Shown: positions 1 to 64,000 of the stretch, piece after piece
Position numbering within the stretch: position 1 is the first letter of the stretch
Layout: every line of letters starts with the position of its first letter
From: an uncultured Pelagibacteraceae bacterium
GTDB lineage: Bacteria; Pseudomonadota; Alphaproteobacteria; Pelagibacterales; Pelagibacteraceae
NCBI GenBank assembly: GCA_902578255.1
Contig: CACHCH010000004.1
Coordinates: 1-64,000, forward strand
DNA length: 64,000 bases
Direction of reading: 5' to 3'
Program-made: the position numbers and the translations under genes
The notes under the pieces: model-generated
Told to the model about the DNA's origin: nothing
The model's database searches: none
The model's input: the letters and a program-made list of their open reading frames with translations, nothing else

Positions 1-77
1 CTAAAGATATGGGTGACGCTATAAAAGTATTTGATGGTTGGTTGAAAAAATATAAGAGAAAAAAAAATGAGAAGTAA
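1..77 (+). CDS. C-terminal end of an unidentified gene (cut by window start)
   Basis: An open frame runs from the window edge and ends at TAA 75-77. It encodes about 24 residues with a very basic, lysine-rich end (WLKKYKRKKNEK). It overlaps the start of the next gene by 11 nt, the usual coupling in this genome, so it is probably the last part of the upstream operon gene. The fragment is too short to assign a family. Confidence 0.5.
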   Translation, partial: KDMGDAIKVFDGWLKKYKRKKNEK

Positions 78-1509
78 GATGTCTAATTTTTTAAATAAAA
101 TAATAATTTTAACAATTTTAATAATACCCAACATTGTTAATGCAGATTTTTTTGAGGATATAACTGATAAAATTGTAGATAATCCAAAAAGACTTAGTTA
201 TGGCATTTCTGTTGCCGATATAAATCAAAATGGAAAATATGAATTTATAGTTACAGGATTTGGTTATCCTAATTTAGCTTTATCATACGATAATGGAACA
301 TTAATTAATATTGCTAATCAAAATATATTTTCTGATGAATCTAGAAAAACTATTGGTGTTGCAGCATGCGATGTTGATAAAGATGGATATGAAGAAATAT
401 ATTTTCTTAACACAGATACATATAGTGGAACAAAAAAATATTCCGATAGACTTATAGATTTGGAAGGAAATAAATTTTTAGACATGTTTGAAATTGAAAA
501 AAATAAAGAGGATTTAAATTTAACAGCAGGTAGATCCGTTGCTTGTGTGGACAGGAAAGGTAATGGTGAATATGGTCTCTATGTATCAAATTATGGAGGA
601 CCAACAAGGTTTTATGAGATTGAAGATAAAAAGATTAAGGATAAATCAGTTAGCTTAAATTTAGATAAGGTTACAGGTGGAAGGGCAGTTGTTTCAGGGC
701 ATATTTTAACAGATAGATCTGATATTTTCGCAGCAAATGAAAGAGGCCCAAACTTTCTTTTGAAAAATAATAATGGGGTTTTTGAAGATGTTGCATTTGA
801 TTATCGAGTAGATGATGTGATCCAAAACGGAAGAGGAACTGCATTATCAGACATACTTTATCGAGGAAGACTGGATATAATAAGTGGAAATTGGCAGGGT
901 TATCATAGAGCTTATGCCTTAAAAGATAATCAATTTAAAGACATAGGTAATAGTAAATTTGATAAACCATCAAGAATACGAACCATTATATCTGCTGATT
1001 TTGATAATGACGGTTATGATGAAGTTTTTATGAACAACATCGCTGAGCCTAATAGGTTATTTAGGATAAAAGAGAATGGAGCTTTTGAGGAAATAATATT
1101 AGAAAAAGGACTTGAACCGGATGGGTTTGGTACAGGAGCTGCAGTTGCTGACATTGATGATGATGGTATTTTAGAATTATTAGTTTCTCGTGGTGAAAGT
1201 AAAGAACAGCCATTAACTTTATATAAAGCAAAAATTGATAAACAGAGCAAATATTTGAGAATTAAACCTATTAATAAATTTGGAGCACCAGCAAGAGGTG
1301 CAACAGTTACATTATTTACAAATCAAAGAAAACATTCAAAAACTATTGATGCTGGATCTGGTTATTTGTGTCAAATGGAGCCTGTGGCACATTATGGAAT
1401 TAGAAAAAACGAAAAAAATTTTAAAGTAGAAGTTAAATGGACTGATGGTACTAAAAATTTAATCAAAATAACTTCGTTAAATCAAACAGTTACTGTAAAA
1501 CAAAAATGA
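67..1509 (+). CDS. Secreted FG-GAP/VCBS repeat protein with ASPIC/UnbV-type C-terminus
   Basis: A hydrophobic N-terminus ending near NIVNA looks like a signal peptide, so the protein is probably exported. The body carries at least four Asp-rich calcium-binding-like loops of the FG-GAP/VCBS beta-propeller type (DINQNGKYE, DVDKDGYEE, DFDNDGYDE, DIDDDGILE). The last 90 residues (GAPARGATVTL, then AGSGY) resemble the ASPIC/UnbV domain that often follows such propellers. Family members are extracellular adhesion or carbohydrate-binding-like proteins, mostly of unknown function. A second in-frame ATG at 79 (MSNFLNK) would give a cleaner signal peptide and sits 1 nt after the upstream stop. The gene overlaps the next one by 4 nt (ATGA), so the two are co-translated. 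Confidence 0.8.
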   Translation: MRSKMSNFLNKIIILTILIIPNIVNADFFEDITDKIVDNPKRLSYGISVADINQNGKYEFIVTGFGYPNLALSYDNGTLINIANQNIFSDESRKTIGVAACDVDKDGYEEIYFLNTDTYSGTKKYSDRLIDLEGNKFLDMFEIEKNKEDLNLTAGRSVACVDRKGNGEYGLYVSNYGGPTRFYEIEDKKIKDKSVSLNLDKVTGGRAVVSGHILTDRSDIFAANERGPNFLLKNNNGVFEDVAFDYRVDDVIQNGRGTALSDILYRGRLDIISGNWQGYHRAYALKDNQFKDIGNSKFDKPSRIRTIISADFDNDGYDEVFMNNIAEPNRLFRIKENGAFEEIILEKGLEPDGFGTGAAVADIDDDGILELLVSRGESKEQPLTLYKAKIDKQSKYLRIKPINKFGAPARGATVTLFTNQRKHSKTIDAGSGYLCQMEPVAHYGIRKNEKNFKVEVKWTDGTKNLIKITSLNQTVTVKQK

Positions 1510-2195
1510 AAAAAATCTTATCTAAATTCGTTTTAATTTTCTTAGTATTTTTTCAATTTGAATCATTTGCAGAAGAAAAAAATTATCATAAAGAATTAAT
1601 TACTGATTGGTCTAGAATATTTCCAGATCAAAATAGAAATGCAGCTGGACCAAAGTTTTTTAAGTATGTTATAGATAAAGAAATTACATATAAAGATTTT
1701 ACAGAATTTAATAAATTATATTGTGCAGTTTCTGGATCATTAATTGACCCAAATAGCGAACCAGATTTTCTATACGCTAAAGAGAGCAAAACTGGCGAAA
1801 AAATTTGTGGTGACTACTACAAGTGCTGCATTCCTTGTTCGTGTGATATTATGAAATATTCTGAAGTTGAAAAGATGACTTACAAATTTTTGGACGGTTT
1901 AAAAGATTTCTATGTATTCACGATCAGAAATCCTTGTAAGAAGAAAGATTTTCCCGACCGGGTAAATAAAGATTACTTTTGTGATGGAGAAAAAATCAAT
2001 AATAATCAAGTCTATAATCTTAATGATCGAGTAGTAATAGGTTTATTACATGAAGGAAGAAGCTGTAAAAAAGAAGAGATAGATTTTGTAAAAAGTCACG
2101 AAGTAACGGGGAGGTTTTGTGAATTACGAAATAATACTCCTTTAGAAAATTTAAAAACTGGAATGGGCGACATATTTATAAAGCTTGCCAGATAA
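1506..2195 (+). CDS. Cysteine-rich secreted protein of unknown function
   Basis: The N-terminus (KFVLIFLVFFQFESFA) is a clear signal peptide followed by a 205-residue soluble domain. It contains at least eleven cysteines, several packed in the segment CGDYYKCCIPCSCD, with others spread to the C-terminus. This suggests either disulfide bonds in the periplasm or a metal or cofactor site. I do not recognise a named family. Its start overlaps the stop of the FG-GAP protein gene (ATGA), which argues that the two secreted proteins are made together and may work together. Confidence 0.7.
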   Translation: MKKILSKFVLIFLVFFQFESFAEEKNYHKELITDWSRIFPDQNRNAAGPKFFKYVIDKEITYKDFTEFNKLYCAVSGSLIDPNSEPDFLYAKESKTGEKICGDYYKCCIPCSCDIMKYSEVEKMTYKFLDGLKDFYVFTIRNPCKKKDFPDRVNKDYFCDGEKINNNQVYNLNDRVVIGLLHEGRSCKKEEIDFVKSHEVTGRFCELRNNTPLENLKTGMGDIFIKLAR

Positions 2196-2242
2196 TATTT
2201 TTTAATTTGTTCAAAGAACTGTTCTGAGCTAAGCTAAATTTA

Positions 2243-2962
2243 GTGAATATTATCGTATTACAACACATTAAGATAGAAGACCCCGGATATATCAAAGATT
2301 TAATGTTAGCTGATGGATTTAATCTAACCACTATTCAATTAGATGAAGGTGAAAAAATACCTGAAGATTTAAATAAATTTGATGGAATGTTTTGTATGGG
2401 AGGTCCTATGGATACTTTTATGGAAAAGCAGTATCCATGGCTAGTTGAGGAAAAGAAAAAAATTAAAGAGTTTGTTTTAGATTTAAAAAAACCTTATTTA
2501 GGATTTTGTTTGGGCTGTCAGTTATTAGGAGAAGTAATAGGGGGGCAAGTAGTTAAATCAAACCCTGCTGAGATTGGAATGATGGATATCAACTTTACAA
2601 AAGAAAAGGAAGTTGACAATTTATTTTCAAAATTTCCTAACCAAATCAAAAGTCTACAATGGCACTCTTATGAGGTGCAGGGTATTCAAAATCATAAGGA
2701 CGTGACTTTATTAGCTTCGTCACCAGTTACAAAGTTTCAAATTTTTAAATACCAAAACCACGCCTACGGAATTCAATTCCACATAGAAATAAAAAATACC
2801 ACAGTCAATGAATGGGGATGTGTTCCAGAATATAAAAAAGCTTTGGAGGATCAGCTTGGTAATGGTGCGTTAGAAAAATTTGATCAATCTGCAAAGGATA
2901 ACATGAAAGATATGAACAACTATTCTACAATCCTCTATAATAATTTTAAAAAACTTTTATGA
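2243..2962 (+). CDS. Class I glutamine amidotransferase-domain protein (GMP synthase-like)
   Basis: This is a stand-alone class I glutaminase domain of 239 residues. The nucleophile elbow GFCLGCQLLGE supplies the catalytic Cys (GxCxG type), and the catalytic His and Glu lie in GIQFHIE. An oxyanion-region segment, MGGPMD, precedes them. Such proteins hydrolyse glutamine to feed ammonia to a partner synthetase or act on gamma-glutamyl compounds. No synthetase domain is fused and none lies next door, so the acceptor is unknown. The start is GTG, after a 47-nt spacer holding the palindrome AGAACTGTTCT. The gene overlaps the next one by 4 nt. Confidence 0.8.
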   Translation: MNIIVLQHIKIEDPGYIKDLMLADGFNLTTIQLDEGEKIPEDLNKFDGMFCMGGPMDTFMEKQYPWLVEEKKKIKEFVLDLKKPYLGFCLGCQLLGEVIGGQVVKSNPAEIGMMDINFTKEKEVDNLFSKFPNQIKSLQWHSYEVQGIQNHKDVTLLASSPVTKFQIFKYQNHAYGIQFHIEIKNTTVNEWGCVPEYKKALEDQLGNGALEKFDQSAKDNMKDMNNYSTILYNNFKKLL

Positions 2963-3180
2963 ACAATAAAATATTTGAATGGGCTGGAGTCATAACTGCA
3001 ATATTATATTCTTTGTTTGTAGCTTTAAATATAGGGATTGAATTTTTCGGTTTTTGTTTATTACTTTTTTCAGCAATTTTAATCGGAATATGGGCTTATA
3101 GGGGCGGTCATAAGGGAATTTTATTTCTACAATTTTTTTATGCAACAGCCGGTATTATTGGGATGGTACGTTGGTTTTAA
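2959..3180 (+). CDS. Small two-helix inner-membrane protein, unknown function
   Basis: This 73-residue protein consists almost entirely of hydrophobic segments: about residues 8-25, a second stretch to about 45, and a short C-terminal hydrophobic stretch after the GGHKG turn. It starts inside the stop of the amidotransferase gene (ATGA), so it is translationally coupled to it. No family is recognised. Its stop codon overlaps the stop of the convergent photolyase-like gene (TTAA), leaving no room for a separate terminator. Confidence 0.65.
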   Translation: MNNKIFEWAGVITAILYSLFVALNIGIEFFGFCLLLFSAILIGIWAYRGGHKGILFLQFFYATAGIIGMVRWF

Positions 3181-4316
3181 TTAAAGCTTGATATTATTTT
3201 TGGAATATAATTTTTAAAATTAAAAAAACCTTTGTTGCAATATTGCCAGGAAAATCGATCAAGATCCCTGTATAAAAAATCTAATTTAATATTATTTGAA
3301 TTTAAATAATCTAAGTTTTCACCAACAGTTGGATATAATCCAAAACAGTTTTCAATATTTTTAATTTCACTAATATCAATAACCTCACATTCAATAGAAT
3401 TATCTTTTAATCTTTGTTGTTGGTCATTCATTAAAAGAGACTTAAATTTCACTGCCTTTTCACTAAGCTTGATAGCTCTATTTTCATTTTTAACAGCAAC
3501 TATATATATTTTTTTAAAATTATTTTCTTTGAAGTCAGTGATTTCAAATGAGAGATTATTCTCAAAAACTACAAGATTTTTTCTCTCAATATCCTGAGGA
3601 TTGCTGAAATCTTGTCTAATTATAGAGTAAGTTTTTTCTGAAATTTTTGGAGAAGCATTCTCGTTTAATTTGATGTTTTGAAATCTGTTATTGGTAAATT
3701 TTTTTATATTCCATTCACTTGCCAGGTAATGCTTACCTTGTGTTTGAATTCCGGCTACCCATCTCCAACCAAGGGTGTTAGATGCAGCATCTCCATCATA
3801 CAGATGTTGCATAAAAAACTCAGCACCAAGTTGCCATGGTAATTCTAGTGTGAAAATCCAAATACTCGCAAACCACATTCTGGTGTGGTTGTGAAGATAG
3901 TTAGTTTCTTTGAGCTCATTTACCCAAGAATTAAAGCACTCAATGTTTGTTTTCCCTTCAATTGCATTTAAATATTCTTTATTATCTTTAAAATCTTCTC
4001 TTATTTTTTTTAGCTCTATTATATAATCATTCCATACATTTGGTCTTAACTCGAGCCACCCTTTCCAATAAGTACGCCAAAGAACTTCTTGAATAAACTT
4101 TTCATTTTTAGCGAAAGAAAATTTATCAAGAGATTTTTTTATTATTTCTTTTTCGTTTATTATCCCGTGTGTAATGTAAGGTGATAAGCAAGAGACATTA
4201 GATCTACTCTCTGGACCAAGATCAAAATTTCTTAATTTAGAGTAATCTGTTAAATTATTTTCAATAAAATGATTTAGTTTTTCAATGGCTTTCTTCCTCG
4301 AAGCCTCAAATAACAT
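3177..4316 (-). CDS. FAD-binding cryptochrome/photolyase-like protein lacking the N-terminal antenna domain
   Basis: The first 230 residues match the helical FAD-binding half of the photolyase/cryptochrome family. The segment GDAASNTLGWRWVAG, followed by QTQGKHYLAS, corresponds to the FAD-contacting region (DxxxNxGxWxW...G). The protein begins directly with this region, where a normal photolyase has an N-terminal Rossmann-like antenna domain. The last 150 residues (LVVFENNLSF, KIYIVAVKNE, later GFFNFKNYIPKI) look like a short alpha/beta domain whose first strand resembles the usual photolyase N-terminus, so the order may be swapped. Likely roles are blue-light DNA repair or light sensing. Photolyase assignment is solid at family level; activity is not shown. 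It lies 7 nt after psiE on the same strand. Confidence 0.78.
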   Translation of the reverse strand: MLFEASRKKAIEKLNHFIENNLTDYSKLRNFDLGPESRSNVSCLSPYITHGIINEKEIIKKSLDKFSFAKNEKFIQEVLWRTYWKGWLELRPNVWNDYIIELKKIREDFKDNKEYLNAIEGKTNIECFNSWVNELKETNYLHNHTRMWFASIWIFTLELPWQLGAEFFMQHLYDGDAASNTLGWRWVAGIQTQGKHYLASEWNIKKFTNNRFQNIKLNENASPKISEKTYSIIRQDFSNPQDIERKNLVVFENNLSFEITDFKENNFKKIYIVAVKNENRAIKLSEKAVKFKSLLMNDQQQRLKDNSIECEVIDISEIKNIENCFGLYPTVGENLDYLNSNNIKLDFLYRDLDRFSWQYCNKGFFNFKNYIPKIISSFN

Positions 4317-4323
4317 ATTTAAA

Positions 4324-4704
4324 TTACCTAGATTTTTTTTTCTTTAGACCAAGTTTGTCACTATGTCTTAATCTTAGAACAACAATTGCTCCAGCAATCA
4401 ACAATATAGCAACTGCTTCATAAACAAGAGCTGTAGGATCCATTTCTTTTCCTTGAAGAATAATAAATCGAGCAAGAGCTGTTATTGCAATAAGAAGTGG
4501 CAGGGTTATACTTATAGATTGTTGATTCCAAAAAACTCTTACCATTGCAAGCACTTCTAAATATAGAAACATTAAAAGCAAATCAGCTAGAGTAACTAAT
4601 TGATTTGCAAACATATTTAATATTTCAATGCCAACAGCAATAATAGTGCTGATTAAAATAATACACATCAATCCCAATTGTAAGTTTTTTGCGATCTTAT
4701 CCAT
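4324..4704 (-). CDS. psiE: PsiE-family membrane protein
   Basis: The protein has 126 residues with four hydrophobic helices and a basic tail (KKKKSR). The order of helices and the central segment LYLEVLAMVRVFW fit the PsiE family, named for phosphate-starvation-inducible psiE of E. coli, whose biochemical function is not established. The start codon shares one base with the stop of the upstream membrane-protein gene (TAATG), so both belong to one transcript with the photolyase-like gene downstream. Confidence 0.8.
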   Translation of the reverse strand: MDKIAKNLQLGLMCIILISTIIAVGIEILNMFANQLVTLADLLLMFLYLEVLAMVRVFWNQQSISITLPLLIAITALARFIILQGKEMDPTALVYEAVAILLIAGAIVVLRLRHSDKLGLKKKKSR

Positions 4705-5162
4705 TATTTATCTTTACTAAACGGTAGCCATTTTTCAAATACTGATTTTGAAGAACCATCATATGGAATTGAGTAAGAATAAGGGTTTGGACTAGTTAGA
4801 ACTTCAATTCCTTTTGAAAAGACGAATATAAAAACAATAACAAAAACAATTACCATTATCTTAAAGGGATCAAAATTTTTTGTCTTAAAAACGCTAGCAG
4901 AACTTTCTTCAGCTCTGTGGAAATGTTTAAATGTCATATAGACTGCAAAAATCAAACCAATATGAGCTATAAATAGACCTGCCCAACCAAATGCAAAAGT
5001 TGTATATGAAAAAACATATAAACTAAAAACTGTAGTCCAAATAAAACTTAACACTAAAAGAATTTGTAATCTAACTGTTTTAGGAAGGGCCCTCAAATCA
5101 TTTTTACTATCATCAAATAAAATATTTGCTGCTTCTATCATCCAATTTTTTAATGATTCCAT
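4704..5162 (-). CDS. Small inner-membrane protein with a 2TM-like hydrophobic pair
   Basis: The 152-residue protein has a soluble N-terminus of about 35 residues, two close hydrophobic helices (about 35-80), a charged linker and one more strong helix (IMVIVFVIVFIFVFS), then a polar end. I cannot name a specific family with confidence; 2TM-domain proteins are the nearest resemblance. It heads a three-gene minus-strand run with psiE and the photolyase-like gene. A candidate promoter places its transcription start almost on the ATG. Confidence 0.6.
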   Translation of the reverse strand: MESLKNWMIEAANILFDDSKNDLRALPKTVRLQILLVLSFIWTTVFSLYVFSYTTFAFGWAGLFIAHIGLIFAVYMTFKHFHRAEESSASVFKTKNFDPFKIMVIVFVIVFIFVFSKGIEVLTSPNPYSYSIPYDGSSKSVFEKWLPFSKDK

Positions 5163-5168
5163 AAATCT

Positions 5169-5196
5169 AAGATATAGTTTTAAATAAATTTGACAA
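5169..5196 (-). promoter_or_regulatory. Candidate promoter for the 2TM/psiE/photolyase-like run
   Basis: Read on the minus strand, TTGTCA (5191-5196) and TATCTT (5169-5174) are separated by 16 bp, a reasonable sigma-70-type pair in very AT-rich DNA. The predicted start falls at about the ATG at 5162, which would make the transcript leaderless. This is pattern matching only, since AT-rich spacers produce many chance matches. Confidence 0.3.
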
Positions 5197-5219
5197 ACGA
5201 TAAATTGACCTAAGATTTA

Positions 5220-6407
5220 TTAAGAACGTAGTTTTTTCTTATGAAAATTAATAAATCTTTCAACATTTGTTTTATTAAAGGTTTTATTTTCTTCAAAAGA
5301 AACTTTTTTCATAGAGTAGGCTGCACTCTTAGTTTGTCTTGAAATTATTGTAACATTTCCTTTGTAAAGTTTGAGTTTAACTGAACCATTAACTTTATTT
5401 TTACTTAGATCCACAATTTTTTGAAGTTTAAATCTTTCTTTTGAATACCAGTAGCCATTATAAATAAGCTCTGCATATCTTGGCATAATTAAATCTTTTT
5501 TATGCATTGTATCTTTATCGAGAGTTACAGATTCTATTGCACGATGGGCATGCATTAACAAGGTACCCCCTGGTGTTTCGTATACACCTCTAGACTTTAT
5601 TCCAATAAATCTATTTTCAACTAAATCAACTCTGCCAATTCCATTTTTACCCGCAAGTTGATTTAATTTGTCTAATAATTTTGCTGGGGTAATTTTTTTC
5701 CCATTTATACCAAATGGATCTCCATTTTTAAAATTGATAGTAACAAAAGATGCTTTATTTGGTGCTTTTTCAGGAGAAACTGATCTTTGAAAAATAAATT
5801 CTGGTGCAAAATTTTTGGGATTTTCTAAAAGTTTACCTTCAGTAGAGGTATGAAACAAATTATCGTCCACTGAAAAAGGAGATGCGCCTTTTTTATCCTT
5901 TGGAATAGCTATGTTGTGTTTTTTTGCATAATTAATTAGGTCAGTTCTTGATTTTAATTTCCAAATTCTCCATGGAGCAATTACTTTTATTTTGGGACCA
6001 AAATAATGATACCCTAATTCAAATCGAACTTGATCGTTTCCTTTGCCTGTTGCACCATGGGATACAGCAAATGCCTTAAATTTTTTAGCAACTCTAATTT
6101 GATCTTTTGCAATAAGTGGTCTTGCAATTGATGTACCCAATAAGTACACACCTTCATAAATAGCATGACCTCTGATCATTGGATAAATATAATCTTTCAC
6201 AAAGACATTTTTTAAATCTTTAATAATGATTTTAGTAACACCAAATTTTTTTGCATTAGAAATAATTTTTTTTCTATTTATTTCTTGCCCTACATCTGCA
6301 GTATAACAAATTACTTCTGCATCATAATTTTCTTGAAGCCACTTTAGAATTATAGAGGTATCAAGTCCTCCAGAGTATGCTAGAACAATTTTTTTTTTTG
6401 ATTTCAT
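5220..6407 (-). CDS. argG: Argininosuccinate synthase
   Basis: ArgG condenses citrulline and aspartate with ATP to argininosuccinate, the penultimate step of arginine synthesis in the cytosol. The 395-residue length is standard. The N-terminal ATP pyrophosphatase loop is AYSGGLDTSIILKWL, and the citrulline/aspartate region GATGKGNDQVRFE follows at about residues 118-130. The gene lies 4 nt downstream of the IalB-family gene on the same strand, an unusual neighbour with no obvious metabolic link. The C-terminus is lysine-rich, as is common in this genome. Confidence 0.96.
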   Translation of the reverse strand: MKSKKKIVLAYSGGLDTSIILKWLQENYDAEVICYTADVGQEINRKKIISNAKKFGVTKIIIKDLKNVFVKDYIYPMIRGHAIYEGVYLLGTSIARPLIAKDQIRVAKKFKAFAVSHGATGKGNDQVRFELGYHYFGPKIKVIAPWRIWKLKSRTDLINYAKKHNIAIPKDKKGASPFSVDDNLFHTSTEGKLLENPKNFAPEFIFQRSVSPEKAPNKASFVTINFKNGDPFGINGKKITPAKLLDKLNQLAGKNGIGRVDLVENRFIGIKSRGVYETPGGTLLMHAHRAIESVTLDKDTMHKKDLIMPRYAELIYNGYWYSKERFKLQKIVDLSKNKVNGSVKLKLYKGNVTIISRQTKSAAYSMKKVSFEENKTFNKTNVERFINFHKKKLRS

Positions 6408-6411
6408 TGAT

Positions 6412-6924
6412 TTAACTACAAGCTTTTCGAGATGCGTTGTAAGCTTTAGTAAATCCTAGCAATGAATAGTGATCAATTGTTTGAGAACCTTTCTGATTGT
6501 ATCCAGTAATCATTATTCGAGAACCTTTTCTCATTTGCTTAATCATTTTTAGTTCAATTTTATTATCAGCAATCCAGGCAAATCCTTGCTCTTTGATATC
6601 AAATTTAAATTTATTTTTTCCTGAAGCCGCAGTAACGGAGTTGCTTTTGTTAAATTCATAGCCTGGGGTGACACTCACTTCATTAGTAATGCTTTCATTT
6701 GGTCTAAAGGCTACAAATAATTTTGCATCTCTTTTGTTTGATTTTGGGGCTTGCAAGATAGGCGAGGATTGTGCGAAACAAACTTTTCCACTTGCTTGAG
6801 AAACCACCATTGCTTCCCAATCCTTGTATTTACCAATTTTTTTTACTTCTTGAGCTTGAAGCTGACCAAAGCTAGTTAAAAACAAAATACTACAAAACGT
6901 TATAATTCTTTTAATTAAGGACAT
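6412..6924 (-). CDS. Invasion-associated locus B (IalB) family periplasmic protein
   Basis: A signal peptide (ITFCSILFLTSFGQLQAQ) is followed by a 145-residue domain with GKYKDWEAMVV, a pattern (W near the start, paired cysteines, KxxxxF..K region) typical of the IalB family in Alphaproteobacteria. The first cysteine is in KVCFAQSS and the last is the penultimate residue, consistent with a disulfide. The family was named in Bartonella, but in free-living marine bacteria it is probably a periplasmic or envelope protein unrelated to invasion. Its start overlaps the end of the aldo/keto reductase gene by 10 nt. Confidence 0.75.
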   Translation of the reverse strand: MSLIKRIITFCSILFLTSFGQLQAQEVKKIGKYKDWEAMVVSQASGKVCFAQSSPILQAPKSNKRDAKLFVAFRPNESITNEVSVTPGYEFNKSNSVTAASGKNKFKFDIKEQGFAWIADNKIELKMIKQMRKGSRIMITGYNQKGSQTIDHYSLLGFTKAYNASRKACS

Positions 6925-7949
6925 GGATTTGGGTAAATTTTTTGAACTTGGTTAATTTCTTTAATGACATCATCTGATAGATTAACATTTACACTTTCTA
7001 TATTTGTTTTCAACTGCTCCATTGTTGTTGCACCAATTATTACACTGGTCATAAAGTCTTGTATTTCACAAAATTTAATAGACATTTGACTCATATCAAG
7101 ATTATGTTTTTTGCTTATATTGTAATAAAGCTCTACCGCTACCTCAGTGTTTGGCTTTCTATATCGTGTCCAAAAATCGAAATCTCTTTCCATTCTTGAG
7201 CCTTTTGGAAATTTTTTATTTCTATATTTTCCGCTCAAATAACCACTAGCGAGAGGAGAATATGACAGGCAACCGATTTCCTCTCTTATTGACACTTCTG
7301 CTAATCCAACTTCGTAAGATCTATTCAACAAACTATATGGATTTTGGATTGACATCATTCGTGGTAAATTTTTGTCCTTTGAAAGTTTGAGAAAACTCAT
7401 TGTTCCCCAAGGCGTTTCGTTGGATAAACCGATGTATCTAATCTTACCTTGATCTATGTACTTGTTTAATTCTTCCAATACATCTTCAAATTTGTTCCAG
7501 TTATTTTCTTGATGAACGTAACCCAATCTCCCAAAGTTATTTACTTTTCTTTCAGGCCAATGAAGCTGATATAGATCAACATAATCAGTTTTTAGTCTCT
7601 TCAGACTATTATTTAAAGCACTTTCTAAGTTATTACCCACAAAACTATTTTCTCCATTTCTCAAATAATCTCGAGCAGGACCTGCAACTTTAGTAGCAAG
7701 TATCACATCATTTCTTTTTTTTGTTTTTTCAAACCAATTTCCAATAATTTCTTCAGTATCTCCGTAAGTTTCTTTTCTTGGAGGTACAGCATATAATTCT
7801 GCTGTGTCCCAAAAATTAACTCCTTGATCTAAAGCAAAGTCCATTTGCTCAAATGCTTCATTTTGCGTATTTTGTTCTCCCCAAGTCATAGTTCCGAGAC
7901 AAATTGTGCTTACTTTTAAGTCAGTATTTCCTAGATTTTTGTAATTCAT
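6915..7949 (-). CDS. Aldo/keto reductase (Tas-like)
   Basis: A 344-residue NADPH-dependent (beta/alpha)8-barrel oxidoreductase of the AKR superfamily. The catalytic tetrad can be read as Asp and Tyr in WDTAELY, Lys in LATKVAG and His in YQLHWPE. The insertion VPPRKETYGDTEEIIGNW after the Tyr and the overall length resemble E. coli Tas. The substrate is unknown; carbonyl or aldehyde reduction is the family activity. It heads the AKR-IalB-argG run and is divergent from the BI-1 gene, with 78 nt between them. Confidence 0.9.
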   Translation of the reverse strand: MNYKNLGNTDLKVSTICLGTMTWGEQNTQNEAFEQMDFALDQGVNFWDTAELYAVPPRKETYGDTEEIIGNWFEKTKKRNDVILATKVAGPARDYLRNGENSFVGNNLESALNNSLKRLKTDYVDLYQLHWPERKVNNFGRLGYVHQENNWNKFEDVLEELNKYIDQGKIRYIGLSNETPWGTMSFLKLSKDKNLPRMMSIQNPYSLLNRSYEVGLAEVSIREEIGCLSYSPLASGYLSGKYRNKKFPKGSRMERDFDFWTRYRKPNTEVAVELYYNISKKHNLDMSQMSIKFCEIQDFMTSVIIGATTMEQLKTNIESVNVNLSDDVIKEINQVQKIYPNPCP

Positions 7950-7990
7950 TTGAAAATTGTGTTAATGTTTTATTAACCTTTTAAGGTATC

Positions 7991-8019
7991 TTGAATAATT
8001 AGTAAAAGGCTATTATATA
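7991..8019 (+). promoter_or_regulatory. Candidate promoter for the BI-1/YccA gene
   Basis: TTGAAT (7991-7996) and TATATA (8014-8019) are spaced 17 bp apart. The expected transcription start is about 8026, two bases before the ATG, so the mRNA would be nearly leaderless. The pair sits in the intergenic region between two divergent genes, where a promoter is required. Prediction by eye. Confidence 0.42.
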
Positions 8020-8027
8020 ACAATCAT

Positions 8028-8789
8028 ATGGAATTTGATAAAAACGGAATACTAAACAGATCAAAAGCAGCTCAACAATCAACTGTTGTAATGGATGAAG
8101 GTTTAAGAGCCTACATGCTAAAAGTTTACAACTATATGGCAACAGGAATTTTATTAACAGGAATAGTTGCATTAATAACATTTAAAATGTCTGTCGTTAC
8201 TAATGATGTCGGATCCATTGTAGCTCTAACTCAAATAGGCAATGCGATTTATATGTCAGGTTTAAAATGGCTTGTCATGCTTGCGCCTTTAGGAATTGTT
8301 TTTTATATGAGTTTTGGAATTAATAAAATGAGTGCATCAAAAGCTCAAACAACTTTTTGGGTTTTTGCAGGCTTGATGGGCTTATCTTTATCGTCAATTT
8401 TATTAGTTTATACAGGAATGAGTGTAACAAGAGTTTTCTTTATTTGTTCAGCAACGTTTGGTGCAATGAGCATTTATGGATACACTACCAAAAGAGACCT
8501 AACTAAATTAGGTTCTTTCTTAATGATGGGCCTAATTGGAATAATTATAGCTTCGATAGTCAATATATTTATGAAATCATCAATGATGTATTTTGTGATT
8601 TCAATATTAGGAGTTCTAATTTTTGTTGGTCTTACAGCTTACGATACTCAAAAAATTAAAAATATGTACGCAGTTAGTGATACAGGCGAAATCATGGGCA
8701 AAAAAGCTGTTATGGGTGCTCTTACTCTTTATCTAGACTTTATAAATTTATTTATAATGTTGTTAAGACTTTTTGGCCAAAGACGTTAA
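8028..8789 (+). CDS. Bax inhibitor-1/YccA family membrane protein
   Basis: The protein has 253 residues with a soluble N-terminus (about 25 residues, ending DEGLRAYMLKVYNYM) and seven hydrophobic helices, as in the BI-1/YccA/TMBIM family. The C-terminal segment FVGLTAYDTQKIK is the family's conserved Asp-containing stretch. Bacterial members include a calcium-leak channel (BsYetJ) and FtsH modulators (YccA), so the role in this organism is open. It ends 5 nt before the stop of the convergent DUF2794 gene. Confidence 0.9.
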   Translation: MEFDKNGILNRSKAAQQSTVVMDEGLRAYMLKVYNYMATGILLTGIVALITFKMSVVTNDVGSIVALTQIGNAIYMSGLKWLVMLAPLGIVFYMSFGINKMSASKAQTTFWVFAGLMGLSLSSILLVYTGMSVTRVFFICSATFGAMSIYGYTTKRDLTKLGSFLMMGLIGIIIASIVNIFMKSSMMYFVISILGVLIFVGLTAYDTQKIKNMYAVSDTGEIMGKKAVMGALTLYLDFINLFIMLLRLFGQRR

Positions 8790-8794
8790 TTTTA

Positions 8795-9136
8795 TTAAAG
8801 CTTTTTCCAATTTGTATTTTTTAATAACAATCTTAGGTCAAAAGAGTTTTTTAAAATTTTACCGTTCGTATCAGTAATCAAATATTTAAGAGTTTTATTT
8901 TTTGGCTTAAAATTTTTACAAATTTTATAAATTGCATTTTCAGTTGCGTTTCTAAAAACACTAAAGCTCACCTGTTTGCTTGAAATATTTAATCCATAGT
9001 CCTTCCAAGATCCCTCTGACACCATCTTTGCATATAGATCCAAAATTATTTTAAGTTCATCTTTTTCAAAGAACTGTTTTTGCTCTATTTTATTTTGAGG
9101 GTTGTTAATTATTAATTTTAGATTACTGCGCATCAA
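8795..9136 (-). CDS. DUF2794-family protein
   Basis: A 113-residue soluble protein. The order of segments (FEKDELKIILDLYAKMV, GSWKDYGLNI, VSFSVFRNATE, YKICK, then ILKNSFDLRLLL) matches the alphaproteobacterial DUF2794 family, which has no known function. It overlaps the end of the yciB gene by 14 nt, so the two are co-translated. Two ATG codons in tandem (MMR) make the exact start uncertain by one codon. Confidence 0.7.
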   Translation of the reverse strand: MMRSNLKLIINNPQNKIEQKQFFEKDELKIILDLYAKMVSEGSWKDYGLNISSKQVSFSVFRNATENAIYKICKNFKPKNKTLKYLITDTNGKILKNSFDLRLLLKNTNWKKL

Positions 9137-9677
9137 TTTTATGTCTATTAATTAGTGGTATTTGAAATGCTGTAAAAATTATTGTAATTGGCAACATTCC
9201 CCATACCTTAAAGTTAACCCAGAATTCCTCAGTTTGTGTCCTCCAAACAAATTCATTAAGTATAGCGAGCCCAAGAAAAAAAAACATCCATCTTTTATTT
9301 AATATCTCCCATCCAATATCAGATAGGGGTATGGATTTTCCCATAATTTTTTTTAGAATTGGTTCTCTTGTAAAATATTTTCCAAAAAATAAAGCAAGAG
9401 CAAATAAGATATTAATTATAGTTGGTTTTACATAAATAAATATTGGGTCATTGAAATAAATAGTTAGTCCACCAAAGAATGTAATTAATATTCCACTTAC
9501 TAATGGCATTGTAGGTATTTTTTTTTCAAAGAACCATACAACTGCTAATGCAATTAAAGTTGCAACTATTAGTGGAGGGATTGCAACTGATAAATTTTTA
9601 TTATTATTATAATAAAAGAAAAAAAATATTGCTAAAGGCCCGAAATCGGTAATAAATTTCAAAAAAGATTTATTCAC
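9123..9677 (-). CDS. yciB: Inner-membrane-spanning protein YciB (septation protein A/IspZ)
   Basis: A 184-residue protein with five to six hydrophobic helices. It carries the YciB/IspZ landmarks: DFGPLAIFFFFYY at the start, FEKKIPTMPLVSG in the middle, then LNKRWMFFFLGLAILNEFVWR. The family affects septation and envelope synthesis in enterobacteria and Shigella. It is divergent from hspQ with an 87-nt spacer and is followed by the overlapping DUF2794 gene. Confidence 0.9.
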   Translation of the reverse strand: MNKSFLKFITDFGPLAIFFFFYYNNNKNLSVAIPPLIVATLIALAVVWFFEKKIPTMPLVSGILITFFGGLTIYFNDPIFIYVKPTIINILFALALFFGKYFTREPILKKIMGKSIPLSDIGWEILNKRWMFFFLGLAILNEFVWRTQTEEFWVNFKVWGMLPITIIFTAFQIPLINRHKIDAQ

Positions 9678-9729
9678 AAAAAAGATATTAACATATTTGC
9701 CACATCACAAAACATTAATCTTTTTTGCA

Positions 9730-9757
9730 TTGATTTTTATATTTAAATACCCATACT
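9730..9757 (+). promoter_or_regulatory. Candidate promoter for hspQ
   Basis: TTGATT (9730-9735) and CATACT (9752-9757) are separated by 16 bp, with the expected start within a few bases of the ATG at 9765. The region must hold divergent promoters for yciB and hspQ. I see no heat-shock-type (sigma-32) consensus. The match is weak. Confidence 0.3.
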
Positions 9758-9764
9758 AAACATA

Positions 9765-10085
9765 ATGCCAATTCAAAAAGCAAAATTCTCAATAGGCGAT
9801 ATCGTTAAACATAAACACTTTGAATTTAGAGGTGTTATTTATGACGTTGATTTTGAATTTAATAATTCAGAGGAATGGTATCAATCGATCCCAAAAAATG
9901 TCAGACCAAGAAAAGATCAGCCATTTTACCACTTACTTGCTGAAAATGATGAAATTACTTATGAGGCATATGTTTCAGAGCAAAATTTGCTTATGGATGA
10001 CTCTGATGAGCCAATAAAACATCCTCTAATTGAAGAAATTTTTTCGGGAAAAAAGGGCTCAAGTTACTTTAAGCTTTCAAATTAA
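9765..10085 (+). CDS. hspQ: Heat shock protein HspQ (YccV-like)
   Basis: A 106-residue HspQ/YccV-family protein. The N-terminal KFSIGDIVKHKHFEFRGVI and the later DQPFYHLLAE and YVSEQNLL are diagnostic segments. HspQ binds hemimethylated DNA in E. coli and is a specificity-enhancing factor and substrate of Lon protease. It is a single gene followed by a 180-nt spacer with a strong inverted repeat. Confidence 0.9.
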   Translation: MPIQKAKFSIGDIVKHKHFEFRGVIYDVDFEFNNSEEWYQSIPKNVRPRKDQPFYHLLAENDEITYEAYVSEQNLLMDDSDEPIKHPLIEEIFSGKKGSSYFKLSN

Positions 10086-10154
10086 GCATATCAATATTCC
10101 AACACATTTAGCTCAAATCTAGGCCATAAATATTCGTTATATTTAAGTTATATT

Positions 10155-10216
10155 CTGATCAAGGATGTTAAACGTTATATTTATTCTTATTGTCTCCCCT
10201 CTGCATTCTTGATCAG
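10155..10216 (+). ncRNA. Strong inverted repeat; candidate structured RNA or regulatory hairpin
   Basis: CTGATCAAGGATG (10155-10167) pairs with CATTCTTGATCAG (10204-10216): 13 bp with one G-U wobble, extended by one flanking T-A pair. The 36-nt loop is pyrimidine-rich (TCTTATTGTCTCCCCTCTG). No T-run follows directly, so it is not a standard intrinsic terminator. Each arm also holds the palindrome TGATCA, so it could instead be two copies of a protein-binding site. It lies 70 nt after hspQ and 50 nt before ccmC. Strand and function are unknown. Confidence 0.4.
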
Positions 10217-10265
10217 ATAACCTTTTCATAATAGAAATTCCAAAATTAATTATTAAATAATAAGC

Positions 10266-10973
10266 ATGTTTAAGATTTTAGAACCTAATAAAATTTTCCA
10301 AATAACCTCTAAAGCCCCAAAGTATATTTTATTTTTATTTGTTGTTGTTTTGACAGTCGGTTTGACAGAGGCATTAATTTTGTCACCAGAGGATTACAAA
10401 CAAAGTGATGCGGTAAGAATTATGTATGTTCATGTTCCATCAGCATGGATTTCACTTGGAATTTTTTCTTCAATTACTTTGTTATCGATAAGTGGTTTTA
10501 TTTTTAAGAATAAAAACTTTTTTTTAATGTCTAAAAGTTTAGCACCATCTGGGTTTGTTTTTAATATAATCGCTTTAGTCACAGGTGCAATTTGGGGCAA
10601 ACCTACATGGGGAACCTGGTGGGCATGGGATGCTCGAGTTACATCAATGTTAATTTTAGCGTTATTTTTTGCTATGTATTTAATAGCCTGGAGAATTTAT
10701 GAGAAAGAAGAAAAAGTTTTTAAGATTACTACTTTTATAACTGTTGTTGGAATTATTAATGTTCCAATTACTAAATACTCAGTTGAATGGTGGAATACAC
10801 TTCACCAGCCAGCATCAATTAATATTTTAACAAAAAGCTCAATTCATTCTTCAATGCTTTTCCCTTTATTATTAATGACTGCGGCATTTGCTCTATTTTC
10901 GTTGTTAATTTTCTTAATGAAATATAATACAGAACTGATAAAAATTAAAAATAAAGGCTTAGATAGATTATGA
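10266..10973 (+). CDS. ccmC: Cytochrome c maturation haem exporter subunit CcmC
   Basis: CcmC binds haem at the periplasmic face of the inner membrane and loads it onto CcmE. The 235-residue protein has six hydrophobic helices and the tryptophan-rich signature GKPTWGTWWAWDARVTS between helices, with conserved histidines in YVHVPSAW and TLHQPAS. It opens the ccmCDEFGH run and overlaps ccmD by 4 nt. The exporter genes ccmA and ccmB are not in this window and presumably lie elsewhere. Confidence 0.95.
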   Translation: MFKILEPNKIFQITSKAPKYILFLFVVVLTVGLTEALILSPEDYKQSDAVRIMYVHVPSAWISLGIFSSITLLSISGFIFKNKNFFLMSKSLAPSGFVFNIIALVTGAIWGKPTWGTWWAWDARVTSMLILALFFAMYLIAWRIYEKEEKVFKITTFITVVGIINVPITKYSVEWWNTLHQPASINILTKSSIHSSMLFPLLLMTAAFALFSLLIFLMKYNTELIKIKNKGLDRL

Positions 10974-11197
10974 TTAATGAATTACTTTTTATGAATGGAT
11001 ATGTTGGATACGTAATGTCTGCTTTTGGCTTTACACTTTTAAGTTTTTTAGGTTTGTACACAATTACAAAACTACAATTTGTTAAAGAGCAAAGTAAATT
11101 TGTTGCTAAATTTGGGTCTTTAAATCCTGAGAAAGCTAATTCTGCAAAAAAACAGAGAATCAACAAAGAAATTTTAGCTGACGCCACAAATAACTAA
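10970..11197 (+). CDS. ccmD: Haem exporter protein CcmD
   Basis: A short protein with one transmembrane helix (GYVMSAFGFTLLSFLGLYTI) and a long charged C-terminal tail. Position between ccmC and ccmE identifies it as CcmD, which helps release holo-CcmE from the CcmABC complex. At 75 residues it is slightly longer than many CcmD proteins. Translation is coupled to ccmC by an ATGA overlap. Confidence 0.85.
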   Translation: MINELLFMNGYVGYVMSAFGFTLLSFLGLYTITKLQFVKEQSKFVAKFGSLNPEKANSAKKQRINKEILADATNN

Positions 11198-11207
11198 CTT
11201 TTGAACC

Positions 11208-11627
11208 ATGTATGGTCGCAAAGTTAAATTAAGATTTTTGTTTGTAACATTGATTTTAGTTACTTTGATTTTAACAGTTTTTTTAGTTTTAAAATCTTTA
11301 GAGGAAAATGTTGTTTACTTTCAATCACCAACCGAAATTAAAACATTATCAGAATTAGATACAAACAAAATTAGAGTTGGAGGAATGGTTAAAAAAAATT
11401 CAGTAAATGTAAGCTCGGATGAAGTTAACTTTATTATTACAGATTTTAAAAATGAAATAAATGTAAGTTATTCTGGTGCTGTCCCTAATCTTTTTGCAGA
11501 GGAAAAAGGAGTTGTTGCAGAGGGATTTTTAAAAGACAGAAATTTTTTTTCTGCTACTAAAATTTTAGCTAAACATGACGAAAATTACATGCCACCAGAA
11601 GTAAAAGAAGCTTTGGAGGAGCAATAA
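11208..11627 (+). CDS. ccmE: Cytochrome c-type biogenesis haem chaperone CcmE
   Basis: CcmE carries haem covalently through a histidine in the periplasm. The 139-residue protein has an N-terminal membrane anchor, an OB-fold region with the typical IRVGGMVK, and the C-terminal signature [12 protein letters not shown], which contains the haem-binding His and the HxxxY motif. It lies 10 nt after ccmD and 1 nt before the TTG start of ccmF. Confidence 0.95.
11615..11620 (+). promoter_or_regulatory. Shine-Dalgarno site deciding the TTG start of ccmF
   Basis: GGAGGA lies 8 nt before TTG 11629 within the 3' end of ccmE. It is a strong ribosome-binding site in a genome where many genes show little SD sequence, and it supports the non-ATG start of ccmF. 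Confidence 0.55.
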
Positions 11628-11628
11628 A

Positions 11629-13503
11629 TTGATTTACAGTGTTGTTGGTCATTACTCACTTATTCTAGGCTTATGTGTTGCCTTAATTTTAATTTTTTTT
11701 TCAATTCAAAATTTTAAAAACTCAAATCAACTAGACACTAAAATTTTATCGTTTTCTTTTTTACAATTATTTTTTGTTTTAATTAGTTTTTTAGCTTTAA
11801 TTATTTCTTTTGTTATTTCAGACTTTAGTAACGAAACTGTATTTAACAATTCACATACAACTAAACCACTTTTTTATAAAATTAGTGGAACTTGGGGAAA
11901 CCACGAGGGGAGCTTGCTGCTATGGTTATTAGTTTTGACATTATTTATATTTATATTTTTATTAAGAACTAAAAATCAACCAATTAAGTATAAAATTTTA
12001 ACACTAGGTTTTCAGCAAGTAATTATAATTAGTTTTTTTTTATTTCTCATTCAAACTTCAAACCCTTTTAATTATTTATTTCCAGTTCCAGATGAGGGCT
12101 TAGGATTAAATCCAATATTGCAGGATCCTGCTTTAGCAATACATCCACCAATTTTATATTTAGGATATGTTGGCTCCTCTATTATTTTTTCATCTGCTTT
12201 AGCTGCAACCACTTTAAAAATGGTTTCAACAAGCTGGGCTACTCATATTAAAAAATGGGTTTTAATTTCCTGGATTTTTTTAACATTAGGTATTTTGCTA
12301 GGATCGATTTGGGCTTACTATGAATTAGGTTGGGGAGGATTTTGGTTTTGGGATCCAGTAGAAAATGTTTCCTTAATGCCTTGGTTAGCTTTGACAACTC
12401 TTTTACACTGTATTTTGGTACTCGAGAGAAAAGAAATCCTAACTTCTTGGGTAATCGTATTGTCCATTGCAACTTTCACTTTGAGTATGTGTGGAACTTT
12501 TTTAGTAAGATCTGGAATTCTAAATTCTGTTCATACATTTGCGAATGATCCAGAAAGAGGTTTATTTATTCTAATATTCTTATTTGCTCTAATTTTTTTG
12601 TCTTTATTTATTTTTTTCTTTTTTCATCAAAATAGTAAAAATAATTCGTCTAATTTTTTTTGGTTAAGTAAAGAAACTTCAATTTTAGTAAATAACTGGT
12701 TTATGATGTACTTTCTATCAGTTGTATTGATTGGTACTGTTTATCCTATCTTTTTAGACGTAATATCCTCCCAAAAAATATCTGTGGGGCCGCCATTCTA
12801 TCATAAACTCATTGCTCCATTTTTAATTCCATTTTTATTTGCGATGGCAATTGGGCCAAGGTTAAAATGGATAAGATCCGATTTAAAAGATAAGATCTAT
12901 CTGATTTTTTTGTTAATTATCTCTGTTTTAATATCTTTTTTTATTGTCAAAAATTTCAATACAAATATTCTTATTAATACCATCTTAATCTCCAGTGCTC
13001 TTTATTTATTTTTTATTACACTGAGAGATTTTGTTAATAAGAAATACAAAAATTTTGCCCAAAACACTGCTCATTTTGGATTTAGTTTATTGATTTTAAG
13101 TATTTTATTAAACAATTTATTTTCAAGTGAAATAATAACTAATTTAAAAGTAGGTGAAACTTATGATAATTCGAAAACAAAAATATTTTTTGAAAGTATA
13201 AATCAAGAAAAAGAAAAAAATTATAAATCTATAATTGCTAATTTTAACATTACTAATTCCGAAGGTATAAACAATAACTTGTCACCTGAATTAAGAATAT
13301 ACAATCAACCTAATATTACAACTAGTGAGGCAGATATTAAAACTACATTATTGAAGGACAAATTTATTGTAATAAATCTTGTCCAAAATCAAGATTATTT
13401 TAATGTAAGATATCAAGTTAAACCCTTTATGTTGTGGATATGGTTATCAGTTATCATGATAAGCATAGGTGGTTTAGTTAGTTTTTTACAGAAAAGAATA
13501 TGA
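11629..13503 (+). CDS. ccmF: Haem lyase subunit CcmF
   Basis: CcmF, with CcmH, attaches haem from CcmE to apocytochrome c CxxCH sites. The 624-residue polytopic protein carries the WWD signature GGFWFWDPVENVSLMPW at about residue 235 and conserved histidines in GTWGNHEG and NSVHTF. The length is close to the family norm. The start is TTG, supported by GGAGGA upstream. Its stop overlaps the start of ccmG by 4 nt. Confidence 0.95.
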   Translation: MIYSVVGHYSLILGLCVALILIFFSIQNFKNSNQLDTKILSFSFLQLFFVLISFLALIISFVISDFSNETVFNNSHTTKPLFYKISGTWGNHEGSLLLWLLVLTLFIFIFLLRTKNQPIKYKILTLGFQQVIIISFFLFLIQTSNPFNYLFPVPDEGLGLNPILQDPALAIHPPILYLGYVGSSIIFSSALAATTLKMVSTSWATHIKKWVLISWIFLTLGILLGSIWAYYELGWGGFWFWDPVENVSLMPWLALTTLLHCILVLERKEILTSWVIVLSIATFTLSMCGTFLVRSGILNSVHTFANDPERGLFILIFLFALIFLSLFIFFFFHQNSKNNSSNFFWLSKETSILVNNWFMMYFLSVVLIGTVYPIFLDVISSQKISVGPPFYHKLIAPFLIPFLFAMAIGPRLKWIRSDLKDKIYLIFLLIISVLISFFIVKNFNTNILINTILISSALYLFFITLRDFVNKKYKNFAQNTAHFGFSLLILSILLNNLFSSEIITNLKVGETYDNSKTKIFFESINQEKEKNYKSIIANFNITNSEGINNNLSPELRIYNQPNITTSEADIKTTLLKDKFIVINLVQNQDYFNVRYQVKPFMLWIWLSVIMISIGGLVSFLQKRI

Positions 13504-14018
13504 AAAATAAATTAATTTTATATTCAATGATATTAATATTTTTAGTTATTTTTGCTGTTTTCTATAAAAGTTTAAAAGATACAAATATTTACACACCAAA
13601 GGCGAAGATCAATAATGATATCCCAATTTTCTCGGCTGATCTTCTGCTTTTGAGGGAAAATTTAACGTCAACTGAAATTTTTAAAATGAATGAATTTTAT
13701 TTATTAAACATTTGGGCTTCATGGTGTGCTCCATGTAGAGATGAACACCCAATATTAATGAGTCTTAGTAAAAATAATAAATTAAATATTATTGGTATGA
13801 ATTATAAAGATAATAAAAAAAATGCTAAAAGCTTTTTGGATGAATTAGGGAATCCTTATGAAAAAATCATCGTAGATAAAAATGGGACAAATTCAATCGA
13901 ATGGGGAGCTTTCGGTGTGCCTGAAACTTTTATAATTTATAATAACAAGGTAATTAAAAAATACATTGGACCTCTTAATCAGGAGTTGCTGGTGGAAATA
14001 CAAAAAATAACAAAATGA
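13500..14018 (+). CDS. ccmG: Thiol:disulfide interchange protein CcmG/DsbE
   Basis: A membrane-anchored thioredoxin-like protein of 172 residues that keeps apocytochrome CxxCH cysteines or CcmH reduced in the periplasm. The N-terminal helix is a signal anchor. The active site is WASWCAPCRDEHP, and the cis-Pro region is AFGVPETF. It overlaps ccmF and ccmH by 4 nt each. Confidence 0.93.
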   Translation: MKNKLILYSMILIFLVIFAVFYKSLKDTNIYTPKAKINNDIPIFSADLLLLRENLTSTEIFKMNEFYLLNIWASWCAPCRDEHPILMSLSKNNKLNIIGMNYKDNKKNAKSFLDELGNPYEKIIVDKNGTNSIEWGAFGVPETFIIYNNKVIKKYIGPLNQELLVEIQKITK

Positions 14019-14380
14019 AAATATTTAAAGCTTTTATAATTATTTTTTTCTTACTGTTTTTTAATAATCTTTATGCAAATGAAAATAGTCAAAGAAATGA
14101 GATAACTAAAAATCTTAGATGTTTGATTTGTCAGGGACAATCTGTTTATGATTCGGATTCTGATTTTGCAAATAGTATGAAAATTTTAGTAGATAAAAAA
14201 TTAGATCAAGGTTTGTCAGAGAAAGAAATATATATTTATTTTAAGGAAAAATATGGTGATTGGATTTTGTATGATCCAGGGCTTAATAAAAATACCTATT
14301 TACTATGGTTATTACCAATATTGATATTTGTATTTGGAGGTGCAATAATTTTTAAAAGATCTATATTTAAAAATAATTAA
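14015..14380 (+). CDS. ccmH: Cytochrome c maturation protein CcmH (short form)
   Basis: A 121-residue thiol-oxidoreductase subunit of the haem lyase. The N-terminal signal peptide precedes the redox motif RCLICQGQS, and a C-terminal helix (YLLWLLPILIFVFGGAIIF) anchors it. It corresponds to the short CcmH domain only; the CcmI/TPR part fused in E. coli CcmH is absent, and no ccmI follows here. It is the last gene of the ccm run. Confidence 0.93.
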   Translation: MKIFKAFIIIFFLLFFNNLYANENSQRNEITKNLRCLICQGQSVYDSDSDFANSMKILVDKKLDQGLSEKEIYIYFKEKYGDWILYDPGLNKNTYLLWLLPILIFVFGGAIIFKRSIFKNN

Positions 14381-14389
14381 TTATCAGCT

Positions 14390-14902
14390 ATGAGTTTTAA
14401 AAATTTTTTTTCAACATTTTTTATAATTTTTTTTTCGTTTACAGTTTTTGCTGAAGAATTAGAAATAAAAAACCAATATACAGAATTTAATGTTTATACC
14501 GGCATGTTTGACTTTAGTGATGATGGAAAAAAATCAACTTTAATTGGATTTCAACATCAAAATGAGAATTTAAATCGTGATACACTTTTAGGAAATCTCT
14601 CACCTGTTACTGGAGCACTGATAACAGCTGATAATGCAGGTTATATTTATACAGGTGTTCAAGCTCAATATAAAATTGGAGCATTAAATTTTACACCAAG
14701 TTTTACACCAGGATTGTATCATGAGGGAGACGGAAAAGATTTGGGTCATTTAATAGAATTTAAGAGTGAATTACAATTCTCACTCGATTTATCAAAAACA
14801 AGCGAATTGGGCTTCTCTTATAATCACATATCTAATGCGAGTTTAGGAGACAAAAATCCTGGGGCAAATAGTTATATGTTTAATTTCCTAAAAAACTTCT
14901 AA
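14390..14902 (+). CDS. PagL-like acyloxyacyl hydrolase family outer-membrane protein
   Basis: A 170-residue exported protein with signal peptide (FFSFTVFA) and alternating beta-barrel strands ending in a C-terminal Phe (LKNF), typical of outer-membrane proteins. The segment YNHISNASLGDKNPGANS aligns with the lipid A 3-O-deacylase (PagL) active-site region, keeping the His and Ser of HxS. The catalytic Glu expected 14 residues after the His falls on Asn in my alignment, so activity is uncertain. It sits 9 nt after ccmH and 8 nt before the first hydroxyacid oxidase gene. Confidence 0.65.
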   Translation: MSFKNFFSTFFIIFFSFTVFAEELEIKNQYTEFNVYTGMFDFSDDGKKSTLIGFQHQNENLNRDTLLGNLSPVTGALITADNAGYIYTGVQAQYKIGALNFTPSFTPGLYHEGDGKDLGHLIEFKSELQFSLDLSKTSELGFSYNHISNASLGDKNPGANSYMFNFLKNF

Positions 14903-14910
14903 GAGGATTT

Positions 14911-16062
14911 ATGAATTTAAAAGATTGTCATAATTTTGCTGATTTTAGAAAACTGGCACAAAAAAAGTTACCCTCTCCAATTTTTCATTATATTGATGGT
15001 GCTGCAGATGATGAAGTTACATATGTAAGAAATACAAGTGCATTTGATGATGTTGATTTGGTGCCAAATGTTTTAAGAGGTGTAGAGAATGTAGATTTAT
15101 CTACAACAATATTTGGAAAGAAATTAGATTTACCTTTTTATTTATCACCTACCGCTTTACAGAGATTATTTCATTATGATGGTGAAAGAGCTGTAGGCAA
15201 AGCAGCTAAGAAATATAACACCATGTTTGGGGTATCGGCATTAGCAACAGTAAGTGTAGAGGAAATTTCTTCACTTGTTGATACACCGAAAATGTTTCAA
15301 TTTTATTTTCATAAAGATAGAGGACTTAATGATTCATGCTTAGAGAGAGCAAAAGCTGCTAAGTTTGATGTGATGGCTCTAACAGTTGATACAATAACTG
15401 GAGGGAATAGAGAAAGAGATTTAAGAACTGGGTTTACGTCACCGCCTAAACTGACACTTTCAAGCTTATTTAGTTTTGCAACAAAGCCAATGTGGGGAAT
15501 AAATTATTTAACAAAAGGTAAGTTTGAATTACCTCATCTTCAAGATTTCGTAAAAGAAGGTACAAGCACCAACTCTTCAATCGGAAATTATTTTTCTACA
15601 ATGCTTGATCAGTCAATGAACTGGAAAGATGCTGAACAACTTTGCTCTAAATGGGGAGGTCATTTTGCTTTAAAAGGAATAATGAGCGTTGAAGATGCTA
15701 AGCGAGCGGCTGATATTGGATGTACAGGAATAATGGTTTCAAATCATGGTGGAAGGCAGTTAGATGGATCAAGATCTCCTTTCGATCAACTTGCTGAAAT
15801 TGTTGATGCTGTTGGTGATAAATTAGACGTTATTTGTGAGGGAGGAATTCATAGAGGAACCCATATGCTTAAAGCATTATCGTTAGGTGCAAAAGCATGT
15901 TCTGGTGGAAGATTATATTTGTATGCTCTAGCAGCAGCTGGACAAGCAGGTGTTGAAAGAGCTTTAGAAAAATATAAATCTGAATTAGTAAGAGATATGA
16001 AGTTAATGGGCTGCACTAAAATAAGTGATCTTAACAGAAGTAATTTAAGATTTAGAACATAA
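14911..16062 (+). CDS. FMN-dependent 2-hydroxyacid oxidase/L-lactate dehydrogenase family, copy 1
   Basis: A 383-residue (beta/alpha)8 flavoprotein of the LldD/glycolate oxidase family. It oxidises an L-2-hydroxyacid to a 2-oxoacid, passing electrons to quinone, cytochrome or oxygen. The active-site His and Arg are in SNHGGRQLDGSRSP, the substrate-binding Tyr is in PIFHYIDG, and the FMN-contacting Lys is in ALKGIMS. The FMN-phosphate segment reads EGGIHRG instead of the usual DGG(V/I)RRG, so the first Arg is replaced by His; GR of GGRLYL is kept. The substrate is not predictable. It forms a tandem pair with the next gene. Confidence 0.88.
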   Translation: MNLKDCHNFADFRKLAQKKLPSPIFHYIDGAADDEVTYVRNTSAFDDVDLVPNVLRGVENVDLSTTIFGKKLDLPFYLSPTALQRLFHYDGERAVGKAAKKYNTMFGVSALATVSVEEISSLVDTPKMFQFYFHKDRGLNDSCLERAKAAKFDVMALTVDTITGGNRERDLRTGFTSPPKLTLSSLFSFATKPMWGINYLTKGKFELPHLQDFVKEGTSTNSSIGNYFSTMLDQSMNWKDAEQLCSKWGGHFALKGIMSVEDAKRAADIGCTGIMVSNHGGRQLDGSRSPFDQLAEIVDAVGDKLDVICEGGIHRGTHMLKALSLGAKACSGGRLYLYALAAAGQAGVERALEKYKSELVRDMKLMGCTKISDLNRSNLRFRT

Positions 16063-16067
16063 TAGTC

Positions 16068-17219
16068 ATGAACATAAATGATTGTTATAATTTTGAAGAT
16101 TTTAGAAAATTAGCAAAAAAAAAATTACCAGCTCCTATTTTTCATTACATTGACGGTGGCTCAGACGATGAGGTAACTTTAAATAGAAATACCACAGCAT
16201 TTAATGACTGTGATTTAGTTCCAAATATATTGGCAAGTGTGGGAGAACCTGATTTATCTACAACAGTATTTGGTAGAAAAATTGACATGCCTCTCTTTTT
16301 GTCACCTACTGCAATGCAAAGTTTATACACGCCTGAAGGGGACAAAGCATCAGCAAGAGCTGCTGAAAAATTTGGAACGATGTATAGTATGTCTACAATG
16401 GCATCGTTTTCAATTGAAGAAATTGCAAATATTTCAAGTGGTCCGAAACTTTTTCAACTATATGTTCATAAGGATCAATCTATTACTGATGATTTAATTG
16501 ATAGGTGTAGAAGAGCAAATTTCGATGGACTTTGTTTAACAGTGGATACTCTAGTTGCTGGAAACAGAGAAAGAGATCATCGAACTGGGTTTACTACACC
16601 TCCTAAATTAACTTTGGAAAGCTTACTAAGTTTTGCAATGCGTCCAGAGTGGGTTTTTAAATATTTAACAAATAAAAAATTTGAATTAGCTAACATTAAA
16701 CACAAAACTGACAAAGGCACTAACATTGCTAAGTCAGTTATAGATTATATTAATGAACAATATGATCCTAAAATGAATTGGAAAGATGCAGAATATTGTA
16801 TTAAGAGATGGGACGGTCCTTTTGCTTTAAAGGGGGTAATGTCTGTTGAAGATGCAAAAAGAGCAATTGATATTGGTTGCACTGCAATAATGATTTCTAA
16901 TCATGGAGGAAGACAATTAGATGGTTCGAGATCTCCTTTTGATCAAGTGAAAGCTATCTCAGATGCAGTTGGCGATAAATTAGAAATTATACTTGATGGT
17001 GGTATTAGAAGAGGAACGCATGTTCTTAAAGCGTTGGCTGCTGGAGCAACAGCTTGTAGTTTTGGCAAAGCATTTTTATTTAGTTTAGGAGCAGGAGGTC
17101 AAAAAGGTGTTGAAAGATTATTAGATAATATGCAAAAAGAAATTAGACGAAATATGATTTTAATGGGATGCAAAAAAATTGAAGAGTTAGATGCGTCAAA
17201 AATAATCTACCGTAACTAA
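16068..17219 (+). CDS. FMN-dependent 2-hydroxyacid oxidase/L-lactate dehydrogenase family, copy 2
   Basis: A tandem paralogue of exactly the same length (383 residues) as the gene before it, 5 nt away, with the same architecture: PIFHYIDGG, NRERDHRTGF, ALKGVMS and SNHGGRQLDGSRSP. Here the phosphate segment is canonical (DGGIRRG), but the later GR is changed to GK (SFGKAFLF). The two copies thus differ at complementary FMN-phosphate contacts, suggesting divergence to different substrates or electron acceptors, or assembly as a hetero-oligomer. It ends the co-directional run; a small hairpin follows. Confidence 0.88.
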   Translation: MNINDCYNFEDFRKLAKKKLPAPIFHYIDGGSDDEVTLNRNTTAFNDCDLVPNILASVGEPDLSTTVFGRKIDMPLFLSPTAMQSLYTPEGDKASARAAEKFGTMYSMSTMASFSIEEIANISSGPKLFQLYVHKDQSITDDLIDRCRRANFDGLCLTVDTLVAGNRERDHRTGFTTPPKLTLESLLSFAMRPEWVFKYLTNKKFELANIKHKTDKGTNIAKSVIDYINEQYDPKMNWKDAEYCIKRWDGPFALKGVMSVEDAKRAIDIGCTAIMISNHGGRQLDGSRSPFDQVKAISDAVGDKLEIILDGGIRRGTHVLKALAAGATACSFGKAFLFSLGAGGQKGVERLLDNMQKEIRRNMILMGCKKIEELDASKIIYRN

Positions 17220-17280
17220 TCAACAAGTAATTGTTAGGATTATTGCAAATATCTTAAAAAAGTTTTTTAAAAATCATGAA

Positions 17281-17294
17281 TAGACATTAGTCTA
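17281..17294 (+). terminator. Small hairpin after the hydroxyacid oxidase pair
   Basis: TAGAC-ATTA-GTCTA forms a 5-bp stem with a 4-nt loop followed by CTTTTCG, in the 106-nt spacer between copy 2 and the aminotransferase gene. The stem is short and the T-run poor, so it is at best a weak terminator. Confidence 0.3.
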
Positions 17295-17325
17295 CTTTTC
17301 GTCTAGGTTTTCATTTTTTAAAATT

Positions 17326-18492
17326 ATGATACTAGCAAAAAATTTAGAAAATTTAGGAACAGAGTCTGCATTTAGTGTATTAGCAGAAGCTAAAGCATTA
17401 GAGGCCAAAGGCCATCCAATGATTCATTTAGGACTAGGTCAGCCAGACTTTAAAACGCCGAAGCATGTTGTTGAGGCTGCAAAAAAAGCATTGGATGATG
17501 GACATCATGGATATGTAATGTCTAACGGAATTCCAGAATGTAGAGAGGCTGTAACAAGGTGGATTAAAAAACAGTATAACGCCAAAGTTGATCCTGAAAG
17601 AATTTTAATCATGCCTGGTGGAAAGCCTACGATGAGCTATGCCATTCAATGTTTTGGTGAACCAGGAGCAGAAATAATTCATCCTACACCTGCATTTCCG
17701 ATCTATGAATCTATGATAAATTATACTGGTTCTACTCCTGTTCCATATGATCTTACTGAAGATAAAGATCTTAAATTTGATCCAGATAAAATAATATCTC
17801 TAATCACTGATAAAACCAGATTGTTAATTTTAATTAACCCAAACAATCCAACGGGCAGTTTTGTAGAGAAAACAGTAATAGATTACTTTGCAAAAGAATT
17901 AGAAAAACATCCACATGTTACTATTTTAAGTGATGAAATTTATAGTAGACAAATTTTTGACTATAAAGAAATGCCATCTTTTTTTCATTATGAAGCTTTA
18001 AAAGAGAGATTAATAGTTTTAGAGGGATGGAGCAAAGCTTACTCAATGACTGGTTGGAGACTAGGATGGAGTTATTGGCCTAAAGAAATGATCCCACATG
18101 TTAATAAGTTATTGATAAATAGTGTGTCGTGTGTAAATGCAGCTGCACAATTTGCAGGTATAGCAGCTTTAGATGGACCAGATGACTCGATTAAAGATAT
18201 GTTAGATAAATTTACATTAAGAAGAAATTTAATTCATAAAGGATTAAATGATTTGCCTGGAATTGAATGTAGTTTACCAGGGGGTGCTTTTTACGCTTTT
18301 CCAAAGGTAATTGGTACCGGTATGAATGGATCTGAATTTTGTAAAAAAGCTATGCATGAAGCTGGAGTTGCTATTGTTCCAGGAACAGCATTTGGTAAAA
18401 CTTGCCAAGATTACGTAAGATTTAGCTTTGCTGCATCTAGGGATAATATACAGCAAGCATTAGAAAACATAGGTAAGATGCTTTCTAAATAA
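17326..18492 (+). CDS. Class I/II PLP aminotransferase (aspartate aminotransferase-like)
   Basis: A 388-residue fold-type I aminotransferase. The PLP-binding Lys is in EGWSKAYSMTGWRLGW, the PLP-phosphate and ring contacts include NPNNPTG and SDEIYS, and the carboxylate-binding Arg is in YVRFSFA. It interconverts an amino acid and a 2-oxoacid. Neighbouring hydroxyacid oxidases and dehydrogenases supply 2-oxoacids, which makes a link likely, but the exact substrate pair (aspartate, alanine, glyoxylate or other) cannot be read from sequence. Confidence 0.88.
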   Translation: MILAKNLENLGTESAFSVLAEAKALEAKGHPMIHLGLGQPDFKTPKHVVEAAKKALDDGHHGYVMSNGIPECREAVTRWIKKQYNAKVDPERILIMPGGKPTMSYAIQCFGEPGAEIIHPTPAFPIYESMINYTGSTPVPYDLTEDKDLKFDPDKIISLITDKTRLLILINPNNPTGSFVEKTVIDYFAKELEKHPHVTILSDEIYSRQIFDYKEMPSFFHYEALKERLIVLEGWSKAYSMTGWRLGWSYWPKEMIPHVNKLLINSVSCVNAAAQFAGIAALDGPDDSIKDMLDKFTLRRNLIHKGLNDLPGIECSLPGGAFYAFPKVIGTGMNGSEFCKKAMHEAGVAIVPGTAFGKTCQDYVRFSFAASRDNIQQALENIGKMLSK

Positions 18493-18531
18493 GCTGTATT
18501 TTTTTATTTTTTTTTAATAATATTAAGATTA

Positions 18532-19905
18532 ATGAACCAACAAGTTGAAACAGAATTAAAAAGTCTTTTAAACAGTAGATATTCAACGTCAGAGTCCGCG
18601 CGTGGGAATTATGCTAGAGGCGAGGATACTTACGATCCAATTTTATCAAAAGCGGTAGTTTTTCCAGAAACTAATGAAGAGGTATCAAAAATATTAAAAC
18701 TTTGTAACGAGCATAAAATTCCAGTAGTTCCATACGGAACAGGTACATCTTTAGAGGGTAATGTTGTAGGAAATGAAAATGGCATAACTATCTGCTTGGA
18801 AAAAATGAATAAAATTTTAAGTGTAAATACTGAAGATTTTGATTGCAGAGTTCAGGCATGTGTAACAAGAGAACAATTGAATGAACATTTAAGAGAGGAC
18901 GGTGTTTTTTTTCCCATAGACCCAGGGGCAAACGCTGCTTTAGGAGGTATGGCATCCACTTCGGCTTCAGGAACAATGGCAGTAAAATATGGGACCATGA
19001 AAACAGTCATTTCTGGTCTGACTGTAGTATTACCAAATGGAGATATTATAAACACAGGTGGCAGAACTAAAAAAACTTCAGCAGGTTATAATTTAACAAA
19101 TTTATTTATTGGGTCGGAAGGAACTCTCGGTATTATTACTGAAGTTCACTTAAGATTATCACCTATACCCGAAAGTATAATGAGTGCGGTGTGTCACTTC
19201 CCTTCATTAGAGGACGCAGTAATGACAGCTCAACAGGTTATTCAGTATGGTGTTCCAATTGCAAGAATTGAAATGCTTAATGCAGATCAGATGGGAATTT
19301 CTATAAATTATTCAAAATTAAAAGACATTGACGCAGTACCAACTTTATTTTTTGAATTTCATGGATCTGAGTCTTCAAATAAAGAAAATATCAACATTGT
19401 AGAAGAATTATCAAAAGAAAATAACGGAAGCTCATTTAAATGGGCCAAAGACTTAGAGGATAGAAACAAACTTTGGCAAGCAAGATGGGATGTATATTAT
19501 TCTGTTAAAGCTTTAAACGATAATGGAAGAGTTTATTCAACTGACGTATGTGTTCCAATTTCAAAAATAACTGAATGCGTAAAATTTGCAGAAGAAAAAG
19601 CAAAAGAATTCGGGGTTAGAGCGCCAATGGTAGGACATATGGGGGATGGCAATTTCCATGTTGTATTACCTTACGATCCTGCAAAAAAAGAAATGTACAA
19701 ACAGCTTAGAGCATTTAATGGAACATTAATTAGAAAAGCTTTAGAGCTTGAAGGAACAATTACAGGTGAACATGGAGTTGGACTTCACAAAAAAGAATAT
19801 TTACTTGAACAGCACCCTGATAGCATTCCAGTTATGAAATCAATTAAAAAAACATTAGATCCGAATAACATAATGAATCCTGGAAAAATTTTTGATTTAA
19901 ACTAA
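18532..19905 (+). CDS. FAD-linked D-lactate dehydrogenase-like oxidase (LDHD/GlcD family)
   Basis: A 457-residue flavoprotein with an N-terminal PCMH-type FAD-binding domain (PVVPYGTGTSLEGNV, then FIGSEGTLGIITE) and a C-terminal FAD-oxidase domain with the metal/substrate motifs GHMGDGNFHVVLP and GEHGVGLHKKEYL. The family oxidises D-2-hydroxyacids such as D-lactate or glycolate. The length fits cytochrome-linked D-lactate dehydrogenase better than GlcD with its separate subunits; no glcE or glcF is nearby. It complements the L-specific FMN enzymes upstream and lies 8 nt before a hydroxyacid dehydrogenase gene. Confidence 0.88.
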   Translation: MNQQVETELKSLLNSRYSTSESARGNYARGEDTYDPILSKAVVFPETNEEVSKILKLCNEHKIPVVPYGTGTSLEGNVVGNENGITICLEKMNKILSVNTEDFDCRVQACVTREQLNEHLREDGVFFPIDPGANAALGGMASTSASGTMAVKYGTMKTVISGLTVVLPNGDIINTGGRTKKTSAGYNLTNLFIGSEGTLGIITEVHLRLSPIPESIMSAVCHFPSLEDAVMTAQQVIQYGVPIARIEMLNADQMGISINYSKLKDIDAVPTLFFEFHGSESSNKENINIVEELSKENNGSSFKWAKDLEDRNKLWQARWDVYYSVKALNDNGRVYSTDVCVPISKITECVKFAEEKAKEFGVRAPMVGHMGDGNFHVVLPYDPAKKEMYKQLRAFNGTLIRKALELEGTITGEHGVGLHKKEYLLEQHPDSIPVMKSIKKTLDPNNIMNPGKIFDLN

Positions 19906-19913
19906 TCTTCAAC

Positions 19914-20867
19914 ATGAAAAAAATTCTCATCACAAGAAGATTATTAAGATCTTGTGAGGATAAAGCTAAAGAAACATTTGAAGCAAATTTTAATTTAAAT
20001 GACGAATTATATTCTCAAAAAAATTTAATTGAGTTAAGCAAAGGACAAGATGGAATACTATCATCTTTGACTGATAAATTAGATGCTGAAACAATTAATC
20101 AACTTCCAGACTCTATAAAAATTATTTCCAATTTTGCAGTTGGATTTGGAAACATAGACTTAGAAGCCGCAAAGAATAGAGGCATTGCAGTAACAAATAC
20201 TCCAGATGTTCTAACTGATGCAACAGCTGAAATAGGAATGCTGTTAATATTAGGTGCTTGTAGACGAGCTGCTGAGGGAATTGAAAGTGCTAAAGAAGGT
20301 GGCTGGAAGTGGTCTGCAGATTATTTAATCGGTAAGCAATTAACAGGTGCCAGACTTGGAATACTTGGGATGGGGAGAATTGGTCAAAAAATTGCAAAAG
20401 TTGCTAAATCTTTAGGAATGATCATTCATTACCACAATAGATCTAAGTTAAGTGAAGATAAAGAAAACGAAGCAACTTACCACAACAATTTGAAAGACTT
20501 ACTGTCAGTATCAGATGTATTATCTGTTTGTTGTCCAGCCTCAAAAGAAACAATTGATATGATCAACAAAGATACAATTGAATATTTACCTAAAGGAGCA
20601 ATCGTCACAAATGTTGCTAGAGGAGATATAATAGACGACGAAGCTTTGATAGATGCTCTTGATCGAAGAAAAGTTTATGCGGTTGGATTAGACGTTTATA
20701 AAAATGAACCAAATTTAAATCCTGGATATCTTAAACATAAAAGCGCATTTATACTTCCACATTTAGGTAGTGCGACGAAAGAAACTCGAACAGCAATGGC
20801 TAATTTAGCAATAGATAATATTGATGAATTTTTTAAAACAGGTAACTGTAAAAATAAAGTTAATTAA
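19914..20867 (+). CDS. NAD(P)-dependent D-2-hydroxyacid dehydrogenase (glyoxylate reductase-like)
   Basis: A 317-residue D-isomer-specific 2-hydroxyacid dehydrogenase. The nucleotide-binding loop is LGILGMGRIGQKIA, and the catalytic Arg, Glu and His are in NVARGDIID, YKNEPNLNP and LPHLGSAT. Overall sequence resembles glyoxylate/hydroxypyruvate reductases (GyaR/GRHPR), which reduce glyoxylate to glycolate. With the FAD oxidase just upstream it could form a D-hydroxyacid/2-oxoacid interconversion pair. The substrate is an inference. Confidence 0.88.
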   Translation: MKKILITRRLLRSCEDKAKETFEANFNLNDELYSQKNLIELSKGQDGILSSLTDKLDAETINQLPDSIKIISNFAVGFGNIDLEAAKNRGIAVTNTPDVLTDATAEIGMLLILGACRRAAEGIESAKEGGWKWSADYLIGKQLTGARLGILGMGRIGQKIAKVAKSLGMIIHYHNRSKLSEDKENEATYHNNLKDLLSVSDVLSVCCPASKETIDMINKDTIEYLPKGAIVTNVARGDIIDDEALIDALDRRKVYAVGLDVYKNEPNLNPGYLKHKSAFILPHLGSATKETRTAMANLAIDNIDEFFKTGNCKNKVN

Positions 20868-20979
20868 CAATCTGTAGTTGTATTGGTCAAATCTATTATT
20901 CATTAAAATTATTCTAAGCTGCTAGACTTATTTTTTAATTCAATCTACAATTTAAAAAAAAAAATTAAAGAGGGATATA

Positions 20980-22041
20980 ATGAAAGCACAGGTGTTACAC
21001 AAGTATGACCCGGAGATGAAAGAAAAGGTTTGGGTCACAGGTGAAGAGTTACCAAATCCAAAAATAGAGAAAGCCAGCGATGTAATTGTTAAAATTGGAG
21101 CTGCAGGTGTTTGTAGAACTGATTTACATATCATCGAGGGTGTTTGGAAACACATTACAGACCAAAATAATGATCTATTACCAATGGTTATGGGACATGA
21201 AAATGCTGGTTGGATAGAAGAAGTCGGTAAAGATGTTACAGGATTTAAAAAAGGGGATGCAGTTATTTTACACCCTAAAGTTTCTGGCACAGGAGGAACA
21301 TGTTTAGACTGCAGAAGAGGAAATGATATGCATGCGGAAGATCCTATCTTTGCAGGTTTGAATGTTAAACATGGAGGATATTCAGAATTACTTCAAACAA
21401 GTGTTAGAAATTTAATAAAAATTCCAAAAGTTCTTGGTCCAATAGATGTAGCTCCTTTTTCTGACGCTGGTTTGACGGCGTACAGAGTAGTGAAAAAAGC
21501 TACAAGACATCTTCTGCCTGGAGAAACTTGTGTAATTATAGGTGCTGGTGGATTAGGACATATAGCAATTCAATGTATGAAAGCGATGTGTGCTGCAAAT
21601 ATTATTGTAGTTGAAAAAGCTAAAGCACCTCTAGACCATGCAATGGAGCTTGGGGCAGATCATGGAGTTTTAATAGATGGTAATGAAATAGAGAAGGTAA
21701 AAGAGCTTACTAAAGGTAAAGGAGCAGAGGCTGTCATAGATTTTGTTGGTGAAAAAGGTTCAACACCAATGGGAATTAAAATGACCAAAGCAACCGGAAC
21801 ATTTTATATTGTAGGCTATGGTGAAGAAATAAGAGTTTTGGCGATTGATATGATCGATCAAGAGAAAAGTATAGTTGGAAGTCTTGTTGGTACATGGGCT
21901 GAATTATACGAATTAATGGAATTAGCTGACAAAGGTTTAGTTAAACTTTCTATGAAAGAATATAAACTTGAAGATGCTAACAAAGCTTTACATGACCTTA
22001 ATGATGGAAAGATTAAAGGTCGTGCTGTTTTGGTTCCATAA
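20980..22041 (+). CDS. Zinc-type medium-chain alcohol dehydrogenase
   Basis: A 353-residue MDR dehydrogenase with catalytic-zinc residues in GVCRTDLH and GHENAG and the NAD-binding loop GAGGLGHIAIQ. The structural-zinc lobe reads GGTCLDCRRGNDMHAED, where the first and fourth of the usual four Cys are Gly and Ala, so structural zinc is probably not bound. Close family members oxidise secondary alcohols, sugars or polyols. It lies 24 nt before an ABC binding-protein gene for a probable polyol, so it likely oxidises the imported compound. A good SD (AGAGGG) precedes the ATG. Confidence 0.85.
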   Translation: MKAQVLHKYDPEMKEKVWVTGEELPNPKIEKASDVIVKIGAAGVCRTDLHIIEGVWKHITDQNNDLLPMVMGHENAGWIEEVGKDVTGFKKGDAVILHPKVSGTGGTCLDCRRGNDMHAEDPIFAGLNVKHGGYSELLQTSVRNLIKIPKVLGPIDVAPFSDAGLTAYRVVKKATRHLLPGETCVIIGAGGLGHIAIQCMKAMCAANIIVVEKAKAPLDHAMELGADHGVLIDGNEIEKVKELTKGKGAEAVIDFVGEKGSTPMGIKMTKATGTFYIVGYGEEIRVLAIDMIDQEKSIVGSLVGTWAELYELMELADKGLVKLSMKEYKLEDANKALHDLNDGKIKGRAVLVP

Positions 22042-22065
22042 TTAACAACAAAAAGAGGGGAAAAC

Positions 22066-23601
22066 ATGAAGACAATAAAAACTTACGTAGTAGCACTTAT
22101 CTCGGCTTTGTTGGTATTAAGTCCTGTTGCGTATGCTGATAAGTGGAGCGATCAGTTTCCACATATCAAGGCTACTGGAGATATTCCAGGCGAGTGTTCT
22201 TACGAGTCTATGTCAAAGAAAAATTACAAAGGTAAGACACTTAAAATAAACACACACGCTGTTCCAGTTATGGGGGAGCCAACAGCTTTACATGCTGAGC
22301 AATTTGCTAAACTTACAGGAGCAAAAGTTGATGTAACACATACACCTGCTGGTGATTTGTATGCAAAGGCGATGGTTCCATTTCAAGCAGGTCAAGCTCC
22401 GTATGATATAGTTTTTGGATTTTCAAACTTTATTAATGATTGGAAAAGATACTTAGAGCCAGTTCCAAAAAAATATGTTGAGATGAAACAAATGCAAGAC
22501 GTTACTCCATCTCACATTGGTATAGCATCTTGGGATGGTGTTATGTATCAGTTTCCAGTTGATGGTGACAGACACTATTTAAAATATAGAAAAGACGTGA
22601 TTGACAACCCTGAGTATCAAAAAAAATATAAAGCTGATACTGGTAAAGAGTTAAGAGTTCCACAAACATGGAAAGAGTATGGAGAAATGGCTGCGTACTT
22701 TAATGGTTGGGACTGGGATGGAGATGGCGAGAAAGAATATGGATCTGCAGAAGTTATGAAAAAAGATGACTTGATGTATGCAGCTTTTTATTCAAGATCT
22801 GCCGCTTACTCAAAAAATCCTAAAACTCCAGGTGGTTTTTTCTTTGATTTAAAAACTATGAAACCATTGATTAACAATCCAGGTTTTGTGGAAGCTTTAA
22901 CAGACTGGGTTGCAGCTACTAAATATGTTCCTCCAGGAGGAATAAACTTTGGTCTTGGTGATGAAATTGGATCATTTGGTGGAGGACAAACTTTGTTTAG
23001 TTTCTCATGGGATGATGCATTTGTTGCTGCTATGCAACCTGACAGCCCAATTAACAACAAAGTTGGTGCTGCTCAATTACCTGGTGCAATGAAAGTTTGG
23101 AATAGATCAACAAACTCTTGGGATGAAGGCTTTAACCAAGCTCCTTTCTTCGTATGGGGATGGGCAGTTGGTGTTGCTAAGAAAAGTAAAGAAAAAGAAA
23201 TGGCTTTTGATTACTTATGTTTCTTTGCAAACGAAGCAAATCACCAAGCTGACATAGGTATTGGTCGTTTTGGAGTTAACCCATTTAGAAATGATGACTT
23301 TAAAGCAGATGTTTGGACTCAAATTGGTTGGGATAAAGATATTGCCCAATCATATGTTGATACCCTAGCTCAGATGGAAGACAGTAAGAATAGAGTTTTT
23401 CCTTTGAGAGTTCCAGGTACATTTGAGTTTAATGCTGCATTAGCTACAGCAGCTGCAAAAGCTTTAGCTGGTCAGCTATCACCACAAGCTGCCTTAGACG
23501 AAGCTGCTAAGCAGTGGGAAGATATACTTAATAGAGTAGGAAAAGATAATGTAAGAGCGGCTTACTCTGTTGGTGTAGCAATGGAAGATAATAAGCTTTA
23601 A
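22066..23601 (+). CDS. ABC transporter substrate-binding protein (family 1; polyol/sugar type)
   Basis: A 511-residue periplasmic binding protein with signal peptide (ALLVLSPVAYA). It is longer than typical sugar-binding proteins. A calcium-loop-like segment WDWDGDGEKEYG lies in mid-sequence, and aromatic stretches (WGWAVGVAKK) are as seen in the binding proteins of GlpVPQST-type glycerol and other polyol importers. It is the first of five consecutive transporter genes, preceded by GAGGGG as SD and followed by a stable hairpin that should enrich its message. The ligand is inferred as a polyol or sugar and is not certain. Confidence 0.82.
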   Translation: MKTIKTYVVALISALLVLSPVAYADKWSDQFPHIKATGDIPGECSYESMSKKNYKGKTLKINTHAVPVMGEPTALHAEQFAKLTGAKVDVTHTPAGDLYAKAMVPFQAGQAPYDIVFGFSNFINDWKRYLEPVPKKYVEMKQMQDVTPSHIGIASWDGVMYQFPVDGDRHYLKYRKDVIDNPEYQKKYKADTGKELRVPQTWKEYGEMAAYFNGWDWDGDGEKEYGSAEVMKKDDLMYAAFYSRSAAYSKNPKTPGGFFFDLKTMKPLINNPGFVEALTDWVAATKYVPPGGINFGLGDEIGSFGGGQTLFSFSWDDAFVAAMQPDSPINNKVGAAQLPGAMKVWNRSTNSWDEGFNQAPFFVWGWAVGVAKKSKEKEMAFDYLCFFANEANHQADIGIGRFGVNPFRNDDFKADVWTQIGWDKDIAQSYVDTLAQMEDSKNRVFPLRVPGTFEFNAALATAAAKALAGQLSPQAALDEAAKQWEDILNRVGKDNVRAAYSVGVAMEDNKL

Positions 23602-23610
23602 AAATACTTT

Positions 23611-23633
23611 GTGGCCGTCATAACGACGGCCAC
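23611..23633 (+). terminator. Perfect 9-bp hairpin after the binding-protein gene
   Basis: GTGGCCGTC-ATAAC-GACGGCCAC is a perfect, GC-rich 9-bp stem with a 5-nt loop, standing out in AT-rich DNA, 10 nt after the binding-protein stop and 28 nt before the first permease. No T-run follows. It probably acts as a 3'-end stabiliser/processing stop that leaves more binding-protein than permease mRNA. Confidence 0.7.
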
Positions 23634-23660
23634 AACTAACAAATTCCAAAAATTACAATT

Positions 23661-24527
23661 ATGAATTTTAAGCACAAGTACGTTTTTTTATTTCCTGGCT
23701 TGTTTGTGCTTATAGGAATCCTTATTTTTCCTATTATTTTTACCATTAGATTAAGTTTATCGGGTTGGAATAGCTACACGCCTGAAATGAATTTTATAGG
23801 AATTACAAATTACATAAGACTTTTTACTGACGACCCAAGATTTTGGGAGTCTTTTTTTAGACTGAGTTTTTTATCAGTTACTACTGTTATTCTTCAATAT
23901 ATCATTGGTTTTGCACTAGCGCTTATAGTTTGGAGAGAAATTAAATTTAAAAGATTCTTCAGAGTTATTTTTTTAATTCCTATGATGACTACGCCTGTCA
24001 TTATGACAGTAATTTGGAGAACGTTTTTTCATGAGTCCCTCGGTCCCGTAAATGATCTTTTAGGAAACTTAGGAGTGGAGCCTATATTATGGCTCAGTGA
24101 TCCAGTTATTGCTAAATTTACTGTTATTATTGTTGAAGTTTGGCAGTGGACCCCATTTATGTTTTTATTGTTACTTGCAGGCTTATTATCTTTGCCCAAA
24201 GAACCTTTTTTAGCTGCAGCTATAGATGGCGCAAGTCCTTTTAGAAAGTTTGTATATGTTACATTTCCATTAATGGCTCCAATCTCAATTGGGGCAATTA
24301 TTATTAGATTAATTGAAGCCTCAAAAATAATGGATACAGTTTTTGTTTTGACTTCTGGAGGACCGGGTACTGCAACAGAGACTTCAAGTTTTTATATTTA
24401 CATCAAAGGCTTGAGGGAGTTTCAAATGGGTTATGCTGCAACACTTTCTTTTACTTATTTAGTTATAATGATCATAAGTTTAACGATCATAGCAAAAGTT
24501 TTAACAAAATTAATGATTAAAAAATAA
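23661..24527 (+). CDS. ABC transporter permease 1 (MalF/UgpA type)
   Basis: A 288-residue inner-membrane permease with six hydrophobic helices. The EAA loop that docks the ATPase reads AAAIDGASPFRKFVYVTFP. It pairs with the next gene to make the channel. Its stop shares one base with the start of permease 2 (TAATG), so translation is coupled. Confidence 0.92.
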   Translation: MNFKHKYVFLFPGLFVLIGILIFPIIFTIRLSLSGWNSYTPEMNFIGITNYIRLFTDDPRFWESFFRLSFLSVTTVILQYIIGFALALIVWREIKFKRFFRVIFLIPMMTTPVIMTVIWRTFFHESLGPVNDLLGNLGVEPILWLSDPVIAKFTVIIVEVWQWTPFMFLLLLAGLLSLPKEPFLAAAIDGASPFRKFVYVTFPLMAPISIGAIIIRLIEASKIMDTVFVLTSGGPGTATETSSFYIYIKGLREFQMGYAATLSFTYLVIMIISLTIIAKVLTKLMIKK

Positions 24528-25375
24528 TGGAAAAACTCTACAAATTTTTAAAATATACTTTTATTATTCTCTGGACAGTTTTTATTGTGGCGCCTTTTCT
24601 GTGGGCTATTTCTACATCTTTTAAAGACTTCCAGTCAGTAAATAGTAAGGTTACCTATATTCCTTGGTTAGATTTTGAACCAACACTTGAAGGATGGCGT
24701 GTATTAGTTAAGTCACCTGCAAGAGGTGGAGTAGATATTGTTGAACCTTACTTTAATAGTCTTTTTGTAACATGCACTGCAAGTTTAATAAGTATAGTTT
24801 TAGGAACTTTGGCAGCTTATGCTCTATCAAGATTTACTTTTAAAGCTGGTTTTGTGAGAAATAACGATATTACTTTCTTTTTTATATCGCAAAGAATAAT
24901 GCCGCCGATTGTTTTATCGATACCCTTCTTTATATTTTTAAGCACGATTGGATTATTAGATAGTCTAATAGGACTAGTAGTAGTTTATATTGTTCTATTA
25001 ATGCCTATAGCAGTTTGGATTATGGTAGATTTTTTTAACAGAGTTCCAAAAGAGTTAGATGAAACTGCATTGATAGACGGATGCAATCCTTACCAGGCAT
25101 TCTATAAAGTTGTGCTGCCAAACTCTATACCAGGACTAATTGTTGCGGGTATGTTTTGTATTATATTTGGTTGGATAGATTTTTTCTTTGCATTTATTTT
25201 AACATTTACAGAAGTACAGTTATTACCTGTAAAAGTTGTAGCACTTAATTCTTCAATTACACCGTGGTGGAGCTTATCAGCGTCTGCCTTAATATCTGTT
25301 GCGCCTCTAATCATAGTCGCTTTTGTTGTCGAGAGATATTTATCTAAAGGAAATTTATCTGGAGCATTAAAATAA
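24527..25375 (+). CDS. ABC transporter permease 2 (MalG/UgpE type)
   Basis: A 282-residue permease with six helices. The N-terminus (FIVAPFLWAISTSFK) is typical of MalG-like subunits, and the EAA loop reads TALIDGCNPYQAFYKVVLP. It shares one base with the start of the first ATPase gene. Together with permease 1 it should contact two different ATPase subunits. Confidence 0.92.
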   Translation: MEKLYKFLKYTFIILWTVFIVAPFLWAISTSFKDFQSVNSKVTYIPWLDFEPTLEGWRVLVKSPARGGVDIVEPYFNSLFVTCTASLISIVLGTLAAYALSRFTFKAGFVRNNDITFFFISQRIMPPIVLSIPFFIFLSTIGLLDSLIGLVVVYIVLLMPIAVWIMVDFFNRVPKELDETALIDGCNPYQAFYKVVLPNSIPGLIVAGMFCIIFGWIDFFFAFILTFTEVQLLPVKVVALNSSITPWWSLSASALISVAPLIIVAFVVERYLSKGNLSGALK

Positions 25376-26454
25376 TGAATTTAATCGGAGAAAATATAAC
25401 TTACAAGCCAGACGATCAGTTTCATCTAAACGATGTTTCATTTAATTTTAAAAAAGGAAATTTGTATACTATCTTAGGAAGAACTTTATCTGGAAAAACT
25501 ACATTTTTAAAAACAATTGCTGGTTTGCTAAACCCTGATAGTGGAAATTTATCATTTGAAGATAATGATTTTATCAAAATACCTGTGTGGGAAAGAAATG
25601 TAGCAATGGTTTATCAACAATTTATTAATTATCCTCATCTAAATGTATATGAGAATATAATTTTCCCGCTTAAACAACGGAAAATAAGCGAAGATCAAAT
25701 AAAGAAGGATGTAGAAGAAGCGCTTAAAACTGTAGGATTAGTTGGTTTCGAAAATAGGAAAATTCAAGAACTATCTGGAGGACAGCAACAAAGAGTTGCT
25801 TTAGCGAGATCATTAGCAAAAAAAGCAAAAATATTATTACTGGATGAACCATTAGTTAATTTAGATTACAAATTAAGAGAACAATTAAGAGAAGAATTTA
25901 AAAGAATATTCACACAAGGTTTATCTGAAGATACTATTTTAATCTACTCTACTACTGACCCACAAGAAGTCATGGAATTAAATGGCGAGGTGATAGTGTT
26001 AGATGAGGGTAAAGTTTTACAAAAAGGACCTGCAAAAGAAATTTTTGAAAATCCTAGAACTTTAAAGGTGGCTGAAATTTCAAATGATCCACCAATGAAT
26101 ATTTTGAAGGGAACAAAAAATTCTGAAAAACTAAGTTTTGAAAATATTTTAATTAATTCTCCTTCCCATTTTAAAAATTTAAGTGACCAAGGTTATAATT
26201 TTGGGATTAGGGCCTCAGAAATAAAATTAGATGATCAAGGTGAAGAGTTTGAAATAGAACTTGCTGAAATTAGTGGTTCAGAAACTTTATTGCATTTAAA
26301 AAAGGGAGAGTCAAAAGTGATAGCTCTTATTGAAGAAGTTATGAATTTTAAAATTCACGAAAAAGTAAAAATTAAATTTAATGAAAATAAATTATATGCT
26401 TTTGATCAAAATGAAGAATTAGTTTCTTCACCTTATGGAGTATCTCATGGCTAA
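25375..26454 (+). CDS. ABC transporter ATPase 1 (intact signature, altered switch His)
   Basis: A 359-residue MalK/UgpC-class ATPase with a C-terminal OB-type regulatory domain. Walker A is LGRTLSGKTTF, signature LSGGQQQRVALAR, Walker B ILLLDEP. The switch region reads YSTTDPQEVM, so the usual catalytic His is Thr. This subunit should therefore lend a good signature motif to its partner but hydrolyse poorly at its own nucleotide site. It resembles GlpS/GlpT-like dual-ATPase importers. Its end overlaps the second ATPase gene. Confidence 0.9.
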   Translation: MNLIGENITYKPDDQFHLNDVSFNFKKGNLYTILGRTLSGKTTFLKTIAGLLNPDSGNLSFEDNDFIKIPVWERNVAMVYQQFINYPHLNVYENIIFPLKQRKISEDQIKKDVEEALKTVGLVGFENRKIQELSGGQQQRVALARSLAKKAKILLLDEPLVNLDYKLREQLREEFKRIFTQGLSEDTILIYSTTDPQEVMELNGEVIVLDEGKVLQKGPAKEIFENPRTLKVAEISNDPPMNILKGTKNSEKLSFENILINSPSHFKNLSDQGYNFGIRASEIKLDDQGEEFEIELAEISGSETLLHLKKGESKVIALIEEVMNFKIHEKVKIKFNENKLYAFDQNEELVSSPYGVSHG

Positions 26455-27523
26455 AATTGAGTTATCAAATATTTCCCATACTTATAATCCAAACGACACT
26501 AATCCAACTTATGCACTTAATCCGTTTTCTATGACTTGGGAAAATGGAAAAAGATACGCAATTTTAGGACCATCTGGTTGTGGAAAAACCACAATGTTAA
26601 ATATCGTTTCAGGATTAGTTAAACCATCAAAAGGAAAAATTTTATTTGATGAAAATGATGTTACAGACCTAATAACGGAAGAGAGAAATATAGCTCAAGT
26701 CTTTCAATTTCCAGTCATTTATAACACCATGACAGTTTATGATAATTTAGCTTTCCCATTAAGATGTAGAAATTTTACAGATCAAAAAATTGAAGATAGG
26801 GTAAAATCAGTTTCAGATACTCTTAGATTGTCGTCTTTTTTAAATTCACCAGCAAGAAAACTAACTGCCGACCAAAAGCAACTTATATCTCTTGGAAGAG
26901 GATTAGTAAGAGAGGATGTTGCGGGTGTCTTAATGGATGAACCACTAACTGTAATTGATCCGGATTTAAAATTTAGATTAAGAAGAAATTTAAAGGAAAT
27001 TAATGAACAATATAAAACTACATTAGTTTATGTCACTCACGATCAAAATGAGGCAATGACATTTGCTGACAATATAATTGTGATGGATCAAGGTGAAATA
27101 GTTCAAGTAGGACTTCCAAAAGACTTATTTGAAAAACCAAGAACTACATTTGTTGGATATTTTATAGGTTCCCCTGCTATGAATTTGTTTAATTCTGAAA
27201 TTCTTTCGAATAATTCAATAAAATTTAATAATGATACCATTAAAACAAAAACTGACTTGTCAAAAATTAAAGATAAGAATGTAAAACTGGGAATACGATC
27301 AGAATTCATTAAAATTGCAACTGATCAAAAAGAAAATATTGTTAGTGTTAAAGTAACAAGAGTTGAGGATTTTGGAAATTTTAAACTCATAACTGGTAAA
27401 GCTGGCGATTTAGAGATTAAGTCTAAAATTGAGAGAGAAATTCCAATATCAATGGAGGAACTAAAACTTCATTTACCTGCAGAAAAATGTTGTATCTACT
27501 CTAACGAAATGCTTGTTAATTAA
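26447..27523 (+). CDS. ABC transporter ATPase 2 (intact switch His, degenerate signature)
   Basis: The second ATPase of the importer, about 358 residues with a MalK-like C-terminal domain. Walker A is canonical (LGPSGCGKTT) and the switch region is canonical (YVTHDQNEAMTF), but the signature LSGGQ is replaced by LTADQ. This complements the defect of ATPase 1, so the heterodimer would have one competent and one degenerate site. I chose ATG 26447 (MAKIELSN), which overlaps the previous stop by 8 nt; ATG 26435 in the same frame is an alternative. It ends 2 nt from the convergent GGT-family gene. Confidence 0.9.
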   Translation: MAKIELSNISHTYNPNDTNPTYALNPFSMTWENGKRYAILGPSGCGKTTMLNIVSGLVKPSKGKILFDENDVTDLITEERNIAQVFQFPVIYNTMTVYDNLAFPLRCRNFTDQKIEDRVKSVSDTLRLSSFLNSPARKLTADQKQLISLGRGLVREDVAGVLMDEPLTVIDPDLKFRLRRNLKEINEQYKTTLVYVTHDQNEAMTFADNIIVMDQGEIVQVGLPKDLFEKPRTTFVGYFIGSPAMNLFNSEILSNNSIKFNNDTIKTKTDLSKIKDKNVKLGIRSEFIKIATDQKENIVSVKVTRVEDFGNFKLITGKAGDLEIKSKIEREIPISMEELKLHLPAEKCCIYSNEMLVN

Positions 27524-27525
27524 AA

Positions 27526-29103
27526 TTAATACCCAGATGCATATCCATCTTTTCTAGGATCCGAACCTCCAATTAATTTACCTTTTTTTCTGTCTATTTG
27601 GATTGCTTGACCTCCACCATGTGGATCATTAGTAAATTCTACTTTATGGCCAATTGCTTCAAGTTTACTTTTTATATCCTCGCTTATTTCTTTTTCGAGT
27701 TTGTAGATATTATTGAAATGAAATGCTCTTGGATAAGAAATGGCTTCTTGGGGAGTCATATTAAAGTCAAAAATATTATTAAATACATGCACTTGTCCAA
27801 CGGGTTGATATTGACCACCCATTACTCCAAATGAAAGTACGGTTTTATTATCATTGTTTAAAGCTAAACCTGGGATAATAGTGTGTAATGGTCTTTTGCC
27901 ACCTTCAATACAGTTTGGATGATCTTTTTCTATTCTAAAATTAGTTCCTCTATTGTGAAATAAGATACCTGACTTGTTAGATGTAATCCCACTTCCAAAC
28001 GAGTAACAAATAGAATTTATAATGGAGACAGAATTTAAATCCTTGTCAACCACTGTTAAGTATACAGTTTCAGGATGATTTGGAATCCTTAGGTCATTGA
28101 TTTTATAACATTTGTTTAAAGATATATTATTAAATATTTCTTGAATATTTTGTTCACTTAGAATTTTTTCTAGATCAATACTTATAAAATTTGGGTCTGC
28201 AATATTCTCTTCTCTTATTTTATAACATAATTTTGTTACTTCGGCTTCAAGATGGAACCTTTCAACACTATCAGGATTAAATTTATTTATTTTTAATTTC
28301 TCTAACAGCTTTAACATTAATAAAACAGTTACACCTGGTCCGTTAGGGGGGCATTGGTGAACAGACATATCTTTAAAATTCGAGGATATAGTTTTAGATT
28401 TTAAAGTTTTTTGAATTGAAAAATCTTCAATTGAATGTAGTCCTCCAATTTCATTTAAGCTCTCTACCATATCCTGAGCTATTGAACCTTGATAAAATTC
28501 CTTTATTCCATTTCTTTTGATTAATTTTAGAGTATTAGCTAAAGGAATATTTTTTCTGAGTTCATTATTTTTATAAACTTTTCCATTATTTAAATATAAG
28601 TTTTTAGTAATTTTATGATTATTTAATTTTTTAAATGACTTTTCCCAAGCTTCAGAAACTTTTTTAGTTATTTTATATCCACTCTCAGCATAATTAATCG
28701 AATTTAAAAATAACTCCTCAAAGTCTAATTTGCCATGCTCGTTGTGAATAGTTTTCCAAGCATCAAGAGCTCCAGGAATAGTTACTGAATGAGGTGTTGT
28801 CAGTTCTATTTTGTCTATGTTTTTACTTTCAAAAAATTCAAAGTTAGCTTTTTTAGGAGCAATACCTGATCCATTGTATGAAATTGGATCTTTATTTTCC
28901 ATTTTAACTATTGCAAAACAATCACCACCAATACCAGTTGAATTTGGTTCCACGACTGATAAGCAAATTGATGCTGCAATTGCAGCATCTACTGCATTCC
29001 CACCTTTTTTTAGAATATTAAGAGCCTCTTCCGTTGCGAGTGGGTGTGAAGTAGCGGCCATTGCATTTGGAGATATAGAGTCTGAATTTTTGTTAGATTT
29101 CAT
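27526..29103 (-). CDS. Gamma-glutamyltransferase-family protein
   Basis: A 525-residue N-terminal-nucleophile hydrolase of the gamma-glutamyltranspeptidase family. The N-terminal segment ATSHPLATEEALNILKKGG and GIGGDCFAIV are typical. The nucleophilic Thr for self-cleavage should be in PETVYLTVVDKD, where canonical enzymes have TTHxSVVD, so it belongs to the variant ETVYL subgroup. No signal peptide is evident, so it may be cytoplasmic. The substrate could be gamma-glutamyl compounds or related acyl groups. It is divergent from the TRAP genes across a 163-nt spacer. Confidence 0.85.
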   Translation of the reverse strand: MKSNKNSDSISPNAMAATSHPLATEEALNILKKGGNAVDAAIAASICLSVVEPNSTGIGGDCFAIVKMENKDPISYNGSGIAPKKANFEFFESKNIDKIELTTPHSVTIPGALDAWKTIHNEHGKLDFEELFLNSINYAESGYKITKKVSEAWEKSFKKLNNHKITKNLYLNNGKVYKNNELRKNIPLANTLKLIKRNGIKEFYQGSIAQDMVESLNEIGGLHSIEDFSIQKTLKSKTISSNFKDMSVHQCPPNGPGVTVLLMLKLLEKLKINKFNPDSVERFHLEAEVTKLCYKIREENIADPNFISIDLEKILSEQNIQEIFNNISLNKCYKINDLRIPNHPETVYLTVVDKDLNSVSIINSICYSFGSGITSNKSGILFHNRGTNFRIEKDHPNCIEGGKRPLHTIIPGLALNNDNKTVLSFGVMGGQYQPVGQVHVFNNIFDFNMTPQEAISYPRAFHFNNIYKLEKEISEDIKSKLEAIGHKVEFTNDPHGGGQAIQIDRKKGKLIGGSDPRKDGYASGY

Positions 29104-29266
29104 TAATAAACTCTATAGAATTAATTTAATTTAATACAAATAATTAAAATACAATCTGGAATTGAATAAATCGTCATTAGGGGCAAAACGTCCGACTTTT
29201 TAGAAAGACTCTATTGTGAATCTATGTTTAACTTCGCGCAGTTAATTAACTAGAGGAGAGAACAAA
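29104..29266 (+). promoter_or_regulatory. Divergent promoter region and long 5' leader of the TRAP operon
   Basis: This 163-nt spacer separates the GGT-family gene (-) from the TRAP binding-protein gene (+). It contains TACAAT (29150-29155), a possible -10 without a clear -35. A mixed-composition stretch follows (TCATTAGGGGCAAAACGTCCGAC) with a small hairpin CTTT-TTAG-AAAG, then the palindrome GTTAATTAAC, and a strong SD (GAGGAGAG, 29253-29260). If TACAAT is used the leader is about 100 nt. I do not recognise a known riboswitch in it. Confidence 0.35.
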
Positions 29267-30427
29267 ATGATTAAAAATAAAAAATCATTAAAAGGTGCAA
29301 AAACACCTTCAAGACGAAAGTTCTTCAAAGCAGCAGCAGCAACTGGTGCAGCAGCAACAGCAGCTGTAGCAATGCCGAATCTTGCTTTGGGAGCTGGTCA
29401 CATTACTCTAAAGATGCAAGCAGCTTGGCCTTCAGGCGCTAACATCTTTTTTGAAATGGCGTCAGACTACGCAAAAATGGTTAGCGATATGTCAGACGGA
29501 AAACTAAAAATTGACGTTCAACCAGTCGGTGCAGTTGTTAAAACTTCTGAAATCGGACAAGCGGTAAGTTCTGGAGTAGTAGATATGGGTCACTGGGTGA
29601 CTGCATACTGGTACGGAAAAAATCCAGCAGCTTCACTATTTGGAACTGGTCCTTCATACGGTATGTCATCTCAAGAAGTTATGGCTTGGATGGAGTATGG
29701 TGGAGGAAGAAAGTTATACGAAGAAGCAGTAGCAAGTGTAGGATTTAATTACACAGGTTTCTTCCATATGCCTATGCCAGCTCAACCATTTGGTTGGTTT
29801 AAAAAGAACGTAACAAAAGTATCTGATGTTAAAGGTATGAAGTATAGAACAGTTGGTCTTGCGACTAACGTTTTAACTGCTATGGGAATGGTCGTAAGAC
29901 AATTGCCTGGTGGTGAAATCCAACCAGCGATGAAAACTGGTTTGATTGATGCTGCGGAGTTTAACAACCCAACATCAGACTCACAGTTTGGAATGCAAGA
30001 TGTCTCTAAACATTATCACTTAGGAAGTTTCCACCAATCTCAGGAAATGTTTGAAATTCCTATGAATACTAAGAGACTAAATAGCCTTTCACCTTCTCAT
30101 CAAGCTATTTTGAGAAATGCTGCATATGCTGCAAACTCAGATAACTACTTCAAAGCTTTAGTTAGATATTCAACTGACTTAGCTAAATTGATGAATGAGC
30201 ATAAGGTTAATGTTTACCAAACATCTGACGCTATCTTAGCTGAACAACTAAAAGGTTGGGATAAGGTCATTGGTGAGTTTTCTGGTAAAGATGCTTTCTT
30301 TAAGAAAGTAGTAGACTCACAAAAAGCATACGCTAAGAGAACTATGAAGTATCTGTTGATGAATCAACCGAACTACAAATTAGCTTATGAAAATGAGTTT
30401 GGTCCAATTCAGAAAGTTAAAATCTAA
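29267..30427 (+). CDS. TRAP transporter substrate-binding protein (DctP/TakP-like)
   Basis: A 386-residue periplasmic solute receptor. The N-terminus has a twin-arginine-type signal (SRRKFFKAAAATG) ending near ALGAG, so export may be by Tat. The core follows the TRAP DctP family (MQAAWPSGANIF, the R in KGMKYRTVG that usually grips the ligand carboxylate, then DAAEFNNPTSD). The subgroup resembles TakP, which binds 2-oxoacids, so an organic acid is the likely ligand. A strong SD and a terminator-like hairpin after the stop suggest high expression relative to the permease genes. Confidence 0.88.
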   Translation: MIKNKKSLKGAKTPSRRKFFKAAAATGAAATAAVAMPNLALGAGHITLKMQAAWPSGANIFFEMASDYAKMVSDMSDGKLKIDVQPVGAVVKTSEIGQAVSSGVVDMGHWVTAYWYGKNPAASLFGTGPSYGMSSQEVMAWMEYGGGRKLYEEAVASVGFNYTGFFHMPMPAQPFGWFKKNVTKVSDVKGMKYRTVGLATNVLTAMGMVVRQLPGGEIQPAMKTGLIDAAEFNNPTSDSQFGMQDVSKHYHLGSFHQSQEMFEIPMNTKRLNSLSPSHQAILRNAAYAANSDNYFKALVRYSTDLAKLMNEHKVNVYQTSDAILAEQLKGWDKVIGEFSGKDAFFKKVVDSQKAYAKRTMKYLLMNQPNYKLAYENEFGPIQKVKI

Positions 30428-30444
30428 TTAACTTTTAGAAATTT

Positions 30445-30479
30445 AAAAGGGGGGGGTTTAAAAAACCCCCTTTTTTTTT
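30445..30479 (+). terminator. Intrinsic terminator/attenuator between TRAP receptor and permease genes
   Basis: AAAAGGGGGGGG-TTTAAAAAA-CCCCC-TTTTTTTTT: the G-run pairs with CCCCC, extended by either GGGGGTTT/AAACCCCC or AAAAGGGGG/CCCCCTTTT, and is followed by nine T. This is a textbook intrinsic terminator 17 nt after the receptor stop and 26 nt before dctQ. As no separate promoter is obvious for dctQM, it likely works as a partial terminator. Confidence 0.85.
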
Positions 30480-30505
30480 ACCTTAATTTAATATATTTGT
30501 TGTTG

Positions 30506-31090
30506 ATGGAATCTTTCATTAAATTTGCTGACACTCTTAGCACCTCAATGGGTAAGGCATTTTCTTGGTGTATCGTAATTTTAATGGGTGGAACCGTTTA
30601 TGAAGTTGTTATGGCTTATGTTTTTAATAAGCCAACTTTATGGAATTTTGATTTTAGCATGCAGATGTACGGTGCAATATTAATGATGTCAGGCGCATAC
30701 TGTTTAGCAACTGAAGCTCATGTGAGAGGTGATGTCATTTATAGATTATTTAAAGAAAGAACTCAGGCTTGGATAGATTTAGTTTTATACTTTATATTCT
30801 TTTTTCCTGGCGTAGTAGCTCTAGCGTTTTATGGTTATGAATACGCTGCAATGGCTTGGAAGATTAAAGAAACTAGCTGGAGTAGTCCTGCGCAAATTCA
30901 AATTTATATGGTTAAATCAATGATACCTTGTGCTGGTGTCCTCTTAGTTATTCAAGGAGTAAGCGAAGTTTTCAGATCAATTATTTGTATAAGAACAGGT
31001 CACTGGCCATCCAGAATGGTTGTTGCAGAAGAAACGGAGCAGATATTAATGAGGCAGTCAAAAGAGGAGGAACAAAAAGATGTTGTTTAG
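30506..31090 (+). CDS. TRAP transporter small permease (DctQ-like)
   Basis: A 194-residue inner-membrane protein with four hydrophobic helices, the usual DctQ topology, and the family segment EAHVRGDVIYRLF. It partners DctM in sodium-driven uptake. The ORF track begins at TTG 30497, but I prefer ATG 30506 (MESFIKFAD), which follows a run of three TTG codons. It overlaps dctM by 11 nt, and a strong SD (GAGGAGG) for dctM lies inside its 3' end. Confidence 0.88.
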   Translation: MESFIKFADTLSTSMGKAFSWCIVILMGGTVYEVVMAYVFNKPTLWNFDFSMQMYGAILMMSGAYCLATEAHVRGDVIYRLFKERTQAWIDLVLYFIFFFPGVVALAFYGYEYAAMAWKIKETSWSSPAQIQIYMVKSMIPCAGVLLVIQGVSEVFRSIICIRTGHWPSRMVVAEETEQILMRQSKEEEQKDVV

Positions 31091-32441
31091 TCTAACAAAT
31101 CCAGAAGTTGCTATTTTAATGATGGGAATTTTTCTTTTTGCGGTTCTTTTAGGTTTTCCAATTGCCTTTACTTTAATGGCAATGGGAATTGGTTTTGGTT
31201 ATTACGCTTATTACGATGCGACCATGATGGAGCATATTTTTGATAATCGAATATTTCAACTTTTTGTTCAAAACACTTATACAGTAATGGATAACAATGT
31301 TCTCACAGCTGTACCTTTATTTTTATTTATGGGTTACTTAGTAGAGAGAGCAGGAATAGTAGCAAAATTATTTTTTGCAATCAGATTAGCTGCACATAGA
31401 TTACCTGCATCAATGGCGGTAGCAGCCTTGATAACTTGTACATTATTTTCGACAGCAACAGGAATTATTGGAGCAGTTGTAACTTTAATGGGATTATTAG
31501 CTTGGCCTGCGATGGTTAAAGCAGGTTATGACAAAAAATTTGCATCAGGTATTATTTGTTCTGGAGGGTGCTTAGGAATCTTAATTCCTCCAAGCATTAT
31601 GTTAATTGTTTATTCAGTTATCGCGCAACTTTCCCCACTAAGACTTTTTGCAGCTGCTATTTTTCCAGGTTTATTATTGGCAGGTTTATATATTGGTTAT
31701 GCAGTTTTTAGAGCTTGGTTAAACCCATCAATTGCACCGAGACCTCCTGAGGAGGATATTCCTCCAAGAGCTGAAATTTTAAAAGAAGTTTTAGTATCTT
31801 TCGTACCTTTGTTTGGATTAATTATGTTAGTTCTTGGAACAATTTTGGCTGGGATTGCAACTCCTGCAGAGGCAGCAGCAGCAGGTGCATTTGGAGCTCT
31901 GATATTATCATGGTTTTATAAGACACTTAAATGGCAAAATTTTAAAGAGTCAGTATTTTTAACTGCTAAAACAACAGCCATGATTATGTGGTTATTTATT
32001 GGGTCTTGGACATTTTCATCTGTGTTCTCTTATTTAGGAGGTCACGAAGTTTTTGAGCATTTCTTTACTTCAATCAATATTTCAACTTGGCAGTTTTTAG
32101 TTATCACTCAAATTATAATATTTCTTTTAGGATGGCCGTTAGAGTGGACAGAGATTTTAATTATTTTTGTACCTATATTTTTACCTTTACTAGAAATATT
32201 TGGAGTTAATCCGTATTTCTTTGCAATGTTGATTGCTTTAAACTTGCAAACATCATTCCTAACTCCACCTATGGCGATGTCCGCCTATTACTTGAAAGGA
32301 GTTCAAAAAACAAATGTTGAACTTCTACAAATTTTTAGTGGAATAATGCCATTCTTAGGGATTGTTATTTTTGCAATGTTCCTAATGTACATGTTTCCTG
32401 CAATAGCATTATGGTTACCAGAAACATTATTTGCACAATAA
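31080..32441 (+). CDS. TRAP transporter large permease (DctM-like)
   Basis: A 453-residue protein with about twelve hydrophobic helices, the ion-coupled transport subunit of TRAP systems. Recognisable DctM segments include FLFMGYLVERAG, the re-entrant loop SGGCLGILIPPSIMLIVY and, near the end, LQTSFLTPPMAMSAYYLKG. Together with the receptor and DctQ it forms a complete TRAP transporter, most likely for an organic acid. The amidase gene follows 4 nt downstream. Confidence 0.92.
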   Translation: MLFSLTNPEVAILMMGIFLFAVLLGFPIAFTLMAMGIGFGYYAYYDATMMEHIFDNRIFQLFVQNTYTVMDNNVLTAVPLFLFMGYLVERAGIVAKLFFAIRLAAHRLPASMAVAALITCTLFSTATGIIGAVVTLMGLLAWPAMVKAGYDKKFASGIICSGGCLGILIPPSIMLIVYSVIAQLSPLRLFAAAIFPGLLLAGLYIGYAVFRAWLNPSIAPRPPEEDIPPRAEILKEVLVSFVPLFGLIMLVLGTILAGIATPAEAAAAGAFGALILSWFYKTLKWQNFKESVFLTAKTTAMIMWLFIGSWTFSSVFSYLGGHEVFEHFFTSINISTWQFLVITQIIIFLLGWPLEWTEILIIFVPIFLPLLEIFGVNPYFFAMLIALNLQTSFLTPPMAMSAYYLKGVQKTNVELLQIFSGIMPFLGIVIFAMFLMYMFPAIALWLPETLFAQ

Positions 32442-32445
32442 AAAA

Positions 32446-33774
32446 ATGTCTAACATATTTTCGTTAAAAGTTGAGGAGCTTACCTCAAAGATCAAAGATG
32501 CCCAATTAACATCCGTTGAGATTTGCGAAGCATATTTGGAAAGAATTAAAAAGTTTGAAAAGGATGTAAAGGCTTGGGCTCATTTTGATAAAAAACTTTT
32601 ACTTGAAAAAGCAGCTGAGTCAGACGAGCATAGAAGATCAGGTAAACCCCTAGGACCTTTGCATGGAATCCCAATAGCTCTAAAAGATATAATTGGCACA
32701 GTAGATATGCCAACTGAATGTGGAACTGTCATTAGAAAAGGAAAATCTTTTTCTCAAAATGCAGAAATAGTAGATTTACTTTTGTCAGCTGGGGCAATTG
32801 TGATGGGCAAAACAGCAACATCTGAGCTTGCCTTTCTTGGACCACCTAAAACTACTAATCCACACGATCATACAAGAACGCCAGGAGGTTCATCTAGTGG
32901 ATCTGCTGCATCAGTGGCTTCTTTTATGGCACCTTTATCAATCGGATCTCAAACTGGTGGATCTGTCATAAGACCAGCATCTTACTGTGGAGTTGTAGGT
33001 TATAAACCATCTTATGGATTAATTTCTAGAAATGGAGTTCTTAAAACATCTGACAAGTTAGACCATATTGGCATCTTTGGAAGATCTGTAGAGGATGTTG
33101 CGTTACTTGCAAAAGTTCTTATTAAAAAAGATAATTATGATAGTGCTACAGTTCATTATTCAACTGAAAATATGTTGGATGAAACAAAAAAGGGACCATT
33201 GTTTGATCCAAAGTTCATTTTTTACAAAACTGATCATTGGAAAATTATAGATAAAAAATCAAAAGAAGCTTTTGAGTATTTTATAAAATCTTTTAAAAAA
33301 AATATCGAAGTATTTGATACACCTTCATATTTTAAAGATATTCATAAGTACCATCAAATAATTCACGAAACTGATTTAGCAAATAACTTTGCTCTTTACT
33401 ATAAAAAATATAAAAAAAAATTGTCAAAGTATATGCAAGACGCGATAGCAAAAGGGAACAAGCATTCAGCGAAAGATTATGCAGAAGCAATAGACTTTAT
33501 GAAAAGAAGTTATGAGTCTTATCAAGAAGTTTTCGAGGATTATCATGGAGTTTTGTCTCCATCTAGTCCAGGTGTAGCACCCAAGGGTTTAAAAAGCACA
33601 GGAACTGCTGAATTTAATAAAGTCTGGTCGTATTTGGGAACTCCTTGTATTTCTTTACCTTTACTTCAAGGGGAAGGAAATATGCCTTTAGGGGTGCAAC
33701 TAATAGGTGCTAAATACGATGATCACAGGTTTTTAGGTGTTGCTAATTGGTTAGAAAAAGAATGTAATAAATAA
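32446..33774 (+). CDS. Amidase-signature-family hydrolase
   Basis: A protein of about 442 residues with the amidase Ser-cisSer-Lys triad: Lys in PIALKDIIG, the cis-Ser in GGSSSGSAAS and the nucleophile Ser in GSQTGGSVIRPAS. It hydrolyses C-N bonds in amides; related proteins include GatA and many substrate-specific amidases, but no gatB or gatC is adjacent, so a catabolic role is more likely. I chose ATG 32446 rather than the upstream TTG overlapping dctM. Its position suggests that the TRAP substrate is an amide or yields one. Confidence 0.88.
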   Translation: MSNIFSLKVEELTSKIKDAQLTSVEICEAYLERIKKFEKDVKAWAHFDKKLLLEKAAESDEHRRSGKPLGPLHGIPIALKDIIGTVDMPTECGTVIRKGKSFSQNAEIVDLLLSAGAIVMGKTATSELAFLGPPKTTNPHDHTRTPGGSSSGSAASVASFMAPLSIGSQTGGSVIRPASYCGVVGYKPSYGLISRNGVLKTSDKLDHIGIFGRSVEDVALLAKVLIKKDNYDSATVHYSTENMLDETKKGPLFDPKFIFYKTDHWKIIDKKSKEAFEYFIKSFKKNIEVFDTPSYFKDIHKYHQIIHETDLANNFALYYKKYKKKLSKYMQDAIAKGNKHSAKDYAEAIDFMKRSYESYQEVFEDYHGVLSPSSPGVAPKGLKSTGTAEFNKVWSYLGTPCISLPLLQGEGNMPLGVQLIGAKYDDHRFLGVANWLEKECNK

Positions 33775-33775
33775 A

Positions 33776-33952
33776 ATGAGTAAATTTACAACATTTCTTG
33801 GAACTTTGCTTGCTGCTGCATTTTTAATTGGTCTTGCAACCACGTTAACAAGATCAACTATGATTGGTTTTTTTGATGTTCTTCCTGTTTATATTTTGAT
33901 GGCTATAGCAATTTTCATGATGGTCTACGAAGCTTTCTTCGATAAAAAATAA
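33776..33952 (+). CDS. 58-residue two-helix membrane protein, missed by the ORF track
   Basis: ATG 33776 to TAA 33952 encodes MSKFTTFLGTLLAAAF... ending YEAFFDKK, with two hydrophobic helices (about 5-24 and 36-52) around a short TRSTMIGFFD linker. It starts 1 nt after the amidase stop and ends 15 nt before the DMT permease gene, filling an otherwise empty 190-nt spacer. Its clean reading frame, tight spacing and membrane-like composition support a real gene. No family is recognised. Confidence 0.65.
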   Translation: MSKFTTFLGTLLAAAFLIGLATTLTRSTMIGFFDVLPVYILMAIAIFMMVYEAFFDKK

Positions 33953-33967
33953 TTTTTAAGTATTAAA

Positions 33968-34873
33968 TTGTCTAAACAGAATAAAAATTTTTTAGCTTTC
34001 TCATTGCTTTTTATCCAACCAATTTTTATGTCCTCTAATTTAATAGTTGCTAGAGGTGGTATTGAATTTGTTCCTCCAATTTCTTTAGCATTTTGGAGAT
34101 GGACTTTTGTTTTTATAATCCTTTTACCTTTTACTTATATATCTTTAAAAAAAAATTATTTGATAATCAAAAAAGAATATAAAAAATTATTTTTCTTAGG
34201 TGCTATGGGATGTGGGGTATGTGGTGCTTTTCCATTTCTAGCTGGAGCAACAACGACAGTCACTAATATGGCTATTATTTATACCTCATCACCTATTTTT
34301 ATAATTTTAATTTCTGCAATTTTTTTTCAAGAAAAAATAAATTATCTTAAAATAATTGGATTAATTTCATGTTTAATTGGAGTTTTTGCAATTATTATTA
34401 AGGGAGACCTTAACTTATTAATAAATTTAAACTTTACTATTGGTGACCTATGGATGCTTGCTGCAGCTATAGGATGGGCATTATATTCAATCTATCTTTT
34501 TTACTGGAAGTCTGAATTATCAATTTTTCAGAGATTTACATTGGTGTCTCTTTTTGGTGCACTCAGTTTGTTACCTTTTTATATTATTGAGGAGCTTTTA
34601 ATGGCTAGAACTACTTTTAATGAACAATTTTATATGTGGGTATTATTTGCAGCTATTTCTCCCGGTATAATTGCATTTACCTTATATACTAAAGCTCAAA
34701 AAAGTCTTGGAGCATCATTAACTGGATTTACACTTTATGTTTTTACAATTTATGGGGCAATTTATGGATATTTTATATTTGATGAAAAACTTGAATCATT
34801 TCATTATGTAGGTACAGCTTTGGTGTTCTTGGGTGTTTACCTGGCAAAAAAAAACTATGAAACTAAAACGTAG
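33968..34873 (+). CDS. EamA/DMT-family transporter
   Basis: A 301-residue protein with ten hydrophobic helices arranged as two EamA repeats, typical of drug/metabolite exporters such as RhaT/YdcZ relatives. The repeat ends are marked by LISCLIGVFAIIIKG and LVFLGVYLAKKNYE. The substrate is not predictable. The start is TTG (MSKQNKNF). Its 3' end overlaps the alpha/beta hydrolase gene. Confidence 0.85.
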   Translation: MSKQNKNFLAFSLLFIQPIFMSSNLIVARGGIEFVPPISLAFWRWTFVFIILLPFTYISLKKNYLIIKKEYKKLFFLGAMGCGVCGAFPFLAGATTTVTNMAIIYTSSPIFIILISAIFFQEKINYLKIIGLISCLIGVFAIIIKGDLNLLINLNFTIGDLWMLAAAIGWALYSIYLFYWKSELSIFQRFTLVSLFGALSLLPFYIIEELLMARTTFNEQFYMWVLFAAISPGIIAFTLYTKAQKSLGASLTGFTLYVFTIYGAIYGYFIFDEKLESFHYVGTALVFLGVYLAKKNYETKT

Positions 34874-35675
34874 GAATTTTTTCTTGGAAATTATAATTGG
34901 TATTATAGCTATTTATCTTTCAATATTAATTTTACTTTTTTTATTTCAGCGAAATCTCATGTACCACCCAGATGAAAACAACTATTTTGGTGATAAGTTA
35001 GAAGTAGAAATAGAAAAGGTTAATATTAAGACAAGTGATGACATTAATCTTTTAGGCTGGTTTCATAATAAAAGTTTAGAGAACTATAAAACTATAATTT
35101 ACTTTCACGGAAATGCAGGAAAATTAGAAAATAGAATATACAAATTAAATCATTTTAAAGATTTAAATGTAAATTTTTTAATCATCGCCTGGAGGGGTTT
35201 TAGTGGCAATGAGGGAAAACCCTCAGAAAACAATCTTTATACTGATGGAATTAGTGGAATAGAATGGCTTAAAAAAAAGGGCGTGACTGAAAAAGATATA
35301 ATTATTTATGGGGAATCTCTTGGCACTGGGATAGCAACAGAGATCGCTCAAAATAAAAATTTTGCTGGATTAATCTTAGAGACACCTTTTACCTCCATGG
35401 TGGAAGCTGCAAAGAATTTTTATCCTTATATTCCTGTAGGACTTCTTTTAAAGGATAAATATAAAAACCAAGAAAAAATTAAAAATATCAATATTCCAGT
35501 TTTGGTCATGCATGGTGAAGCTGATCAAATAGTTCCTTTCTGGATGGGAAAAAAAATATTTGATTTAGCAAATAATCCTAAATATTCATATTTTACAGAG
35601 TATGATGATCACATGATGGAATATGACTCTAAATTAGTATCAGCACTGAATGATTTTTTAAAAAGTTTAAATTAG
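34857..35675 (+). CDS. Membrane-anchored alpha/beta hydrolase (Bem46/ABHD-like)
   Basis: A 272-residue hydrolase with an N-terminal membrane anchor (FFLEIIIGIIAIYLSILILLF). The oxyanion region is YFHGNAGKLENR, the nucleophile elbow is YGESLGTGIA, the Asp is in HGEADQIVPF, and the final His is in DDHMMEYD. It resembles the Bem46/ABHD13 group of serine hydrolases; the substrate is unknown. ATG 34857 (MKLKRRNFF) gives positive residues before the helix and is preferred to GTG 34833 of the ORF track, which overlaps the DMT gene by 41 nt. Confidence 0.83.
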   Translation: MKLKRRNFFLEIIIGIIAIYLSILILLFLFQRNLMYHPDENNYFGDKLEVEIEKVNIKTSDDINLLGWFHNKSLENYKTIIYFHGNAGKLENRIYKLNHFKDLNVNFLIIAWRGFSGNEGKPSENNLYTDGISGIEWLKKKGVTEKDIIIYGESLGTGIATEIAQNKNFAGLILETPFTSMVEAAKNFYPYIPVGLLLKDKYKNQEKIKNINIPVLVMHGEADQIVPFWMGKKIFDLANNPKYSYFTEYDDHMMEYDSKLVSALNDFLKSLN

Positions 35676-35723
35676 GCCACATTCTAAACAAATAAAATTC
35701 AAAATATTTTTTAATAGTTAAGT

Positions 35724-36287
35724 ATGAAAAAACTATATTTAATTATTCTATTACTATTCTCAATTCAAACCTTCAGTTCTGCTAACGAAAATTTGTACTC
35801 TGTTGATAATTTATTTCATATAGACCAAATGAATTCTCACAATGATAACTTTGCTTTATACTTTAAAACGCGTGAAAAGGCTATTTTGGCAAAAGGTGAA
35901 GATAGTAATTATATAAATGACTATCCTAAAGATCTTTATATTTACAATTACGAAACAAAAAGTTCTTTACCATTAATATCTTATGAATGGTTTCCAAGAA
36001 AAGCTAAATATTTTTTACAAGAATATGATTTTCCAGTATTTCCGGATGATTTTGCTTATTATTTATTAAAAGATAACAAAACACTTGTAATGATTAGTGC
36101 TGTCAAAAGCTTAAGAGCAAACTTTAAATTTGATATTATAGAGAAGAAATTAGAAATTTATCCGGTTAATGGAAAGTTTGATTTTATTATTTCTTCAATT
36201 GCAAAAGACTGTGATCATTATGATTTTAAGGATAATTATAAATGCAGTTTTTACAAACCTTTAATCTCAAGCACTTTAATTAATTAA
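35724..36287 (+). CDS. Secreted protein of unknown function
   Basis: The N-terminus (LYLIILLLFSIQTFSSA) is a signal peptide, followed by about 165 residues rich in aromatic and acidic residues (NDYPKDLYIYNYE, VFPDDFAYYLL), with two cysteines near the end (DCDHYDFKDNYKCSF) that could pair. I do not recognise a family. It converges on ftsY, and the two stop ends overlap by 8 nt. Confidence 0.6.
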   Translation: MKKLYLIILLLFSIQTFSSANENLYSVDNLFHIDQMNSHNDNFALYFKTREKAILAKGEDSNYINDYPKDLYIYNYETKSSLPLISYEWFPRKAKYFLQEYDFPVFPDDFAYYLLKDNKTLVMISAVKSLRANFKFDIIEKKLEIYPVNGKFDFIISSIAKDCDHYDFKDNYKCSFYKPLISSTLIN

Positions 36288-37197
36288 TTTGTGTAAAAGC
36301 TTCGGCAAATTTTTCTGCTTCAAAAATCTGGAGATCATCTTCTTTTTCCCCTAATCCAAGAGCAATAATCGGTAACTTATATTTTTTAGCAACTGCTAAA
36401 AGAATACCACCTTTCGCTGTCCCATCTAATTTTGTCATTATTAGTCCTGTAATGGGTATAATTTTATTAAATTCTTCAACTTGGTTGATTACATTTTGTC
36501 CAGAGGTAGCGTCTAAAACTAAAACTACATCGTGAGGAGCCTCAGAGTCTATTTTTTTTGTCACGTTTGCAATTTTTTTGTATTCCTCCATTAAATTTTT
36601 TTTGTTTTGTAATCTTCCAGCAGTGTCTATCAAAACTTGATCGAATTGATTATTTACCGCTTCTTCTATTGCTTTATATGCCACTGAAGCTGGATCAGAT
36701 CCTTGTGATGATTTAGTGATTGAAACATCTACTTTTTTTGACCAATTTTCTAATTGCTCAATAGCTGCTGCTCTAAATGTATCTGATGCAGCAAGCATTA
36801 CTTTGTTTCCATTGCCTTTAAATATTTTACTAATTTTTCCTATGGTAGTTGTTTTGCCAACTCCATTAACACCAGAAATAAGTATTGCGTTAAGTTTTTC
36901 TTTTTTTTTAAAAAATTCAAAATTTTCTAAAGGTTTCATCAATTCGATTATATAATTTTTTAAAATAATATTTATTTCATCTGATGTATCTTTGTTTGGA
37001 TCAATTTTAGTTTGGGAAACAATTTCTCTAATTTCTGATGCAGCAGCAATACCAACATCTGATTGAATCAAATAATCTTCAATCATATCTAAAGTTTTGT
37101 CATCTATTTCTTTTTTAATGACAATATTTTTTAAACCAGAACTAAATGCTGACGCGCTTTTCTTAAAACCAGATTTAAATTTATCAAAAATTCCCAT
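36280..37197 (-). CDS. ftsY: Signal recognition particle receptor FtsY
   Basis: The SRP receptor GTPase that docks Ffh-ribosome complexes at the inner membrane. The NG domain is complete: G1 GVNGVGKTTTIGKI, DTAGRLQNKKN, and TKLDGTAKGG. At 305 residues it lacks the long acidic A domain of E. coli FtsY, as is normal for Alphaproteobacteria with short forms; the N-terminus (GIFDKFKSGFKKS) is amphipathic and basic, suited to membrane contact. Its start abuts and overlaps the dapF stop by 1 nt. Confidence 0.95.
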   Translation of the reverse strand: MGIFDKFKSGFKKSASAFSSGLKNIVIKKEIDDKTLDMIEDYLIQSDVGIAAASEIREIVSQTKIDPNKDTSDEINIILKNYIIELMKPLENFEFFKKKEKLNAILISGVNGVGKTTTIGKISKIFKGNGNKVMLAASDTFRAAAIEQLENWSKKVDVSITKSSQGSDPASVAYKAIEEAVNNQFDQVLIDTAGRLQNKKNLMEEYKKIANVTKKIDSEAPHDVVLVLDATSGQNVINQVEEFNKIIPITGLIMTKLDGTAKGGILLAVAKKYKLPIIALGLGEKEDDLQIFEAEKFAEAFTQIN

Positions 37198-38021
37198 TAA
37201 ATTTTTATGTTAATTTCTTTAATATCAGAAACCGGTCCTTTCATGTGAATACTGTCGTTTTCATCAATAAATATTGATAACTTGCCAGTTGAAAACTCGA
37301 TATCTACTTTATTACCTGAAAGTCCATTTCTCAATGCAGCAAAAGCAGTAGCACAAGCTGCCGTACCACAAGCCTTAGTAAGACCCGCTCCTCTTTCCCA
37401 CACTTTAACTTTAATTAGTTCTTTATTAACAACTGTTGCTAAAGTGACATTGCATTTTTCTGGAAACAAGGGATGGTGTTCAATTTGTGGTCCAATTTTT
37501 TTTATTTCAAAATTTTCATTATTCTCAACAAAAAAAATGATATGAGGGTTACCAACATTTACTGCTGTACCTCCAGTATGATTATTATTATTTAGATCAG
37601 TTATTTTTATATTAAGGTTATTGGTATCCAATTCTTCAGAAAGTGGAATTTCATTCCATTTTGTTCTACCTTTCCCAATTTCTGTAGAGACTAGTTTTTT
37701 TCCTAATATCTCAGATTTTAAATCACCAGATTGTGTAGTTAAAGTTATTAATGATTTATTATTTTCTTTAGATAACAAATCTGCAACACACCTTGTTCCA
37801 TTTCCACATGCTCCAGAAGTTCCACCATCAGAGTTATAAAATTCTAGAGATGCATCAGAACTATCATTTTTAGTTATTAATATTAATTGATCACAACCTA
37901 TAAATTCTCTGTCACAAATTTTAATAATTTGCTCTTTGCTTAAATTAGTAATTTTTTGCCTATTATCTATAATGACAAAATCATTTCCTAAACCATCCAT
38001 TTTAAACGCTTTGATATCCAT
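37197..38021 (-). CDS. dapF: Diaminopimelate epimerase
   Basis: Converts LL- to meso-diaminopimelate for lysine and peptidoglycan synthesis. The 274-residue enzyme keeps both catalytic cysteines, in SGACGNGTRCVA (first half) and KACGTAACATAF (second half), and the N-terminal GLGNDFVIIDNR. It is transcribed with ftsY on the minus strand. A perfect TATAAT on the minus strand at 38062-38067 could be its -10 element. Confidence 0.95.
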   Translation of the reverse strand: MDIKAFKMDGLGNDFVIIDNRQKITNLSKEQIIKICDREFIGCDQLILITKNDSSDASLEFYNSDGGTSGACGNGTRCVADLLSKENNKSLITLTTQSGDLKSEILGKKLVSTEIGKGRTKWNEIPLSEELDTNNLNIKITDLNNNNHTGGTAVNVGNPHIIFFVENNENFEIKKIGPQIEHHPLFPEKCNVTLATVVNKELIKVKVWERGAGLTKACGTAACATAFAALRNGLSGNKVDIEFSTGKLSIFIDENDSIHMKGPVSDIKEINIKI

Positions 38022-38060
38022 ATATAGATATTTAACTTATTTATTGACTTTTTGAACCTC

Positions 38061-38067
38061 TATTATA
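38061..38067. promoter_or_regulatory. Overlapping divergent -10-like elements between dapF and ffh
   Basis: The sequence TATTATA reads TATTAT on the plus strand (38061-38066) and a perfect TATAAT on the minus strand (38062-38067). It could serve ffh and dapF respectively. No convincing -35 is placed at 16-18 bp for either direction; TTGACT at 38044-38049 is too close. A plausible divergent promoter core, but not proven. Confidence 0.35.
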
Positions 38068-38077
38068 GGTTGTTGGC

Positions 38078-38162
38078 GTTTCCGCAAAAACATTAACTTT
38101 GCGGTGTCTTTGGAAACAAAGAGATCGACACTAGTCAGCGAGGCTTCGCCCACTAGTGCGAT
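38078..38162 (+). ncRNA. Candidate structured 5' leader RNA of ffh
   Basis: Three adjacent hairpins lie between dapF and ffh. H1: CCGCAAA/TTTGCGG (38082-38104, 9-nt loop). H2: GTGTCTTTG-GAAA-CAAAG...ACAC (38104-38131) with a GNRA-type GAAA loop. H3: ATCG-a-CACTAGT-ca-GCGA-ggct-TCGC-cc-ACTAGTG-CGAT (38124-38162), 15 bp in all with one bulge and one internal loop. GTTTCC (38078-38083) can alternatively pair with GGAAAC (38112-38117), so H1 and H2 can exchange with another fold. The local GC content is clearly above the surroundings, and the element ends 17 nt before the ffh ATG. It does not match the SRP RNA core, a tRNA or any riboswitch I know. Leader regulation of ffh is inference. Confidence 0.55.
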
Positions 38163-38179
38163 TACTGCTGTGAAAAAAT

Positions 38180-39538
38180 ATGTTTGAAAACTTAACAAAT
38201 AAATTTGAAGAAATCTTTTCTTCTTTAAAAAAATCACCATCACTTGATGAAACTCAAGTCGACGAGGGTTTAAGAGGAATTAGGCAAGCTCTTTTAGAAG
38301 CCGATGTATCTTTAGAGGTTGCTAAAGATTTTATTGAAAAAGTTAAGCCAAAAGCTTTAGGACAAGAGATTATTAGGTCAACGTCTCCAGGAGACATGGT
38401 TGTTAAAATTGTTTATGACGAGCTTGTAAGTTTGTTAGGAGAGGCTAACAGTGAAATAAATCTTAATGCAGTACCCCCAGTCCCTATGATGTTGGTAGGA
38501 CTTCAGGGCTCAGGTAAGACAACAACAACTGCAAAACTTGCCAAGTATTTAGAGAATAACAAAAAGAAAAAAGTCATGATGGTAAGTTTAGACATCTATA
38601 GACCAGCAGCTCAAGAGCAACTTAGATCTTTAGGAGAACAAAATAATATTTTAACCTTACCAATTGTTGAAGGGCAACAACCCACAGATATTTGTAGAAG
38701 AGCAATTGGTGCTGCAAATTTAAATGGCGCTGAGATAATTCTTTTTGATACTGCTGGAAGAACTCAAATTGACTTACAGATGATGAGTGAGATTAAACAA
38801 ATTGAAGGTGTAATTAATCCAACAGAAACATTCTTAGTAGCAGATTCTTTAACAGGTCAAGTTGCAGCATCTGTTGCAAAAGAGTTTAAAAATACTGTTA
38901 ATCTATCAGGAATTATTTTGACTAGAGCTGATGGTGATGCCAGAGGCGGTGCTGCCGTTAGTATGAAATATGTTTCTAATGTTCCTATTAAATTTTTAGG
39001 AATTGGGGAAAAAATTGAAAATCTTGAGGTATTTCACCCCGATAGAATAGCTAACAGAATTCTTGGAATGGGAGATATCGTTTCTCTTGTTGAAAAAGCA
39101 GCTCAAGATCTTGGTGAAGAAAATATTAAAAAAGCTGAAGAAAATCTAAAAAAGGGTCAGTTTTCAATGCAAGATTATTTGGCTCAATTGAGACAAATGA
39201 AAAAAATGGGAGGCATCGAAGGAATAATGTCATTTATGCCAGGAGTATCAAAAATTAAATCTCAAATGGACTCAGCTGGAATTGATGAAAGTATTATTAC
39301 TATAAATGAAGCTATTATTTTGTCCATGACAAAAAAAGAGAGAGAGAACCCAAAAATAATTGATGGTTCTAGAAAAAAAAGAATTGCTAATGGCTCTGGT
39401 ACTAATCCAGCCACTATCAATAAATTGTTAAAACAATTTAAAATGATGTCTGAAATGATGAAAAAAATGTCCAAAGGAAATATGAAAGGTATGTCTGATA
39501 AAGGAATACCACCAGAGCTATTTAACCAATTAAAATAA
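38180..39538 (+). CDS. ffh: Signal recognition particle protein Ffh
   Basis: The SRP54 GTPase that binds signal sequences and 4.5S RNA. The 452-residue protein has an N domain, a G domain ([40 protein letters not shown]) and a C-terminal methionine-rich M domain ([19 protein letters not shown]) with the RNA-binding segment [11 protein letters not shown]. It heads the ffh-rpsP-trmD-rplS run and is divergent from ftsY/dapF. The upstream spacer holds the structured element described separately. Confidence 0.97.
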
Positions 39539-39552
39539 TAAAAGGAGAAGAC

Positions 39553-40017
39553 ATGTTAAAACTAAGATTATCAAGAGGAGGAACAAAAAAGCGTCCAGTA
39601 TATAAAGTTGTTGTAGCTGACAGCCGTTTTGCAAGAGATGGAAGATTTATTGAGAAAGTTGGATTTTTTAATCCACTTTTGCCTAAAGATAAAAAAGAAA
39701 GGGTCGGTCTCGAAGCTGAAAGAATTAAATATTGGCTTGGTCAAGGTGCCAAACCAACAACTAGAGTTGCTAGGATATTGGGAGAAAATGAGTTAATGCC
39801 TATGCCTGCAAACGGCAATAATCCTAATAAAGCTATTCCAAAAAAAGAAAGAAATAAAAAAGAGGACGATAAAAAAGAAGAAGCTCCTAAAGCAGATGCA
39901 GCACCAGCAACAGAAGCTCCTAAGGCAGAAACTCCAAAGGAAGAAGCTGCAAAGGAAGAAGTTCCTAAAGCAGACGCAGCACCAGCAGCAGAAGCTCCAA
40001 AGGAAGAAAAAAAATAG
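39553..40017 (+). CDS. rpsP: Ribosomal protein bS16 with a long Lys/Glu/Ala/Pro tail
   Basis: Small-subunit protein bS16. The core is canonical ([20 protein letters not shown], then [23 protein letters not shown]). Typical bS16 proteins have 80-100 residues; this one has 154, because from about residue 97 a low-complexity tail of [13 protein letters not shown] and EAPKEE units follows. The tail is encoded partly by two 36-nt near-identical direct repeats. A similar tail is present on bL19 in the same operon. A good SD (AAAGGAG) lies upstream. Confidence 0.96.
39885..39998 (+). repeat. Two 36-nt direct repeats within the rpsP tail
   Basis: 39885-39920 and 39963-39998 start TCCTAAAGCAGA and end CAGAAGCTCC, and differ at only two positions. 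They are offset by 78 nt (26 codons), so the frame is kept. They encode PKADAAPA(T/A)EAP units. This indicates tail growth by internal duplication, and length may vary between strains. Confidence 0.85.
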
Positions 40018-40031
40018 TTTAAAAATTATTT

Positions 40032-40718
40032 ATGTGGCAAGCTCAAGTGTTTACACTTTATCCAGAAGTTTTTCCTGGTCCTCTGTCAAAAGGATTATAT
40101 GGAAAAGCTATGTCTAAAAAGTTATGGGATTTAAAGGTTGTTAACATAAGAGATGCAGCTGAAGATAAACATAAAACTGTAGATGACACACCTTATGGTG
40201 GTGGATCAGGAATGTTACTAAAGGCAGATGTCCTTGCTAAATCGTTAGATCAAAACAGAATTGAAGGTGAAAAAATTTTATATTTATCTCCAAAAGGAAA
40301 AAAATTTGATCAAAGCTATGCGAAAAAATTGGCAACTGCAAAATCCTTATCACTTATTTGTGGTCATTTCGAAGGCGTTGACGAGAGAGTATTATCTACA
40401 AGAAATATAGAAGAAGTAAGTATAGGAGATTATGTTTTGTCTGGAGGCGAAACAGCTGCATATGTTGTTATTGATAGTGTACTCAGGCTATTACCAGGGG
40501 TATTAGGGAATGATAATTCTAAGATCGAAGAAACTTTTGAAAATGGTCTATTAGAGTATCCGCAGTATACAAAACCTCAAATTTGGGAAGAAAAATCAGT
40601 ACCAGATGTACTATTATCAGGTGACCATAGTAAAATTAAAGACTGGCGTTTATCTCAATCTGAGGCTATAACACGCGACCGGAGACCAGATTTATGGGAA
40701 AAATATAAGAAAGACTAA
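40032..40718 (+). CDS. trmD: tRNA (guanine-N1)-methyltransferase TrmD
   Basis: Methylates G37 of tRNAs that read codons starting with C or decoding Pro/Leu/Arg, which prevents +1 frameshifts. The SPOUT trefoil-knot motifs are present: [15 protein letters not shown] and [18 protein letters not shown]. The 228-residue length is normal. It lies 14 nt after rpsP and 16 nt before rplS, the standard bacterial order. Confidence 0.96.
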
Positions 40719-40734
40719 TTTGATTAACATAAAC

Positions 40735-41289
40735 ATGAAAACTATTGAGGAAATAAACCAACACAAAGTAAAAAAAATTCTTTCTGAGAAAAAAATTCCA
40801 GATTTTTATCCAGGGGATGTTGTTAAGGTTGGGGTAAGAATTACTGAGGGTAAAAAGGAGAGAATTCAATATTTCGAAGGTGTATGTATTGCAAAAAAAA
40901 GTAGAGACTTAAACTCTTCTTTTACAGTAAGAAAGATTTCATTTGGAGAAGGCGTTGAAAGAACATTTCCTTTATATGGAACTTTAATAGACTCAATTAA
41001 AGTTATTAGATCAGGCAAAGTAAGAAGAGCAAAACTATATTATTTAAGAGATAGAACAGGTAAATCAGCAAGAATTGCAGAAAAAATAAGAAAAAAAATT
41101 GGTATTGATATCGATGTTAAGCGAGAGACTGTAACGGAAGAAAATGTTGCCCCAACTGCTGAGGCTACAAAAGAGGAAGCCCCTAAAACAGAAGCGGTAC
41201 AAAATAATGCTGTTAAAGCTGAGGAGGCACCGAAAGAAGAGGCTTCTAAAGAAGAAGAAAAATTAGAAAGCCCTTCAGAAAAAAAATAA
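40735..41289 (+). CDS. rplS: Ribosomal protein bL19 with a Lys/Glu/Ala tail
   Basis: Large-subunit protein bL19 at the 30S interface. The core includes [20 protein letters not shown] and [24 protein letters not shown] chose ATG 40735 (MKTIEEINQ) over the upstream TTG. The total is 184 residues; the core ends at about 130 and is followed by an acidic/Ala/Lys-rich tail ([23 protein letters not shown]) like that on bS16. The usual bL19 length is 115-130. Confidence 0.95.
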
Positions 41290-41300
41290 TTTTTTTTTCA

Positions 41301-42704
41301 ATGTCCACAACACTTTACGATAAAATATGGAATGATCACTTGGTTGATCAACAGGATGATGGAACAGCGCTTCTTTTTGTTGATAGACATTTAATTCACG
41401 AAGTGACAAGTCCACAAGCATTTGAAGGATTAAGAAATTCAAATAGGAAAGTAAGACATCCTGATCTAACACTTGCAGTTGCAGATCATAATGTTCCAAC
41501 TACTGATAGAACTAAAGGAATAGCTGATCAAGAATCTAAAATACAAGTAGATACTTTAGATGCAAATTGTAAGGAGTTTGGTATTCAACTTTTTGGAATG
41601 GATGACAGACGACAAGGAATTGTGCATATCATAGGTCCAGAACAGGGCTTTACTCAACCGGGTACTGTTATTGTATGTGGTGATAGTCATACTGCAACCC
41701 ATGGAGCTTTTGGTGCTTTAGCATTTGGAATTGGAACGTCAGAAGTTGAACACGTTTTAGCAACACAAACACTAGTTCAAAAAAAAGCAAAAAATTTTAG
41801 AATTAATGTTAATGGGAAACTTCCGATTGGTGTCACTTCAAAAGATGTAATTCTTCAGATAATTGGAAAAATTGGTACAGCTGGCGGTACAGGTTGTGTA
41901 ATAGAATATGCTGGTGATTTAATAAGATCATTGAGCGTTGAGCAAAGAATGACAATTTGCAATATGACAATTGAAGGTGGAGCAAGAGCAGGATTGATTG
42001 CACCAGATGAAAAAATATTTGAGTATTTAAAAGGCAAACCTATGTCACCGAAGGGTCTAAATTGGGAAAAAGCTTTAAATTACTGGAGTGGTCTAAAGAC
42101 TGACAAAGATGCAAATTTTGATAAGGAAATAAATTTAAATGCAGCGGAAATTTTGCCAATGATAACATGGGGAACTTCGCCACAAGATGTTATTACAATT
42201 GATGGAAAAGTTCCTAATCCACAAACTGAAACAGACGAAGATAAAAAGAATTCAATTGAAAGATCATTGAAATACATGGGACTAAAACCTGATATGTCAG
42301 CAACTGACATAAAAATCGATAAAGTATTTATAGGAAGTTGTACAAACGGAAGAATTGAGGATTTAAGAGAGGCAGCAAAAATTTTAAAAGATAAAAAAAT
42401 ATCATCACACGTTAATGCAATGGTAGTTCCAGGATCTGGGTTAGTTAAAGAACAAGCTGAGCAAGAGGGATTAGATAAGATTTTCATCAGTTCAGGATTT
42501 GAGTGGAGAGAGCCAGGCTGTTCTATGTGTTTAGCCATGAATGCTGATAAGCTTAAGCCAGAGGAAAGATGCGCTTCTACTTCAAATAGAAATTTTGAGG
42601 GTAGACAAGGTAGAGGTGGCAGAACTCATTTGGTCAGTCCAGGGATGGCAGCTGCAGCTGCAATTTCTGGAAACCTTGATGATGTTAGAAAGTATCAAAA
42701 TTAA
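41301..42704 (+). CDS. leuC: 3-isopropylmalate dehydratase large subunit
   Basis: The [4Fe-4S] aconitase-family subunit that isomerises 2- to 3-isopropylmalate in leucine synthesis. The cluster cysteines are in [15 protein letters not shown] and [27 protein letters not shown] is the conserved active-site segment. The 467-residue length is standard. It follows rplS by 11 nt, an operon fusion of ribosomal and leucine genes typical of compacted genomes, and is directly followed by leuD. Confidence 0.97.
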
Positions 42705-43310
42705 ATGCAAAAGTTTAATACACTAAAGAGTATTCCTGCATATCTGCCAATAGTTAATATTGATACAGATATGATTATTCCTAAGCAATTTTTGAAAACT
42801 ATTAAAAGAACTGGACTTGGAAAAAACTTGTTTTTTGAGATGAGATATGATGATCAAGGAAAAGAAATTGAAAATTTTATTCTTAACAAGGATCCCTTCA
42901 ATAAATCCAAAATTTTGATTGCTGGAAAAAATTTTGGATGCGGTTCATCAAGAGAACACGCTCCATGGGCATTGCTAGATTTTGGAATTACATGTGTAAT
43001 TAGCTCAAGTTATGCAGATATTTTTTATAGTAATTGCTTCAAGAATGGTATTTTGCCAATTATTCTTGATGAGGAAAAAATAAAAGAGATTTCAGAATAT
43101 GCAACTAGAAAAGAAGAAATCTCAGTCGATTTAAATGAACAAGTAATTTGTTATGGTAATAACGAAATTAAATTTGAAATAGATCCATTTAAGAAAAAGT
43201 GTTTACTAGAAGGCCTTGATGACATTGCTTTATCTTTAAAAAAAGTAGACAAAATTAAAACTTTTGAAAATAGTTTAAAAACTAAAAAACCATGGATTTT
43301 TAATGATTAA
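42705..43310 (+). CDS. leuD: 3-isopropylmalate dehydratase small subunit
   Basis: The swivel-domain partner of LeuC, 201 residues. [16 protein letters not shown] and the conserved [14 protein letters not shown] are present. It starts on the base after the leuC stop and overlaps leuB by 8 nt. Confidence 0.96.
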
Positions 43311-44409
43311 GGTAAAAAAAAGAAAAATTCTTTTATTGCCTGGTGACGGTATTGGACCAGAAGTAATTCGTGAAGTGAAAAAAATTATTAACTGGTTCAA
43401 CGACAAAAAATCTTTAGATTTTGAAATAGATGAAGATCTTGCTGGTGGTTGTTCTTATGACAAACATGGCACTCCAATTACTGACGAAGTATTTTATAAA
43501 GCTCTGGAGAGTGAAGTTGTTATGTTAGGTGCGGTGGGAGGACCAAAATGGGATGAAGTAGAATTTTCTAAAAAACCAGAGAGAGCATTGCTAAAACTTA
43601 GAAAAGAATTAAAACTATTTGCTAATTTACGACCAGCAATATGCTTTGAACAATTGGTAAGCGCATCAACATTAAAACCAGAGGTAGTTTCAGGATTAGA
43701 TATAATGATTGTTAGAGAGCTTACAGGTGGAATATATTTTGGTGAACCAAGAGGAATTAAACCGATTGAAAATGGAGAAAGAAAAGGAATAAATACCCAT
43801 ACATATACGACTAATGAAATCGCTAGGGTAGCACGTATTGCATTCGACCTAGCAAGAAAAAGATCCAATAAAGTAACCTCATGTGAAAAATCAAACGTTA
43901 TGGAAGCCGGACAGTTATGGAAGGAAGAAGTACAAGAACTTCATGATAAAGAATTTAAAGATGTAGAATTAAGCCATATGCTTGCTGATAATTGTGCAAT
44001 GCAACTATTAAGAAATCCTAAGCAATTTGATGTAATTGTAACTGATAATTTATTTGGCGATATGCTTTCAGATCAAGCATCAATGCTAACAGGCTCTTTA
44101 GGTCTATTACCTTCTGCATCTTTAGGAGCAAAAAATAAAGATGGAGAAATGAGAGCGATGTACGAACCTATTCATGGTTCAGCACCAGATATTGCCGGTA
44201 AATCGATTGCAAACCCTATTGCTTCTATTTTAAGCTTTGCTATGGCTTTAAGGTATTCTTTAGATTTAGATAATGAGGCTGATGCATTAGAAAAAGCAGT
44301 ACAGCAGGTATTAAATGATGGTTTGAGAACTAAAGATATTCTATCAGATGGAATGAAACAGGCATCAACTTCAGCAATGGGTGATGCGATAATTTCAAAA
44401 TTGCAATAA
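43303..44409 (+). CDS. leuB: 3-isopropylmalate dehydrogenase
   Basis: NAD-dependent oxidative decarboxylation of 3-isopropylmalate to 2-oxoisocaproate. The 368-residue enzyme has [12 protein letters not shown], the substrate/metal segment [16 protein letters not shown] and [14 protein letters not shown]. It completes leuCDB; leuA is not in the window. Its 3' end carries the likely -35 zone of the dmd promoter. Confidence 0.97.
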
Positions 44410-44412
44410 ATC

Positions 44413-44418
44413 TATAAT
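44413..44418 (+). promoter_or_regulatory. Perfect -10 element before the dmd operon
   Basis: TATAAT occurs in the 26-nt spacer between leuB and dmdC, 18 nt before the dmdC ATG. The expected transcript would have a leader of about 11 nt. The matching -35 would lie at the end of leuB, where I see only TAATTT, so activity may need an activator or be weak. Confidence 0.4.
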
Positions 44419-44435
44419 TATTCTAAACTTTTAAA

Positions 44436-46199
44436 ATGCCAAGTTATACAGCTCCAGTAAAAGATATGATGTTTCTTTATGATAAGTTAAGAGACAATAA
44501 ATACTACAATGAATTAGAAAAGTATAATGAAGTTAATTCTGATTTGGTAAAAGATATTTTAGAAGAAGCAGCTAAAATAAATCAAAATTTAATTTTACCA
44601 CTTGCAAAAGTAGGGGATGAAAATCCTGCAGTTTTAGAAAATGGAGTTGTTAGAACCCCCCCAGGCTATAAAGAGGCATACCAAAAATATATAGAAGATG
44701 GATGGACATCATTATCTTGTGATCCAAAATATGGTGGTCAAGGGATGCCTAAAACTGTGAGCGCGTTTTTTGACGAAATGTTATCTTCTGCGAGTTTGTC
44801 ATTTAAACTTTATAGTGAATTAAGTATTGGAGCTTATAATTGTATTAATCGTCATGCTACAGAGGAAATAAAAAACAAATATTTACCTAAAATGGTTGAG
44901 GGTAAATGGAGTGGCACGATGTGTTTAACTGAACCAGTTTGTGGAACTGATTTAGGGCTTTTAAAGACTAAAGCAGAAAAACAAACTGATGGAACATATA
45001 AACTAAGTGGTCAGAAAATATTCATCACTTCTGGTGATCAAGACCTAACAGAAAATATTATTCATCTCGTAATTGCTAGAGCCACAGACTCTCCAGCTGG
45101 AACTAAAGGCATAAGTTTATTTTTAGTACCTAAATTTATAGTCAATGAGGACGGAACTGTTGGCCCAAGGAATGGGGTATCAACAGGTTCTATTGAAAGT
45201 AAAATGGGAATAAAAGGTTCAGCTACATGTGTCTTAAATTTTGATGATGCAACTGGCTATATGATTGGAGCCAAAGACAAAGGTTTAAGTGCGATGTTCA
45301 CAATGATGAATTTAGAGAGAATAGTAGTTGGTATACAAGGTTTAGGCCTATCTGAAATTGCTTATCAGAACTCACTTGCATATGCTAAAGAGAGAAAACA
45401 AGGAAAAACAAATAATACCAAGTCAACTAATGGTGCAGATTTTATAATTGAACATGCTGACATAAGAAAATCTTTGTTAAATATGAAATCAATCATTGAA
45501 GGAGAAAGAGCATTATGTTTTTGGTTATCTCAACAAACGGAGGTTAGCCTTTATCATCCTGATGAAAAAATAAAACAAGAGGCATCTGATTACGTTTCAT
45601 TAATGACACCTGTGGTAAAATCATTGTTTAGTGATTTAGCTATGGAGATAACAAATGACGCAATGCAGATACACGGAGGCTATGGCTATACAAAAGATCA
45701 AGGAATTGAGCAATTATATAGAGATAATCGTATTACTCCTATTTATGAAGGAACAAACTCAGTTCAAGCTGCAGATTTAGTATTTAGAAAATTATCAAAC
45801 AAAAATGGCAATATAATTGAGAGATTCTTAGGCATGGTTAAGTCTGAGTGTGATAGTAAAAAAGGAAAAGTTGAAATTTTTTCAAAAGAGTTAAATCATT
45901 ACTTGGATATATTATCTAAGTTTACAGGTTGGATCAGTGATCAAAGTAAAATTGAAAAAGACGATGTAAGTGCGGCAGCAAATGATTATTTAAGAACACT
46001 TGGATACGTTTCAATTGCTTATTCTTGGATTAAAGTTTTAGAAGTTAGTTTTAATGACTACGAAAAAAATAAAGACTTTTACTCAGATAAAATTAATACA
46101 GCTAAATTTTATTTTGAAAAGGTATTACCTAGAGCAGAATATCATTACAAATCTGCAATTTCAGGTAGTTCCAATATTATGAAATTTAAATTTATTTAG
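44436..46199 (+). CDS. dmdC: 3-methylmercaptopropionyl-CoA dehydrogenase DmdC
   Basis: A 587-residue acyl-CoA dehydrogenase of the long, C-terminally extended class. Segments include MCLTEPVCGTDLGLLKTKA (FAD/substrate), the catalytic Glu in RITPIYEGTNSVQ, and MQIHGGYGYTKD. With dmdB and dmdA in the same operon it is assigned as DmdC, which oxidises methylmercaptopropionyl-CoA to methylthioacryloyl-CoA in the DMSP demethylation pathway. It begins the operon after a TATAAT; its stop is 1 nt before dmdB. Confidence 0.88.
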   Translation: MPSYTAPVKDMMFLYDKLRDNKYYNELEKYNEVNSDLVKDILEEAAKINQNLILPLAKVGDENPAVLENGVVRTPPGYKEAYQKYIEDGWTSLSCDPKYGGQGMPKTVSAFFDEMLSSASLSFKLYSELSIGAYNCINRHATEEIKNKYLPKMVEGKWSGTMCLTEPVCGTDLGLLKTKAEKQTDGTYKLSGQKIFITSGDQDLTENIIHLVIARATDSPAGTKGISLFLVPKFIVNEDGTVGPRNGVSTGSIESKMGIKGSATCVLNFDDATGYMIGAKDKGLSAMFTMMNLERIVVGIQGLGLSEIAYQNSLAYAKERKQGKTNNTKSTNGADFIIEHADIRKSLLNMKSIIEGERALCFWLSQQTEVSLYHPDEKIKQEASDYVSLMTPVVKSLFSDLAMEITNDAMQIHGGYGYTKDQGIEQLYRDNRITPIYEGTNSVQAADLVFRKLSNKNGNIIERFLGMVKSECDSKKGKVEIFSKELNHYLDILSKFTGWISDQSKIEKDDVSAAANDYLRTLGYVSIAYSWIKVLEVSFNDYEKNKDFYSDKINTAKFYFEKVLPRAEYHYKSAISGSSNIMKFKFI

Positions 46200-46200
46200 G

Positions 46201-47817
46201 ATGAATCATTACGATAATAATTTGGACAAAAATGAAGCCAACCATGTTCCGTTAACACCTCTAACATTTTTAAAAAGAGCAACAGAAATTTATCCAAATT
46301 ATGAAGCAATCGTTTATGAAGACAGAAGTTATACTTGGAGTAAAGTTTACCAAAGAGCAGTAAAATTTGCCAGTGCATTGTCTAAAATTGGTATTAAAAA
46401 AGGTGATACTGTTTCATTCTTAGCATTTAATACACCTGAAATATTCGAAGCACACTACTCTGTTCCTATGACAGGAGCAGTTTTAAATACAATTAATATT
46501 AGATTGGATGCAAACACGATTGCATACATTTTAAATCATAGTGATGCAAAAGTTTTAGTCGTTGATAGACAGCTACATATAGAAGTTAAAAAAGCTCTAA
46601 AAACTTTAGATAAAAAAATTACAATTATTGATATAAATGACAAATATGCTGACCAATCAAAGTGTGAAAAAATTGGTGAGCATGAATATGAAAACTTTTT
46701 AAATACTGGGGATGAAAATTATAACTGGCAAATGCCCAACGATGAATGGCAGTCTATTTCGTTAAGTTATACTTCTGGAACTACAGGAAATCCAAAAGGA
46801 GTAGTTTATCATCACAGAGGTGCTTATTTAATGTCCACAGGAAGTTCAGTTGCATGGAATATGCCTAATCGTTTAAATTTTTTAACAGTCGTGCCAATGT
46901 TTCATTGTAATGGATGGTGTTATCCTTGGACAATTCCGATGCTAAACGGAAGAACTATATGTTTAAGAAATATAGATATTAAAAAAATATTTGATCTAAT
47001 TGATAGATACGATGTAACGCATTTTGGTGGAGCACCTATTGTTTTAAATATGATTACTGGTGCTCCAGAAGCTGACAGAAAAAAATTAAATCATAAAGTT
47101 TATGTTTTAACTGCCGGGGCTCCTCCACCTAGTGTAATTTTTAAAAAAATGAAAGCTCTTGGTTTTGAGGTAATGCATGTTTATGGTTTAACAGAGACAT
47201 ATGGGCATGTTACTCAATGTGCTTGGAATGATGAGTGGAATGATTTTGATGAAGATAAACAAAATGAAATCAAAGCGAGACAGGGAGTAAGATATCCAAA
47301 TACTGAAGGTGTAACAATTTTAGATCCTGAAACTATGAAAGAAGTTCCAAAGGATGGTAAAACTATAGGTGAAATAATGATAAGAGGCAATATAGTTATG
47401 AAGGGATATTTTAAAGATAAAGAAGCTACAGATAAAGCAATGAAAGGTGGCTGGTTTCACACTGGAGATTTAGCCGTAATGCATCCTGATGGATATGTCA
47501 AAATACAAGACAGATCTAAAGATATAATTATATCTGGAGGAGAAAATATATCTTCAATAGAAATAGAAAATACTCTTTCTAAACACCCTTCTGTTTCTAT
47601 TGCAGCTGTGGTTGCAAAACCTGATGAAAAATGGGGTGAAGTTCCATGTGCTTTTATCGAAATGGTTAAAGACAAACCGGCAAGTGAAAAAGAATTAATA
47701 GATTTTTGTAAAGAAACTTTAGCAGGATTTAAAGTCCCAAAAAAAGTAATTTTCTGTGAGTTACCAAAAACTTCTACAGGAAAAATTCAGAAGTTTGAAC
47801 TAAGAAAACAATTCTAG
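46201..47817 (+). CDS. dmdB: 3-methylmercaptopropionate-CoA ligase DmdB
   Basis: A 538-residue acyl-adenylate-forming enzyme: AMP-binding signature YTSGTTGNPKGVVYHH, VYGLTETYG, HTGDLAVMHPDGY and the C-terminal Lys in KTSTGKIQKFELR. By context between dmdC and dmdA it is DmdB, which activates methylmercaptopropionate released by DmdA to its CoA ester. Other short or medium carboxylic acids could also be substrates. Confidence 0.88.
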   Translation: MNHYDNNLDKNEANHVPLTPLTFLKRATEIYPNYEAIVYEDRSYTWSKVYQRAVKFASALSKIGIKKGDTVSFLAFNTPEIFEAHYSVPMTGAVLNTINIRLDANTIAYILNHSDAKVLVVDRQLHIEVKKALKTLDKKITIIDINDKYADQSKCEKIGEHEYENFLNTGDENYNWQMPNDEWQSISLSYTSGTTGNPKGVVYHHRGAYLMSTGSSVAWNMPNRLNFLTVVPMFHCNGWCYPWTIPMLNGRTICLRNIDIKKIFDLIDRYDVTHFGGAPIVLNMITGAPEADRKKLNHKVYVLTAGAPPPSVIFKKMKALGFEVMHVYGLTETYGHVTQCAWNDEWNDFDEDKQNEIKARQGVRYPNTEGVTILDPETMKEVPKDGKTIGEIMIRGNIVMKGYFKDKEATDKAMKGGWFHTGDLAVMHPDGYVKIQDRSKDIIISGGENISSIEIENTLSKHPSVSIAAVVAKPDEKWGEVPCAFIEMVKDKPASEKELIDFCKETLAGFKVPKKVIFCELPKTSTGKIQKFELRKQF

Positions 47818-47825
47818 GTAATTAT

Positions 47826-48602
47826 TTGATTTTCCAAGTAGAAAATAAAAATGTCCATGCATCAGATGCAGGGCAAGGCATTGATCCAAAAAAGCAAACA
47901 ATTGTATTTTTACATGGAAGTGGGATGTCACATATTGTTTGGTCTTTAACAGAGCAATTTTTTTCAAATCAAAATTTTAATGTTTTATCAATAGATTTAC
48001 CTGGACATGGAAATTCTGATGGTCCTTGTATTAATACTATTGAAAAAGTCACAGAATGGTTAGAAAAAGCATTTATTCAGTTAAATTTAAATGATTTAGT
48101 TTTAATTGGACACTCTCAGGGATGTTTAGAAATTTTAGAATTTGCTCATAAGCACCCAAATAGAATAAAAAAATTAATTTTTGTTGGTGGCTCTTATAAA
48201 ATGCCAGTTCATCCAGATTTAATTGAATTAGCTAAAAATGGCGATTCAGATGCTGTTAAATTGATGATGAAGTGGGGGTATAATGGGTCAAAAAAATTTA
48301 TTGGAGGTAATCCACTTGAAAGGATAATCCAATCACCAAGAGATATTAGTAAAATATTGGCTGTTGATCTTATTGCTTGTAATAATTATTCCAACGGAAA
48401 AAAGGCTGCTATCTCAATAAATTGTCCAAGCATGTTTATATTTGGTGCCCTTGATAAGATGGTTAATCTTGAAGTCGGAAAAAAATTTTCAAATCTTGTA
48501 AAAAATTCATCTACCCACATCTTCGAAGGTTGTGGTCACATGATTATGATTGAAAAAGCATTTGAAATGAGAGAAAAGGTCCTAGAATTTTTAAAAAAAT
48601 GA
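47826..48602 (+). CDS. Alpha/beta hydrolase inside the dmd operon
   Basis: A 258-residue soluble alpha/beta hydrolase with [12 protein letters not shown] (oxyanion), nucleophile elbow [10 protein letters not shown], Asp in FGALDKMVN and His in [10 protein letters not shown]. It starts with TTG (MIFQVENKN) and overlaps dmdA by 4 nt. It lies between dmdB and dmdA in a pathway that needs hydration/hydrolysis of methylthioacryloyl-CoA. No crotonase-type DmdD is present here, so a thioesterase or related role is possible but unproven. Confidence 0.82.
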
Positions 48603-49708
48603 AAAACTTTTCTATAGCAAAATCAAGAAGATTACGAAGTACACCTTATACTGACAGAATAGAAGCTCATGGTGTGAGCAGCTACACAGTTTATAATCAT
48701 ATGTTACTTCCAGCGTCATTCAAATCTTTAGAAAGCGACTATGATCACTTAAAAAAATATGTTCAAGTTTGGGATGTTGCAGCAGAGAGACAAGTTGAAA
48801 TATCTGGAAAAGACTCATCTAAATTAGTTCAATTAATGACTTGTAGAGATTTATCTAAATCAAAAGTTGGAAAATGTTATTATGCTCCATTAATTGATAA
48901 CGATGGACTTTTAGTTAATGACCCAATAATCAATAAGCTTGCAGAGGATAAATGGTGGTTGTCTATAGCTGATGCAGATGTAATATTTTTTGCAAAAGGT
49001 CTTGCAGCTGGAAATAGATTTGATGTTAAAATTAATGAACCAAATGTAAATATCTTAGCTGTTCAAGGACCTTTGGCTGATGATTTAATGTCAAAACTAT
49101 TCAGTGAAGAGATTAGAAAATTAAAATTTTTTAACTTTGATTATTTTGAATTAAAAGGTCACAAATATTTCATTGCAAGGTCTGGATGGTCAAAACAAGG
49201 TGGATTTGAAGTTTATGTTGATAATGACATTGCAGGTCAGAATTTATATGATTATTTGTTTGAAGAGGGAAAAGAATTTAATGTTAAGCCAGGTTGCCCA
49301 AATTTAATAGAGAGAATTGAAGGTAATTTGTTATCTTATGGAAACGATTTTGACAATAGAGACAATCCTTTTGAAGCAAATTTTGATAAATTTATTCATT
49401 TAGACAGTGACGTTAATTTTTTAGGTAAAGAAAAACTTAAAAAAATAAAAGAAAAAGGAATAACTAGAAAACTTATGGGTGTAAAAATTGATCATAATAA
49501 AATTGATATGTATTGCGAAAAGACTTTATTTGCTGATAACAAAGAAATAGTTGGATATGTTAGATCAGCAACTTATTCACCCACATTTGATAAAGTTATT
49601 GGAATTGCAATGATTAATAAACCCTACTGGAATACAAAAAATCAGTTTAATATAGAAATAAATGAAAAAATATATGTGGGTACTGTTTGTGATTTACCCC
49701 TCGTTTAA
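48599..49708 (+). CDS. dmdA: Dimethylsulfoniopropionate demethylase DmdA
   Basis: The tetrahydrofolate-dependent enzyme that demethylates DMSP to methylmercaptopropionate. The 369-residue GcvT-fold protein begins [20 protein letters not shown] and contains [31 protein letters not shown] and [21 protein letters not shown], all distinctive of DmdA rather than of glycine cleavage T protein. The length equals that of the characterised SAR11 enzyme as I remember it. It ends the dmdC-dmdB-hydrolase-dmdA operon. Confidence 0.94.
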
Positions 49709-49729
49709 AATTAAAAGTCATTTAGTGTT

Positions 49730-50740
49730 ATGAATATAGCAATTGTAGGCGCAACAGGAAATGTTGGTAGAAAAATAATAGAAATTTTAGAAAAAAAAAA
49801 AATAAATATTGAAAATCTTTTTTTACTGGCTTCAAAAAAAAGTGAAGGAAAAAAATTAAATTATAATGGAAATGAACATACAGTAACTGATCTTGAAAAA
49901 TTTGATTTTTCCTCTGTAAAGATTGCTTTTTTTGCAGCAGGAAGTGGGGTAGCTGAAAAATGGGCTCATGTTGCTGCTGAAAAAACTATTGTTATAGACA
50001 ATTCAAAATATTTTAGAAAAGACCCTGATATTCCATTAATTGTTCCTGAAGTTAATTCAAAAAAATTATCTGATGTAAAAAATAAAAATATTATTGCTAA
50101 TGCTAATTGTTCAGTGATTCCAGTTGTTGTGGCTTTAAAACCTTTGCATGACTTGTACAATATAAATCGCATAGTTGCATCTACTTATCAGTCAGTATCT
50201 GGGGCAGGTAAATCAGCTATGGATGAATTATTATCTCAAACAGAGGATTATTTTCAAAATAAAGAAATATACTCAAAAAATTTTACTAAGCAGATAGCCT
50301 TTAATGCAATTCCTCATATTGATAGTTTTTTGGAAAATGGTTACACAAAAGAGGAACAAAAAACTACTGACGAAATTAAAAAAATTTTAGATAAAAAAAT
50401 TAAAGTAACTTCTACTTGTGTTAGGATACCTGTTCTTGTTTCTCACTGTATTAGTGCAAATGTAGAATTTAATAAAAAATGTGATTTGGATGAAATAAGA
50501 AAAGTTCTATCTACCTCCCCTGGGTGCAAGGTTATTGATGAACATCAGGATGGGGGCTATATAACACCAGTAGAGGCTGAGGATAAATTTGAAACTTTTA
50601 TTTCAAGAATAAGATTGGATGAGTCTCAAGAGAATACAATAAATTTGTGGATCGTATCAGACAATTTAGTTAAAGGGGCGGCATTGAACGCAGTACAAAT
50701 TGCTGAAAGTTTGATTACAAATGATTTTTATGGAAGATAA
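49730..50740 (+). CDS. asd: Aspartate-semialdehyde dehydrogenase
   Basis: NADPH-dependent reduction of aspartyl phosphate, feeding lysine, threonine and methionine synthesis. The 336-residue enzyme has GATGNVGRKIIEIL, catalytic Cys in ANANCSVIPVVVAL, and YQSVSGAGKSAM. It lies 21 nt after dmdA and its 3' end overlaps sdhC. Confidence 0.95.
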   Translation: MNIAIVGATGNVGRKIIEILEKKKINIENLFLLASKKSEGKKLNYNGNEHTVTDLEKFDFSSVKIAFFAAGSGVAEKWAHVAAEKTIVIDNSKYFRKDPDIPLIVPEVNSKKLSDVKNKNIIANANCSVIPVVVALKPLHDLYNINRIVASTYQSVSGAGKSAMDELLSQTEDYFQNKEIYSKNFTKQIAFNAIPHIDSFLENGYTKEEQKTTDEIKKILDKKIKVTSTCVRIPVLVSHCISANVEFNKKCDLDEIRKVLSTSPGCKVIDEHQDGGYITPVEAEDKFETFISRIRLDESQENTINLWIVSDNLVKGAALNAVQIAESLITNDFYGR

Positions 50741-51113
50741 AAAACCACTATCACCACATATACAAATTTATAGATGGCATATCTCTTCATTGGTGTCTAT
50801 TTCTCATAGAATAACAGGTATAATTAATATTATAGCTATTACATTTATTTGTTTGTGGTCTGGCTGGTTAATTCTAGGAGAAGCAAATTACACTCTAATA
50901 AATTTTTTTCTTAATTCATTTTTTGGTAAATTTGTTGTTTTAGGTATCGTTTGGTCATTTAGTTTCCAAGTTTTGAGTGAAGTACGACATCTAATAATGG
51001 ATATGGGTTACGGTTTTGAATTACAAACAACTCGTATAACGGGCTTGCTTGTTATATTTGGTTCATTCCTGCTTACGGTAGTTATTTATTTAATTGGTAG
51101 AAATTTTTTTTAA
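50730..51113 (+). CDS. sdhC: Succinate dehydrogenase cytochrome b556 subunit
   Basis: A membrane anchor of complex II with three helices. The signature SHRITGIINI and the haem-ligand region SEVRHLIMDMGYGFE are present. I chose ATG 50730 (MEDKKPLSPHIQIYRW), which matches family starts, over ATG 50721. It overlaps asd by 11 nt. Confidence 0.93.
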   Translation: MEDKKPLSPHIQIYRWHISSLVSISHRITGIINIIAITFICLWSGWLILGEANYTLINFFLNSFFGKFVVLGIVWSFSFQVLSEVRHLIMDMGYGFELQTTRITGLLVIFGSFLLTVVIYLIGRNFF

Positions 51114-51114
51114 T

Positions 51115-51441
51115 ATGAATTTAGCAACAAAAAAATGGATTTTTACTAAAGTTTCATCAGTAATTTTATTACCTCTTATGCTTTGGTTTATATTAAGTTT
51201 TGTATCTATTTACGATCAAGGCTATTTGGAAATTTTAAATTTTTTTATCACCCCAATAAATAAATTTCTCTTTAGTTTATTTATTACATTTGCATTTTTT
51301 TTCTCATCTTTAACTATTAGTGAGGTTTTTGAGGATTATATTGCTAATGAAAAAATCAAAAATGTCGCAAACAGACTACTGTATATTTCTGCTATAGGTA
51401 TTTCATTTTTAACAATAATTATTATATTTAACCTAAAATAA
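51115..51441 (+). CDS. sdhD: Succinate dehydrogenase hydrophobic anchor subunit
   Basis: A 108-residue protein with three hydrophobic helices, located between sdhC and sdhA. The segment [19 protein letters not shown] resembles alphaproteobacterial SdhD. ATG 51115 follows the sdhC stop by 1 nt and is preferred to the longer frame starting at 51094. Identification rests partly on position. Confidence 0.9.
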
Positions 51442-53216
51442 TGAGTTCATACAATATTATAGATCACGAATATGACGTTGTAGTCTTAGGTGCTGGTGGA
51501 TCAGGATTGAGAGCTGCCGTCGGTTTGAGTGAAGCAGGTTTAAAAACTGCATGTATTTCAAAAGTATTTCCAACTAGAAGTCATACTTCTGCAGCCCAAG
51601 GTGGGATTTCTGCTGCGCTTGGAAACATGGGTGAAGATGATTGGAGATGGCATATGTATGATACTGTTAAAGGAGCTGATTGGTTAGGAGATCAAGATAG
51701 CATTGAGTATCTTTGTAAGGAAGCACCTAAAGCAGTTTTAGAATTAGAAAAATATGGAGTTCCATTTAGTCGAACAGATGAGGGAAAAATTTATCAAAGA
51801 CCATTTGGCGGAATGACTAAAAATTATGGAAATGGAATAGTCCAGAGAACATGTGCAGCCGCAGATAGAACTGGACATGCAATATTACATACTCTTTATG
51901 GCCAAGCTTTGAAACACAACACAGAATTTTTTATAGAATATTTTGCATTAGATTTATTAATGAAAGATGGAGAGTGTAAAGGATTAATAGCTTGGAACTT
52001 AAATGATGGAACAATTCATCGATTTAGAGCTCATACAGTAATTATAGCAACAGGTGGATATGGAAAAGTTTATTATTCAGCAACTTCTGCGCATACTTGT
52101 ACAGGAGACGGAAATGCAATGGTATTGAGAGCAGGATTACCGTTACAAGATATGGAGTTTGTTCAATTTCACCCAACAGGTATTTACGGACACGGAACAT
52201 TAATTTCTGAAGGTGTTAGAGGAGAAGGAGGATATCTAGTAAACTCTAAAGGCGAAAGATTTATGGAAAGATATGCTCCAAATGCTAAAGATTTGGCATC
52301 AAGAGATGTTGTGAGTAGATCAATGTCGATAGAAATTAATGAGGGAAGAGGTGTAGGAAAAGATCAGGATCATGTTCATTTACATTTGAGTCATTTAGAT
52401 AAAAGTGTAATTGAAAATAGACTTCCAGGTATCACTGAAGCAGCAAGATTATTTGCAAACGTTGATGTAACTAAGGAACCAATCCCAGTTGTTCCTACCG
52501 TGCATTATAATATGGGTGGAATTCCAACTAATTATAAAGCAGAGGTTCTAACAGTAAATGGATCAGAAAAAACAGTGCCAGGCTTGATGGCAATTGGAGA
52601 AGCAGCATGTGTATCAGTTCACGGAGCAAATAGACTTGGATCAAATTCTTTAATTGATTTAGTTGTTTTTGGAAGAGCTGCAGCAAAAAGAGCAGCTGAA
52701 CTAATCAAACCAGGCGCACCTCATGAAGAAATTCCAGAGACAGAAACTCAGAAGTGTTTAGATAGATTTGATAAATTGAGAAATGCACAAGGAGATAATA
52801 GTACTGCAGAACTAAGATTAGCCATGCAAAAAACAATGCAGTCAAAATGTGCAGTATTTAGAACAGAAAAAAATTTAGAAGAAGGTGTTAACGAAATTAG
52901 AAAAACTTATGAAAGTATGGATTCAATTTCAGTTAAGGATAGATCTTTAGTTTTTAATACAGATTTAGTAGAAACCTTAGAGTTTGATAATTTAATTAGA
53001 CAGGCAGTAACCACAGTAGACTCTGCTTATCATAGAAAAGAGAGTAGAGGAGCTCATGCAAGAGAGGATTATCCTAACAGAGATGATAAAAAATTTATGC
53101 AGCACACACTTGCTTGGTGTGATGGAAAAGATACTAAAATAACATACAGACCTGTTCATAATTCAACATTGACTAATGAAGTCCAATATTTTCCACCTCA
53201 AGAAAGAGTTTATTAA
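51441..53216 (+). CDS. sdhA: Succinate dehydrogenase flavoprotein subunit
   Basis: Oxidises succinate to fumarate with covalently bound FAD. The 591-residue protein has [16 protein letters not shown], the FAD-linked His in [16 protein letters not shown], and [21 protein letters not shown]. It shares one base with the sdhD stop (TAATG) and with the sdhB start. Confidence 0.97.
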
Positions 53217-53995
53217 TGGCTCAAATAAGTTTACCTAAAAATTCTGAGGTAAATAAAGGGAAATATTTCAAAGATAAGACAGGGTCAAAAAATATTCGTA
53301 AAGTTAATGTTTATAGATGGGATCCATCTACAGAGGAAAATCCAAGGATTGATACTTACGAAGTTGATATGGACAATTGTCCTTCAAAAGTTTTAGACAT
53401 TTTAAACAAAATTAAAAATGAAATAGATCCAACTCTGGCATATAGAAGGTCGTGCGCTCATGGTGTTTGTGGTTCATGTGCAATGAACATGGGAGGTAAA
53501 AATGGTCTTGCTTGTACAAAACCTCATGCTGAAATAGATGGTGATATAGACATTTATCCTTTGCCTCATTTAAAAGTGAAGAGAGATTTAATAGGTGACT
53601 TAGATGGTCTTTATAAACAGTACCAGTCTATTGAGCCTTGGTTAAAAAATAATTCATCTAAAGATACAACTGAGATTTTTCAATCAAAAGAAGATAGAGC
53701 AAAATTAGATGGTGCATATGAATGTATAATGTGTGCATGTTGTTCTACTTCGTGCCCTAGTTATTGGTGGAATGGAGATAAATATTTAGGACCCGCTGTG
53801 CTTTTGCAGGCTTATAGATGGATTGTTGATAGTCGAGATGACGAAAGAAAAGCAAGATTAAAAAAAGTTGCTGATGAACTAAAACTTTATAGATGTCATA
53901 CTATTCTAAATTGTACTAGTGCTTGTCCTAAAGGGCTAAATCCAGCAAAAGCAATTGCTGAAATCAAGAAAATGTTAGCTACAGCTAATGTTTAA
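53216..53995 (+). CDS. sdhB: Succinate dehydrogenase iron-sulfur subunit
   Basis: Passes electrons from FAD to quinone through three clusters. The 259-residue protein carries the [2Fe-2S] ligands in [16 protein letters not shown], and the [4Fe-4S] and [3Fe-4S] ligands in [17 protein letters not shown] and [13 protein letters not shown]. It completes sdhCDAB. Confidence 0.97.
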
Positions 53996-54034
53996 ATAGA
54001 CTAATAAGTATTTTTGTTTTAAAAGATGCTTCTC

Positions 54035-55528
54035 ATGAAGTTAATTGAACACTTTGTTGGCGGAAAATTATTTTCAGGTTCTTCTGACAGAAAAGGTAAA
54101 GTTTTTAATCCAGCTACAGGTGAACAAGAATCTGAGGTTAAGTTAGCGTCGAAATCAGATTTAAATCAAGCAGTTGGAATTGCCAAAAAAGCTTTTGAAA
54201 CATGGTCTTTAAAGCCAGCTCTTCAAAGAGCAAGAGTAATGTTTAAATTTAAAGAATTAATTGAAAAAAATTCTGATGAGTTGACAAAACTAATTGTTTC
54301 TGAACATGGAAAAGTTTTTGAAGATGCCAGGGGTTCTTTAACAAGAGGACTTGAAGTTGTTGAATTTGCTTGTGGAATACCTCATTTATTAAAAGGTGAA
54401 TTTTCTGAAAATGTTGGCACAAATGTTGATAGTTGGTCAATGAGACAACCTTTAGGGGTGGTTGCAGGAATTACCCCATTTAATTTTCCTGCCATGGTTC
54501 CAATGTGGATGTTTCCAATTGCAATCGCATGTGGGAATACATTTATTTTAAAACCATCTGAAAAGGATCCTTCATGCTCTATTATGTTAGCTCAATTGCT
54601 TACAGAAGCAGGTCTTCCAGATGGCGTGTTTAATGTAGTGAATGGTGACAAAGAATCTGTAGATGCAATATTGGAGAACTCAGATATTAAAGCAGTAAGC
54701 TTTGTAGGCTCAACTCCAATTGCAAAATATATTTATGAAAATTCAGCTAAAAATGAAAAGAGAGTTCAAGCACTAGGTGGTGCTAAAAATCATTTGGTGG
54801 TAATGCCAGATTGTGATTTAGATGGAGCAGTTAACGGTTTAATGGGTGCAGCTTATGGTTCTGCAGGTGAAAGATGTATGGCCCAATCAGTTGCGGTTGC
54901 TGTTGGAGATATTGGAGATGAGCTTGTTTCAAGATTATCTAAAAAAGCTGAAGCTTTAAAAGTTGGCCCTGGAATGGATAAAGCATCTGAAATGGGTCCT
55001 TTGGTCACAAAAGAACACCTAGAAAGAGTTAAAGGATATGTAGACTTAGGTGTTAAAGAAGGTGCTAAACTAGTTGTTGATGGAAGAGATCTTAAACTTC
55101 AAGGTTATGAGAATGGATTTTATATTGGTGGTTGTTTATTTGATCATGTCAATAAAGATATGAGAATATACAAAGAGGAAATATTTGGCCCAGTATTATC
55201 AGTTGTAAGAGTTAAAACTTTTGAAGAGGCTGCAAAATTAATAAACGATCATGAATATGGAAATGGAGTAAGTATTTATACTAGAGATGGAGATGCTGGA
55301 AGAACATTCGCTAGCAATATTCAAGTAGGTATGGTCGGTATTAACGTACCCATACCAGTGCCGATGGCCTTTCATAGTTTTGGGGGCTGGAAAAGATCTT
55401 TATTTGGAGATAGTGCAATGCACGGTATGGAAGGAATAAAATTTTATACAAAACTTAAAACAGTAACATCTAGGTGGCCTTCTGGTATCCGTTCAAATGC
55501 GGAATTTGTAATGCCAACAATGAAATAA
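54035..55528 (+). CDS. mmsA: CoA-acylating methylmalonate-semialdehyde dehydrogenase-type ALDH
   Basis: A 497-residue aldehyde dehydrogenase. The catalytic Cys is in [16 protein letters not shown] and the NAD segment is [20 protein letters not shown] and the Trp/Pro-rich start are characteristic of MmsA/IolA, which convert methylmalonate or malonate semialdehyde to propionyl- or acetyl-CoA. In SAR11 it may serve valine, propionate or DMSP-derived C3 metabolism. ATG 54035 ([10 protein letters not shown]) is preferred to 54026. It lies between sdhB and mdh. Confidence 0.9.
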
Positions 55529-55538
55529 AAGGAAAATA

Positions 55539-56501
55539 ATGACAAAAATATCTTTGATTGGCGCAGGCCAAATTGGTGGAACTCTTGCTCACTTAATTGG
55601 TACAAAAGAATTAGTAAATGAAGTAGTGTTATTTGATGTAGCGAGCGGTATTGCAAAAGGAAAAGCTTTAGATATAGCCCAATCTTCATCTGTAGATGGT
55701 TTTAATGTTAAATTTTCAGGTACTGATAATTACAAAGATATTAAGGACTCTGATGTAATAATTATTACTGCAGGTGTACCTAGAAAACCAGGAATGAGTA
55801 GGGATGATTTACTAGGAATAAATTTAAAAATTATTAAACAAGTGGCTGAAGGAGTTAAACAAAACGCCCCAAATGCTTTTGTTATATGTATTACTAATCC
55901 ATTAGACGTGATGGTTATGGCATTTCAAAAATTTTCTAGTTTACCAGCTAATAAAGTTGTGGGCATGGCAGGTATTTTGGATAGTTCTAGATTTAAATTA
56001 TTTTTATCTCTAGAATTAAAAGTACCAGTTAAAGAGATTGAAGCGATGGTGATGGGTGGACATGGTGATACAATGGTTCCTATGCCTAGATTTACAAAAG
56101 TCTCTGGCCGACCTTTACTTGATTTAGTCAAAGATGGAAAAATATCTCAAGAAAGACTTGAAGAAATAAATCAACGAACAAGAGATGGAGGAGCTGAGAT
56201 AGTTAAGTTTTTAGAGAAAGGTTCTGCATTCTATGCTCCTGCAGCATCAGGTGTTCAAATGGCTGAAGCATATTTAAATGATCAAAAAAAATTATTACCA
56301 TGTGCTGTCCAATTAAATGGAGAGTACAGTGTAAATAATGTTTATGCTGGAGTGCCAGTTATCATTGGAAAAAGTGGCGTTGAAAAAATTGAGGAAGTCA
56401 GTTTAGATGATAATGAGAAAAAAGAGTTTATGCATTCAATAGATGCAGTAAAAGCTCTTTGGGAAGCTGCATCAAAAATAGATCCTGATCTTACCAAATA
56501 A
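55539..56501 (+). CDS. mdh: Malate dehydrogenase
   Basis: NAD-dependent oxidation of malate to oxaloacetate. The 320-residue lactate/malate-type enzyme has [15 protein letters not shown], substrate-loop [13 protein letters not shown] (Arg at the selectivity position), ITNPLDVM and the catalytic His in [12 protein letters not shown]. It is followed after 2 nt by sucC. Confidence 0.96.
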
Positions 56502-56503
56502 AA

Positions 56504-57664
56504 ATGAATATACACGAGCATCAAGCCAAACAAATCTTAAAAAAATATGGTGCATTAGTCCCAGAAGGAGTATTTGCTTTAAACATTGAGGAACTGCTTG
56601 AGAAAGTAAAATCACTGAAAACTGAAAAATACGTTCTCAAAGCACAAATACATGCTGGTGGAAGAGGAAAAGCTGGAGGTGTAAAAATTTTAAATACAAT
56701 TGATGAGCTAGAATTAGCAGCTAAAGAGTTGCTCGGTAAAACACTTATTACACATCAAACAGGCCCAGAAGGAAGAGAAGTTAAAAGATTATATGTTGAA
56801 GAGTCCTCAAACATAGAAAAGGAATTTTATTTATCGTGTCTTGTGGATAGAGCTAGTTCAAAAATTGCCTTCATATCAAGTGATCAAGGAGGCATGGATA
56901 TTGAGGAAGTTGCGAGTAAAACACCAAAAAAAATTTTAACTACAAAAGTTGATATTAATGAAGAAATTTCAAATACTGATTGTGAAAAAATTATAGAAAT
57001 TTTTGATTTAAATAATGATGTAAAAAACCAAGCTATAAATTTGATCAAATCAATTTATAAAATGTTTATAAGCACTGATGCTAATATGGTTGAGGTCAAT
57101 CCTTTGATTTTGACTAAAGATGAAAAAATAGTTTGTTTAGATGCAAAAGTAAATTTTGACTCAAATGCCTTGTTCAGACATCCTGAAATTGTTGAGCTTA
57201 GAGACCTTAATGAGGAAGACTCAACAGAAATTGAGGCAAGCAAACATGACCTCGCTTATATAAAATTAGATGGAAGCATAGGCTGTATGGTCAATGGAGC
57301 AGGATTAGCAATGGCTACAATGGATATAATAAAATTATATGGAAAGGAGCCTGCCAATTTTTTAGATGTGGGAGGTGGCGCATCAAAAGAAAAAGTTTCT
57401 GCAGCTTTAAAAATTATTCTTTCTGATAAGAATGTTAAAGGTATCTTAATTAATATTTTTGGAGGAATTATGAGATGTGATGTGCTGGCACAAGGGGTAG
57501 TAGACGCTGCTAAGGAGGTAAATATTAGTGTTCCTTTAGTGGTTAGACTTGCAGGTACAAATTTTAAGCAAGGTAAAGAAATACTCGATAGTTCTGGTTT
57601 GAAGTTAATATCAGCAGAAAATCTAGATGATGCTGCTAAAAAAATTGTTGAGGCGATAAAATAA
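56504..57664 (+). CDS. sucC: Succinyl-CoA synthetase beta subunit
   Basis: Nucleotide-binding ATP-grasp subunit, 386 residues. MNIHEHQAKQILKKYG, GGRGKAGGVK and FLDVGGGASKEKV are typical. It makes ATP or GTP from succinyl-CoA in the TCA cycle. The sucD start lies on the base after its stop. Confidence 0.97.
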   Translation: MNIHEHQAKQILKKYGALVPEGVFALNIEELLEKVKSLKTEKYVLKAQIHAGGRGKAGGVKILNTIDELELAAKELLGKTLITHQTGPEGREVKRLYVEESSNIEKEFYLSCLVDRASSKIAFISSDQGGMDIEEVASKTPKKILTTKVDINEEISNTDCEKIIEIFDLNNDVKNQAINLIKSIYKMFISTDANMVEVNPLILTKDEKIVCLDAKVNFDSNALFRHPEIVELRDLNEEDSTEIEASKHDLAYIKLDGSIGCMVNGAGLAMATMDIIKLYGKEPANFLDVGGGASKEKVSAALKIILSDKNVKGILINIFGGIMRCDVLAQGVVDAAKEVNISVPLVVRLAGTNFKQGKEILDSSGLKLISAENLDDAAKKIVEAIK

Positions 57665-58540
57665 ATGTCAGTATTAGTAAACAAAAATACAAAAGTTATT
57701 TGTCAGGGCTTCACAGGATCTCATGGCACATTCCACTCTGAACAAGCAATAAAGTATGGGACAAATCTTGTAGGTGGAGTAACCCCTAAAAAAGGAGGCC
57801 AAAAACATTTAGAAAGACCAGTTTTCAATACAGTGTTGGAGGCAAAAAATGAGGTAGGTGCAGACGCCACTATGATCTATGTTCCAGCAAAATTTGCAGC
57901 TGCTGCAATCATTGAAGCAATAGATGCTTCAATAGATCTTATTGTTTGTATTACAGAAGGCATTCCAGTTCAGGATATGCTTAAAGTAAGACAAAGTTTA
58001 GCTAACTCAAATAGTCGTCTTATTGGGCCAAACTGCCCAGGAATAATTACACCTGATGAATGTAAAATTGGAATAATGCCTGGAAATATTCATAAAAGAG
58101 GTTCGGTTGGTATCGTTTCTAGATCAGGAACACTAACTTATGAGGCAGTAGCACAAACTACTGAAAATGGACTGGGTCAATCAACTTGTATTGGCATTGG
58201 AGGAGATCCAATCAACGGTACAAATTTTATAGATTGTTTAGATTTATTTTTAAATGATGATGAGACAGAGTCGATTTTAATGATTGGTGAAATAGGGGGT
58301 ACAGCAGAGGAAGAGGCTTCAGAATTTATCAAAAATCATAAAATTAAAAAACCTATAGTTGGATTTATAGCAGGAATTACAGCTCCGCCAGGTCGAAGAA
58401 TGGGTCATGCAGGGGCTATTATTTCTGGAGGCAAAGGTGGGGCAAAAGACAAAATAAAAAAGATGGAAGAATGTGGGATTACAGTTGCAGAATCACCATC
58501 AATTATTGGAAAAACATTGTTTAATAAACTGTCTAATTGA
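57665..58540 (+). CDS. sucD: Succinyl-CoA synthetase alpha subunit
   Basis: CoA-binding subunit, 291 residues, with [15 protein letters not shown] (CoA/nucleotide fold), [13 protein letters not shown] and the phosphorylated His in [17 protein letters not shown]. It works with SucC. It is followed by a 35-nt spacer with AGAAGG before sucA. Confidence 0.97.
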
Positions 58541-58575
58541 AAAATACTATTAGAAGGATATATTAAGTAAAAAAG

Positions 58576-61494
58576 ATGTCTTCATCAAAAAATCTTGAAT
58601 TTGAAAAAACTTCATTCTTAAATAAGTCTAATAGTGCATTTATTGAACAAATGTATCTTAAGTTTATCAATAAAGATCCTGAATTACCTGAGAGCTGGGT
58701 AAATTATTTTGAGGGTATAGGCGAAGAGATAAAAGTTATTGCTTCAGAAATAAATGGGCCATCTTGGGGGCCTTCAAAAGTAAAAATAGATATTGATGAA
58801 TTACAAAAAAAAATAGAGATAGAGGATAACAATAAAGTAAATAATGAAAAAATAGATTCATCAGAAAAATTCAATTTTCAATTACTTGCAGACTCTAACA
58901 AAGATTCCATAAGTGCTGTTGCCTTAATACGTGCTTATAGATTGAGAGGACATTTATTAGCAAATTTAGATCCACTAGAAATGAGAGAATCTGAGTATCT
59001 TGATGAATTACATCCTGAATTTTATGGTTTTAAAAAACAGAATTATGAAAAGAAAATTTTCTTAAATGGAGTAATTAATAAAAAATATGCAAATATTAGA
59101 GAAATACTAAAATTTTTAAAAAAAACATATTGTGGAAATATTGGTTATGAGTTTATGCATGTTTCAAATCCAGTTGAGAGAAAATGGTTTAGAGACAGAA
59201 TAGAGCAAGATCAAAATGCTTTAAATTTTACGAAGAATGGTAAAGAGGCGATACTAAATAAACTTGTACAAGCAGAAGGTTTTGAAAAATTTTTAGCTAC
59301 TAAATATGTTGGTACAAAAAGATTTGGTCTTGATGGAGGTGAAAGTTTAATACCAGCTCTTGAGCAAATAATTAAAATTGGTGGGCAAAATCAGATTAAA
59401 GAAGTTAAAATTGGAATGTCTCATAGAGGTAGACTTAATGTTTTGGCAAATGTGTTACAAAAATCATATAAAAGGATATTTAATGAATTTGCAGGGGAAG
59501 TAAGCTCAGATTCTGAGGAAAGTGCAGGAGATGTAAAATACCATCTTGGTGCATCTTCAGATAGGCAGTTTGATGGAAACTCTGTTCACGTAAGTTTAAC
59601 AGATAATCCCTCTCACCTAGAAGCTGTCAATCCAGTAGTTTTAGGACAAACAAGAGCAAAGCAATTTTTTCATAAAGATAAAGAAAGAAATAAAGTTATA
59701 CCTATTCTTATTCATGGAGATGCTGCTTTTGCTGGCCAAGGAGTGGTAGCAGAATGTTTTGCTATGTCAGGACTTCCTGGCCATAATACAGGCGGCACCA
59801 TTCATATTATAGTAAATAATCAAATTGGTTTCACTACTAGTCCAAGATTTGCCAGGTCGTCACCATACCCATCAGATGTTGCAAAAATGGTTGAAGCCCC
59901 AATTCTTCATGTGAACGGAGACGACCCAGAAGCAGTTGTTTATGCGACTAGAATTGCTACTGAATTTAGACTGAAGTTTAATAGAGATGTTGTAGTCGAC
60001 CTAATTTGTTATAGAAGATTTGGACATAACGAAGGGGATGAACCTTCATTTACTCAGCCATTGATGTATAAAAAAATTAGAGCACATCCGAGTGTTTATA
60101 AGATATATGGAAATAAGTTAGTTAATGAAAACTCAATTACCCAAAAACTTTTAGATCAAAATGTTAAAGGATTTAAAGATTTATTGGACGAACAATATAA
60201 AAGTGCAAAAGATTATAAACCTAAAATAGAATGGTTTGAGGGCTCATGGTCTAGATACAAACCATCCAAAGGCAAAGATAAAAGAGGTGTAACTGGTTTT
60301 GATGAACACAAACTTAAAGAGATATCAGATAGAGTCAATACCATACCTGCAGAAATTAATATTCATAAAACTATTTCTAAAATTTTGAATATTAGAAAAA
60401 ACTCAGTAGATAAAGGTTTTGATATTGATTGGTCTACAGCAGAAGCGCTAGCTTTTGGTTCTTTACTTGAAGAGGGTTACCCTGTTAGGCTCGTTGGTCA
60501 AGACTCTGGTAGAGGAACATTTAGTCAAAGACATTCAGTTTTAAGAGATCAGATTGATAATTCTAGGTATATTCCATTAAACAATATTTCAAGTAAACAA
60601 AAAAAATTTGAAGTCGTTGATAGTTTTTTATCTGAACTTGCTGTTTTAGGATTTGAATATGGATATAGTTTAGTGGAACCCAATACATTAACATTGTGGG
60701 AAGCTCAATTTGGAGATTTTGCTAACGGTGCACAAGTTGTAATTGATCAATTTATAGCATCAGGAGAAAGAAAGTGGAATAGAGCTTCTGGATTAGTGAT
60801 GTTATTACCTCATGCCTATGAAGGACAAGGGCCAGAACATTCTTCTGCAAGATTAGAAAGATTTTTACAACTTTGTTCAAATGATAATATGCAAGTATTA
60901 AACTGTACTACCCCTGCCAATTATTTTCATGCTTTACGAAGACAAATGCATAGAGATTTTAGAAAGCCATTAATAATTATGACACCAAAATCTTTACTAA
61001 GAAATAAGTTCTGTGTTTCAAATTTAAAAGATTTTAATAAAGAAAATACTTTTCATAGAATATTATGGGATCATGCAATTGATCCAAAAGTAGATGGTTT
61101 TATTGAGCTAAAAGATAGCTCAAAGATAAAAAAAGTAATTTTATGTTCTGGTAAAATATATTTTGATCTTTTGGATGCCAGAGAAAAACTAAAAAAAGAT
61201 AATGTTATAATTTTTAGAATTGAACAATTATATCCTTTTCCTGCAAAAGCTCTTGTAAATGAGTTAAAACCATACGTAAAAAATGCTAATTTTTTTTGGT
61301 GCCAAGAGGAGCCTAAAAATATGGGCGCCTGGTTTTCAGTTAGAGATTATATCCAATGGACATTAGATAGTTTAAAGGCTAATAATAACAAAATTTCTTA
61401 TATAGGAAGAAGCCCAGATGCAAGTCCAGCAACCGGATATGCCAAAAGGCACAATTCTCAACAACAAGAAATAATAAATAAGGTTTTTGAATAA
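58576..61494 (+). CDS. sucA: 2-oxoglutarate dehydrogenase E1 component
   Basis: Thiamine-diphosphate-dependent decarboxylase, 972 residues. Landmarks are GMSHRGRLNVLANVL, HGDAAFAGQGVVAECFAMS, the ThDP segment HIIVNNQIGFTT and LPHAYEGQGPEHSSARLERF. The N-terminal NSAFIEQMYLKFINKDP is the usual E2-binding start. It lies upstream of sucB and lpd in one operon. Confidence 0.97.
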   Translation: MSSSKNLEFEKTSFLNKSNSAFIEQMYLKFINKDPELPESWVNYFEGIGEEIKVIASEINGPSWGPSKVKIDIDELQKKIEIEDNNKVNNEKIDSSEKFNFQLLADSNKDSISAVALIRAYRLRGHLLANLDPLEMRESEYLDELHPEFYGFKKQNYEKKIFLNGVINKKYANIREILKFLKKTYCGNIGYEFMHVSNPVERKWFRDRIEQDQNALNFTKNGKEAILNKLVQAEGFEKFLATKYVGTKRFGLDGGESLIPALEQIIKIGGQNQIKEVKIGMSHRGRLNVLANVLQKSYKRIFNEFAGEVSSDSEESAGDVKYHLGASSDRQFDGNSVHVSLTDNPSHLEAVNPVVLGQTRAKQFFHKDKERNKVIPILIHGDAAFAGQGVVAECFAMSGLPGHNTGGTIHIIVNNQIGFTTSPRFARSSPYPSDVAKMVEAPILHVNGDDPEAVVYATRIATEFRLKFNRDVVVDLICYRRFGHNEGDEPSFTQPLMYKKIRAHPSVYKIYGNKLVNENSITQKLLDQNVKGFKDLLDEQYKSAKDYKPKIEWFEGSWSRYKPSKGKDKRGVTGFDEHKLKEISDRVNTIPAEINIHKTISKILNIRKNSVDKGFDIDWSTAEALAFGSLLEEGYPVRLVGQDSGRGTFSQRHSVLRDQIDNSRYIPLNNISSKQKKFEVVDSFLSELAVLGFEYGYSLVEPNTLTLWEAQFGDFANGAQVVIDQFIASGERKWNRASGLVMLLPHAYEGQGPEHSSARLERFLQLCSNDNMQVLNCTTPANYFHALRRQMHRDFRKPLIIMTPKSLLRNKFCVSNLKDFNKENTFHRILWDHAIDPKVDGFIELKDSSKIKKVILCSGKIYFDLLDAREKLKKDNVIIFRIEQLYPFPAKALVNELKPYVKNANFFWCQEEPKNMGAWFSVRDYIQWTLDSLKANNNKISYIGRSPDASPATGYAKRHNSQQQEIINKVFE

Positions 61495-61500
61495 ATTGTA

Positions 61501-62805
61501 ATGAGTGAAAAAATTGTAGTTCCTGCACTTGGTGAGAGTATAACCGAAGCAACAGTGGCCAAATGGTTAAAAAATACAGGAGATTCTGTTGATGCAGACG
61601 AACCAATAGTTGAACTTGAAACAGATAAAGTAAATTTAGAAGTCCCCTCTCCAATAAAAGGAGTATTAACTGAAATAAATTCTAAAGACGGGTCTGTAGT
61701 GGAAGTGGGAGCTTTACTAGGTTCTGTTTCTGAAAATGGGAGTGGCGTCAAACCCACTCCTACAAATAATGAGGAAGTTAAAAAACAAGAGATCGAACCT
61801 AGTGAAAATAACGTTATTAAATTAGACCCAATTAAAAAAGAGCCTAAAGTTTTTGAGGAGACTTTGAAAGTAGACGAGCAAATTGAAAAACCTTTAGTAT
61901 TATCTGATGAAGTTGTTGATCAAGCACCAACAATTAACAATACTCAGAGCCAAACACTGTCACCAGCTGTTCGTAAAATTGTTGCTGAAAATAAAATAGA
62001 CCTAGCTACAGTTCAAGGTTCTGGAAAAGATGGGCGAGTTCTTAAAGGTGACTTGATAAGTATGATGGGAGTAAATCCAAAACCTTCAGAGAGAAAAATT
62101 CAATATGGTCAAGAAGAAAGAATCAAGATGACCAGACTTAGACAAACTATTGCTAAAAGATTAAAGCAAGCTCAAGAAAATGCAGCCTTACTAACAACAT
62201 TCAACGAAGTCGACATGACAAGTATTATGCAAATGAGAAAAGAAAATCAGGAAGATTTTCAATCTAGATATAATATTAAACTTGGCTTTATGTCATTTTT
62301 TGTAAAAGCATGCGTTGTTGCTTTAAAGAATTTTCCAGCAGTAAATGCAGAAATCGATGGGGATGAAATAATTTACAAAAATTATTATAATATTAGTTTT
62401 GCGGTTGGAACTGATAAAGGTTTAGTAGTACCAGTTTTAAGAAATGCAGATGAGTTATCTTTTGCAGATATTGAAAAAAATATTAAAGAAATTTCTGAAA
62501 AAGCGAAGGATGGAAAATTGGCAATTGAGGATCTTCAAGGAGGAACATTCACAATAAGTAATGGTGGAGTTTATGGTTCTATGCTTTCAACACCTATATT
62601 GAACCTTCCACAATCTGGTGTTCTAGGAATGCATAATATTGTTGAAAGACCTGCTGTTGTTGATGGAGAAATTAAAATAAGACCAATAATGTATTTAGCT
62701 TTGTCGTATGATCATAGAATTATTGATGGTAAAGAGTCAGTGTCATTTCTTAAAACGATAAAGGAAAATTTAGAGGACCCGAGAAGGTTGTTTTTGGATA
62801 TTTAG
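61501..62805 (+). CDS. sucB: 2-oxoglutarate dehydrogenase E2 (dihydrolipoyl succinyltransferase)
   Basis: A 434-residue E2. One N-terminal lipoyl domain ([15 protein letters not shown] with the lipoyl Lys) is followed by an acidic linker, an E1/E3-binding domain ([24 protein letters not shown]) and a catalytic domain ending [16 protein letters not shown]. It follows sucA by 6 nt and is immediately followed by lpd. Confidence 0.96.
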
Positions 62806-64000
62806 ATGTCAGAAAAATTTCAAGCAGTAGTAATTGGTGGTGGACCTGGTGGATATGTTTGTGCGATTAGACTTTCTCAATTAGGATTGAAAACAGCATG
62901 TATAGAATCTAGAGGTTCTTTAGGAGGCACCTGCTTAAATATTGGCTGTATACCATCAAAGAGTTTGTTAAATTTATCTGAGGAATTTCATAAAGTTAAG
63001 GGATTGGCTAACAAAGGAATAGAAGTAGGAGATGTTAAGCTAAACCTTAATAAAATGATGAAAAGTAAAGATAAAGCTGTAACTGTTCTAACAAAAGGGG
63101 TTGAATTTTTATTTAAGAAAAACAAAGTAACTTATTTCAAAGGTTATGGTAGTTTCAAAACTCAAAACGAAATTTCAATTAAAGATAATGAAAATAAAGA
63201 GACTATTATACAGTCTGAAAAAACTATAATAGCAACAGGATCTGTAGCTACTTCATTACCAGGAATTGAAATTGATGAGCAAAAAATAGTTTCTTCGACT
63301 GGTGCATTAAAGCTTGAAAAAGTTCCAAATAAAATGGTTGTTGTGGGCGGCGGTTATATTGGATTAGAAATGGGATCGGTTTGGTCAAGACTGGGTTCTG
63401 AAGTACAGGTGGTAGAGTTTTTAGATCACATCACACCAGGTATGGATAAAGAAATATCCTCAGAATTTATGAAAATTCTAAAGAAACAAGGCATTAAGTT
63501 TAATATGCAAAATAAAGTTGAAAAAATTAAAAAAAATAAATCTGGAGTAACAGTATCCACTGTAGATAAAGAAGGAAATAAAAATGATTTAGATTGTGAT
63601 GTAGTTTTAATTTCTGTTGGTAGGAAGGCAAATACTGAGGGCTTAAATTTAGAAACTGTTGGAGTTGAACTGGACGATAGAAAAAGAATTAAAACTGATA
63701 AATCATTTAAAACAAATTTAGAGAATATATATGCAATTGGTGATGTAATATCAGGACCCATGCTTGCTCATAAAGCTGAAGATGAAGGTATTGCTGTTGC
63801 TGAAAACATTGCAGGACAATCAGGGCATGTCAATTATGATACTATTCCAGGTGTTGTATATACCACACCAGAAGTTGCAGCGATTGGTAAAACAGAGGAA
63901 CAATTAAAAGATTCTAAAATAAAATATAAAGTTGGAAAATTTTCATTTATGGCTAATTCAAGAGCTAAAGCTATTGATGATGCAGAAGGATTTGTGAAAA
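62806..64000 (+). CDS. lpd: Dihydrolipoyl dehydrogenase (E3), 3' end beyond window
   Basis: ATG 62806 directly follows the sucB stop, and the frame stays open to the window edge (398 codons of an expected 465 or so). It was absent from the ORF track because it lacks a stop. It has the FAD loop IGGGPGGYVCAIRL, redox disulfide GGTCLNIGCIPSK, NAD loop VVGGGYIGLEMGSVW and AIGDVISGPMLAHKAEDEG. It regenerates lipoamide in 2-oxoglutarate (and possibly other) dehydrogenase complexes. Confidence 0.96.
   Translation, partial: MSEKFQAVVIGGGPGGYVCAIRLSQLGLKTACIESRGSLGGTCLNIGCIPSKSLLNLSEEFHKVKGLANKGIEVGDVKLNLNKMMKSKDKAVTVLTKGVEFLFKKNKVTYFKGYGSFKTQNEISIKDNENKETIIQSEKTIIATGSVATSLPGIEIDEQKIVSSTGALKLEKVPNKMVVVGGGYIGLEMGSVWSRLGSEVQVVEFLDHITPGMDKEISSEFMKILKKQGIKFNMQNKVEKIKKNKSGVTVSTVDKEGNKNDLDCDVVLISVGRKANTEGLNLETVGVELDDRKRIKTDKSFKTNLENIYAIGDVISGPMLAHKAEDEGIAVAENIAGQSGHVNYDTIPGVVYTTPEVAAIGKTEEQLKDSKIKYKVGKFSFMANSRAKAIDDAEGFVK

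Follow-up and report, generated by a model that had tools for sequence, protein, structure and literature searches.

Near the start of the window (i.e., the whole 64,000-nucleotide stretch of Pelagibacteraceae DNA that was analyzed), a real and intact open reading frame of 379 aa is found on the reverse strand, with its ATG at 4316 and the end of its stop codon at 3177. The features of this locus are:

3177..4316, reverse strand: gene very probably encoding a NewPHL-type photolyase, 379 aa (open reading frame, FAD_binding_7, SAR11 orthologues, tree)
3642..4316, reverse strand: N-terminal FAD/catalytic domain, residues 1-225, with E77, W80, N143, R146, M147, W161, D174, D176, N180, W184 and W186 (E. 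coli photolyase alignment; conservation in 51 NewPHL sequences)
3180..3611, reverse strand: predicted C-terminal alpha/beta domain, residues 236-379, at the position of the published 'Z-domain', with the conserved end R350..D353...W357.....GFFxFKxxIP (family alignment, low-confidence models, hhalign chain)
3546..3575, reverse strand: LVVFENNLSF (248-257), predicted as the first strand of the last domain (from the letters; the full-length model, of low confidence, has a DSSP strand at 247-251)
3474..3509, reverse strand: IYIVAVKNENRA (270-281), predicted to hold the second strand of the last domain (from the letters; the same low-confidence model has a DSSP strand at 270-274)
4324..4704, reverse strand: PsiE-family membrane protein gene (Pfam PsiE, E 3e-17; synteny kept among Pelagibacter relatives)

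The PsiE-family gene lies 7 bp upstream of the photolyase gene on the same strand, and its product is a neighbor outside the enzyme. Positions 4324-5162 of the window (reverse strand) hold this gene and that of a 152-aa membrane protein, which are placed with tiny gaps between argG and the photolyase gene. The order argG/membrane protein/PsiE/NewPHL is kept in about 100 Pelagibacter loci, some of them redundant, and a PsiE-like gene adjoins the NewPHL gene in one distant alphaproteobacterium (L166).

Residues 1 to about 225 resemble the FAD-binding domain of photolyases. FAD_binding_7 was the sole Pfam domain matched (residues 74-198, E 1.8e-18), and the match spanned only positions 1-127 of the 203 in the profile. 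The best relatives in the PDB were class I photolyases, and in the alignment with E. coli photolyase (1dnp) residues 3-197 corresponded to residues 200-395 of 471. Given that this alignment begins at residue 3 here and at residue 200 in the E. coli enzyme, nothing antenna-like precedes the FAD domain, and the FAD half comes first, as the sequence-only reading had proposed. The HMM check of domain order suggested in that reading recovered FAD_binding_7, while the DNA_photolyase antenna domain (PF00875) had no match anywhere in the protein at E-values up to 10. No Pfam family was matched by residues 236-379 even at E 10. It had also been suggested that the gene is a circular permutation. The inverted order stands, and descent of the last domain from the antenna is possible; however, because the Pfam match and the 1dnp alignment both stop short of the ends of their references, the usual end of the FAD domain has been lost and not relocated. 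The arrangement is therefore not a clean circular permutation, and a strict one was rejected.

AlphaFold2 models of the full-length protein (81 close relatives) and of the C-terminal domain (66 relatives) had pLDDT values of 64 and 66, respectively. These low-confidence models predict alternating strands and helices in residues 236-379, which is consistent with an alpha/beta domain placed last, and both predict beta strands at LVVFENNLSF and IYIVAVKNENRA, the segments that had been called strand-like from the letters. Foldseek searches of the models against the PDB returned weak, generic Rossmann-like matches, and no solved structure in the PDB spans the C-terminal domain. The poor model confidence and the Foldseek outcome are probably attributable to shallow alignments.

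In E. coli photolyase, the residues that contact the cyclobutane pyrimidine dimer (CPD) are E274, W277, N341, R342, M345 and W384, and those that contact FAD include D372, D374, N378, S235, S238 and Y222. In the alignment with the E. coli enzyme, equivalents of all six FAD-contact residues and of E274, W277, N341, M345 and W384 were present, and the mapped residues were kept in at least 50 of the 51 NewPHL homologues. R342 is replaced by His144, and His is found at this position in 50 of the 51. The equivalents of W382 and W359 (W184 and W161) are invariant among the 51 sequences, while that of W306 is variable. As judged from these sequences, a Trp dyad replaces the triad in this protein; the NewPHL of D. 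shibae has been described as having 'a mere Trp dyad' (PMC8948257). No Fe-S cluster cysteines were found in the 51 sequences, in which one column alone had more than 50% Cys.

Orthologues, counted as matches with E below 1e-90, were found in 136 of 197 SAR11-order genomes (130 among the 144 of the protein's own family, 6 among the 53 of the second family), with both halves and the full length conserved. The gene is thus near-universal in Pelagibacteraceae, which are among the most abundant bacteria of the ocean. Outside SAR11, a profile search of 385 alphaproteobacterial genomes identified full-length homologues in 23 genomes, and the identity of full-length homologues in other Alphaproteobacteria varies from 32 to 48%. 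Homologues with the same C-terminal motif occur in Roseobacteraceae, Rhizobiaceae, Sphingomonadaceae, Caulobacteraceae and Azospirillaceae; plasmid-borne ones, found in Ruegeria, Peteryoungia, Novosphingobium, Niveispirillum and Asticcacaulis, are annotated, if at all, merely as 'FAD-binding domain-containing protein'. The 51 non-redundant sequences are conserved over their full length and share a sharp C-terminal motif, R-D-W-GFFxFKxxIP. No viral relative was found in IMG/VR, and matches in phage records reach the FAD domain only. The gene is under purifying selection, with dN well under dS over its whole length; among the closest pairs, the C-terminal half is under weaker constraint than the N-terminal half. 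The frame of the NewPHL gene is interrupted in two SAR11 genomes (G168:C40:28049-29187 and G044:C7:27157-28294), where the matches are overlapping pieces with stops, reflecting either recent decay or assembly errors.

In a tree of FAD domains from 37 NewPHL, 10 Phr4-like and 29 class I proteins, each group was set apart by a well-supported branch (99/99, 99/84 and 100/100, respectively), and NewPHL plus Phr4-like proteins were split from class I at 100/100. The protein falls in a clade of alphaproteobacterial homologues that includes a Roseobacteraceae protein. The neighbor relation of the NewPHL and Phr4-like groups agrees with the published tree (PMC9426592).

We are confident that the gene encodes a SAR11 member of the NewPHL photolyases, a FAD-dependent CPD photolyase, matched to the named NewPHLs by their published description. 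The original papers on NewPHLs and SPLs are those of Emmerich et al. (2020; doi 10.1093/nar/gkaa1147) and Xu (2021); the family is followed here through PMC13274461 and PMC9426592. Also called SPLs by some authors, and Phr7 in Prochlorococcus, they are repair enzymes for CPDs in single-stranded DNA with an inverted domain topology (PMC13274461). Named NewPHLs, from alphaproteobacterial hosts, are A8LJA9 of D. shibae, M7YZC8 of M. mesophilicum, Q2N8F4 and B6IPR5 (PMC13274461), and the members of D. shibae and M. mesophilicum were shown to be CPD photolyases on single-stranded DNA (PMC9426592). A related alphaproteobacterial family, which the sequence-only reading had thought might exist, was therefore already known; the inverted domain order is real but was previously reported in other bacteria, and the protein is best regarded as an unremarkable member of a family of photolyases known since 2020.

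With the NewPHLs of Dinoroseobacter and Methylobacterium the protein shares the FAD domain first, the alpha/beta domain last, the Trp dyad, the lack of Fe-S cysteines and an alphaproteobacterial host, and no difference was found when it was compared with them by description rather than by direct alignment. It is about 30 aa shorter than the Ruegeria and Rhizobiaceae homologues. Phr7 of high-light Prochlorococcus, also compared by description, has an N-terminal FAD domain and a C-terminal Z-domain, is without Fe-S cysteines, is nearest to Phr4/Phr6 (PMC9426592) and likewise belongs to a surface-ocean host, but that host is a cyanobacterium. Phr4/Phr5 and Phr6 of marine Synechococcus/Cyanobium (PMC9426592) are tree neighbors of the NewPHLs in which the FAD domain also precedes an alpha/beta domain; they differ in being encoded often by two ORFs, in having a recognizably antenna-like second domain and, in the published forms, in their Fe-S cysteines. 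A second domain of the Phr4/Phr6 type, recognizable by PF00875, was not matched in the SAR11 protein, and the clades are separate. Class I CPD photolyase (E. coli PhrB, 1dnp) shares the FAD-binding fold and the CPD- and FAD-contact residues but has the antenna first, a complete FAD domain, a Trp triad and R342. CRY-DASH proteins share the reported substrate, CPDs in single-stranded DNA, and a weak NCBIfam similarity but differ in domain order. DASH membership was rejected, as the TIGR02765 score of 67 bits is far under the cut-off of 317.

FAD binding, the repair chemistry and the role of the last domain are proposed here from sequence and relatives. FAD would be held by the helical N-terminal domain, reduced under blue or UV-A light via a two-tryptophan chain (W184, W161) and then excited. 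The excited FAD would pass an electron to a CPD held by E77, W80, N143, M147 and W186, and the dimer would be split. The C-terminal alpha/beta domain may stand in for the end that the FAD domain lacks, probably packs on the FAD site and need not bear a second chromophore. According to the abstract of the original description, the C-terminal domain of NewPHLs is said to seal the FAD site from solvent. By analogy with characterized relatives, the enzyme probably acts on CPDs in single-stranded DNA, in place of a DASH-type one. No DASH gene scored over the NCBIfam cut-off in the 385 alphaproteobacterial genomes, which is consistent with the NewPHL filling the DASH place.

A FAD domain that is incomplete at its end could also be expected of a class I photolyase that has decayed or been truncated, or the architecture could be an accidental fusion in one genome. 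Either origin is scarcely credible, given that the same architecture recurs in most of the family's genomes and elsewhere in Alphaproteobacteria, that the gene is under purifying selection and that its strongly supported clade lies apart from class I; a truncated class I gene was rejected on the grounds of this separate clade and the conservation. A cryptochrome-like blue-light sensor on the NewPHL scaffold, in which FAD binding and photoreduction are kept and repair is lost, is improbable. The surface-ocean habitat permits such a sensor, His takes the place of R342, the last domain could serve for output, and for repair the genome retains a full class I photolyase, which is encoded by one gene elsewhere. 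Yet all the remaining CPD-contact residues are conserved family-wide, no known output domain is attached, and the gene adjoins a DPRP photolyase gene in most of the compared SAR11 genomes.

That neighborhood was compared in the 75 SAR11 genomes with both NewPHL and DPRP genes, where DPRP denotes PF04244, a domain of PhrB-type photolyases. In 57 of them, the two genes are 1.2-6.3 kb apart and always convergent (e.g., G005, G064, G130 and G188), so that many Pelagibacter genomes have both at a shared locus; the other pairs, mostly of other genera or of the other family, are far apart or on separate contigs. The proximity of a convergent DPRP gene supports a repair role for the NewPHL gene. By analogy with their family, the SAR11 DPRP proteins may have (6-4) activity. 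No DPRP gene was found in the present assembly, which is 82% complete; because the window starts at a contig end on that side, this is not read as absence of the gene.

Whether the last domain of this NewPHL photolyase is a displaced antenna bears on how the domain order became inverted. The sequence-only reading had likened the strand-like segment LVVFENNLSF of this domain to the N-terminal WFRxDLR antenna region of photolyases. A direct profile match did not bear out an antenna origin: in hhalign comparison of 51 NewPHL C-terminal domains with 30 antenna domains, the probability was under 5% and within the shuffled range. The likeness emerged through the Phr5-like domains as intermediates. 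These domains matched the antenna profile with a probability of 95.9 and a score of 56.7, compared to 40.6 for the best of 100 shuffles, and one Deinococcus protein matched Pfam PF00875 at E 7e-4, short of the curated cut-off. The NewPHL C-terminal profile was in turn colinear with the Deinococcus and Phr5-like domains over 109-129 columns, with scores of 31.0 and 29.6, respectively, above the highest scores of the shuffled controls, 24.4 in 150 shuffles and 25.8 in 100, and LVVFENNLSF fell in the same register as the first strand of the Phr5-like domains. As the step from NewPHL to Phr5-like domains is modest, we hold an antenna origin, suggested by this chain of profiles, at a little over even.

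The C-terminal domain could instead be an alpha/beta domain of other descent that was taken on to close the FAD site, which would leave the identity of the enzyme the same. This is a substantial possibility, though one we put somewhat short of even: the insignificant direct comparison with antenna domains, the lack of a PF00875 match and the generic Foldseek results all speak for it, but the NewPHL C-terminal domains do match Phr5-like domains that are themselves antenna homologues, and the Phr4-like and NewPHL FAD domains are tree neighbors apart from class I. For the antenna origin, the Phr5-like domains provide a testable link. It is possible, though less likely than not, that the NewPHLs arose by a domain swap in which the antenna moved from in front of the FAD domain to a place behind it, perhaps via a stage of two adjacent genes of Phr4/Phr5-like type, and later decayed into a lid on the FAD site. 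If so, Alphaproteobacteria would retain both the split and the degenerate stage, and Deinococcus and Cyanobium the fused one.

Split photolyases of the Phr4/Phr5-like type, in which a FAD-only ORF overlaps or abuts a small antenna-like ORF, are also found outside cyanobacteria. They occur in several alphaproteobacterial families (L203-L210 in G226, G453, G412, G407, G443, G214, G522 and G292; L211 in G530) and on a plasmid of Deinococcus QL22 (L200, 1357-2130 and 2127-2648), while the FAD and antenna-like ORFs are fused on two other Deinococcus plasmids (L138 and L201). A KHCQGCP...CPFDASY cysteine cluster is present in the Phr4-like proteins L205 and L210 and in the Deinococcus proteins, and seemingly absent from L203, L204, L206, L207 and L209; the Fe-S site may be patchy in this group.

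Genes for AarF/ABC1/UbiB kinases lie beside the NewPHL gene on Ruegeria, Peteryoungia and Asticcacaulis plasmids (L133, L134, L137, L222 and L223), and DUF3429 genes also lie beside some NewPHL loci (L135, L137, L222 and L223), hinting at a cluster for light or photo-oxidative stress.
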